A DNA stretch of 35,413 bases from NCBI GenBank assembly GCA_028875185.1, contig JAPPFH010000029.1, forward strand, positions 1 to 35,413, given 5' to 3'. Positions within the stretch are counted from its first letter, which is position 1. Every line of letters begins with the position of its first letter. Below, one piece after another: positions 1 through 35,413 of the stretch. The notes below the pieces were generated by a model. That model was given only the letters and a program-made list of their open reading frames with translations, ran no database searches and was not told the origin of the DNA. Both the position numbers and the translations under genes were made by a program. This DNA is from Chloroflexota bacterium. Its GTDB lineage: Bacteria > Chloroflexota > Anaerolineae > Aggregatilineales > Phototrophicaceae.

Positions 1-188
1 AGGTCGCCCCTACACCGTCTTATCAGTGTGTAACCGCGATTTTTACCACTCCCATGATCGGCATTGCTGGCATGTACGCCGCCCGCGTGTTATCATTTTC
101 CATAGAGTCTGGCGTTTCTGCGACAGCCTAAGGTCAGCCCACGCTGGCTAGGCAGATACTCGAACTGCGGGCAATAAGCGATCTATAT

Positions 189-217
189 TTGACAGGTAGA
201 TAAGAGTTGGGTAGACT
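189..217 (+). promoter_or_regulatory. Sigma-70-type promoter of importer operon 1
   Basis: A perfect -35 box TTGACA (189-194) is followed by a 17-base spacer and a -10 box TAGACT (212-217, 4 of 6 to consensus). Transcription would start near 224, leaving a leader of about 150 bases before the binding-protein ATG. The operator-like dyad at 229-240 lies immediately downstream. Assigned by eye, with no transcript data. Confidence 0.55.
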
Positions 218-228
218 CTCTTAATAGG

Positions 229-240
229 TTAATCGGTTTA
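229..240 (+). promoter_or_regulatory. LacI-type operator candidate (site 1)
   Basis: TTAATCGGTTTA reads AAACC|GATTA on the other strand: a near-palindrome with the central CG typical of LacI-family operators. It sits about 6 to 15 bases downstream of the predicted start of transcription, where a bound repressor would block initiation. The same decamer recurs exactly at 30555-30564, upstream of another sugar importer. Confidence 0.5.
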
Positions 241-377
241 GCACCGTTTGGTTTCGCTTAGAGAATCGCCAAAATGCGAAGCGAGCGATCAAACGCAGTT
301 AGGTAAGAAGGAGGCGCGGTGACAAGACGCGGCAGAGTTAGCATAGTATTCAGCACTTCTATTATGAGGAGAACGAC

Positions 378-1745
378 ATGACAGAAAGAAATGACAAGCA
401 AATTAGCCGGCGAGACCTGCTGAAGATGCTGGGCAGCGGCGCGGCCGGGGCAACTATGGCCAAGATCGCCGGGCTCGGTGGCAGCGCCGCCGTATTGCTG
501 CGTGGCATGCCAGCCGGCGCGCAGGCGAAGGTCGAAATCTGGACCGGTTTCGGGCAAGGGCGTATGGCCGATGCCATGCAAGGCGCCATCGACAATTTCG
601 CCGTGGAGAATCCTGAATATGCCCCCGAGCACATCATCGTGCCTTGGGGCGAGATCCATGATCGTGTGATCGCCGCCACGTCGGCCGGTTCGCCGCCCGA
701 TGCCTACCGCGGCTGGGCTTGGATCGTCGGCGACGCCGCCATCGGCGCGCTGACCAACTTGCAGCCTTATGTCGACGCCGCGAATGTTGACTTGATGGAC
801 TTCTGGCCGGCGACGCTCAATCAAATGAAGTACCAGGGCGATGTCCACGCGATGAGCATTTCGACCATCGTGAACTTCATGTATTACAACAAGGATCGCA
901 TGAGAGAGGGCGGCTTGGATCCCGACAGCCCGCCGACGTCGATCGCCGATCTGGACGCGATGGGCTCCGAGCTCGATGATGTCGCCGACGATGGCGAGAT
1001 CCTGCGCCTTGGCTTTTCGCCGACGCTGCCGAACCCGCAAGTCTGGGATTGGGGCGCGGCTTTTGGCAGCCAGTACTGGGACGAGGCCGAGGGCAATATC
1101 GCGCTTGACGAAGAAGCCTGGATCGAATTGCTGAACTGGTACAAGAGTTATGGCGACAAGTTTGGCGCCGAAAACCTGGCCGCCTACCGCTCCACTTACG
1201 AAGGCAACGGCTTTGGCCGCAACTCGCCGCAAGGCATCTACTATACCGGTTTGATCAGCTTCTGGGTGATTGGTAGTTGGCTCTTCAATGACATGGGCGA
1301 ATACGGACCGGATGTCGATTTCGGCGTCGCGCCAATCCCGACCCTGGAGGGGGCCGAAGACGCCACGCCAGGCACATCCATCGGCAATATGTATTTCGTG
1401 CCCGCCAATTGCGCGAATCCGGACGGCGGCTTCGCCTTTGCCAACTATATGAGTTCGTCTCCCTTCGTGGCGATCAACAAGGCGCTGCCCGATAGCGTCA
1501 TGCCGTCGCGCCCGTCGTTGGCGACCCTGCCGGAAGTCGAAGACGCAGGCGCCTGGACTGTCTTGGCGCGTGACGAGATCCTGCCCAATACGCTGGAGAG
1601 ACCCAGCTTCCCCGGCAACGGTTTCCTGGGAAAGGCATTGAATGACGGGGTCGAAGGTGTCATATTCAAAGACGCTGACCCGGCGGAAGTGATCGCCGAT
1701 GCGGTCGAGCGTTCACGACGCGAGGTAGAGCGCATGCGGGGTTAG
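378..1745 (+). CDS. Tat-exported extracellular sugar-binding protein (family 1), importer 1
   Basis: Binding subunit of a carbohydrate ABC importer, 455 residues, the usual length for the family. The N-terminus has a twin-arginine signal: SRRDLL with Arg11-Arg12, a weakly hydrophobic Ala/Gly stretch, and an AQA cleavage site near residue 50. It therefore probably folds in the cytoplasm before export, unlike the two other binding proteins here. The mature part opens with KVEIWTGFGQG, the first strand of the periplasmic-binding fold. The start is fixed by AGGAG six bases upstream of the ATG. It is first in an operon with two permeases, a chaperonin-like gene and an oxygenase. The substrate cannot be read from sequence; the neighbourhood suggests a plant or algal glycan fragment. 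Family assignment is sure. Confidence 0.93.
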   Translation: MTERNDKQISRRDLLKMLGSGAAGATMAKIAGLGGSAAVLLRGMPAGAQAKVEIWTGFGQGRMADAMQGAIDNFAVENPEYAPEHIIVPWGEIHDRVIAATSAGSPPDAYRGWAWIVGDAAIGALTNLQPYVDAANVDLMDFWPATLNQMKYQGDVHAMSISTIVNFMYYNKDRMREGGLDPDSPPTSIADLDAMGSELDDVADDGEILRLGFSPTLPNPQVWDWGAAFGSQYWDEAEGNIALDEEAWIELLNWYKSYGDKFGAENLAAYRSTYEGNGFGRNSPQGIYYTGLISFWVIGSWLFNDMGEYGPDVDFGVAPIPTLEGAEDATPGTSIGNMYFVPANCANPDGGFAFANYMSSSPFVAINKALPDSVMPSRPSLATLPEVEDAGAWTVLARDEILPNTLERPSFPGNGFLGKALNDGVEGVIFKDADPAEVIADAVERSRREVERMRG

Positions 1746-1767
1746 TCCAATTTAAGTACGTCCGTCC

Positions 1768-1792
1768 GTAGGGGCGACACTCGTGTCGCCCA
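1768..1792. repeat. Dispersed palindromic repeat GTAGGGGCGA family, copy 1
   Basis: GTAG followed by a perfect 9-base stem, GGGCGACAC (1772-1780) and GTGTCGCCC (1783-1791), with a two-base centre. It lies in the gap between the binding-protein gene and the first permease gene and could fold in the transcript. Copies with the same GTAGGGGCGA edge but a different stem core occur at 1817-1840, 8662-8685 and 15102-15126. Confidence 0.8.
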
Positions 1793-1816
1793 CATTTTGA
1801 ATTCATTATCTCTGTC

Positions 1817-1840
1817 GGGCGAGACAAGTCTCGCCCCTAC
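1817..1840. repeat. Dispersed palindromic repeat, copy 2 (inverted relative to copy 1)
   Basis: Perfect 9-base stem GGGCGAGAC (1817-1825) and GTCTCGCCC (1828-1836), followed by CTAC, so the GTAG edge is on the right. It faces copy 1 only 25 bases away. A third, imperfect hairpin of similar sequence lies at about 1868-1889. Three hairpins thus separate the binding-protein gene from its permease genes. Confidence 0.8.
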
Positions 1841-1919
1841 AAACGTCTATGACGGTCAGTTTCGACAGGGGCGGCTCGGTGAGTCGCCCGCATGAAACAA
1901 TGAATCTGCCAATCCTTCC

Positions 1920-2840
1920 ATGTTCAAACTGAAACGAGACCCCGCCGATCAACCGAATAGCTGGCGTACGGACAACCTCCCGGCCTGGGGTTTGTTCTTT
2001 GTCGCGCCCTGGATCATCGGCTTCGTCGCCTTTACCGTTTATCCCTTTTTCGCCTCTCTCTACTACAGCTTCACCAATTTCAACATCATCAATCTCACGC
2101 CGCGCTGGGTGGGCTTGGACAATTATGTCGAACTCTTCACGGCTGACCCGCTGTTTTGGATATCGATCAGCAACTCGATCCGATACGCCGCCCTGCTGCT
2201 TGTCTTCGCCACCATCTTTGACATCTTCATCGCCTATTTGCTGAGCCAGAATGTCAAGTACCTGTCGATCTATCGCACGATCTTCTTCTTCCCGGTGCTG
2301 GTGCCGGTGGTGGCCGCCAGCTTGACTTGGATCTGGATTCTGAATCCGCGCTACGGCTTGATGAATGGCTTGCTCGATCTGATCGGCATCAAGGGACCGA
2401 ACTGGCTGGCATCGCCGGACACAGCGATGTACTCGTTAATTTTCATCGGCGTCTGGGGCAGCGGACGCCAGGTCATCGTTTATCTATCCGGTTTCAACGA
2501 TATACCGCGGCAACTCTACGAGGCGGCTGATATCGACGGCGCGTCCGGCTTGCAGAAGTTCTGGCGGATTACGCTACCCTTGCTCTCGCCGCAAATCTTC
2601 TTCAATGTTGTCACGCTCATCATTTTCTCGCTGCAATCATTCTCCGAGGTCTACATCATGACGCAGGGCGGACCGGCAAATTCGACCCTGCTCTATGCCG
2701 TCAATCTGTATGAACGCGCCTTCCGCGATTACGCCATGGGTTATGCCTCGGCGCTGGCTTGGATCATGTTCCTTCTGATATTGGGTTTGACGCTGATCAT
2801 CTTCAAATTCTTGAGCGGGAAAGTTATTTATGAACGCTAG
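1920..2840 (+). CDS. Sugar ABC importer permease, MalF/UgpA type, importer 1
   Basis: Integral membrane permease of 306 residues with about six hydrophobic segments. The permease EAA loop, EAADIDGASG...LPLL (residues 201-222), docks onto the ATPase. The short N-terminus before the first helix (about residue 21) is typical of MalF/UgpA-type subunits without the long periplasmic insertion. It forms a heterodimer with the next gene. I see no good Shine-Dalgarno sequence before the ATG at 1920, and the 174-base gap to the binding protein carries three hairpins, so expression is likely lower than that of the binding protein. No ATP-binding subunit is encoded nearby. Confidence 0.93.
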   Translation: MFKLKRDPADQPNSWRTDNLPAWGLFFVAPWIIGFVAFTVYPFFASLYYSFTNFNIINLTPRWVGLDNYVELFTADPLFWISISNSIRYAALLLVFATIFDIFIAYLLSQNVKYLSIYRTIFFFPVLVPVVAASLTWIWILNPRYGLMNGLLDLIGIKGPNWLASPDTAMYSLIFIGVWGSGRQVIVYLSGFNDIPRQLYEAADIDGASGLQKFWRITLPLLSPQIFFNVVTLIIFSLQSFSEVYIMTQGGPANSTLLYAVNLYERAFRDYAMGYASALAWIMFLLILGLTLIIFKFLSGKVIYER

Positions 2841-2854
2841 GAAGAGACCGTAGC

Positions 2855-3745
2855 ATGGCAGTTTTGCAGCCGGCCGCACCCGGTCGCCGCGCCATGACCA
2901 GCGAAGAGCGCAATTACCTGCTGCTGCAGCGCGCGAGATCGGTCATCAAGCATGCCGTTCTGATCATCTTCGGCATCGCCTTCATGCTGCCCTTCGTCTG
3001 GATGATCAGCTCCTCCGTCAAGCCAAACATCGACATCTTTGAGATTCCCATCCGCTTGATACCGAAGTCACTCCGCCTCGAGAATTACGTCGACGCCACC
3101 AACGCCATCCCCTTCTGGCAATATTTGTGGAACTCCACCTATTACACCATCTTCGCCACCATCGGCGCGGTGCTGTCCAACACCTTCATCGCTTACGGCT
3201 TCGCGCGCGTGCGCTGGCGCGGGCGCAATGTGCTCTTCATTATCGTCATCGCCACCATGATGCTGCCCTTCCAGGTACGCATGATCCCGCTATACATTCT
3301 CTTCGCCAGGATCGGCTGGCTGAACTCCTTCCTGCCGCTAATCGTGCCGAACTTTTTCGGCAACGCCTTCTACATCTTCCTGATGCGCCAATTCATGATG
3401 ACCCTGCCAAAGGAGCTGGATGACGCCGCGCGCATCGACGGCGCCAGCGAATGGGGAATCTTCTGGCGGGTGGCGGTGCCGCTGTCCAAGCCAGCCATCC
3501 TGACCGTCGCCATCTTCGAAATTATCCACACCTGGCACGATTTCATCGGTCCTCTGGTTTATCTGCGGCATCCGACCAAGTACACGCTGTCGATTGGCTT
3601 GCGGCTTTATTTCACGCAATACGGCGCCGAATGGGGCTTGCTGATGGCGGCGGCCGCCATGTTTACGATACCGATGGTGATCTTCTTTTTCTTCGCCCAG
3701 CGCTCATTCATTGAAGGCATCACCTTGACCGGGCTAAAAGGCTAG
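2855..3745 (+). CDS. Sugar ABC importer permease, MalG/UgpE type, importer 1
   Basis: Second permease of importer 1, 296 residues. Hydrophobic segments begin near residue 33. The EAA loop is ELDDAARIDGAS (residues 187-198) followed by VPLSKP, and the C-terminal GITLTGLKG is typical of MalG-type subunits. It starts 14 bases after the upstream permease. Another ATG 13 codons downstream is possible but has no better ribosome site. It pairs with the MalF-type subunit to form the channel. The chaperonin-like gene begins four bases after its stop codon, so the two are almost certainly co-transcribed. Confidence 0.92.
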   Translation: MAVLQPAAPGRRAMTSEERNYLLLQRARSVIKHAVLIIFGIAFMLPFVWMISSSVKPNIDIFEIPIRLIPKSLRLENYVDATNAIPFWQYLWNSTYYTIFATIGAVLSNTFIAYGFARVRWRGRNVLFIIVIATMMLPFQVRMIPLYILFARIGWLNSFLPLIVPNFFGNAFYIFLMRQFMMTLPKELDDAARIDGASEWGIFWRVAVPLSKPAILTVAIFEIIHTWHDFIGPLVYLRHPTKYTLSIGLRLYFTQYGAEWGLLMAAAAMFTIPMVIFFFFAQRSFIEGITLTGLKG

Positions 3746-3749
3746 CCGC

Positions 3750-5408
3750 ATGACGCGCGTCCTCTCTCAGTTGCATACGCGAGAAGCGCTGAAAGCCGGC
3801 ATCGATACGTTGGCCGGCGCCGTCGTCCCGACGCTGGGACCCTTGACTGGTCCGGTCGCCATTGATGACAAGACGCGCGGCGGCTCTCCCGAGCTGCTGG
3901 ATGATGGCGGGGCAATCGCGCGGCGGATCCTGCAACTGGACAACCGCGATGCCGATGTCGGCGCGATGCTGCTGCGAGAGACGCTTTGGCGGCAGCGCCA
4001 GGCTTTCGGCGATGGCGCGGCGACGGCGGCGGCGCTCTATCATACGGTTTACGCTGACGGACATCGCTTCATTAGCGCCGGCGGAGACGCCATGCTGCTG
4101 CGTCAAGCCTTGGAAGCGGGACTGAAAATCATGCTCGACGAGCTGCGGCGGCAGACGCGTGACGTCTCGACCGTGGAAGAAATGCAGCGAGTCGCCCAGT
4201 CAATCTGCGGCGATCGCGATATCGCCGCGGCGCTGGCTGATATCTTTGATGTGCTGGGGCCACACGGCGCGATCGAAGTACAAGATGGCGGGCGCGATCT
4301 GGCGCGCGAATTCTTCCTCGGTTCGTATTGGGAGAGCAAAGTCCCATCGAATATCGTCTTCGATGGCGTCATCGGCGAGCGCATCGAACTGAAGAATACC
4401 GCTTGGCTGATCAGCGATTTCGAGCTGGACGATCTACAGGCGCTCGTCAAACTGGTGACCGCTGTCTACCAAGCGGGGTACAGCTCGCTGGCGATCGTAG
4501 CCAAGTCATTCTCTGAGCAAATCATCGCGGCTCAGGGCGCCAACAGCCGCATGGAAGACTTTCGGCTGGTCTATCTCGAGCCGACTGGGCTGGTTGATGA
4601 GCGTGAAGCGGCGCTGGAAGATCTGGCGCTGATCAGCGGCGGGCGCGTTTTGCGGACGGTCGGCGGTCACAGTTTTGCGGCGGTCACCCGCGAACATCTC
4701 GGCGCTTCCGAACTTGCTTGGGTTGATCGCAATCGCTTCGGCATCATCGCCGGTGGCGGCGGCAGCGAGACCGCGCTTCATAATGAGATAGAGGCTTTGA
4801 AAGCGCGTTACCGCCGGAGCGAGGACGAACGAGAGCAAGTTGTGCTGCGCGCGCGAATCGGGCGGCTGCGCGGCGGCAGCGCGGTCGTGTACGCGGGCGG
4901 CAGCAGCGAGAGCGAGATGCGCTATCAGACCGAGCGAATCACCCGAACGATCGCGGCGACGCGCGCTGCCCTGCTTGAGGGAACCTTGCCCGGCGGCGGA
5001 ACGGCGCTGCTGCGCTGCGGCGAGAGGCTTCGCGAGCGTTATGAGAATAGCGCCGATCCGCATGAGCGGGCAGCCTGGCAAATCCTGACGCGAGCAGCGG
5101 AAGCGCCCTGCCGCGCGCTGCTGAAGAACGCCGGGCATGAAGCGCCGGGAGTCGTTCTCGCCGAAATTCAGGCGGGCAAGAATGGCGCCGGATACGACCT
5201 GCGCGAGAGCCGCATCGTCGATATGCGGCGGGATGGCGTGGTCGATTCGGCGGCGGCGCTGATGGCAGCCGCGCGAAACGGGATCGGCGGAGCGGCGCTG
5301 GCGCTGACGGTCGAAAGAATCGTGCATCGCGTCAATCCGCCGCTGGCGATTGAACCGGGTGGGCTGCCTTCGTCTGCGCCTGAATCGGGAAATATCGAAC
5401 TCAAGTAG
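3750..5408 (+). CDS. Divergent GroEL-like chaperonin (Cpn60 family), probable ATPase-defective paralogue
   Basis: A 552-residue protein that aligns over its whole length with GroEL: equatorial, intermediate, apical, intermediate, equatorial. Recognisable blocks are TLGP (28-31), DDGG (51-54), GDGAATAA (87-94), the apical region (about 190-375), ATRAALLEG..PGGG (403-416) and GVVDSAAAL near the C-terminus. Asp52 and Asp88 (GroEL Asp52, Asp87) are kept. The GroEL TTT after GDG has become AAT, GroEL Lys34 has become Leu, and the residue aligned with catalytic Asp398 is Arg399. The GGM-rich tail is absent. It is therefore unlikely to be the housekeeping GroEL and may not hydrolyse ATP normally. 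It is the fourth gene of a sugar-import operon, four bases after the permease, without groES. A role in assembling importer or oxygenase components is inference only. Confidence 0.85.
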   Translation: MTRVLSQLHTREALKAGIDTLAGAVVPTLGPLTGPVAIDDKTRGGSPELLDDGGAIARRILQLDNRDADVGAMLLRETLWRQRQAFGDGAATAAALYHTVYADGHRFISAGGDAMLLRQALEAGLKIMLDELRRQTRDVSTVEEMQRVAQSICGDRDIAAALADIFDVLGPHGAIEVQDGGRDLAREFFLGSYWESKVPSNIVFDGVIGERIELKNTAWLISDFELDDLQALVKLVTAVYQAGYSSLAIVAKSFSEQIIAAQGANSRMEDFRLVYLEPTGLVDEREAALEDLALISGGRVLRTVGGHSFAAVTREHLGASELAWVDRNRFGIIAGGGGSETALHNEIEALKARYRRSEDEREQVVLRARIGRLRGGSAVVYAGGSSESEMRYQTERITRTIAATRAALLEGTLPGGGTALLRCGERLRERYENSADPHERAAWQILTRAAEAPCRALLKNAGHEAPGVVLAEIQAGKNGAGYDLRESRIVDMRRDGVVDSAAALMAAARNGIGGAALALTVERIVHRVNPPLAIEPGGLPSSAPESGNIELK

Positions 5409-5450
5409 ATCAAATTGGCGCTTGCCAATGTCATGAGGAGATACGCGGAA

Positions 5451-6278
5451 ATGGGCTGGGAACCAACGGCGGAACAAAAGCGAAACTATGAGGAGCGCGG
5501 TTACTTCACCGTGCCCAATGTGATCCCGCGGCAGACGGCGGCAGAAATGCTGGGCGTGATCAAGAATGCCATCCTGACGCCGGAGACCGACGACATCATG
5601 ACCGATGCCGACCCGATGGATCCGATGAATGATGATACGCCACAGGCGCGCGCCGTACGCTATCGCAAGCTGAGCCAGTTCAACCAGCGCAATCCGCTGA
5701 TTTGGCATAACGCGCACTGCGGCAAGCCGGTGCTCGAAATCGCGCGCTACTTCCTCGGCGATGACATTCTGCTCAAATACGACAGCTGCTTCCTAAAACC
5801 GGCGCGCTCCGGCAGCGCCACGCCTTGGCATCAAGACAACGGCTTATGGCTCGATGGCGACATCGAACCCTTCAACTTCTGGATGGCGCTCGACCCAGCC
5901 ACGATCGAAAACGGCTGCCTGCAAATGATCCCGGGCAGCTATCAGACTGAAATCGTCGAGCACGTCTTCTACGAAGACAGCATCCACCGGCAACTGCCCA
6001 ATGAGCGCGTCGAGGAGATGGTCGATACCTACGGCGTCGAGCATATCGAATTGGAGCCGGGCAGCGTCATCGTCTGGCATAGCAGCGCCTGGCATTACAG
6101 CCCGCCCAACACCAGCGACAAGGGGCGCATCGCCATCGCAGGCGTGATGAGCAGCCCGGCGATCGTGGAGAATGGCCGCAGCGGCCACAAAATCGATTAT
6201 AAGTGGCTGATGCGAGGCGGCGAGGTCGTCGCCGCGTTCCCCGCCGAGAGCTACGAGCGGCAAAACTTCAACGTTTGA
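5451..6278 (+). CDS. Phytanoyl-CoA dioxygenase (PhyH) family Fe(II)/2-oxoglutarate oxygenase
   Basis: A 275-residue non-heme iron, 2-oxoglutarate-dependent oxygenase of the double-stranded beta-helix fold. The metal triad is visible as His127-Gln-Asp129 (TPWHQDNGLW) and distal His215 in WHYSPPN. Arg226 after TSDKG is placed to bind 2-oxoglutarate. I chose the ATG at 5451 because AGGAG (5436-5440) lies ten bases upstream; a TTG start at 5415 in the same frame has no such site. It is the last gene of the importer 1 operon, 42 bases after the chaperonin-like gene. The substrate is unknown; hydroxylation of an imported compound or of a ligand-derived product is plausible. Its last 11 bases overlap the end of the convergent LacI gene. 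Confidence 0.9.
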   Translation: MGWEPTAEQKRNYEERGYFTVPNVIPRQTAAEMLGVIKNAILTPETDDIMTDADPMDPMNDDTPQARAVRYRKLSQFNQRNPLIWHNAHCGKPVLEIARYFLGDDILLKYDSCFLKPARSGSATPWHQDNGLWLDGDIEPFNFWMALDPATIENGCLQMIPGSYQTEIVEHVFYEDSIHRQLPNERVEEMVDTYGVEHIELEPGSVIVWHSSAWHYSPPNTSDKGRIAIAGVMSSPAIVENGRSGHKIDYKWLMRGGEVVAAFPAESYERQNFNV

Positions 6279-7320
6279 GGCATCGGCGGGGTGTCAGCGC
6301 GGCCGTCGTGTCGCGTTCAATTAGCCGCGATGGCGTGATGATTCGTTTCAGCGGCAGATCCGGTTCCGCGATGCGGCGCAGCATCAGTTGAGCGGCATTG
6401 AGGCCCAAGCCGCGCGGATCATTAGAAACGGTCGTCAAACTCGGGTGCCAGAGCGCTGCTTCCGGCACATCATCAAAACCGATGAGAGCCAAGTCTTTCC
6501 CCGCTTCCAAGCCGGCGGCGCGCAAGCCCAGCATCACCCCAAACGCGATCACATCGCTGTAACAATAAGCGGCGGTCGGCGGCGCTGGCATCCGCAGCAG
6601 CGCGCGCATCGCGTCATATCCACCGCGGCGGCTGACGGGACCGGCGATGCAAAGCGCCGGGTCAAGCGCGATATCGTGCCGCCGCAAGCTATGGCGATAA
6701 CTGCGCACGCGCCTTTGTCGGGTGAGATCAGTATCGAAGCCGCCAACGAAAGCGATACGCCGGTGTCCCTGCTGAATCAGATGCTCCAGCGCGCGCGCCG
6801 TGCCGTTCTCGTCATCCATGCCGACGCAATCGACGCCCAGCCCGGCGTGGTAGGGAGTTAGCAGCACGAGCGGGCAATAATCCGTCAGCCGCTGCAAGTC
6901 TGAGGTCGGCGTACTGGCGGTCGGCGCCAAGATCAAGCCATCAACATCGCGCTGCAGCATGGTCTGGATCATACGCGTCTGTTTGCCCAGATCGTCATCC
7001 GTCGTGGCCAGCACGAGGCTATAGTCATGATCCGCCAGTTGCGATTCGGCGCCCGAGGTGAGCTCGGCGTTAAAGGGATTCGACAAGTCCTTGATGATCA
7101 AGCCAATTGTATACGAGCGCTGGGTGCGCAGGCTGGCGGCGCGCTGGTTATAAACGTATCCCAGCGATTTGACCGCATTGAGCACGCGCTGCCGCGTCGG
7201 CGCGGAAATGCGCGTACTGTTGTTGAGCGCCAGGGAGGCGGTCGCCTTGGATACGTTCGCCGCGTCGGCAACGTGCTGCAAGGTGACCTTCTGGCGCCGC
7301 GGCCGATCGGATTTCGTCAT
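6268..7320 (-). CDS. LacI-family transcriptional regulator 1
   Basis: A 350-residue LacI/GalR regulator. The N-terminal helix-turn-helix and hinge are clear: VTLQHVADAANVSKATASLA, then RISAPTRQRVLNAVKSLGY and RAASLRTQRS. The sugar-binding core begins with TIGLIIKDLSNPFNAEL and continues with DGLILAPTAS and LALIGFDDVPEA. It follows the GH88 gene with a four-base ATGA overlap, so it is translationally coupled to it and likely senses a product of that enzyme or of its substrate. It presumably represses the importer 1 or GH88 promoter, both of which carry the AAACC|GATTT dyad. Effector unknown. Confidence 0.93.
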   Translation of the reverse strand: MTKSDRPRRQKVTLQHVADAANVSKATASLALNNSTRISAPTRQRVLNAVKSLGYVYNQRAASLRTQRSYTIGLIIKDLSNPFNAELTSGAESQLADHDYSLVLATTDDDLGKQTRMIQTMLQRDVDGLILAPTASTPTSDLQRLTDYCPLVLLTPYHAGLGVDCVGMDDENGTARALEHLIQQGHRRIAFVGGFDTDLTRQRRVRSYRHSLRRHDIALDPALCIAGPVSRRGGYDAMRALLRMPAPPTAAYCYSDVIAFGVMLGLRAAGLEAGKDLALIGFDDVPEAALWHPSLTTVSNDPRGLGLNAAQLMLRRIAEPDLPLKRIITPSRLIERDTTAALTPRRCLKR

Positions 7321-8423
7321 ATCAGCTTCAACAGCTTGGCGGCCGCTTCCAGAAAGAAGTAATCGCCAAACATGGTGCTTTCGTCGACGCCCAAGCCCAG
7401 ACGTTCATGGTAAGCCGCTTGTTTCAGCAGCCCTTCCCAGTCGATATCGTCACAGGCGAGGAAGGCTGGCTCGGACAAGCTCTCCATGATGCGCGCCGCG
7501 TATTCGCGATAGCTGCGCGCGCGCAAGGGATCGCCGACGAGCGCCGCCAGGTCTTGCAAGCCGCTTGCGGTAATGGCGGCGGCCGATGCTTCAAATGGTC
7601 GAGGCGGATTCGGCTCGAGCCAATCGTTGGGGCAGATGCCGTGCGCCGGCGTATTCAGGATGTAATAATCGGCGCAATGGCAGGCGGTCTGCAAGAAGCG
7701 CGGATCCCGCGTAAACGAGTAGGCGGTGGCGAAGCCGTAAATTGCCCAGGACAAGCCGCGCGCCCAGGAAGTATCACCGCGCCAGCCCTGATGTGTGCTC
7801 TCGCGCAGGAAGGCGCCCGTTTCCAGATCGAAGATGCCTTCGTGTACGGCGCTGCCATCGCCGCGCACCAGATAGCGCCGGCTGGTCAAGCAATTCCGCA
7901 GCGCCCTATCGTAAAGATCGGCGTCTCCCGTTTCGCGCGCCGCGTAGAAGATGATGCCGACATTCATCATGATATCAATGAAGGCGCTCTCCGGCGCGAC
8001 GAAAGACGCCAGGTAGCCGCCTTTCTCCTGGAAGCGCTCCCCCATTGTCCGCCCCGCTTTGATGACAACATCGCGCTGGCGGGGGGCGCCGTCGAGGTCG
8101 TGCCAGCGCTTCCAACTGTGCCAAAAGAGGAAGCCAAGGTCATGCGTTTCACGGTCGTCTTTGCGTTCTTCTATCAACTCGCAGTAGCGCTCCGCTTTGC
8201 CCCGCCAGAATTCATCGCCCGAATACAGATAGAGCAGCCACAACTGCCCGGGCAAGAAGCCTTGGCACCAGTTGGTCCAGGACGCGCCGTCGTGCTTCCA
8301 CTTGCCAGCGCGCGTGTATTGCGGCAGGTAATCCGGATGCGCGGCAACGAGGCGGCGCAACTTGTCGGCGGCGGCGGTGAAAACCCGCTCGCATTTGTCG
8401 GCAATTGGCTGATCTACGCTCAC
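7317..8423 (-). CDS. Glycoside hydrolase family 88, unsaturated glucuronyl hydrolase
   Basis: Cytoplasmic enzyme of 368 residues that removes 4,5-unsaturated uronic acid residues left by polysaccharide lyases. The (alpha/alpha)6-barrel family pattern is clear. The two essential aspartates of the family fit Asp95 in HDLGF and Asp150 in FIDIMMN; WARGLSWAIYGFA and NDWLEPNPPRPFEASAAAI are also characteristic. There is no signal peptide. I chose the GTG at 8423 because AAGGGAGG (8428-8435) precedes it. The longer frame from ATG 8465 would start inside the predicted -10 box and run through an operator-like site. It heads a two-gene operon with LacI regulator 1. No lyase is in the window, so the substrate must be made elsewhere or imported. 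Confidence 0.9.
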   Translation of the reverse strand: MSVDQPIADKCERVFTAAADKLRRLVAAHPDYLPQYTRAGKWKHDGASWTNWCQGFLPGQLWLLYLYSGDEFWRGKAERYCELIEERKDDRETHDLGFLFWHSWKRWHDLDGAPRQRDVVIKAGRTMGERFQEKGGYLASFVAPESAFIDIMMNVGIIFYAARETGDADLYDRALRNCLTSRRYLVRGDGSAVHEGIFDLETGAFLRESTHQGWRGDTSWARGLSWAIYGFATAYSFTRDPRFLQTACHCADYYILNTPAHGICPNDWLEPNPPRPFEASAAAITASGLQDLAALVGDPLRARSYREYAARIMESLSEPAFLACDDIDWEGLLKQAAYHERLGLGVDESTMFGDYFFLEAAAKLLKLI

Positions 8424-8436
8424 AGCGCCTCCCTTG

Positions 8437-8448
8437 TAAATCGGTTCA
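8437..8448 (-). promoter_or_regulatory. LacI-type operator candidate (site 2, GH88-LacI operon)
   Basis: On the minus strand this reads TGAACCGATTTA, matching the AAACC|GATTT dyad in eight of its ten core positions. It lies just before the ribosome site of the GH88 gene, about 10 to 20 bases downstream of the predicted transcription start. Autoregulation by LacI regulator 1 through this site is the simplest reading. Confidence 0.45.
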
Positions 8449-8463
8449 CTGGCAGTCGGCGCC

Positions 8464-8493
8464 ATGTTAGCACAGATGGCGCCCTTTCGTCAT
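8464..8493 (-). promoter_or_regulatory. Probable promoter of the GH88-LacI operon
   Basis: Reading the minus strand, ATGACG (8493-8488, 4 of 6) is followed by an 18-base spacer and TGCTAACAT, an extended -10 whose core TAACAT lies at 8469-8464. The in-frame ATG at 8465 overlaps this box and so would not be transcribed as a start codon. The match is moderate. Confidence 0.35.
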
Positions 8494-8661
8494 CTGCGGC
8501 GGGGCGGTGCGCAGAGCCATCGCAGCAACCTACATTTGCCGCCGAGGACAGCGAGGAGAAAGAGAAGTGAGAAGATTCGCCTCAAAACTAAAACTCTCTA
8601 CCCTCTGCGTCCTCTAATAGAACGAAGCTACTGATATCCGTCTTCAATTATATCGAAAGGT

Positions 8662-8685
8662 GTAGGGGCGAGACTTGTCTCGCCC
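8662..8685. repeat. Dispersed palindromic repeat, copy 3
   Basis: GTAG edge plus a perfect 9-base stem, GGGCGAGAC (8666-8674) and GTCTCGCCC (8677-8685). The stem sequence is identical to copy 2, but the orientation of the GTAG edge is opposite. Confidence 0.8.
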
Positions 8686-8714
8686 GCCCGCCACGCCATA
8701 CGCCAGCGCGCAAA

Positions 8715-8743
8715 TTGGAAACTGGAAATGTATCGACTATACT
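8715..8743 (+). promoter_or_regulatory. Sigma-70-type promoter of the CoA-transferase gene
   Basis: TTGGAA (8715-8720, 4 of 6), a 17-base spacer, then TATACT (8738-8743, 5 of 6). Transcription would begin near 8750, about 30 bases before the chosen ATG. Confidence 0.5.
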
Positions 8744-8779
8744 TGGCGCAGAATTGCGGAGGCTTGCGAAAGGAAGTCG

Positions 8780-10378
8780 ATGATGGCGAGCAAGTTGATT
8801 TCGCTGGCGGCGGCCGCGAAGCTCATTCCCGACGGCGCGGTCGTCTCGGTAAGTTCTTCCAGCGGGGTCGCCTGCCCCGATGCGACGCTGCGAGCCATCG
8901 GCGATTGCTATCGCCAGACCGGCGCGCCGGGCGATTTGACCGCCATCCACCCGATCGCCGCTGGCGACATGTACGGCATTGATGGCGTCAATCACCTGGC
9001 GCAAACCGGCCTCTTGAAGCGGGTGATCGTCGGCTCGCTGCCCAGCGGGACGTCTTCTATGGAGTCGCCGCCGATCTGGCGCATGATCGTCAACGACGAA
9101 ATCGAGGCTTACAACCTGCCCAGCGGCGTGCTCTATCACATGCATCGCGAAGCAGCCGCCGGGCGCCCGGGCTTGCTCACGAAAGTCGGCTGGGACACAG
9201 TGGTCGATCCCATCCATCGCGGCGCCAAGATGAACGAACGCGACTGCGAAGACATTGTCAAAAGGGTCGAATTTGACGGCGAGCAATGGCTCTATTTCAA
9301 ATCGATACCTATAGACGTGGCGATCATCCGCGCCACCACCGCTGATGAGCGCGGCAACCTAAGCATGGAGCACGAAGGCGCGTACCTGGGCGCGGTTGAT
9401 CAGGCGCTGGCGGCGCATAACAACGGCGGCATCGTCATCGCCCAGGTCAAGCGCATGGCGCAAACGGGCGCGCTGCCGGCGCAGTCGATTCGTGTGCCCG
9501 GCACCTTGGTGGATTACATTGTGCTGGATCCGGATCAGTTGCAGGCGTCGCAGACGCTATACGACCCGGCGATCAGCGGCGAGGTCGCCTCGCCGATCAG
9601 CGAATTCGAGCCGGTGGAATGGGGCGTCGGCAAAGTCATCGCGCGGCGGGCGGCAATGACCTTGCGTCGAGGGGAGACGGTCAATCTCGGCTTCGGCATA
9701 TCGGCGCTGGTGCCCTATGTATTTCTGGAAGAGGGCTTGCACGGAGCGACCACCTGGGTGATCGAGCAGGGCGCAGTCGGCGGCTTGCCCTTGCGCGATT
9801 TCGCCTTCGGATGCGCCTTCAACCCCGAAGCGATTCTGCCGTCGCCCGATCAATTCACCTTCTTTCAAGGCGGCGGCTTCGACCGCTCGCTGCTGTCCTT
9901 CGTCGAGGTGAACGGGGCCGGCAGCGTCAACGTATCCCGCCTCAGCGCCATACCGCATATCACCTCGGGCATTGGCGGCTTCATCGATATCACCACCGGC
10001 GCGCGCAGCATCGTATTCAGCGGCAAATTCACCGCCGGCGGGCTGCAAGCCGAAATCGAGGACGGGCAGCTTAGAATCCGGCGCGAAGGCCGCTTCAAGA
10101 AGTTCGTGCCACAGATTGAAGCGCAGACCTTCAGCGGCGACATGGCGCTCAAGCGCGGCCAGACAGTCATGTACATCACCGAGCGCTGCGTGCTGGAGCT
10201 TGATGAGAAGGGCTTGATCGTCACCGAAATCGCGCCTGGCGCGCGGCTGCAAGAAGACGTGCTTGATCAAGCCGACATCGCTTTGCGCGTCAGCCCTGAT
10301 CTGCGGCAAATGCCGACGAAACTCTTCCAGCCGCAGCCGATGGGCTTGCGGCTGTCCCCCAAATCCCAAGCGCGCTGA
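8780..10378 (+). CDS. Family I CoA-transferase (acetate/propionate/3-oxoacid CoA-transferase type)
   Basis: A 532-residue single-chain family I CoA-transferase with both the alpha-like half (DGAVVSVSSSSGVACPD, GTSSMESPP) and the beta-like half fused, as in YdiF/propionate CoA-transferase. The catalytic glutamate that forms the gamma-glutamyl-CoA thioester fits Glu329 in WVIEQGAVGGLP. The enzyme moves CoA between short-chain acids in the cytoplasm; the exact acyl substrate cannot be told. I start it at ATG 8780 (a second ATG follows directly at 8783), with AAAGGA five bases upstream and a good promoter in front. It stands alone, between divergent GH88 and downstream gnd, and may handle acids formed from sugar catabolism. 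Confidence 0.88.
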   Translation: MMASKLISLAAAAKLIPDGAVVSVSSSSGVACPDATLRAIGDCYRQTGAPGDLTAIHPIAAGDMYGIDGVNHLAQTGLLKRVIVGSLPSGTSSMESPPIWRMIVNDEIEAYNLPSGVLYHMHREAAAGRPGLLTKVGWDTVVDPIHRGAKMNERDCEDIVKRVEFDGEQWLYFKSIPIDVAIIRATTADERGNLSMEHEGAYLGAVDQALAAHNNGGIVIAQVKRMAQTGALPAQSIRVPGTLVDYIVLDPDQLQASQTLYDPAISGEVASPISEFEPVEWGVGKVIARRAAMTLRRGETVNLGFGISALVPYVFLEEGLHGATTWVIEQGAVGGLPLRDFAFGCAFNPEAILPSPDQFTFFQGGGFDRSLLSFVEVNGAGSVNVSRLSAIPHITSGIGGFIDITTGARSIVFSGKFTAGGLQAEIEDGQLRIRREGRFKKFVPQIEAQTFSGDMALKRGQTVMYITERCVLELDEKGLIVTEIAPGARLQEDVLDQADIALRVSPDLRQMPTKLFQPQPMGLRLSPKSQAR

Positions 10379-10435
10379 ATGGCGGGACGAACCATTAGGT
10401 CGCGTGATTTAGCCCGCTAAGCCCGATTCTCCAAC

Positions 10436-10464
10436 CTGCCAATCAATCTCACTACTGATACAAT
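10436..10464 (+). promoter_or_regulatory. Probable promoter of gnd
   Basis: CTGCCA (10436-10441, 4 of 6), a 17-base spacer, then TACAAT (10459-10464, 5 of 6). The transcript would start near 10471 with a leader of about 55 bases. I see no operator-like dyad beside it. Confidence 0.4.
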
Positions 10465-10526
10465 GGTGCGCGCTGGCTTGTCGAGCCGGTCACACCAATG
10501 GGCGAAGGCGACGAAAGGAACGCGGA

Positions 10527-11981
10527 ATGGACAATCTGGCGGATATCGGCTTAATCGGCTTGGCGGTGATGGGCCAAAACCTCGCTCTGAATATCCACGA
10601 TCACGGCTTTCGCGTCGCCGTGTTCAACCGCACAACCTCGAAGATCACCCGCTTCCTGGAAAACGAAGCGGCGGAAAGCGATATCATTGGCGCTTATACG
10701 CCGGAAGAATTCGTGGCGAGCATCAAACGGCCGCGCAAGATCATCTTGATGATTCAGGCGGGCGCTGCGGTGGACAAGTCGATCGCGCAACTGGCGCCGC
10801 TGCTCGATGAGGGCGATATCATCATCGATGGCGGCAATTCCAATTTCAACGATTCGATCCGCCGCACTGCCGAAGTGGAAGCGATGGGGCTGCTATTCGT
10901 CGGCGCGGGCATCAGCGGCGGAGAAGAAGGCGCGCGCTACGGTCCCTCAATTATGCCCGGCGGCTCGGCAGCCGCTTGGGATTCGGTCAAGCCCATCATG
11001 CAGGCGGTGGCGGCCAAAGTCCCCGATGGCAGCCCTTGCTGCGATTGGGTGGGCGAAGGCGGCGCCGGGCATTTCGTCAAGATGGTGCATAACGGCATTG
11101 AATACGGCGATATGCAACTGATCTGCGAAGCCTATCACTTGATGTCGGCGGTGCTGGGCATGGACGAAGCCGAAATCAGCGGCGTCTTCCAGCGCTGGAA
11201 TACTGGGCTGTTGGAGTCATTCCTCATCGAAATCACCGGCGAGATCCTGGCTTATCAGGATGAAGACGGCGCGCCGCTGCTGCGGGTAATCCTCGATGTC
11301 GCCAGCCAGAAGGGCACGGGCAAATGGACGGCGATCACGGCGCTGGAGGAAGGCAGTCCCCTGACCCTGATCGGCGAGGCGGTCTTCGCGCGTTTTCTGT
11401 CGGCGATCAAGGAGCAGCGGGTCGCGGCGTCGAAGGTATTGCCCGGTCCGCAAGCTGCATTCAGCGGCGACAAGAGGCGCTTTATTGACGATCTGGAACA
11501 AGCCGTTTACGCCGCCAAGATCATCAGCTACACCCAAGGTTATATGCTGATGCAAGACGCGGCGCGCACGTACAACTGGAATCTGAATTATGGCGGCGTG
11601 GCGCTGATGTGGCGCGAGGGCTGCATCATCCGCTCGGCTTTCCTAAGCAAGATTCAAGAGGCTTACGCGGCGAATCCAGCGCTGGCGAATCTGCTGCTGG
11701 ACGACTATTTCAGCGAGGCTGTCATCGGCGCGCAATCGGCTTGGCGCGGCGCGGTGACGACCGGCATAAAGCACGGCATTCCGCTGCCAATCATGAGCGG
11801 GGCGCTGGCGTTTTACGATGGCTACCGCTCGGCGAATCTGCCGGCGAATCTATTGCAAGCCCAGCGCGATTACTTCGGCGCGCACACCTATGAGCGCGTC
11901 GATCGTCCGCGCGGGGAGTATTTCCACACCAATTGGACGGGCACGGGCGGGGATATCACGGCTGGGAGTTATGATGCCTGA
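10527..11981 (+). CDS. gnd: 6-phosphogluconate dehydrogenase, decarboxylating
   Basis: A 484-residue, full-length long-form enzyme. It oxidises and decarboxylates 6-phosphogluconate to ribulose 5-phosphate with NADP+ in the oxidative pentose phosphate pathway. The Rossmann motif is IGLIGLAVMGQNLA (7-20) followed by NRTTSK. Substrate-binding blocks are DGGNSNFNDS (101-110) and GISGGEEGARYGPSIMPGG (128-146). The catalytic segment KMVHNGIEYGDMQ contains Lys185, Asn189, Glu192 and Tyr193. The C-terminus ends in the usual TNWTGTGG region. AAAGGAACGCGGA lies directly upstream of the ATG. No zwf or pgl gene is adjacent. Identity is sure. Confidence 0.97.
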   Translation: MDNLADIGLIGLAVMGQNLALNIHDHGFRVAVFNRTTSKITRFLENEAAESDIIGAYTPEEFVASIKRPRKIILMIQAGAAVDKSIAQLAPLLDEGDIIIDGGNSNFNDSIRRTAEVEAMGLLFVGAGISGGEEGARYGPSIMPGGSAAAWDSVKPIMQAVAAKVPDGSPCCDWVGEGGAGHFVKMVHNGIEYGDMQLICEAYHLMSAVLGMDEAEISGVFQRWNTGLLESFLIEITGEILAYQDEDGAPLLRVILDVASQKGTGKWTAITALEEGSPLTLIGEAVFARFLSAIKEQRVAASKVLPGPQAAFSGDKRRFIDDLEQAVYAAKIISYTQGYMLMQDAARTYNWNLNYGGVALMWREGCIIRSAFLSKIQEAYAANPALANLLLDDYFSEAVIGAQSAWRGAVTTGIKHGIPLPIMSGALAFYDGYRSANLPANLLQAQRDYFGAHTYERVDRPRGEYFHTNWTGTGGDITAGSYDA

Positions 11982-12030
11982 GGCGCGTCGGCAAAGAGAG
12001 CGCGTATCAGCGACTGTTGTCTCTAGAGCT

Positions 12031-12696
12031 CTATTCTGCAGTACCGCTCACCAACATAGCATAGCCACTATTATTACTGATCTCCTCAATGCCGAAAACT
12101 TCCCATTGCGCGAAGGGGAAGCACATGGAGTTCAGTTCAAGCTCGAATCCCTGTAGGCGTTGGAAGTTCTCGATCAAAACCTCGGCGTGATCAAACGCAA
12201 CGTGATAAAAGGGTTCCTCCAAGAGCTGACGATTGATTCCGCCAGAATATAGATCGCTTATAGCCTCGCTCTCCCAGAAATCTCGACGATTATCGCGCAC
12301 CACATCCTTCAGCACATCCCGCCTTTCGCGCAACCAACGCTCTATGTCGAGATATCTGTCGAAATATTCGTCATCAACAGACTCATGAAAATATAGTGCG
12401 CGGCGCCGACCTATCCACTTCTGGATAAAACTTCTAGCACGTGTCTTGTGACCAGGCACACATTTCGACAACCAGTCGATAGCGGCTTCGTCTTCCCCGA
12501 CTTCCAATCGCAGTCGAACGCCTAAGGCACAAACCTTCATTGCAAGAACTTGATACTGCATTGCCAACTCGATGTTAGCTGGGTTAATCTCCGCACTAAG
12601 CAAGTTATCGAGATCTCTGATTAGCTGCCCGCGCGCGACTGCCAATTCATAGGTAATTTCAGCCACAGCTTCGTGCCTATATGCATCGCTGGTCAC
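12031..12696 (-). CDS. C-terminal part of a frameshifted gene of unknown function
   Basis: A 221-residue frame rich in charged helical sequence, with WLSKCVPGHKTRARSFIQKW and FHESVDDEYFDRYLDIERWL. The start codon here (GTG at 12696) is probably not the true start. The same frame stays open upstream and reads HQAHESEIGRIFDRVSEEF and then REVELLAVIEHAENSF from about 12813, clearly protein-like. It therefore joins the N-terminal piece at 12693-13109. I do not recognise a named family. Base composition is more AT-rich than in flanking genes, suggesting acquisition. It may still be translated as a separate chain. Confidence 0.5.
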   Translation of the reverse strand: MTSDAYRHEAVAEITYELAVARGQLIRDLDNLLSAEINPANIELAMQYQVLAMKVCALGVRLRLEVGEDEAAIDWLSKCVPGHKTRARSFIQKWIGRRRALYFHESVDDEYFDRYLDIERWLRERRDVLKDVVRDNRRDFWESEAISDLYSGGINRQLLEEPFYHVAFDHAEVLIENFQRLQGFELELNSMCFPFAQWEVFGIEEISNNSGYAMLVSGTAE

Positions 12697-13109
12697 GACA
12701 AAGCTATTCTCAGCGTGCTCAATAACTGCGAGTAGCTCGACCTCTCGATCCCTTTGGAATTCCTCAGATACACGATCGAAGATACGCCCGATCTCAGACT
12801 CATGCGCCTGATGCCAAGTATGTGTTCTGCGAGCGAATATCCAGCCATAGCGAGATGTATGATCGGTACAGCGCCCGCAACCAGCCTGACAATTGTCGCG
12901 GACCGTGCGCCTGAATGCGAGACTACTTGTTCAAGTACGCCCGCTACTGACTCGGCCGTCTGTCCGACTTTTCCACCTTCGCGCAGCCAGGCGACAATTT
13001 GCTTGTTATCGGTATGGCGAATCACACCTCCGACGCGCTCCATTGTTCCATGGCGAAGACCAGCCTCTATGAACTCGGGTACTTCTAAGTGAACAGTTAT
13101 GGCCGACAT
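12693..13109 (-). CDS. N-terminal part of a frameshifted gene of unknown function
   Basis: A 138-residue frame starting MSAITVHLEVPEFIEAGL, then GGVIRHTDNKQIVAWLREGG, and a hydrophobic stretch TIVRLVAGAVPIIHLAMAGY that may be a membrane segment. After about position 12813 the frame becomes unconvincing (RRMSLRSGVSSIVYLRNSKG), whereas the +2 frame reads well into the downstream piece. The layout (short conserved N-terminus, hydrophobic middle, long helical C-terminus) resembles uncharacterised accessory-genome proteins I have seen, but I cannot name the family. It has no functional link to its sugar-metabolism neighbours. Confidence 0.5.
   Translation of the reverse strand: MSAITVHLEVPEFIEAGLRHGTMERVGGVIRHTDNKQIVAWLREGGKVGQTAESVAGVLEQVVSHSGARSATIVRLVAGAVPIIHLAMAGYSLAEHILGIRRMSLRSGVSSIVYLRNSKGIERSSYSQLLSTLRIALS
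12805..12830 (-). other. Inferred frameshift point
   Basis: Between the two halves of the unknown gene, protein-like coding sequence switches from the first frame to the +2 frame near 12813 (minus-strand CTTGGCATCAG). Adding one base would give 1080 bases, exactly 359 codons plus the stop, from 13109 to 12031. Either a real mutation or a base missed in assembly explains it. Confidence 0.6.
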
Positions 13110-13159
13110 CTGATTTCTCCTAGAGATGTAATGTTAAAGCAGTGCCAAAAAACACAGAA

Positions 13160-14185
13160 CTAATCAAAACGCAGCATCGCCTTGATCACCCCCGTCGCCG
13201 GATCCACCCAGCGCGGAAACTCGCGCAGGATCCCCTCCGGCGTCGCCTCATGCGTAACCCAGGGCGCCAGGTTGATCTGTCCCGCGCGCAGGCAATCGAT
13301 GACCCAGGCGAAATCGGCGGGTGTAGCGTTGCGGCTGGCGAGCAGCGTCAGCTCATGCGAATGGAAATGCGGATCGCTGAACGTGATGTCGCCGGTGATA
13401 TGCCCGACCAGCGCGAGCGCCCCACCGTGCGCCACGTAGTCGAAGGCGGCATGCATCGATTTGGCGCTGCCGGTGCAATCGAAGACGAGCGTCGGCAATT
13501 CGCCGCCGAGCGCTTTCTCCACCTGCCCCATCGCATCACCGCGCGCGTCAATCAGCGTGTCGATGCCCAAGACGCCTTGGCAGAAGTCGAGCCGCTTCTC
13601 ATTGACCTCCATCACCATCACCTCAGCGCCGGCCAGCTTAGCGAATTGCGCCGTCGCTAAGCCGATGGGTCCAGCGCCGATCACGAGCGCATTCTCGCCG
13701 GGCGCTATTCGGGCGCGCTTCGCCGCGTGCGCGCCGATGCAGAGCATCTCCACCAGCGCCAGCTCTTCGACCGCGACGCCCTCCGCTTTGAGCAGCTTGT
13801 CGACCGGCACGCTGAATCGCTCGCGCATGCCGCCATCGATATGCACGCCCAGCACCTGCATCTGCGTGCAGCAATTGCTCTTGCCCCGGCGGCAGGCGAT
13901 GCAGGCGCCACAATTCAAATAGGGAATGACGCAACACAAATCGCCGACGGCGTAATCTAGCTGGGCATCTGTCGCGCCGATGTCGATGACCTCGACCGCC
14001 AGTTCGTGCCCCATGATGCGCGGGTAGCTGAAGAAATTCTGATTGCCGCCGTAGGCGTGCAGATCGGTGCCGCAGATGCCGACCCGCTTGACGCGCAAGA
14101 GCGCTTCGCCGGGCGCCGCCGCTTCCGGCGCGGCGACATCACGCAATTCCAGTTTGCCCGGGCGTTCCAGTACGATGGCTTTCAT
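13160..14185 (-). CDS. Zinc-dependent medium-chain alcohol/sugar-acid dehydrogenase
   Basis: A 341-residue MDR-family dehydrogenase. Catalytic zinc ligands fit Cys38 (GICGTD), His60 and Glu61 (GHELAVEV). The structural zinc loop is NCGACIACRRGKSNCC (91-106). The nucleotide fold is VIGAGPIGLATAQ. The start is the ATG at 14185, with GGAG upstream; the frame extends 52 codons further but crosses the end of the previous gene. It resembles L-galactonate/L-idonate-type dehydrogenases, and it follows a fuconolactonase-like gene by 20 bases and a GH29 fucosidase. Oxidation of an L-fucose- or L-galactose-derived acid or alcohol is therefore likely; the exact substrate is inference. Confidence 0.9.
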   Translation of the reverse strand: MKAIVLERPGKLELRDVAAPEAAAPGEALLRVKRVGICGTDLHAYGGNQNFFSYPRIMGHELAVEVIDIGATDAQLDYAVGDLCCVIPYLNCGACIACRRGKSNCCTQMQVLGVHIDGGMRERFSVPVDKLLKAEGVAVEELALVEMLCIGAHAAKRARIAPGENALVIGAGPIGLATAQFAKLAGAEVMVMEVNEKRLDFCQGVLGIDTLIDARGDAMGQVEKALGGELPTLVFDCTGSAKSMHAAFDYVAHGGALALVGHITGDITFSDPHFHSHELTLLASRNATPADFAWVIDCLRAGQINLAPWVTHEATPEGILREFPRWVDPATGVIKAMLRFD

Positions 14186-14205
14186 GCACAGCGCTCCAAT
14201 TAGAT

Positions 14206-15042
14206 TCAGGCAAGCCCGTAGAAGGCCGCCGCATTCCCGCCCATGACCGCCGCCTGTTCGTCGGCCGAGAGCGCCGCGATGTAATTCTCGACGATGCCGA
14301 CCACCTCGCTGTAACTGCCGGACAAGGTGCAGACGGGCCAATCGCTGCCGAACATCAGCCGGTCAACGCCGAAGCAATCGAAGACGATATCGAGGTAGGG
14401 CTGGAAGTCCGCTTGCGTCCAAGCGCCCCAAGCGGCTTCCGTGACCATTCCTGATACCTTGCAGCAGACGTTTTCGAAGGCAGCCAACGCGCGGATGTCG
14501 TCTTCCCAGGCGCCGATTATGCCGTCCTTGATGAAGGGCTTAGCGATATGGTCGAGCACGAAGGGCTGCGCCGGAAACTGCTTGACCACCTCGATGGCAA
14601 TGGGAATATGTTTGGGATAGAGCAGCAAATCATAGCGCAGGTCGTAGCCTTTCAACGCCGCCAGCCCGCGCAGGAAGTTGCCGCCGAGCATATAGCGGTC
14701 GTCGGCTTCATCGTGCACGATATGGCGGATGCCGACCAGGCGCGGATGCGGGGCGAATCGTTCGAGCTGCGCTTCAACATCATCGGCGCGCATATCGACC
14801 CAGCCAACCACGCCGCGGATCAAGTCGTATTGATCGGCGAGATCGAGCAAGAATTCGGTCTCGCGCGAAACTTGCCGCGCTTGCACCGCGACCGTGCCAT
14901 CAATCCCGCGCGCCGCCATCAAGGGCTGTAAATCCGGCGGCATATAATCGACTTGCAACGGGCTGCGATCGCCCGCCATCCAGCCGTAATCTTCGGCGTT
15001 GTAAAGCCAGAAATGTTGATGCGAGTCTATCCGAGCGGTCAT
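14206..15042 (-). CDS. Amidohydrolase family protein, L-fucono/L-rhamnono-lactonase-like (COG3618 type)
   Basis: A 278-residue TIM-barrel metal hydrolase. The first metal site is His8-Gln-His10 in IDSHQHFWLYN. Later conserved blocks are GVVGWVDMRA, LVGIRHIVHDE, FVLDHIAKPFI, CKVSGMVTEA and LMFGSDWPVC, the pattern of the 2-pyrone/lactonase group that opens sugar lactones. The start is ATG 15042, with GGAG upstream; a frame extending to 15207 runs through repeat DNA and is not coding. It lies between a GH29 fucosidase and a zinc dehydrogenase on the same strand, which favours L-fuconolactone as substrate. It acts in the cytoplasm, since there is no signal peptide. Confidence 0.88.
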   Translation of the reverse strand: MTARIDSHQHFWLYNAEDYGWMAGDRSPLQVDYMPPDLQPLMAARGIDGTVAVQARQVSRETEFLLDLADQYDLIRGVVGWVDMRADDVEAQLERFAPHPRLVGIRHIVHDEADDRYMLGGNFLRGLAALKGYDLRYDLLLYPKHIPIAIEVVKQFPAQPFVLDHIAKPFIKDGIIGAWEDDIRALAAFENVCCKVSGMVTEAAWGAWTQADFQPYLDIVFDCFGVDRLMFGSDWPVCTLSGSYSEVVGIVENYIAALSADEQAAVMGGNAAAFYGLA

Positions 15043-15070
15043 GCGTTGCTCCAATTCATGCGTGAATAAC

Positions 15071-15080
15071 GTACCGATTT
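15071..15080 (-). promoter_or_regulatory. LacI-type operator candidate (site 3, weak)
   Basis: GTACCGATTT matches the AAACC|GATTT core in eight of ten positions and lies about 30 bases upstream of the lactonase-like ATG. I see no convincing promoter at the expected distance, so it could be chance or an internal control point. Confidence 0.25.
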
Positions 15081-15101
15081 TACCGCAAGCTAGGCGGAAG
15101 C

Positions 15102-15126
15102 GGGCGACCTGATAGGTCGCCCCTAC
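15102..15126. repeat. Dispersed palindromic repeat, copy 4, with a partial neighbour
   Basis: Perfect 9-base stem GGGCGACCT (15102-15110) and AGGTCGCCC (15114-15122), then CTAC. Its right half is the same as the truncated copy at 1-14. A shorter hairpin of the same type, GGCGACA/TGTCGCC, lies at 15150-15168. Just after it, CTTTGCGTCTCGGTGGTGAA (15179-15198) resembles another common intergenic repeat. Confidence 0.75.
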
Positions 15127-15216
15127 ACGACTTTGCGCGTCTGCGGACGGGCGACATACATTGTCGCCTCTGCAAATCCTTTGCGTCTCGGTGGTGAACA
15201 ATCGCAACTGGTACGC

Positions 15217-16671
15217 TCAAAGGCTCCGATTGCGAGTGATCTTGAAGGCGTAAACGTGATCGCATGGCTTTTGATCGGGTCGCTCGATCTTGAGGCCGGC
15301 GCGCGTCATCTCCCATTTGAGCTCTCCATCGACGCCAAGCAACTCCACCGAGCGCGTCTCGCCGGGATAAAGCGCGCTCGTCGACTCAATGACAAATTCT
15401 TTCTCTGGCCAGCCGAAAGTCATCGCGTAGAGGATGTTGTCGCGCACGGTGAAGCGGATGTCTCGCGCAGTGTATTCGAGCTTCTCTTTCGTATCGCTGA
15501 AAGCGCCGACATGCTTCATCCGCGTCGGTCCCTCGCCATAAGTATTCCAGGGCACAGTGTCGTAGATGGCCTCGCCATTGATCCGCAGCCATTCGCCAAT
15601 GCCTTCGAGGATCGCCTTGGATTCATCCGGGATCGCGCCATCCGGTTTCGGTCCAACATTGAGCAGCATGAAGCCATTCTTGCTGACATTGTCCGCCAAG
15701 TATTGCACCATCTCCGCCACCGATTTGTATTCGGTCTCCTTGATATAACCCCAGCCCTGCCCGTCATCGACGGTGGTATCGGTGATCCATTCGTAATGGG
15801 TGAGCTCAGCCGTTTTGCCCAGCTCGAAATCCAGCAGGGCGGCGCCGGGCGGTATATCGTGCCATTTGTACGTGGCGACTACTTCCCGCCCCCATTCGGC
15901 TTCTTTGTTGTAATAGTAGGCGAGGAAGTCTTGCTTGACTTGATCATGCACAAAGCGCAGGCCGAAATCGAACCAGATGTAATCCGGCTCATAGCGCTCG
16001 ACCACTTCGACCAGGCGATTGGTCCAGCGGCGGAGGAAGGCTTTGCTCGGCTTGTCCTGCGCCAGCCATTCGGCCTGATTGTGCCCCTGCCCATGGGCGT
16101 CAAACTCGAAATCGAGATTGTGCGGCTCGCCGTAGAGAGCGGCATAGCGCGGGTCGGCGGTGTCGTATTCGTCCCGCCAATGCGGGAAGAACCACCAGTT
16201 TTCGGCGTGGTGCATGGCGACCATGAAGCGCATGCCTTGGGCGCGGATCGCCTTTTCCAGCTCGCCGACGACATCGCGCTTGGGTCCCATTTTGCCAGCG
16301 CAAAATTCAGTATCGCTGGCATCCCACATCGGGAAGCCATCGTGATGCTCAGCCACTGGTCCGGCGAATTTGGCGCCCGCCCGCTTGAATAGCTCAGCCC
16401 ATTCATCGGGGTCGAAGTTCTCGGCGGTGAACATCGGGATGAAGTCTTTATAGCCGAATTTCGACGGGTGGCCATAGGTCGCGCAATGATACTCAAACTG
16501 CGGAGTGCCCTCGCGGTACATATTGTAAGGATACCAGGTGACGTTGGGTCCGGTAGCGGGCACACAGTAGATACCCCAATGCGTGTAGATGCCAAACTTG
16601 GCTTTGCGCATCCACTCGGCGATGGGATGGGTTTTCAGCGATGCCCAGGTTGGTTCGTACTGTTTGGTCAT
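15217..16671 (-). CDS. Glycoside hydrolase family 29, alpha-L-fucosidase
   Basis: A 484-residue retaining alpha-L-fucosidase. Typical family blocks are FGIYTHWGIY (26-35), AEHHDGF (107-113) and YIWFDFG, where Asp235 is the expected nucleophile. The sequence begins directly with the catalytic barrel and has no signal peptide, so it acts on imported oligosaccharides in the cytoplasm. A C-terminal beta-rich region follows (LYAMTFGWPEKEF). I chose ATG 16671 with GGAG eight bases upstream; a GTG three codons earlier overlaps that site. It precedes the lactonase and dehydrogenase genes on the same strand, 174 bases apart. The acid/base residue cannot be placed by eye. Confidence 0.93.
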   Translation of the reverse strand: MTKQYEPTWASLKTHPIAEWMRKAKFGIYTHWGIYCVPATGPNVTWYPYNMYREGTPQFEYHCATYGHPSKFGYKDFIPMFTAENFDPDEWAELFKRAGAKFAGPVAEHHDGFPMWDASDTEFCAGKMGPKRDVVGELEKAIRAQGMRFMVAMHHAENWWFFPHWRDEYDTADPRYAALYGEPHNLDFEFDAHGQGHNQAEWLAQDKPSKAFLRRWTNRLVEVVERYEPDYIWFDFGLRFVHDQVKQDFLAYYYNKEAEWGREVVATYKWHDIPPGAALLDFELGKTAELTHYEWITDTTVDDGQGWGYIKETEYKSVAEMVQYLADNVSKNGFMLLNVGPKPDGAIPDESKAILEGIGEWLRINGEAIYDTVPWNTYGEGPTRMKHVGAFSDTKEKLEYTARDIRFTVRDNILYAMTFGWPEKEFVIESTSALYPGETRSVELLGVDGELKWEMTRAGLKIERPDQKPCDHVYAFKITRNRSL

Positions 16672-16936
16672 GCGGTTCACTCCGATTTTAATCTAATCTG
16701 TTATTCTGTGAGCGGAGGCGAGCCGTCGCCGCGCCTAGACACTGCAAGCCGCTCGCCCGTACAAACTGGACACTATGCGGAAGACCTGACAGGTCGCTTA
16801 TACAACATTCGAGCCGGAAGATTCCTGTAGGGATCAGGTCGCGTAGAGCGCGCAGGGCGCGTAGACACCGCCCGTAGACACCGCTCGTCGACACAAACCT
16901 GCGCCGGTAGCTGAGCCGAAACTAGCGTAAGGACTT
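16672..16936. other. Intergenic region with degenerate repeats upstream of GH29
   Basis: There is no gene. Contents: a weak operator-like CTCCGATTTT (16680-16689) overlapping the GH29 ribosome site; a degenerate copy of the palindrome family, GACCTG-A-CAGGTC (16783-16795) followed by CGCTTATAC; and a short tandem of GTAGACACCGC-like units at about 16861-16892. No clear promoter for GH29 was found. Confidence 0.45.
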
Positions 16937-17932
16937 TCAGCACGAGTGGCGCAAGACTAGCTGGCAGTTAAAGAGCGCTGACGGGATGATGGCGTCGCCG
17001 TCGTTGAGCGCTTTCAGCACCTTGAGGGCGGCGGTCTCGCCTATGGCGTAAGTCGGCTGGCGCACGACGGTCAAGGGCGGATCCGAGACCTGCGCCCAGG
17101 GATGATCGTCAAAACCGACGATGGCGACATCCGCCGGGCAGCTCAAGTTCATTTCGCGCAAGCCCATCAAGGCGCCCAGGCTGAGCAGATTGTTGGAGAT
17201 GAAGACGGCGCGCGGCCGCTCCGCCAGCGACATCAAATGCTGCATGGCGCGTTTGCCGTCCTCAATCGTCAAGGGACTGTCTATACACCAGTCTTCGCAC
17301 AGCGGCAGGCTGGCTTCCGTCAAAGCCTGTTCATAGCCAGCCAGGCGCTCGCGCATGGTTGACAGGCGCTGAAAGCCGGAGAGAATGCCGATTTCGCGAT
17401 AGCCGATGTCGATCAAATGCCGCGTCCCGAGATAGGCGCCATGATGATTATTGACACCGACATAGGGTGACTCGGCATTATCGAAGGTGCGATCGAGCAT
17501 GACTATGGGAATATTGAGCTTTGCCGCTTCGCCTAGCGAATCCCAATCCTGGCTGGTGGCCGCGGCGATTATTCCATCCACTCCCTGCCGCAGCAAAACA
17601 TCGATGTAGTATTCTTCGCGCTCCAATACTTCGTTGGTATTGCAAAGCATCAAGCTATAGCCGTTATCGACCAGCACATCTTCGATGCCGCGCATGAGTT
17701 CGGCGAAGAAGGTGTTAGTGACATCGGAGACGATCAAGCCAATGATGCGGGTGCGCTGCGTGGTCAGGCTGCGCGCCGCCACATTGGGGCGATAGCCGAG
17801 TGTGCGTATCGCCTCGCGCACACGATCCTTGGTCGCCTCTTCGACGAAGCGAGTCTCGTTAATCACATGCGAGACGGTCGCTTTGGAGACGCCAGCTCGC
17901 TCGGCGACATTAGCCATGGTGATTCGTCTCAT
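16937..17932 (-). CDS. LacI-family transcriptional regulator 2
   Basis: A 331-residue LacI/GalR regulator. The helix-turn-helix is ITMANVAERAGVSKATVSHV, followed by VREAIRTLGYRPNVAARSLT. The core has GLIVSDVTNTFFAELMRGIE, DGIIAAATS, VMLDRTF and VAIVGFDDHPWAQV. The start is ATG 17932, with GAGGGA just upstream; 20 more codons of open frame precede it but include the operator-like site and the predicted transcription start. It lies downstream of, and divergent to, the zinc dehydrogenase operon at 18341, with an operator-like dyad in each of the two promoters. It probably controls itself and that operon. Effector unknown; fucose or a derivative would fit. Confidence 0.93.
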   Translation of the reverse strand: MRRITMANVAERAGVSKATVSHVINETRFVEEATKDRVREAIRTLGYRPNVAARSLTTQRTRIIGLIVSDVTNTFFAELMRGIEDVLVDNGYSLMLCNTNEVLEREEYYIDVLLRQGVDGIIAAATSQDWDSLGEAAKLNIPIVMLDRTFDNAESPYVGVNNHHGAYLGTRHLIDIGYREIGILSGFQRLSTMRERLAGYEQALTEASLPLCEDWCIDSPLTIEDGKRAMQHLMSLAERPRAVFISNNLLSLGALMGLREMNLSCPADVAIVGFDDHPWAQVSDPPLTVVRQPTYAIGETAALKVLKALNDGDAIIPSALFNCQLVLRHSC

Positions 17933-17965
17933 CCGTCCCTCGCTCGGGAAAGGCAACCTGTTGCG

Positions 17966-17975
17966 CAACCGATTC
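17966..17975 (-). promoter_or_regulatory. LacI-type operator candidate (site 4, LacI 2 promoter)
   Basis: CAACCGATTC, extended as the dyad CAAC-CGATTC-GTTG (17966-17979). It lies at or just after the predicted transcription start of LacI regulator 2, so negative autoregulation is likely. Confidence 0.45.
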
Positions 17976-17980
17976 GTTGA

Positions 17981-18009
17981 ATGGTATCCCATAGGCGCGG
18001 CTTCGTCAA
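17981..18009 (-). promoter_or_regulatory. Probable promoter of LacI regulator 2
   Basis: On the minus strand, TTGACG (18009-18004, 5 of 6), a 17-base spacer, then TACCAT (17986-17981, 4 of 6). The transcript would begin near 17974, directly on the operator-like dyad. Confidence 0.45.
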
Positions 18010-18143
18010 TTTTGGCGCGGCTTGGGTGTGGTGAATTTCATTGATAGCGCGACAAACCCCCGGCCCCTTGCCGTAGTGCAGTGTCTACGCGCATCCCACA
18101 AGGAGGGAAGGGGAGTTTTTCAAGGAATTACGGGCATTTGAAG

Positions 18144-18168
18144 TCCCTCCCTCATTTTGGGGGAGGGA
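18144..18168. repeat. Intergenic C/G-rich hairpin
   Basis: TCCCTCCCTC and GGGGGAGGGA form a ten-base stem, with one T-G pair, around an ATTTT loop. It is followed by TTTAGGGTGGGG. A comparable CCCTTCCCC...GGGGAAGGG hairpin lies at 25629-25654. Both look like dispersed intergenic elements rather than operators. Confidence 0.55.
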
Positions 18169-18240
18169 TTTAGGGTGGGGGGAAACGAGGGATATATCAA
18201 CACATTTACCACTCCCGCAACGTGGGTGTGGCGAAACCAT

Positions 18241-18269
18241 TTGCGGCGGCTTATCGCCTATGTTATAGT
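18241..18269 (+). promoter_or_regulatory. Probable promoter of the zinc dehydrogenase 2 operon
   Basis: TTGCGG (18241-18246, 3 of 6), a 17-base spacer, then TATAGT (18264-18269, 5 of 6) with a TG extension one base upstream. The transcript would start near 18276, ahead of the operator-like site at 18286. Confidence 0.4.
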
Positions 18270-18285
18270 CCAAGCCGTCGTCAGA

Positions 18286-18295
18286 AAACCGATTG
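18286..18295 (+). promoter_or_regulatory. LacI-type operator candidate (site 5)
   Basis: AAACCGATTG, matching the shared dyad in nine of ten positions, about 10 to 20 bases after the predicted transcription start of the dehydrogenase operon and about 46 bases before the ATG at 18341. Confidence 0.5.
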
Positions 18296-18340
18296 CGCGC
18301 TGGCATCTATATTGAGCGGCGGCGGCGAGACAGGACGCCT

Positions 18341-19375
18341 ATGAAACAGGTCACCGTAAGCGGAAAAGAGCAAGCTGGCGTCATCACCGTTGAGGCGCCG
18401 AAAGCGAAGGATAACTGGGTCGTCGTCAAAGTCCATGCCGCGCCGATGTGCACCGAATACAAGGCTTTCGCCGCTGGTACGAAACACCCGCTTTGGGGCC
18501 ATGAAGCGGCCGGCGAAGTGGTCGAGGTGGCGCAGCCGGGCCGCGTCAAAGTTGGCGACCGCGTGGTGGTTATGCCCATGAATTCCTGCGGCTGCTGCGC
18601 GCTCTGCCTTGACGGCGAATATATTCATTGTCAAAACGCCGTTGATTTTGCCGCGCTGCACGGCGACATGGCCGGCTTGGGCACAATGGCGCAGTATTTG
18701 CTCAAGCAAGATTGGCAGTTGCTGCCTATTCCCGATGGCATGTCTTACGATCATGCCTCAATGGCTTGCTGCGGCTTGGGACCGACCTTCGGCGCCATGC
18801 AGCTGATGGATGTCGACCGCCACGATACGCTGCTGATCACCGGCTTGGGACCGGTCGGCTTGGGCGGCGTTGTCAACGGCGTTTATCGCGGCGCTCGCGT
18901 CATCGGCGTGGATAGCGTCGACTATCGCGCTGAGAAAGCGCTGGAACTGGGCGCGGCCGCAGTCGTCAATCCGCTAGACGAGGACGCGCTTCAGCAAATC
19001 CTTGGCTTGACCAGCAGCGGCCGCGGCGTCGACAAAGCCATCGACTGCTCCGGCGTGGTGGCGGCGCATCGCCTGTGTATTGACGCGGCCCGGCGCAAGG
19101 GACAAGTGGCGTTCGTCGGCGAATGCAACGACGACACGCCCCTGCGCATCAGCCCCGATATGATACGAAAGGGGCTGCGGTTGACAGGATCCTGGCATTT
19201 CAATCTCGCCGATTCCCCGCGCATGATGAAAATGATCAGCGAGATAGGCGACCAACTAGACAAACTGATCACGCACCGATTCTCGATTGATGATATTCAG
19301 AGCGCCTGGCAGACGCAGCTCTCCGGGTGTTGTGGCAAAGTAATCTTACAGCCTTGGGAGGGCAGCGATGTATAA
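18341..19375 (+). CDS. Zinc-dependent medium-chain dehydrogenase 2
   Basis: A 344-residue MDR-family dehydrogenase, only distantly similar to the one at 13160. Likely catalytic zinc ligands are Cys37 (PMCTEYKAF) and His54-Glu55 (WGHEAAGEV). The structural zinc cysteines are in CGCCALCLDGEYIHC (83-97). The cofactor fold is LITGLGPVGLGGV. I start at ATG 18341 with AGGA six bases upstream; 16 upstream codons overlap the operator. It is the first gene of a run with a Gfo/Idh/MocA oxidoreductase that overlaps its end by eight bases, so the pair probably catalyses successive oxidations of the same sugar or polyol. Substrate unknown. Confidence 0.9.
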   Translation: MKQVTVSGKEQAGVITVEAPKAKDNWVVVKVHAAPMCTEYKAFAAGTKHPLWGHEAAGEVVEVAQPGRVKVGDRVVVMPMNSCGCCALCLDGEYIHCQNAVDFAALHGDMAGLGTMAQYLLKQDWQLLPIPDGMSYDHASMACCGLGPTFGAMQLMDVDRHDTLLITGLGPVGLGGVVNGVYRGARVIGVDSVDYRAEKALELGAAAVVNPLDEDALQQILGLTSSGRGVDKAIDCSGVVAAHRLCIDAARRKGQVAFVGECNDDTPLRISPDMIRKGLRLTGSWHFNLADSPRMMKMISEIGDQLDKLITHRFSIDDIQSAWQTQLSGCCGKVILQPWEGSDV

Positions 19376-20393
19376 ATCGGTCATCATCGGCGTCGGCGGC
19401 GGGCGGGCGCATGGGCACGCGGATGCCTACCAATATGTGAAGCGCGGACGTGTCGTCGCGGTCTGCGACTTGCGGCAAGACGCCATGGACGAGTTCGGCG
19501 ACAAATTTGACATATCAGCGCGCTACACCGACTACCGCGAGATGTTCGAGAAAGAAAAACCCGAGCTGGTGCAGGTGAGCACGCCGCCCAATGTTCGTCT
19601 CGAGATTCTGGAAGCGGCGGAGGCGGCCGGCGTGCCCTTGGCGATCGTAGAGAAGCCGCTGGCGATTCAAGGCGAGGATTATCTGAAGCTGCGGGAATTC
19701 GCAGCGGGCAAGCCGAAAATCAAAGTCGCCATCAATCATCAGCTGCAATTTCATCCGAGGCGGCAGCGCTTGCAGCAACTGGTGGCTGATGGCGCTATCG
19801 GCGATCTGCGCTTCATCGAGGCGAGCTCGGGCATGAACCTGGCCTATCAGGGCACGCATTCGCTGCAGGCGATCGGCGCTTTCAACCCGGCGAACCCAAC
19901 CACCGTGTTCGGCCAGGTCTCCGGCGCCGCTGGTTTGCAGCCCAATATCAAAGAGCATTACGCGCCCGATCAGAGCCTGGCGGCGGTGGAATATGACAAT
20001 GGACTGCAAGCGACGCTGCGCTGCGGCGAAAATGCGCCGCGTGTGCCGCGAGGCGACGCCATTTACCAGCACAAGCGCATCGCCGTCTACGGCATGAAGG
20101 GTTATGTGCATTGGACGATGTGGGGTTGGGAAACCTATATTGACAATGTCTACGAGAGCGGCGAGCACGAGTACCCGGATGAAGATGTGTTGGGGCAAGC
20201 GGGGATGTGCGACGCCATGTTCGCGTGGCTGGAGGATGATAGCAAAACGCATCCGCTGAACCTGGAACGCGCCCTGGTCGACTTCAATGTGATCCTGGCG
20301 CTCTATGCCAGTTCGCTCAATCACGAGGTGGTTCAAATCCCCTACGAGCCGGAAGCCGACCTGGCGGCAAAGCTGCGGCGGACGCTAGCTTAA
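19368..20393 (+). CDS. Gfo/Idh/MocA-family NAD(P)-dependent oxidoreductase
   Basis: A 341-residue sugar oxidoreductase of the glucose-fructose/inositol dehydrogenase family. The N-terminal Rossmann fold starts VIIGVGGGRAHGHADA, with CDL at the end of strand two. The family signature EKPLA follows (Glu95-Lys96-Pro97). INHQLQFHPRR is the start of the substrate domain, and the catalytic His is expected later but I cannot assign it surely. The ATG lies eight bases before the end of the preceding dehydrogenase, indicating translational coupling. Members oxidise cyclic sugars, sugar acids or inositols; which one here is unknown. Confidence 0.9.
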   Translation: MYKSVIIGVGGGRAHGHADAYQYVKRGRVVAVCDLRQDAMDEFGDKFDISARYTDYREMFEKEKPELVQVSTPPNVRLEILEAAEAAGVPLAIVEKPLAIQGEDYLKLREFAAGKPKIKVAINHQLQFHPRRQRLQQLVADGAIGDLRFIEASSGMNLAYQGTHSLQAIGAFNPANPTTVFGQVSGAAGLQPNIKEHYAPDQSLAAVEYDNGLQATLRCGENAPRVPRGDAIYQHKRIAVYGMKGYVHWTMWGWETYIDNVYESGEHEYPDEDVLGQAGMCDAMFAWLEDDSKTHPLNLERALVDFNVILALYASSLNHEVVQIPYEPEADLAAKLRRTLA

Positions 20394-20484
20394 CAAAACA
20401 CCGCCAAGCAATCAATTGTAATGTGCGCCAAAGGTACGCAACAATCAATAAATGCAAAATCTGTAGGGCTTGTAGCGGCGCGCG

Positions 20485-20520
20485 TAGGTTAATGTCCACG
20501 TTACCCGGTGGCTTGCCGGT
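20485..20520. repeat. Dispersed intergenic element with TGTCCACG...TACCCGGTGGCT
   Basis: GTAGGTTAATGTCCACG followed by TTACCCGGTGGCT. The same two blocks, in the same order and spacing class, occur at about 21725-21765. Only two copies are visible, so the family is tentative. Confidence 0.4.
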
Positions 20521-20573
20521 GCGCTACATAAGCTGCGGAACGCGCCTCCCATGACTGACTTGGAACGACTGAA

Positions 20574-21581
20574 ATGACCTGCAAGCCGCAGATCCTGATC
20601 GCCCTGCGCTCCTCGCTCTTCGACCAGCTTTTCGCGGAAGAGCAGCAGACGCGCCTGCGAGCGCTGGGCGAAGTGACGATGCCGGCGCCTGAGGGCAATC
20701 TTAGCGAGGCGCGGCTGACGGCGCTTATCGCCGGACACGATGTCGTCATCACCAGCTGGGGCACGCCGCCATTTTCCCACTCAGTGCTGGAAGCCGCCGA
20801 CCGCTTGAAGCTAATCGCGCATTCGGCCGGCTCGATCAAGCTCCTGCTGCCGCCGCCAGTATTCTCCGGGGGCCGCCGCGTCACCCATGTCGCTTATTCC
20901 ATGTCCATTCCAGTCGCGGAAACCACCCTGGCGCTGATTCTGTTATGTTTGCGGAATTACCATAAGATTGATCGCAAGTTCAAAGATGACGGCTGGGCGG
21001 CGGCGAGGGCTTTCCCGCCTGGGGGCGAACTGGCGGGAAACCGCGTCGGCGTCATCGGCGCTGGCTATACCGGGCGCGCGGTCATTCGCCGACTGCTGGG
21101 CATGGAGGCGCAAGTCTGGCTCTGCGATCCTTACGTTAGTGAAGCGGACGCGGCTGAGATGGGGGTGCGAAAGGCAGCGCTGGAGACGCTGATGCGCGAA
21201 TGCCCGATCGTGACCCTGCAGGCGCCGGCGACCGCCGAGACCTATCGTATGATTGGCGCCGAGCAGTTGAGTTGGCTGCGCGACGGCGCCATCTTCATCA
21301 ACACAGCGCGCGCGCATCTCATCGACGAGGCGGCTCTGCTAGCCGAACTGCGAAAGGGGCGGATCAGCGCAGCGCTGGATGTCTTCGATCATGAGCCGCT
21401 GCCGGACGACAGCCCCTTCCGCGAACTGGACAATCTGATCATCACGCCCCATACCGCCGCCGTCACTCATCCGGCTTATCGGCGGCAGGGAGAGATCACC
21501 GTCGACGAGGTGTCGCGCTTCCTTAGCGCGGGCGAATTACGTTATGAAGTGACGCGCGATATGCTCGACATAATGGCTTAA
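20574..21581 (+). CDS. D-2-hydroxyacid dehydrogenase, NAD-binding
   Basis: A 335-residue member of the phosphoglycerate/glyoxylate-hydroxypyruvate reductase family. The cofactor motif is GVIGAGYTGRAV (GxGxxG at 162-167), with Asp185 in CDPYV favouring NAD. The catalytic set is visible: Arg246 in NTARAHLID, Glu274 in VFDHEPLP and His293 in TPHTA. It interconverts a 2-hydroxyacid and a 2-oxoacid in the cytoplasm. The ATG at 20574 has only a weak GGAA upstream. It is 180 bases after the Gfo/Idh/MocA gene and on the same strand, so it may act on a 2-oxo acid produced by the pathway. Not obviously a serA, as no regulatory ACT domain is present. Confidence 0.9.
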   Translation: MTCKPQILIALRSSLFDQLFAEEQQTRLRALGEVTMPAPEGNLSEARLTALIAGHDVVITSWGTPPFSHSVLEAADRLKLIAHSAGSIKLLLPPPVFSGGRRVTHVAYSMSIPVAETTLALILLCLRNYHKIDRKFKDDGWAAARAFPPGGELAGNRVGVIGAGYTGRAVIRRLLGMEAQVWLCDPYVSEADAAEMGVRKAALETLMRECPIVTLQAPATAETYRMIGAEQLSWLRDGAIFINTARAHLIDEAALLAELRKGRISAALDVFDHEPLPDDSPFRELDNLIITPHTAAVTHPAYRRQGEITVDEVSRFLSAGELRYEVTRDMLDIMA

Positions 21582-21838
21582 ATGTTTCCAAGAACCTTAT
21601 GATAATGACTGCTTTATGAGTGAATTTGCATCAGCAATAGCAGACACTGTAGTCGTGCGCGCGCCAATGCCGCCGCCCATGCAAACTACCTTGCATCCCG
21701 CCATGTTTAGCCTCCCCTCCCGCAGGTCTGTGTCCACGCGACCTGCGCTACCCGGTGGCTCGCTCACTCTTGCTATAGGTGTCCAAACAGTTTTCGCATG
21801 ATTTACTTGATCCTACTTTCACGAAGCGGGAGGGACAA
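21582..21838. other. Intergenic region before the SDR gene
   Basis: A 257-base gap without a convincing gene. It contains the second copy of the TGTCCACG...TACCCGGTGGCT element (about 21725-21765), here with CGCAGGT (21721-21727) and ACCTGCG (21741-21747) able to pair. A small palindrome AAAC-A-GTTT lies at 21785-21793. Short reading frames here have atypical composition. Confidence 0.45.
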
Positions 21839-22573
21839 ATGGGCGCATTGGACGGCAAGACATTCATCGTGACCGGCGCAAGCAGCGGCTTTGGCGAAGC
21901 GATTGCGCTCGCTTGCGCCGAGGCGGGCGCCAGGGTTAGCCTGATGGCGCGGCGGAAGGAGCTGCTGGAGCGTGTCGCCGATGCGGCGCGCTCGCTGAAC
22001 CCAGACGCGCGGGCGCTGGTCTGCCCGGCTGACGTCAGCGATGACGCGCAAGTTTTCGCCGCGCTGGAGCAGACGCGCGCCGCTTTCGGACCGATTGATG
22101 TGCTGGTCAATAACGCCGGTTTCAACCACACCGAGCGTTCGATCGCCGATACCTCCGCCGAGCAATGGCGCGAGCTGCTGGAAGTGAATCTGACGAGCGC
22201 CTTCGTATTCACCAAGGCCGTCTTGCCCGAGATGAAAGAACGCGGCGATGGCTTGATCATCAACCTGGCATCGCGCGCCGGCATGTATCCCAGCCTGCTC
22301 GCGGGCGTCGGTTACAGCGCCTCGAAAATCGGCATGGAAGCGCTGAATACGGTTACCAACGAAGAAGGCAATCCCTACGGTGTGCGCGCCAGCCTCGTCA
22401 ATCCCGGCGCGGGCAACACCCCGATCATGGCACGCCGACCTGTGCAACCCAACGCCGACCAAAAAGCGCTGATGATTCAGTCGGAGGACATCGCGGCGAC
22501 GGTGGTCTTTCTCGCCAGCTTGCCACCGCGCGTCCATATCGATTTTCTCTCGATCATGCCGACCCAGAACTAG
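21839..22573 (+). CDS. Short-chain dehydrogenase/reductase (SDR)
   Basis: A 244-residue classical SDR. TGASSGFG (12-19) binds the cofactor, NNAG (91-94) stabilises the sheet, and the catalytic set fits Ser145 (INLASRAG), Tyr159 and Lys163 (YSASK). The start is ATG 21839 with GGGAGGGA just upstream; 20 further codons of open frame precede it but lack a ribosome site. It is followed after 14 bases by a TIM-barrel isomerase-like gene, so the two form a unit. Possible roles include 2-keto-3-deoxy-fuconate 4-dehydrogenase-like or fucose dehydrogenase-like steps, but many SDRs look alike and the substrate is unassigned. Confidence 0.92.
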   Translation: MGALDGKTFIVTGASSGFGEAIALACAEAGARVSLMARRKELLERVADAARSLNPDARALVCPADVSDDAQVFAALEQTRAAFGPIDVLVNNAGFNHTERSIADTSAEQWRELLEVNLTSAFVFTKAVLPEMKERGDGLIINLASRAGMYPSLLAGVGYSASKIGMEALNTVTNEEGNPYGVRASLVNPGAGNTPIMARRPVQPNADQKALMIQSEDIAATVVFLASLPPRVHIDFLSIMPTQN

Positions 22574-22587
22574 GCGGAGTTTGCCGA

Positions 22588-23379
22588 ATGAACGAGCTGG
22601 CGGTATTCACCAAACCTTGGAAGGCGCTATCGCTGCCGGATTTGGCGCGGCATATTCAGGCGCTGGGCTTCGACCTTGTCGAATTGCCGGTGCGGCCCGG
22701 CTTCCAAGTCGAGCCCGACGATATCGAGCGCGACTTGCCGCAGGCGGTAAAGCTGCTGGGCGAGCGCGGCATCCGCGTCTTGAATGTGACCGCCGATATG
22801 CCGCTGACTGATGAGCGCCTGTACAGCGCCTGCGCCGAAGCCGGCATCGGCATGAACCGCGTCATGTTCTGGCAGCATGATATGGACTACTGGACGGCGG
22901 AAGCGGAAGCGCGCCGCCAGCTCGACGCCGCCCTGCCCTTCTGCGAGCGCTATGATTTTCAGCTCGGCATTCAGAATCACTCGGGCCGCTTCGTGCCAGT
23001 CAACGAGATGGGCATGTACAACCTGGTCAAAGACTACAACCCGCGCCACGTGGCGGCGGTTTGGGACCCGGCGCACAATGCCCTCGAAGGCATGAATAGC
23101 GATTCCGCTCTCGATGTGCTGGCGCCCTATCTCTGCGTGGTCAACTTGAAGAACGCTTATTGGCGACGGGTCAGCGGACCGGAAGCCGAAGTCGCCGAGT
23201 GGAAGATCTACTGGACTTCTGGCGCGCAGGGGCGAGCCTCCTGGGCGGGGGTGATTGCGAAGCTCAAGGCTATTGGCTACGAGGGACCGATATGCTTCTC
23301 GGCGGAGTATTCAGACGAGGAGCGAGTCGACGAACTAATCGTGAAGGATTTGGCTTTCGCGCGCGGGCTGCTGGCTTAA
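22588..23379 (+). CDS. Sugar phosphate isomerase/epimerase-like TIM barrel protein
   Basis: A 263-residue xylose-isomerase-like TIM barrel (AP endonuclease 2 superfamily). Visible strands and loops include LGFDLVELPV, GIRVLNVTAD, LGIQNHSGRF with a metal-type His, VAAVWDPAHNALEG with Asp and His typical of the metal site, and VVNLKNAY. I chose ATG 22588 with GGAG upstream; the frame is open 141 codons further back but that part is the shadow of the SDR. It ends 12 bases from the convergent importer 2 permease. Probable metal-dependent isomerase, epimerase or related enzyme; the substrate is not evident. Confidence 0.85.
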   Translation: MNELAVFTKPWKALSLPDLARHIQALGFDLVELPVRPGFQVEPDDIERDLPQAVKLLGERGIRVLNVTADMPLTDERLYSACAEAGIGMNRVMFWQHDMDYWTAEAEARRQLDAALPFCERYDFQLGIQNHSGRFVPVNEMGMYNLVKDYNPRHVAAVWDPAHNALEGMNSDSALDVLAPYLCVVNLKNAYWRRVSGPEAEVAEWKIYWTSGAQGRASWAGVIAKLKAIGYEGPICFSAEYSDEERVDELIVKDLAFARGLLA

Positions 23380-23399
23380 GGCTTTTCCGGCTCAGCCTT
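23378..23399. terminator. Possible bidirectional terminator between convergent genes
   Basis: AAGGCT (23378-23383) and AGCCTT (23394-23399) can pair around a ten-base loop and are flanked by T runs. The element spans the stop codons of the two convergent genes. The stem is short, so the call is weak. Confidence 0.25.
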
Positions 23400-24273
23400 T
23401 GATGCCCGAGGTGGCGATGCTTTCGATGAAGGCGCGCTGCAGCGCCAGATAGAAAATCAGCACCGGGATGGTTACCATCGACAAGTAAGCCATGATCTCG
23501 CCCCAGGCAACATTCAACTGGAAGAAGTATTGCAGGCCAACCATGATCGGGCGCAGCTCCTCCGAGCGGATAGTCATCAGCGGCCAGATGTAGGCGTTCC
23601 ACATCACCAGGAATTTGAGAATAGCGGCAGTGGCGACGATGGGACCGGCAATCGGCATGATGATGCGCGCGTAGATTTGCCAGATGCTGGCGCCGTCGAT
23701 GCGCGCCGCTTCCACCAATTCGTCGGGCAAATCGCGAAAGTACTGATAGAAGAGGAAGATGCCGAGCGAATCGGCGATGAAGGGGATGATCTGCACGTGG
23801 TAAGAATTGAGCCAGCCGATCTCAATGCCTTCGGGGCCGATCCAGGGCAGATTGTTCGCCACGAGCAGCATGGGAATGGCGATCACTTCAAAGGGCACGA
23901 TGAAGGTGGCGATGATCAGCGAGAGCAGGATGGCTTTGCCGCGCCACTGCAAGAAGGCGAAGGAAAAGGCCGCCATCGAATTCAGCAGTAAACTGGCCGC
24001 CACCGAAACAGAAGTGGTGAAGACAGAATTGAAAGCGAACTGCACTATAGGCACCCGTTCAAAGGCTTCGGCGTAGTTGTTCAGCGAGATATCTCCCACT
24101 GGCAAGAAAGCGCGCAAGGAAGCCGTATCTCGCAGCATCTGCAAATCCGGCTTGAGCGAGGACATCACCATAAACAGGATGGGAAAGATGAAGATAGTCG
24201 CGATCAATATCAGCAGGGCATAACGCAGACCGATGCTGAGATTGTGACGCGTTTCGAAGCTCATGGCATTCAT
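23392..24273 (-). CDS. Sugar ABC importer permease, MalG/UgpE type, importer 2
   Basis: A 293-residue permease with six predicted membrane segments, the first at LLILIATIFIFPILFMVMSS. The EAA loop is ELVEAARIDGAS...IMPIAGP, and the C-terminus SIATSGIKG is typical of the MalG type. It starts two bases after the stop codon of the MalF-type partner. An alternative ATG lies three codons further on. It is last in the order binding protein, MalF-type, MalG-type. The ATPase is not encoded here. Confidence 0.93.
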   Translation of the reverse strand: MNAMSFETRHNLSIGLRYALLILIATIFIFPILFMVMSSLKPDLQMLRDTASLRAFLPVGDISLNNYAEAFERVPIVQFAFNSVFTTSVSVAASLLLNSMAAFSFAFLQWRGKAILLSLIIATFIVPFEVIAIPMLLVANNLPWIGPEGIEIGWLNSYHVQIIPFIADSLGIFLFYQYFRDLPDELVEAARIDGASIWQIYARIIMPIAGPIVATAAILKFLVMWNAYIWPLMTIRSEELRPIMVGLQYFFQLNVAWGEIMAYLSMVTIPVLIFYLALQRAFIESIATSGIKG

Positions 24274-24275
24274 GG

Positions 24276-25412
24276 CTAGCGCCGTTCGCGTGTTAGATAA
24301 CGCTGCGTCATGGCGATGACGAAGACGATGACGAAGAGGATGACAGAGATGGCCGAGCCTTCGGCGATGTCTTGTTTCTCGAAGCCTCGCTGCACCGCCT
24401 GGTAGACGACGCTCTGCGTGGCATCCAGCGGGCCGCCGCGGGTCATCACATCTACTTGTACGAAGAGACCCATGGCCTGGATCGTAATGACGATGAGCAC
24501 AAGCACGGCTGTATTGCGCAAGCCGGGCCAGGTTACATAGCGGAATTTCTGCCAGCCGCCGGCGCCATCCAAACTCGCGGCTTCATACAGGCTGGCCGGA
24601 ATCGTCTGCAAACCGGCCAGCCAAATCACCATGTGAAAGCCCACCGCCTGCCAGACGGACATGGCGATAATGGCCGGCAAGGCGGAATAGGGATTGCCCA
24701 GCCAATCGACCGGTTGGAAGCTGCCAAAAGACAGGATGCCCAACAGGTTGTTGAGCAAACCGTTGTTGCCGTCATAGATGAAGCGCCAAAGCAGCGACAC
24801 CACGACCATGGAGACCACGACAGGCGCGAAGTAAATGGCGCGGAATACGTTGATGAAGGGCAAGGCCTGGTTGAGCAGCAGCGCCAGCAGCAGCGCCAGG
24901 CCACCCTGCAGCGGCGCGATTACGCTGGCGAAAACAAGCGTATTGATCAAGGCGCGCAAGAAGACAACATCCGCGACCAAGATGACGGTGCGGTTGTCGC
25001 CCGATTGCCAGGACGTGAATTCGCGCAAGCCGTCGAGTTCGGGATAATTGGGGTTGTTGCGCGTGAAATTGCGCAGTCGCGGATAAACGATGCCACCGTC
25101 CTGGTAGACAATCGCGCCGCTGTCGTCCCGCTCCGGCTCCAGCGTAAAGGCGCGAACACTGAGCAGACGCTCGAAGTTGCGCAACCCCATCCACTCAGCC
25201 GGATTGGGCGAGATGAGTCGCTGATTGGTGAACGAGATGACAAAAGCCATCAAGAACGGAATTACCAGGAACACGATGAGGATCAGCAGCGCGGGTAATG
25301 CCATCAGCCAGCCGAAGAGCGCGTCATTCCGCTGATATAGCGGCGCGTCTTTCGGCAGCAGCAAGCGAACCCACAGGGGCGCTTTTTTTCTGGCTTCAGC
25401 TGCTGTCAACAT
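24276..25412 (-). CDS. Sugar ABC importer permease, MalF type with extended periplasmic loop, importer 2
   Basis: A 378-residue permease, about 70 longer than the other two MalF-type subunits here. The extra length is mostly an insertion between the first and second membrane segments (about residues 75-150) of polar sequence, including EPERDDSGAIVYQDGG and RNNPNYPELDGLREFT. It recalls the MalF P2 loop that contacts the binding protein, though shorter. The EAA loop is LYEAASLDGAGGWQKF. It lies 276 bases after the binding-protein gene, and I see no clear ribosome site before ATG 25412. An AAACCGGGTT dyad lies 15 bases upstream. Confidence 0.92.
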   Translation of the reverse strand: MLTAAEARKKAPLWVRLLLPKDAPLYQRNDALFGWLMALPALLILIVFLVIPFLMAFVISFTNQRLISPNPAEWMGLRNFERLLSVRAFTLEPERDDSGAIVYQDGGIVYPRLRNFTRNNPNYPELDGLREFTSWQSGDNRTVILVADVVFLRALINTLVFASVIAPLQGGLALLLALLLNQALPFINVFRAIYFAPVVVSMVVVSLLWRFIYDGNNGLLNNLLGILSFGSFQPVDWLGNPYSALPAIIAMSVWQAVGFHMVIWLAGLQTIPASLYEAASLDGAGGWQKFRYVTWPGLRNTAVLVLIVITIQAMGLFVQVDVMTRGGPLDATQSVVYQAVQRGFEKQDIAEGSAISVILFVIVFVIAMTQRYLTRERR

Positions 25413-25426
25413 GCGGCAGTATCAAG

Positions 25427-25436
25427 AAACCGGGTT
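25427..25436 (-). promoter_or_regulatory. LacI-type operator candidate (weak)
   Basis: AAACCGGGTT is a central-CG near-palindrome with one mismatch, 15 bases before the permease ATG. It differs from the shared dyad at two core positions, so it may be unrelated. Confidence 0.2.
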
Positions 25437-25628
25437 AAGGTCAGCGAGGATTTCGGAATAAGGTCAAGAGAAAAGGCATTTCGGGCGGCGCGGCGCTGGT
25501 GCCAAGCCCTGCCCCCGGCGTCCGCCCGCCAAGTTTATGACGGGCAGCCGACGCGACAGGGGGCACAGCGCGAAAGACTTGCCACGAGTCGCTGGACTTG
25601 CCAAATTGCCCCGCGAAGGCCACCGCCA

Positions 25629-25654
25629 CCCTTCCCCGGTGTGCTGGGGAAGGG
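25629..25654. repeat. Strong hairpin, possible transcript-attenuating element
   Basis: CCCTTCCCC (25629-25637) and GGGGAAGGG (25646-25654) form a perfect nine-base stem with an eight-base loop. It lies 35 bases after the binding-protein stop codon, so it could protect the upstream transcript from decay or partly terminate transcription before the permeases. There is no T run, so it is not a classical terminator. Confidence 0.5.
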
Positions 25655-25688
25655 TCGGGGATGGTGTAATGCTTTGGCAAAAGGCCAA

Positions 25689-26969
25689 CTACATATCGCC
25701 GAAGCCGTAGCCGCCGTTGTCTTCAATGTCCTGTTCGATTTCGTCAACGGCTGCGTCCAGTGCATCTTGTACGTCTGCGCCGTCGGCGATATCAGCCAGG
25801 GCTTTTTTGAAGCTCAGCGACAAGTTGGCGTATCCCGGAGTAACGGGCCGGACCAGGGCTTGCGCCTGGCTCAATCCAAAGAAGACTTCCAGGGGACCGC
25901 CCTCATAGTAGAGGTCCGACTCAGCTGCCGCGCTGGCGGTCGCCGGAGCCAAGCCGCCAAAGTTGCTGAAATCGACCAGGTATTCATCCTGAATGGCGAA
26001 TTCGATGAATGCGTTGGCGCCTTCAGGATGTTCGCTGGTGGACGAGATACCGAATTGCCAGGAAGCGGCGCCGATGGTGGAGCCGCTGCCAAAATCGGGC
26101 GCGGGCAGGAACAAAGCATCGTCGCCGAAGGCTTCCACAGCGGCGCGCGCCGCCCAGTTGCCGTTCCATTGCAGCGCATACTTGCCGTCAAGGAAGCCGG
26201 TATCACGGTCGGCGCCGTCTTGCGATGTACCGGGTACCAGGCCGCGCTCAAACAGGCTCTGCCACCATTCGCCAAAGGCGAGCCCGGCTTCGCCGTTCAG
26301 AACCCCCTCGGCGGTGAGGTAGGTCTCGCGGTCGATCATGTCGCCGCCGAAGCTTTGCAGGAAGGGCGAGAAGGCGTAGGTATACCACTCGCCCTTCCAA
26401 GCCATGCCGACATCAAACGCGTTTTCAAAGTCTCCGGTGGCTTGGAGGGTCTCCAGGACGGCGTCAAATTCTTCGCCGGTCCAGGGTTCTTCGAGCGTGG
26501 GGATGCGGATATCGTTCGCTTCGAGGACTGATCGGCGAGCGTAAATAGCGACCACAGCGTCCCACAAACCGACGGCATAGACTTCGCCGTTGTAGACGCC
26601 GACAGCGCCGGGCAGGAAACCGTCCAGCGCGCCTTCGGACAGGTTGAGCGGAGCCATGTAACCAGACCAAGCCCAGCCCGGCATTACAGGAGCGTCCACG
26701 TCAATGATGTCGGGCAAGTCTCCCGTCAGCGCCGCCGCGACGATGGAAGAATTGTAGGATTCCTGCGGGAACTCTTCGATGACGACCGACCAATCCGACT
26801 GCGACGCGTTGAAGTCGTCAATGACGTTCAACAAGACTGCGCGTTCTTCCGGGTTGCCAGCGCCGTGATACCACAGGCTGAGCTCGGTTTGCGCGCTTGC
26901 CAAAGGCGCCGCCGAAAGCAGCAGCGTGATTAGCAAGAGCATTACCAATATTCTCTTTGTTCTATTCAT
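25689..26969 (-). CDS. Extracellular sugar-binding protein (family 1), importer 2
   Basis: A 426-residue binding protein with a Sec signal peptide: MNRTKRILVMLLLITLLLSA and cleavage after ASAQ at about residue 27. The mature chain begins TELSLWYHGAGNPEERAVL, the usual first strand and helix. Conserved internal blocks include LPDIIDVDAPVMPGWAWSGY and YALQWNGNWAARAAVEAFG. There is no lipobox cysteine, so membrane anchoring is not shown. GGAGCACCAAG precedes the ATG. It is the first gene of the importer 2 operon and has its own promoter. Substrate unknown. Confidence 0.93.
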   Translation of the reverse strand: MNRTKRILVMLLLITLLLSAAPLASAQTELSLWYHGAGNPEERAVLLNVIDDFNASQSDWSVVIEEFPQESYNSSIVAAALTGDLPDIIDVDAPVMPGWAWSGYMAPLNLSEGALDGFLPGAVGVYNGEVYAVGLWDAVVAIYARRSVLEANDIRIPTLEEPWTGEEFDAVLETLQATGDFENAFDVGMAWKGEWYTYAFSPFLQSFGGDMIDRETYLTAEGVLNGEAGLAFGEWWQSLFERGLVPGTSQDGADRDTGFLDGKYALQWNGNWAARAAVEAFGDDALFLPAPDFGSGSTIGAASWQFGISSTSEHPEGANAFIEFAIQDEYLVDFSNFGGLAPATASAAAESDLYYEGGPLEVFFGLSQAQALVRPVTPGYANLSLSFKKALADIADGADVQDALDAAVDEIEQDIEDNGGYGFGDM

Positions 26970-27065
26970 CTTGGTGCTCCTTACTTGTTAGAACTGTGAT
27001 CGTATTCTCCTGCAAACAAGACATCCCAAGCCCGTGCCGCGAACGCATCAGATGCTCGCGCAAGC

Positions 27066-27080
27066 TTTGGGTGTCCCAAA
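27066..27080. promoter_or_regulatory. Palindrome beside the importer 2 promoter
   Basis: TTTGGGTGTCCCAAA is a perfect six-base inverted repeat around TGT. It lies about 10 to 25 bases downstream of the predicted transcription start. It is unlike the AAACC|GATTT dyad, so importer 2 may answer to a different regulator. Confidence 0.4.
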
Positions 27081-27097
27081 TGCAGAAGCGGGACACT

Positions 27098-27126
27098 AGT
27101 ATAACCAGTCCCCCGCTTGCTTACAA
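27098..27126 (-). promoter_or_regulatory. Probable promoter of the importer 2 operon
   Basis: On the minus strand, TTGTAA (27126-27121, 4 of 6), a 17-base spacer, then TATACT (27103-27098, 5 of 6). The leader to ATG 26969 would be about 120 bases. Confidence 0.5.
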
Positions 27127-27156
27127 CAGTGTGGAATTGTTCACGAAACGCGCGGT

Positions 27157-28503
27157 TTAGCCGCCCAGCATTTCGTTCGTCTGATCGTGCACCGCTTGTA
27201 CCGCGACTGCGGCGTCACGTTCCTCGCCGGTCCAGAGCAGGTCCATATTGGCGACCCACGCCGAAGAGCTCCATTCTTGGAATCTCGGATGGTAAGACGG
27301 GAAGATGGCGTCTCGCCCGCCAATGACGGAGAAGACATCATGATAGACATCGGCGTAAGGCGCTTCTGGCGGGGCGGCGCAATCGTGGAATTCCATCTGG
27401 CTGACCAAGGCGGCGCCCATGGTAGCGGTACGGCATAGGTGATCCGGGTTGGAGAGCGTGTAGCGAATCAGCTCGTAAGACAGATCCGGATGCGCAGCTG
27501 AAACCGGGATTGAGAATGCCGAACCGCCGGCGTTATTGAAGTGACCGGCGGAACCGCGCGGCGTCGGCACGACGGACCAGGCGAAGCTGTCGCCGATTAA
27601 CTCCCACATGCGCGAGGCGGCGTCGTTGAGCGCGAAGTGCATGGCCGATTTGCCGTTGGCGAAGAAGAACTCACCACCGAAACCAGATGCCGCGACAGCG
27701 TCAGCAGTCGGATGCGCGCCATGCTCCCAGATCAGGTCAGCGACCCATTGAATCGCCGCGATCGATTCGGGCGAGTTCAATTCAGAGCCAGTGATGTCTT
27801 CGTTGAACAGCTCGCCGCCGAATGATTTGATAATCCAGTAAATGCCGCCGGCGCCAGCGCCAGGACTGGCCAAGTTGCTGACGCCATAAACGTCAGTTTC
27901 GCCATCGCCATCGGTATCCTGCGTGAGGGCGATCGCCAATTCCTGGAATTCTTCAAAGGTCGTGTTCTCGTCCGGCAAGTCTAAGCCAGCCGCTTCAAAG
28001 AGCTCGGTATTGACATAAACCCCGACGGTCGCGAAGTCGTAGGGAATGGCGTATTGGCTGCCCTGATAATTGAAGGCGTCGCGCATCGATTCGACGAACA
28101 AGTCCGGCCAACCAGGAATCGGGCAGGATTCGAGGTAACTATCGAGATTCAGCAGCCAGCCATTGGAGGCGAAGGTATCGTTGCGAGAGATATGCATCCA
28201 GGCCATATCAATTTCAGCGCCACCCGCCAACTGCGCCGGCAGCGTCGTCCAATAGTCGCCCCAAGCGACGCCCGTGTTTAGGACTTGCTCCACATTGGGA
28301 TAGTATTCATTGAAGAATTCGTCGAAAGCCAGCAGGAACTTGTCAACCTCGCCGGGACCTTCCCAGCCGGTGATGGTGATGGCCGCGGCTGTGTCGGGGT
28401 CGACATTGCCGCAGGTCCAATCCGTCATATCTTGCGCCGACGAAATAAAGCCGAAGCTCAATAGCGCCAACACCGAAACGAGTAGAGCGAGCTTGCGAAT
28501 CAT
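27157..28503 (-). CDS. Extracellular sugar-binding protein (family 1), importer 3
   Basis: A 448-residue binding protein with a Sec signal, MIRKLALLVSVLALLSFGFI, cleaved after SSAQ at about residue 24. The mature protein begins DMTDWTCGNVDPDTAAAITI; the first cysteine is not in a lipobox. Family blocks include GGAEIDMAWMHISRNDTFA and AFSIPVSAAHPDLSYELIRY. A DTDGDGETDV stretch (about residues 195-204) could bind calcium, unusual in this family. AAAGGA lies upstream of the ATG. It is last in its operon, after both permeases, the reverse of the order in importers 1 and 2. Substrate unknown. Confidence 0.92.
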   Translation of the reverse strand: MIRKLALLVSVLALLSFGFISSAQDMTDWTCGNVDPDTAAAITITGWEGPGEVDKFLLAFDEFFNEYYPNVEQVLNTGVAWGDYWTTLPAQLAGGAEIDMAWMHISRNDTFASNGWLLNLDSYLESCPIPGWPDLFVESMRDAFNYQGSQYAIPYDFATVGVYVNTELFEAAGLDLPDENTTFEEFQELAIALTQDTDGDGETDVYGVSNLASPGAGAGGIYWIIKSFGGELFNEDITGSELNSPESIAAIQWVADLIWEHGAHPTADAVAASGFGGEFFFANGKSAMHFALNDAASRMWELIGDSFAWSVVPTPRGSAGHFNNAGGSAFSIPVSAAHPDLSYELIRYTLSNPDHLCRTATMGAALVSQMEFHDCAAPPEAPYADVYHDVFSVIGGRDAIFPSYHPRFQEWSSSAWVANMDLLWTGEERDAAVAVQAVHDQTNEMLGG

Positions 28504-28562
28504 GTGTTTGTCCTTTCACATTTGAATTATATGATTCCGACGCGAATGAGAATGATTGAAAC

Positions 28563-29441
28563 TTAGCCGCCGCCTTTGATGCCAGTCGTGACGATGCCGC
28601 GGACGTAATATTTTTGTCCGACGACAAAGGCGATTAGCACGGGTACAACAACAAATGTCGAAGCCGCCATAATGAGATGCCAGGGTGTACGCATGGCGGA
28701 TTGATTCTGGAAGGAGGCCAGCAGCAGCGGCAGCGTCTTCACCTTGGGTTTCGCCAGCACAATCAGGGGCCATTGATAGCTGTTCCAGGTGTTGACGAAG
28801 GTGAAAATGGCCAGCGTCGCCAGAGCGGGTTTGGTCAAAGGCAGGATGATCAGCCAGTAGGTGCGGAAGAAGCCGCAGCCGTCAATACGAGCGGCGTCCT
28901 CCAGTTCGCGCGGAATCGTCACCATAAATTGCCGCATCATGAAGGTGCCCCAGGGCGTGAACAGGAAGGGCACAATCACCGCCTGCAGCGTACTCACCCA
29001 GCCGAAAGCGCGCATCTGAATATACAGCGGTATCAGCAAGACGGTGAAGGGCACCATCATCAGCGAGATATAAAGCAGGAAAATCTTGTCCCGCCCCGGG
29101 TAGCGCAGCCGCGCGAATGAATAGCCGGCCAGGCTGGCGGTAACCACTTGACCCAATACGACCGCAGCCGCAACCAGCGCGCTATTGAGAAAGCCGATGT
29201 CGAAATGCGTCGCCGTCCAGGCTTCGGTGTAATTTTCGAAATGCCAGACTTCGGGGATGAACTCCGGCGGAAACTTGTAAATCCCGCGAAGGTCTTTGAA
29301 AGAATTGGCAACCATCCAGGCGAAGGGCATGATGAAAATAATGCCGACGATTGATAACACGACGTACACCAGCAGGTCCATCAGCAACTTGGTCTGCTTT
29401 TGCCCAAATAAGCTGTCTTTCACTTTGACTGCGTTAGCCAT
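28563..29441 (-). CDS. Sugar ABC importer permease, MalG/UgpE type, importer 3
   Basis: A 292-residue permease with six membrane segments. The EAA loop is ELEDAARIDGCGFF...LPLTKP, and the C-terminus GIVTTGIKGGG is typical of the MalG type. It is separated by 24 bases from the MalF-type partner upstream and by 59 bases from the binding-protein gene downstream. It forms the channel with the product of 29466-30428. Confidence 0.93.
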   Translation of the reverse strand: MANAVKVKDSLFGQKQTKLLMDLLVYVVLSIVGIIFIMPFAWMVANSFKDLRGIYKFPPEFIPEVWHFENYTEAWTATHFDIGFLNSALVAAAVVLGQVVTASLAGYSFARLRYPGRDKIFLLYISLMMVPFTVLLIPLYIQMRAFGWVSTLQAVIVPFLFTPWGTFMMRQFMVTIPRELEDAARIDGCGFFRTYWLIILPLTKPALATLAIFTFVNTWNSYQWPLIVLAKPKVKTLPLLLASFQNQSAMRTPWHLIMAASTFVVVPVLIAFVVGQKYYVRGIVTTGIKGGG

Positions 29442-29465
29442 AAATGCTACCTGCCGCGCTCCAAG

Positions 29466-30428
29466 CTAGTCATCATCGCTTTCAAAGCCGATCACCCAGC
29501 GCCGCGCCAAGCGCCACTGCACAATCGTGATGATGAGTATGATGACAAAAACCACTGAGGCCAGCGCCGCGCCATAACCCATCTTGAAGAAGGTGAAGGC
29601 GTTCTGGAAAATGTAGAGCGTGAGCGGTGTCGTCGCATGCGCGGGGCCGCCCTGGGTCAAGACAAAAAATTGATCAAAACTCTGAAAAGCGCTGATCAGC
29701 GAGGTAACCACCACAAAGAACAGCGCCGGCGTCAGCATAGGCAGCGTGACGTAGCGCATGCGCTGCCAGCCGCTGGCGCCGTCAATGGAAGCCGCCTCGT
29801 AGTATTCCTCCGGGATGCCTTGCAAGCCCGCCAGCAGGATCAGCATCGCGAAGCCGATGCCCTGCCAGTTGCTCATGATGATGACGCTCGGCATCGCCCA
29901 TTTGGTATCGTGAATCCACTTTGGTCCATCTATGCCGAACCAATCCAGCATATGGTTGATCATGCCGATTTCCGGCTGGTAAATCCAGCGCCAGATGGTC
30001 GCCGCCGCTACCGTCAAGGTGATCTGCGGCAGGAAGTATATGGTGCGGAAAAAAATGATGCCGCGCATCTTGCGATTGAGCGCCAGCGCCAGCCAAAAAG
30101 CGATAAAGATGCCGGTGGGCACGGCGACGAAAGTATAATAAAAGCTGTTGCCCAAGGACTTCCAGAAGAGCCGGTCATTCACCATCGTCTCGAAGTTTTC
30201 CAAACCGACAAAAGCCGGCGGCTTCGCCAGGCTCCAGTCGGTGAGCATGATGACAAAAGCGAAGCAAATCGGGAAGAGCAGGAAAATGATGAAACCAATA
30301 AAATTCGGCGCGAGGAAGAGATAACCGGCGATGGTCTCGCCGCGGCGCAAACCGGTGAAGGCGCGCTTAAAATCTTCAATACCGCCGCGCTTTTGCCGCG
30401 GGCTGGCGCCGGCTAGGTTAGCAGCCAC
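29466..30428 (-). CDS. Sugar ABC importer permease, MalF/UgpA type, importer 3
   Basis: A 320-residue permease, first gene of the importer 3 operon. The start is a GTG at 30428, supported by GGAGG six bases upstream. A cytoplasmic N-terminus of about 35 residues precedes the first membrane segment (FLAPNFIGFIIFLLFPICFA). The EAA loop is YYEAASIDGASGWQRMRYVT. There is no long periplasmic insertion. Its promoter carries the same decamer operator as importer 1, so importers 1 and 3 are probably co-regulated. Confidence 0.93.
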   Translation of the reverse strand: MAANLAGASPRQKRGGIEDFKRAFTGLRRGETIAGYLFLAPNFIGFIIFLLFPICFAFVIMLTDWSLAKPPAFVGLENFETMVNDRLFWKSLGNSFYYTFVAVPTGIFIAFWLALALNRKMRGIIFFRTIYFLPQITLTVAAATIWRWIYQPEIGMINHMLDWFGIDGPKWIHDTKWAMPSVIIMSNWQGIGFAMLILLAGLQGIPEEYYEAASIDGASGWQRMRYVTLPMLTPALFFVVVTSLISAFQSFDQFFVLTQGGPAHATTPLTLYIFQNAFTFFKMGYGAALASVVFVIILIITIVQWRLARRWVIGFESDDD

Positions 30429-30554
30429 GAAAATCCTCCGGCGCCACCATCGGGATTCTATCTGGCATAAACGTTTGGCATCGGGTCACAGAATGCTGGG
30501 ACATAGATTCTACTTGTGTATCGACCTGCAATTATTCTGATGAGCGATTTCAGG

Positions 30555-30564
30555 AAACCGATTA
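30555..30564 (-). promoter_or_regulatory. LacI-type operator candidate (site 6, importer 3)
   Basis: AAACCGATTA, identical to the decamer in site 1 upstream of importer 1. It lies about 9 to 18 bases after the predicted transcription start. Confidence 0.5.
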
Positions 30565-30579
30565 CTTGAATGATACTGT

Positions 30580-30609
30580 ACTCTAACACGATGCAACGCA
30601 ATTTGTCAA
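30580..30609 (-). promoter_or_regulatory. Sigma-70-type promoter of the importer 3 operon
   Basis: On the minus strand, a perfect TTGACA (30609-30604), an 18-base spacer, then TAGAGT (30585-30580, 4 of 6). The arrangement parallels the importer 1 promoter (TTGACA, TAGACT). The leader is about 145 bases. Confidence 0.5.
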
Positions 30610-30628
30610 AACAGAGTTATCGCGGCCG

Positions 30629-32254
30629 CTATCTTCGCGTCACTTTTAGCAATGAATTTGGACTTAAGTCTTCAACTTCGCTGTATTGACCATCATTCCA
30701 GGTGATCGCCAGCCGCTCAAGCGCGGCGCCGGATGGGAAGCCAAAGTGCGCCTGGCTGCTATCGCCCGAGAGATAACCGCTGACCGCCGCAATATCTCGC
30801 TGGTAGACACCAGCCTCGGTGTAAAGCGTCAGTCGCGCGCCGATGCCCTGTGCGTTTCCGACGCCCCGCTGGCGCAGGTCCACCGCGATGCTGTCGCCGC
30901 CGCAGAGTTGATTTTCAAACAGCGCCGCCCGGCTGCCCAGATTGTTGACGACGATATCCAGATCGCCATCGTTGTCGAGGTCGGCCATCGTCATGCCGCG
31001 TCCGCTGGCTTCGTCATTGAGCGCCCAGCCCGGCATCGGCTCGAATCCGGCGCCAGCCCGGTTTCGATACACCTGATTTTCTTCGACCAGTTCGTTATTC
31101 GGCAGATGCGGGAACAGCTCCAGCGATATCATGCCGTTGACGACGTAGAGATCTTGAAAGCCGTCGCTGTCCAGGTCACCAAACTTGGCTGACCAGCTCC
31201 AGCCGGTGCCATCGAGCCGCGCGGCGCGCGCGATATTCCGCAAGCGCCCGTCATCAGCGAAATCATATAGCACATTTTCCATGATCTGCGGGTCGCCCTC
31301 GACATGCGGCAGCGCCATCATCATCTCCATCACGGGCCGCCATTGCGCCATCATCGCTTCGTCATCGGCGTAGGGTTTCATATCGACGGCGAAGAGCTCC
31401 GGCGCGCCATCGTTGTCCAAGTCAGCAGCGTCGTAGCTCATGGTGCTGTGCGGCATGACAGCAAGCGGTTCAGTTTCATGCCAGGCGCCGTCGCGGAAAG
31501 TGAAATACTTGTCCTCGACCGCAAAGTCGTTGCCGATGATGATCTCGTGTTCGCCGGCGCGGTTGACGCCGGTCCAGATCGCAAGCGTATTGGAACGGTC
31601 AGCGATGCGCGTCGCGCGGAATCGGTCGCCCAGGTTTTCATAATAAATCACGCCAGATTTCGGCGCCGTCTGCCCCAGAATCTTCTCGTTTTCCACATCG
31701 TAGGAGCCGGTGAGCAAGTCGAGGTCGCCATCGCGATCGGCGTCCAACCAGTTCATCGCGTAGCCGATATAGATGGCGCCGTTAAGCACTTCGCGTTGGA
31801 AATCCCGACCGCCCTGATTCCGCCAAAACAAGGGCGCGCTCGCCTGCTGCGTGAAGACGATATCGAGGCGGCCGTCGCCGTCGACATCAATGATGGCCGC
31901 AGCGCGCGCGGGCGCCGCCGTCGGCAGCGCCTGACGCTCAAAGCGCAGCCCGCCGCGATTCCACAAAATAGCGTTATCGCCGCCGAGATTCGCCATGACG
32001 ATATCGAGCAAGCCGTCTTCGTCCAGATCGTTTACAGCGAGGCCCGCGCCGTTGCTGTCATAGAAGCCGACCGGCTGTTTAGTCGGCGTCGTCGTATGAT
32101 TTAGCTCGCGCGTAATGAAGAGGCCCCTGCAGTTGGCGCGCGGATTCAGGGGTGTCGCTTCTACCGTGACCGGCGCGTGGATGCGCAGAGCAAATGCCGC
32201 CGGCGAGACGAGGGACAGCACAAGCAGAAGAAGCGTGGCGCGGCGCAAGCGCAT
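30629..32254 (-). CDS. Secreted FG-GAP/VCBS repeat protein with C-terminal UnbV/ASPIC domain (CRTAC1-like)
   Basis: A 541-residue exported protein. The Sec signal is MRLRRATLLLLVLSLVSPAA with cleavage after AFA. At least six calcium-binding loops of the form DxDxDG are visible (DLDEDG, DVDGDG, DADRDG, DLDNDG, DLDSDG, DLDNDG), each followed by a hydrophobic strand such as LDIVMAN, consistent with a seven-blade beta-propeller. The C-terminal part, GIGARLTLYTEAGVYQRDIA followed by SQAHFGFPSG, is the UnbV/ASPIC domain. Such proteins work outside the cell in adhesion or recognition, but the actual role is unknown. It sits upstream of importer 3 on the same strand, with a separate importer promoter between them. 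Confidence 0.88.
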   Translation of the reverse strand: MRLRRATLLLLVLSLVSPAAFALRIHAPVTVEATPLNPRANCRGLFITRELNHTTTPTKQPVGFYDSNGAGLAVNDLDEDGLLDIVMANLGGDNAILWNRGGLRFERQALPTAAPARAAAIIDVDGDGRLDIVFTQQASAPLFWRNQGGRDFQREVLNGAIYIGYAMNWLDADRDGDLDLLTGSYDVENEKILGQTAPKSGVIYYENLGDRFRATRIADRSNTLAIWTGVNRAGEHEIIIGNDFAVEDKYFTFRDGAWHETEPLAVMPHSTMSYDAADLDNDGAPELFAVDMKPYADDEAMMAQWRPVMEMMMALPHVEGDPQIMENVLYDFADDGRLRNIARAARLDGTGWSWSAKFGDLDSDGFQDLYVVNGMISLELFPHLPNNELVEENQVYRNRAGAGFEPMPGWALNDEASGRGMTMADLDNDGDLDIVVNNLGSRAALFENQLCGGDSIAVDLRQRGVGNAQGIGARLTLYTEAGVYQRDIAAVSGYLSGDSSQAHFGFPSGAALERLAITWNDGQYSEVEDLSPNSLLKVTRR

Positions 32255-32301
32255 GGCAGAGCCTCAAGCGCGACAATCAGGACCATGACGATACCATCAG
32301 G

Positions 32302-32311
32302 AAATCGGTCG
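32302..32311 (-). promoter_or_regulatory. LacI-type operator candidate (weak, FG-GAP gene)
   Basis: On the minus strand this reads CGACCGATTT, eight of ten to the shared dyad, about 48 bases before the FG-GAP protein start. No clear promoter accompanies it. Confidence 0.2.
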
Positions 32312-32366
32312 CGCAATTGTCGGGCGGGCTGCTTATGAATGGTGAACATGGCGCGCGCTGAAACAC

Positions 32367-32394
32367 AAAGGGCGACCGATGCGGGTCACCCTTT
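32367..32394 (-). terminator. Possible terminator of the coiled-coil protein gene
   Basis: On the minus strand, AAAGGGTGACC and GGTCGCCCTTT pair over eleven positions with one mismatch around a six-base loop, followed by TGTTTC. It lies 40 bases downstream of the stop codon at 32434. The T run is poor, so termination efficiency is uncertain. Confidence 0.4.
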
Positions 32395-32433
32395 CCTTGC
32401 TGCTTGCATAGCTGATATGGCAATCGTTGGCGC

Positions 32434-32814
32434 TTAGCTCGCGCGTTCCGGCTCTGGCGGCGCCTTGCCCATAACGCCTCTGCCTTCGAGGAAACCGAGC
32501 ATGCGCGCCTGCTCTGTTTCCAGATTCTGCAAGCCGCCATTGACATCCTGAAGACCCTTCTCATGCCTTTCAAGTTGCATGTCGATGCGATCAAAGCGCT
32601 CATCCGCTCGAGCTTGCCACTGTTCTATGCTCGCCATACGTTCTTCAATTCGGGTCATTCGGGCGTCGACCTGGACAAAGCGAGCGTCGATCTGGTCAAA
32701 GCGGTCATAAATGCGGTCAAACTGGCGGTTTAGCTGACGCGTAACATAGACGACGCCGGCTAAACCTAGACCAAGCACCGCGACAATGAAAGCCCCCACC
32801 TGCATCCAGTCCAT
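32434..32814 (-). CDS. Small membrane-anchored coiled-coil protein
   Basis: A 126-residue protein. One N-terminal membrane helix (GAFIVAVLGLGLAGVVYVT, about 7-25) is followed by about 75 residues of heptad-patterned sequence with repeated motifs such as FDRIYDRFDQIDARF and TRIEERMASIEQW. It should form a parallel coiled coil projecting from the membrane into the cytoplasm. The C-terminus is Pro/Glu-rich. No enzymatic motif is seen and no named family is recognised with confidence. Its Shine-Dalgarno site is weak. It lies between the molybdopterin enzyme and the FG-GAP protein on the same strand. Confidence 0.75.
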   Translation of the reverse strand: MDWMQVGAFIVAVLGLGLAGVVYVTRQLNRQFDRIYDRFDQIDARFVQVDARMTRIEERMASIEQWQARADERFDRIDMQLERHEKGLQDVNGGLQNLETEQARMLGFLEGRGVMGKAPPEPERAS

Positions 32815-32908
32815 ACCAATCCGTGATTCCTATTCCGTCACTGTTGCCTTGTCAATACTAACCCGTTCGATACGCAGAGACAAGTGGCATGCCGCTCGCT
32901 TAACCGAT

Positions 32909-34615
32909 CTACGATTCCGCTTCAGCCTCCGGCTCGGGCGGATTCTCCAGGTCAGCCAGCGTGGGCATATTCGCCTTCTTGCCGTGGACGCCAGTGGCGC
33001 CATCGGGGCGGGTGCCGCGGCTATCCAGGCTTTGCATATTGCCGTCGGCATCGTATGTCCGCACTTCGAAGCGATATTCACCCTCTTGGAAGCGCCAGTC
33101 ATAACGCCAGATGGCCCAGGTCAATTCGGATAGCGGCTGCCGTAATTGCGCCTCTTCCCAATCCCCGCCGTTGACGCTGATTTCGACCTTGGAGATCATC
33201 TTGGCGCCGGCGTAAGCAATGCCGCCTACGGGAACGACATAACCGCCGTTGTCCTTGAGGATCGAATCGGTGGACACCGCATCGACAACCGAGGTGGTAT
33301 TGACGATCGCTTCTTTGCTCCAGCCGCGCCGCACCCAATAACCCTCAGCCCAGGCGTCGACAAATTCGATGCTCTTGATCCATTTCGGTTGTTTCATGCC
33401 GTAGCGGTCGGGGATGTAGATGCGCAAGGGGAAACCGTGCTTCTGCTTTAGCGGCTGATCATCCCATTCATAGGCAAACATAACGCGCTCTTCCGCTTCG
33501 ACAACATCAAGCATGACATACTCGTCAAAGTTGTCGGCGCCGGTGATCTTCATCGCCACTGCGTCAGCCTGTGGCTTGACGAACTCGAGGAAGTCGCTCA
33601 TGCGGAAGCCGGACCATTTCGTCGTGCTGATCAGCGTGCCGCCGATGCGATTGCTGATGCAAGACAGCGTGATGAAGCGATCGATGCGGTCAAACTTGTC
33701 GTATAGATCTTCCAGCGAAAGGCTGACCGGATTATCGACCAAGCCAGTAACCTCAAGCCGCCATTCCTCCGCGTCAATGACCGGCGGGCGCGAGCTGATG
33801 TCGATGCGATAGTGGTCATCCAGCGGCGTATACTCGGGGCGGGTGCCGGGCGCCGATTCCAGCGTGTCCGCCGCATTCGGCAAGACATTGCCCGCGCCAT
33901 CGGTGGCGGCGCCGGCCGGAATTTCGGAGACGACCCCGCCCTCGCCCGGCCGCCCGCCGACGAGCGCGCCCAAGCCAGCGCCGATGACCGTAAGCACGGC
34001 GCTGGCGCCACCGACGCGCACCATGAATTGACGCCGATTGAGCGGTTCGACCGTGACGGTCTCGCCCGTTTCTTCGTCCGTCTTCGTCTTGCCTTCGCTA
34101 TGCGCCAGATCGTTGTAAATCCAATTGGCTGCCATCCCCCAAAGCGCGAATGTCAGCACAACCCAGATGATTTGCGCTGGAACCGGGGCGGTCGCCGTCA
34201 GGTTCACTTGCGAAGAAATCAGCATCATCACCGCGCCGAAAGCCAAGCCCAGAATCAGCCCGGGGACCAAATTGCGCGCGCGCGTCTTGCTGCGATTCAT
34301 CAGCCCGTAAACGATGGCTATGGCGACCGCGCCCAAAGCGAGGAAGCCAGCCAAGCCCATCAACTGCTCGGCAGTCTTGGCCGCGGCCGAGGTCTCGCCC
34401 ATGTTGAAGGCGATGATCATCTCCACCATCATATCGATGCCGAAGGTCAGCAGCGCGCCAGGCAGGAGCCGCGAAACGTAGTCAAAGACATCGAAAGGAA
34501 TGAATGGCAAGCCCGCGACTTGGTCAGCCAGGAAGAGCAGCGCCGTCAGCGTCATGGTCAGCAATCCGCCGACCAGCGCGCCGAGCAACAGTGAAGGTTT
34601 CCGTAGGTTTTCCAT
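32909..34615 (-). CDS. Membrane-attached molybdopterin-dependent oxidoreductase (sulfite oxidase/MsrP-like fold)
   Basis: A 568-residue protein with three parts. The first (about 1-167) has five predicted membrane helices. Next comes a linker with PLNRRQFMVRVGG (Arg194-Arg195) and a sixth hydrophobic stretch to about 221, resembling an internal Tat signal. The last, from about 268 on, is an oxidoreductase molybdopterin-binding domain: DAEEWRLEVTGLVDNPVSLS, then ITLSCISNRIGG, where Cys319 should ligate molybdenum, then KWSGFRM, HGFPLRIYIPDRYGMKQPKW and a C-terminal Mo-Co dimerisation-like beta domain. The enzyme domain is thus probably translocated folded with cofactor and tethered outside the membrane. 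The substrate is unknown. A TATAAT promoter lies upstream. Confidence 0.88.
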   Translation of the reverse strand: MENLRKPSLLLGALVGGLLTMTLTALLFLADQVAGLPFIPFDVFDYVSRLLPGALLTFGIDMMVEMIIAFNMGETSAAAKTAEQLMGLAGFLALGAVAIAIVYGLMNRSKTRARNLVPGLILGLAFGAVMMLISSQVNLTATAPVPAQIIWVVLTFALWGMAANWIYNDLAHSEGKTKTDEETGETVTVEPLNRRQFMVRVGGASAVLTVIGAGLGALVGGRPGEGGVVSEIPAGAATDGAGNVLPNAADTLESAPGTRPEYTPLDDHYRIDISSRPPVIDAEEWRLEVTGLVDNPVSLSLEDLYDKFDRIDRFITLSCISNRIGGTLISTTKWSGFRMSDFLEFVKPQADAVAMKITGADNFDEYVMLDVVEAEERVMFAYEWDDQPLKQKHGFPLRIYIPDRYGMKQPKWIKSIEFVDAWAEGYWVRRGWSKEAIVNTTSVVDAVSTDSILKDNGGYVVPVGGIAYAGAKMISKVEISVNGGDWEEAQLRQPLSELTWAIWRYDWRFQEGEYRFEVRTYDADGNMQSLDSRGTRPDGATGVHGKKANMPTLADLENPPEPEAEAES

Positions 34616-34651
34616 GATAATTAACGATCTCCGTCAAAATCTGATGCCCAC

Positions 34652-34680
34652 ATTATATATGAGGATTCGCTTCATTTCTA
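34652..34680 (-). promoter_or_regulatory. Promoter of the molybdopterin oxidoreductase gene
   Basis: On the minus strand, TAGAAA (34680-34675, 4 of 6), a 17-base spacer, then a perfect TATAAT (34657-34652). The leader to ATG 34615 is about 30 bases and includes GGAG, 13 bases before the start. Confidence 0.5.
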
Positions 34681-34831
34681 TTTCCGCCAGATTACGGATT
34701 TGGCGAATTTATGCGAATAGCCGCCAAAATGCCTTAAACTCCGCGTCGGCGGGCAGTGTCTGCGCGCCCCTTCGCGCCATAGCGGCGAAAAAATAATTTC
34801 TGCGATTGTCCCAGCCAAAGATCAGCGGCGC

Positions 34832-34860
34832 TTGCGTTTCAGTCAAACCGCGCTTATACT
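34832..34860 (+). promoter_or_regulatory. Probable promoter of the hendecad-repeat protein gene
   Basis: TTGCGT (34832-34837, 3 of 6), a 17-base spacer, then TATACT (34855-34860, 5 of 6). Transcription would begin near 34867, about 30 bases before the GTG at 34899. Confidence 0.4.
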
Positions 34861-34898
34861 CTCTGCCTAAGCGTGTCCATGGCTATTGGTAAATTGAC

Positions 34899-35413
34899 GT
34901 GGCGGAAAACGACCCGGTTTTAGAACAGCGCGTCGAAGCATTGGAGCAATTCTCGCAGGCTCGGGTGGTCGAGCAGGTCGGTGACCTGACGAAGCGCGTC
35001 ACCAGCTTGGAAACCGCGCGGGAGACGGAAAGCCCTTTCCTGGCGACCAAGGAAGATATTGCGCGCCTGGAGGGGCTGCATGCCGCCACGCAAAAGCAAA
35101 TTGCCGCCCAAAGCGAACTGTTCAACACGCGGCTTGCCGCTCAATCCGCACAGTTCAACACGCGGCTGGACGCCCAAAGCGAGCAGTTTAACAAAGACCT
35201 CCAAGCCCAATCCGAGCAGTTAAACGCGCGGCTGGACGCCCAAAGCGAACAGTTTAACAAAGACCTTCAAGCCCAATCCGAGCAGTTAAACGCGCGGCTG
35301 GACGCCCAAAGCGAGCAGTTTAACAAAGACCTTCAAGCCCAAAGCGAACTGTTCAACACGCGGCTGGATGCCCAATCCGAACAATTCAGCAAAGACCTCC
35401 AAGCCCAGTCGAT
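34899..35413 (+). CDS. Hendecad (11-residue) repeat coiled-coil protein, truncated by the window edge
   Basis: An open frame from GTG 34899 to the end of the window, at least 171 residues, with no stop codon seen. A stop codon (34890-34892) lies three codons upstream, which leaves GTG as the only usual start; the ribosome site is weak. Residues about 1-65 are a charged helical N-terminus (VLEQRVEALEQFS and LTKRVTSLETARE). From about residue 69 at least nine 11-residue repeats follow, of the type AQSEQFNKDLQ alternating with AQSEQLNARLD. The hydrophobic spacing fits a right-handed or weakly twisted coiled coil. No function is assignable. Minus-strand frames across this region are shadows. Confidence 0.75.
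   Translation, partial: MAENDPVLEQRVEALEQFSQARVVEQVGDLTKRVTSLETARETESPFLATKEDIARLEGLHAATQKQIAAQSELFNTRLAAQSAQFNTRLDAQSEQFNKDLQAQSEQLNARLDAQSEQFNKDLQAQSEQLNARLDAQSEQFNKDLQAQSELFNTRLDAQSEQFSKDLQAQS
35103..35413 (+). repeat. Tandem 33-base coding repeat with 66-base higher-order period
   Basis: Units of 33 bases encode the 11-residue repeats. Alternating units make a near-identical 66-base period: CAAGCCCAATCCGAGCAGTT begins at both 35202 and 35268. The high DNA identity indicates recent unit duplication, so repeat number may vary between strains. The array continues past the window. Confidence 0.85.

Follow-up and report, generated by a model that had tools for sequence, protein, structure and literature searches.

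A family of divergent GroEL-like chaperonins lacking the catalytic aspartate, linked to sugar-import operons in Chloroflexota

Results

A divergent chaperonin gene inside a sugar-import operon

The window, by which we mean the whole 35,413-nucleotide stretch analysed here (contig JAPPFH010000029.1 of a Chloroflexota bacterium), contains an uninterrupted, full-length open reading frame for a 552-residue GroEL homologue, P0001 (Table 1). It starts four nucleotides after the stop codon of a permease gene and is followed by an oxygenase gene, an arrangement that a first-pass annotation had described from the sequence alone and that the reading frame, the alignment to GroEL and the PF05721 match bear out. 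The genes ahead of it, an SBP_bac_1 protein and two BPD_transp_1 permeases, make up a CUT1-type sugar ABC importer; there is no adjacent GroES gene. The LacI-type gene is likely that of a local regulator, and the GH88-like hydrolase adjoins it in only part of the window's clade (clade A, see below). The alpha-L-fucosidase, FG-GAP/ASPIC and molybdopterin oxidoreductase genes, also encoded in the window, fit a polysaccharide-degrading lifestyle.

Table 1 Features of the window, with codons of P0001 (E. coli GroEL positions in brackets)
Feature	Position	Strand	Basis
ABC-importer sugar-binding protein with Tat signal (SRRDLLKMLGSGAAG); proposed candidate client of the window Cpn60	378..1745	+	SBP_bac_1 75.3 bits; Tat motif
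Importer permease 1, MalF/UgpA-like	1920..2840	+	PF00528; best NCBIfam UgpA/GlcT, under cut-offs
Importer permease 2, MalG/UgpE-like	2855..3745	+	family search; stop 4 nt ahead of Cpn60 start
Divergent GroEL/Cpn60 paralogue, clade A (P0001)	3750..5408	+	PF00118 89.4 bits (cut-off 34.3); TIGR02348 272 bits (cut-off 582)
P0001 codon D51 (K51)	3900-3902	+	
P0001 codon D52	3903-3905	+	
P0001 codon D88 (D87)	4011-4013	+	
P0001 codon Arg399 (D398)	4944-4946	+	
PhyH-type oxygenase, final gene of this strand run	5415..6278	+	PF05721
LacI-type regulator, convergent	6268..7320	-	family match
GH88-like unsaturated-uronyl hydrolase	7317..8465	-	family match
Alpha-L-fucosidase	15217-16680		
FG-GAP/ASPIC protein	30629-32254		
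Molybdopterin oxidoreductase	32909-34615		

P0001 retains the GroEL fold in prediction and has lost conserved residues

P0001 belongs to the Cpn60/TCP-1 superfamily (PF00118, matched in two stretches), and its PDB matches are GroELs over residues 9–526. It is 26% identical to E. coli GroEL and 27% identical to the GroEL of its own genome, and its score of 272.2 bits against the GroEL equivalog model TIGR02348 lies under the cut-off of 582.1. Like P0001, chlamydial GroEL2 and GroEL3 are divergent variants beside a normal GroEL, but P0001 falls far under the cut-offs of the NCBIfam exception models for these two (84.6 and 78.2 bits, where 600 is required). The AlphaFold2 (AF2) model of P0001 (mean pLDDT 87.5, pTM 0.84, from an input alignment of 44 sequences) has the equatorial–intermediate–apical GroEL fold, and Foldseek places it nearest GroES-bound GroEL (5opx, TM-score 0.82; 4v4o_C, 0.81), with 0.62 for apo GroEL (1oel); we draw no meaning from the better fit to the GroES-bound form.

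Aligned with E. coli GroEL, P0001 keeps D52, D87 (D88 in P0001), T91 (T92), G414–416 (G415–417) and D495 (D499), together with the nucleotide motifs TLGP, GDG and GGG. Several other positions have changed: K34 is L32, K51 is D51, T89 and T90 are A90 and A91, N479 is D483 and D398 is R399. The annotation's reading of Asp52, Asp88, Arg399, the Leu at Lys34 and the AAT after GDG agrees with this alignment, which has no gaps in the region of position 398 and places no Asp there, whereas an Asp at that site had been named beforehand as speaking against the claim; a misalignment was also dismissed because the region forms a helix (387–410) in the AF2 model. The GGM tail, reported as missing, is indeed absent from the last 30 residues. 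E461 is Ala, the inter-ring position R452 is Arg in 110 of the 117 members of the family described below, and positions that contact GroES are altered, for example Y203 and V263/V264.

One of four divergent copies, and of a large family

The window genome has a canonical groES–groEL pair (contig C103), which the annotation had proposed to look for, and four divergent Cpn60s: A (in the window), B (C112), C (C70) and D (C108). Cpn60 A and D lie directly behind a binding protein–permease–permease run, while C and an operon of this kind are divergently transcribed. Cpn60 B lies 1.7 kb from the start of its contig, and its orthologues in relatives sit behind an importer operon. No second GroES was found in the window genome, and its lone GroES adjoins the canonical GroEL. 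The annotation's view of a single-operon oddity was thus too narrow.

The 163 sequences aligned (164 before context clustering, which left out one short Cpn60) comprise 117 family members, 25 intermediates and 21 canonical GroELs. The boundary between family and intermediates is a profile score of 600 bits, not a node of the tree, which mixes the two at the edge, and the scores of the profile (A2) favour the family, whose own sequences went into building it. In a quick IQ-TREE analysis of 70 representatives, 67 non-canonical rows split from three canonical rows with an SH-aLRT of 100. The divergent Cpn60s thus form a distinct GroEL-derived family, most of whose members come from the Chloroflexota class to which the window belongs: matches of at least 554 bits occur in 30 of 298 sampled genomes of the class (126 pass E 1e-120, a count that includes canonical GroELs), and in a sample of the phylum the threshold E 1e-160 is passed by three of 400, of which one lies outside the class. 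The named family records are Chloroflexota metagenome-assembled genomes (MAGs), many labelled Anaerolineae. A MAG labelled Trueperaceae (L160:4527-6980) carries a complete binding protein–permease–permease–Cpn60–propeller run, and one family record is labelled Bacteroidetes (L131); either transfer or misbinning would account for these two.

The active site across the family

Asp is found at position 398 in 20 of the 21 canonical sequences (the other has Ala). The 25 intermediates have Arg (13), Glu (6), Lys (3), Gln (2) or His (1), and the 117 family members Arg (79), Ala (13), Glu (11), Lys (5), His (3), Tyr (2), and Asp, Ser, Thr and Gln once each. The sole Asp398 of the family belongs to a clade D protein (C108; L009:15457-17226), which has Lys at position 52 and whose sisters have Glu398. 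D87, D495, G414 and G416 are invariant (117/117), and so is an Asp at position 51, which is His in 20 of 21 canonical sequences and Lys in E. coli. Position 52 is more variable: Asp in 61, Asn in 21, Ser in 20, Lys in 13, and Thr and Ala once each. GGM endings, sought in the last 30 residues, occur in 12 of 21 canonical sequences, in none of the 25 intermediates and in none of the 117 family members.

Positions 52 and 398, which we take to face each other at the gamma-phosphate in GroEL, have undergone a charge swap. Their charges are opposite in 88 of 142 non-canonical sequences, 76 with a negative residue at 52 and a positive one at 398 and 12 the other way round, the latter almost confined to clade D, so that independent swaps are few. 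Both are negative in six, both positive in none, and the rest have a neutral residue. Because clade D pairs Asp or Glu at 398 with Lys at 52, catalysis may persist there. Basal rows combine Glu398 with Asp52, which suggests that position 398 may have changed from Asp to Glu to Arg.

With Asp398 replaced, mostly by Arg, a nucleotide, if bound at all, should be hydrolysed very slowly, and since T89/T90 and K51 of the pocket have changed too, even ATP binding can only be presumed. E. coli GroEL D398A is reported to bind ATP as usual, to retain 3% of the steady-state ATPase and to go on encapsulating and folding proteins (PMC3326522). The predicted effect of losing Asp398 is therefore a very slow timer rather than necessarily a holdase, and the non-cycling or slow holdase that the annotation had proposed does not follow from this loss alone.

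Conservation of the window clade

An orthologue of P0001 is present in 21 of 25 genomes of the same genus, the window genome included, with intact frames at 65–82% identity. Purifying selection is apparent from a median pairwise dN/dS of 0.20 (190 pairs among 20 orthologues), and all 20 aligned orthologues begin 3–4 nucleotides after the permease stop, an inner ATG having been picked by hand for three of them. The gene order that the annotation had proposed to seek in relatives is present in all 21 loci examined: a PhyH oxygenase lies behind the Cpn60 in 21 of 21 and a permease ahead of it in 20, the remaining contig ending 181 nucleotides upstream with the permease tail visible. Outside the window's clade PhyH does not adjoin the Cpn60, and the oxygenase was dropped as a general client.

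Linkage to importers and to Tat-exported binding proteins

Across the family, upstream sequence of at least 1.5 kb is available for 92 members. An importer adjoins the Cpn60 gene in 70 of these and not in the other 22; when members are clustered at 70% identity, 23 of 39 have one alongside. The corresponding counts are three of 21 for intermediates and none of 19 for canonical GroELs. The binding proteins of the linked importers almost invariably carry a Tat motif: under a single rule applied to both sets, 63 of 64 untruncated linked binding proteins have it (five others, cut by contig ends, were dropped), as against 16 of 117 unlinked ones. The lone exception reads SRHEFL, a near miss. In the window genome, three of the four divergent copies adjoin importers of this Tat type.

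The unlinked set was drawn from three genomes and the linked set covers more. All 68 unlinked proteins of the window genome were scored (11 with Tat), one of them, C33:9333-10169, as lacking Tat because its N-terminus could not be read in frame; G027 contributed 30 of its 39 as listed, one of which is linked (3 of 29 with Tat), and G248 20 of 21, one row that repeated a reading frame being omitted (2 of 20). At 40% identity the linked proteins fall into eight groups, and by group the association with Tat has a Fisher p of 6e-7 if all eight are counted as Tat, or 3e-4 if six are, against 16 of 117; as the operons share descent, the Tat counts are not independent, and even these p values are optimistic. 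Tat substrates must be folded in the cytosol before export, a plain reason for a folding helper in the operon. The annotation had tied the protein to the importer, its binding protein or the oxygenase; the tie to the importer holds and the Tat bias points to the binding protein, but the oxygenase is a feature of the window's clade alone. The window genome (G000) has an unusually large number of sugar-type importers, with 71 SBP_bac_1 matches in 4.37 Mb, and the majority of its binding proteins look Sec-exported.

A predicted seven-bladed propeller as a possible second partner

Directly downstream of the Cpn60 gene, a propeller gene is found in 67 of 110 family members (30 of 46 at 70% identity) and 12 of 24 intermediates, and in none of 20 canonical loci; at three loci that escaped the rule (L060, L061 and L062) a propeller gene lies close by but overlaps or runs on the opposite strand. 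It encodes a BNR/Asp-box protein (Pfam Sortilin-Vps10, BNR and PSII_BNR). Its AF2 model (mean pLDDT 93.8) shows seven strand repeats by visual reading, with YCF48 (an assembly factor), WD40 and GH74 propellers as fold neighbours. The aligned rows that were read show no evident signal peptide, and the protein is predicted to be cytosolic. In propellers such as L008:3316-4254 and L007:10761-11621 the motif AWNFGLxD is strongly conserved, and in this data set these genes nearly always lie beside divergent Cpn60s.

Among the 86 family members with both flanks present, 28 have the importer only, 15 the propeller only, 37 both and six neither; for the 20 such intermediates the counts are three, ten, none and seven. 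At least three of the loci with neither have a nearby propeller that the rule missed. As intermediates adjoin an importer in three of 21 cases and a propeller in 12 of 24, the importer does not appear to be the founding partner, and the propeller, which lay beyond what the annotation could see, seems to be the older partner of the divergent Cpn60s.

The main rival to the reading favoured below, possible if rather unlikely, makes the propeller the dedicated client or partner and the importer link secondary. The Cpn60 would then fold the propeller or, instead of GroES, employ the propeller as its lid or adaptor. The downstream position in family and intermediates, the occurrence without an importer, the confidently modelled fold, the apparent lack of a signal peptide and the kinship in fold to an assembly factor and to WD40 propellers all argue for such a role, and the eukaryotic chaperonin CCT folds WD40 propellers. 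However, in clades A and D no propeller adjoins the Cpn60, yet the clade A protein is under purifying selection, and the Tat association would be left unexplained.

PADLOC returned no family for P0001, the clade B Cpn60 or the clade B propeller, and identity as a defence system was dropped.

Discussion

The reading that we favour, at a probability of roughly 0.45, is that the window Cpn60 is a chaperonin with hardly any ATP hydrolysis, dedicated to folding the Tat-exported sugar-binding protein of its own operon before export. The family keeps the GroEL fold, as predicted, and most nucleotide-contact motifs, its catalytic Asp398 being replaced, mostly by Arg, and each copy would be devoted to one operon. 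The window protein would bind the co-encoded sugar-binding protein in the cytosol and fold it there; that protein, which presumably exits via Tat, would need to be folded beforehand, and the interaction may be ended by hand-over to Tat rather than by fast ATP cycling with GroES. We infer the loss of ATPase activity, the formation of rings, the client and the release step. The presence of multiple operon-placed copies suggests folding machines that each serve one job and not the whole cell. Folding of the binding protein and a role for the propeller can be reconciled if some branches use the propeller as an adaptor. A fuller and distinctly more speculative scheme, which we consider unlikely, would have operon-dedicated, near-non-hydrolysing chaperonins throughout, with the catalytic dyad turned into a salt bridge (D52–R398 or K52–E398), chambers for one client coupled to Tat and, where present, a single-chain seven-bladed propeller that stands in for GroES by capping the seven-fold ring or seeding it.

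Alternatively, the Cpn60 could work at the membrane as a holdase or scaffold, serving the permeases or the entire importer, and not as a folding chamber. A permease immediately precedes it in the window's clade and several others, and a static scaffold would suit slow hydrolysis. Against this, clade C is transcribed divergently from its importer, the Tat bias is on the binding protein and not on the permeases, and E. coli GroEL D398A still folds proteins (PMC3326522); we regard such a scaffold as quite improbable. The protein might also be an additional, broad-range chaperonin whose place in catabolic operons serves regulation alone, so that it is made when sugar is present, and duplicate groELs with divergent roles do occur in about 30% of bacterial genomes (PMC3578752, PMC11978752). 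This is very doubtful, because genomes hold up to four divergent copies, each operon type is kept across species, and a general folding machine would not be expected to lose its catalytic Asp. Lastly, despite the loss of conserved residues, the odds that P0001 is a gene duplicate in decay are minimal, and chance and a pseudogene were set aside, given orthologues in 21 of 25 genomes, their intact frames at 65–82% identity, a dN/dS of 0.20, constant spacing and motifs invariant over 117 members.

Membership of the Cpn60 superfamily and the existence of extra groELs are known; what appears to be new is a family that fails several tests of a functional GroEL. With canonical GroEL (TIGR02348), which works with GroES, P0001 shares the predicted whole-length fold, a colinear sequence, the TLGP, GDG and GGG motifs, D87 and D495. 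It differs in its 26% identity to the E. coli protein, a score below the cut-off, the loss of D398, Asp in place of Lys or His at 51, Ala at T90, the lack of a GGM tail and of a GroES neighbour, and its operon-specific placement. Myxococcus GroEL1/2, actinobacterial Cpn60.1 and the seven copies of Bradyrhizobium resemble the family in being extras beside one normal GroEL and in their atypical C-terminus; the comparison is by description, and the available parts of these accounts mention neither loss of Asp398 nor a sugar-importer operon (PMC11978752, PMC3578752). Among the titles and abstract openings listed from open-licence full-text literature, none describes a GroEL family without Asp398, a chaperonin within a sugar-import operon or a chaperonin–propeller pairing.

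Two known systems bear on the propeller. CCT/TRiC is likewise a chaperonin paired with WD40 propeller clients, but it is a eukaryotic Group II chaperonin without an operon link. The assembly factor YCF48/HCF136 has a fold like that of the neighbouring propeller (PSII_BNR), at 17% identity in the structural match, whereas the propeller here is not in a photosynthetic context.

In textbooks, GroEL is the general-purpose folding machine, powered by ATP hydrolysis. If the favoured reading is true, chaperonins are seen here evolving into single-client helpers, copy by copy in import operons, and the family would serve as a natural experiment to learn why chaperonins hydrolyse ATP. Theirs could be the first operon link between a chaperonin and the Tat pathway, which bears on how Tat substrates fold before export. 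The E. coli D398A laboratory mutant has lost the same catalytic position, whereas the natural family mostly has Arg there, and positions 51 and 52 have changed in a coupled way. Outside the family, a canonical-type GroEL with Ala398 and no GroES neighbour (L236:2983-4638, on G037:C44) is another, separate case in which the catalytic Asp was lost.
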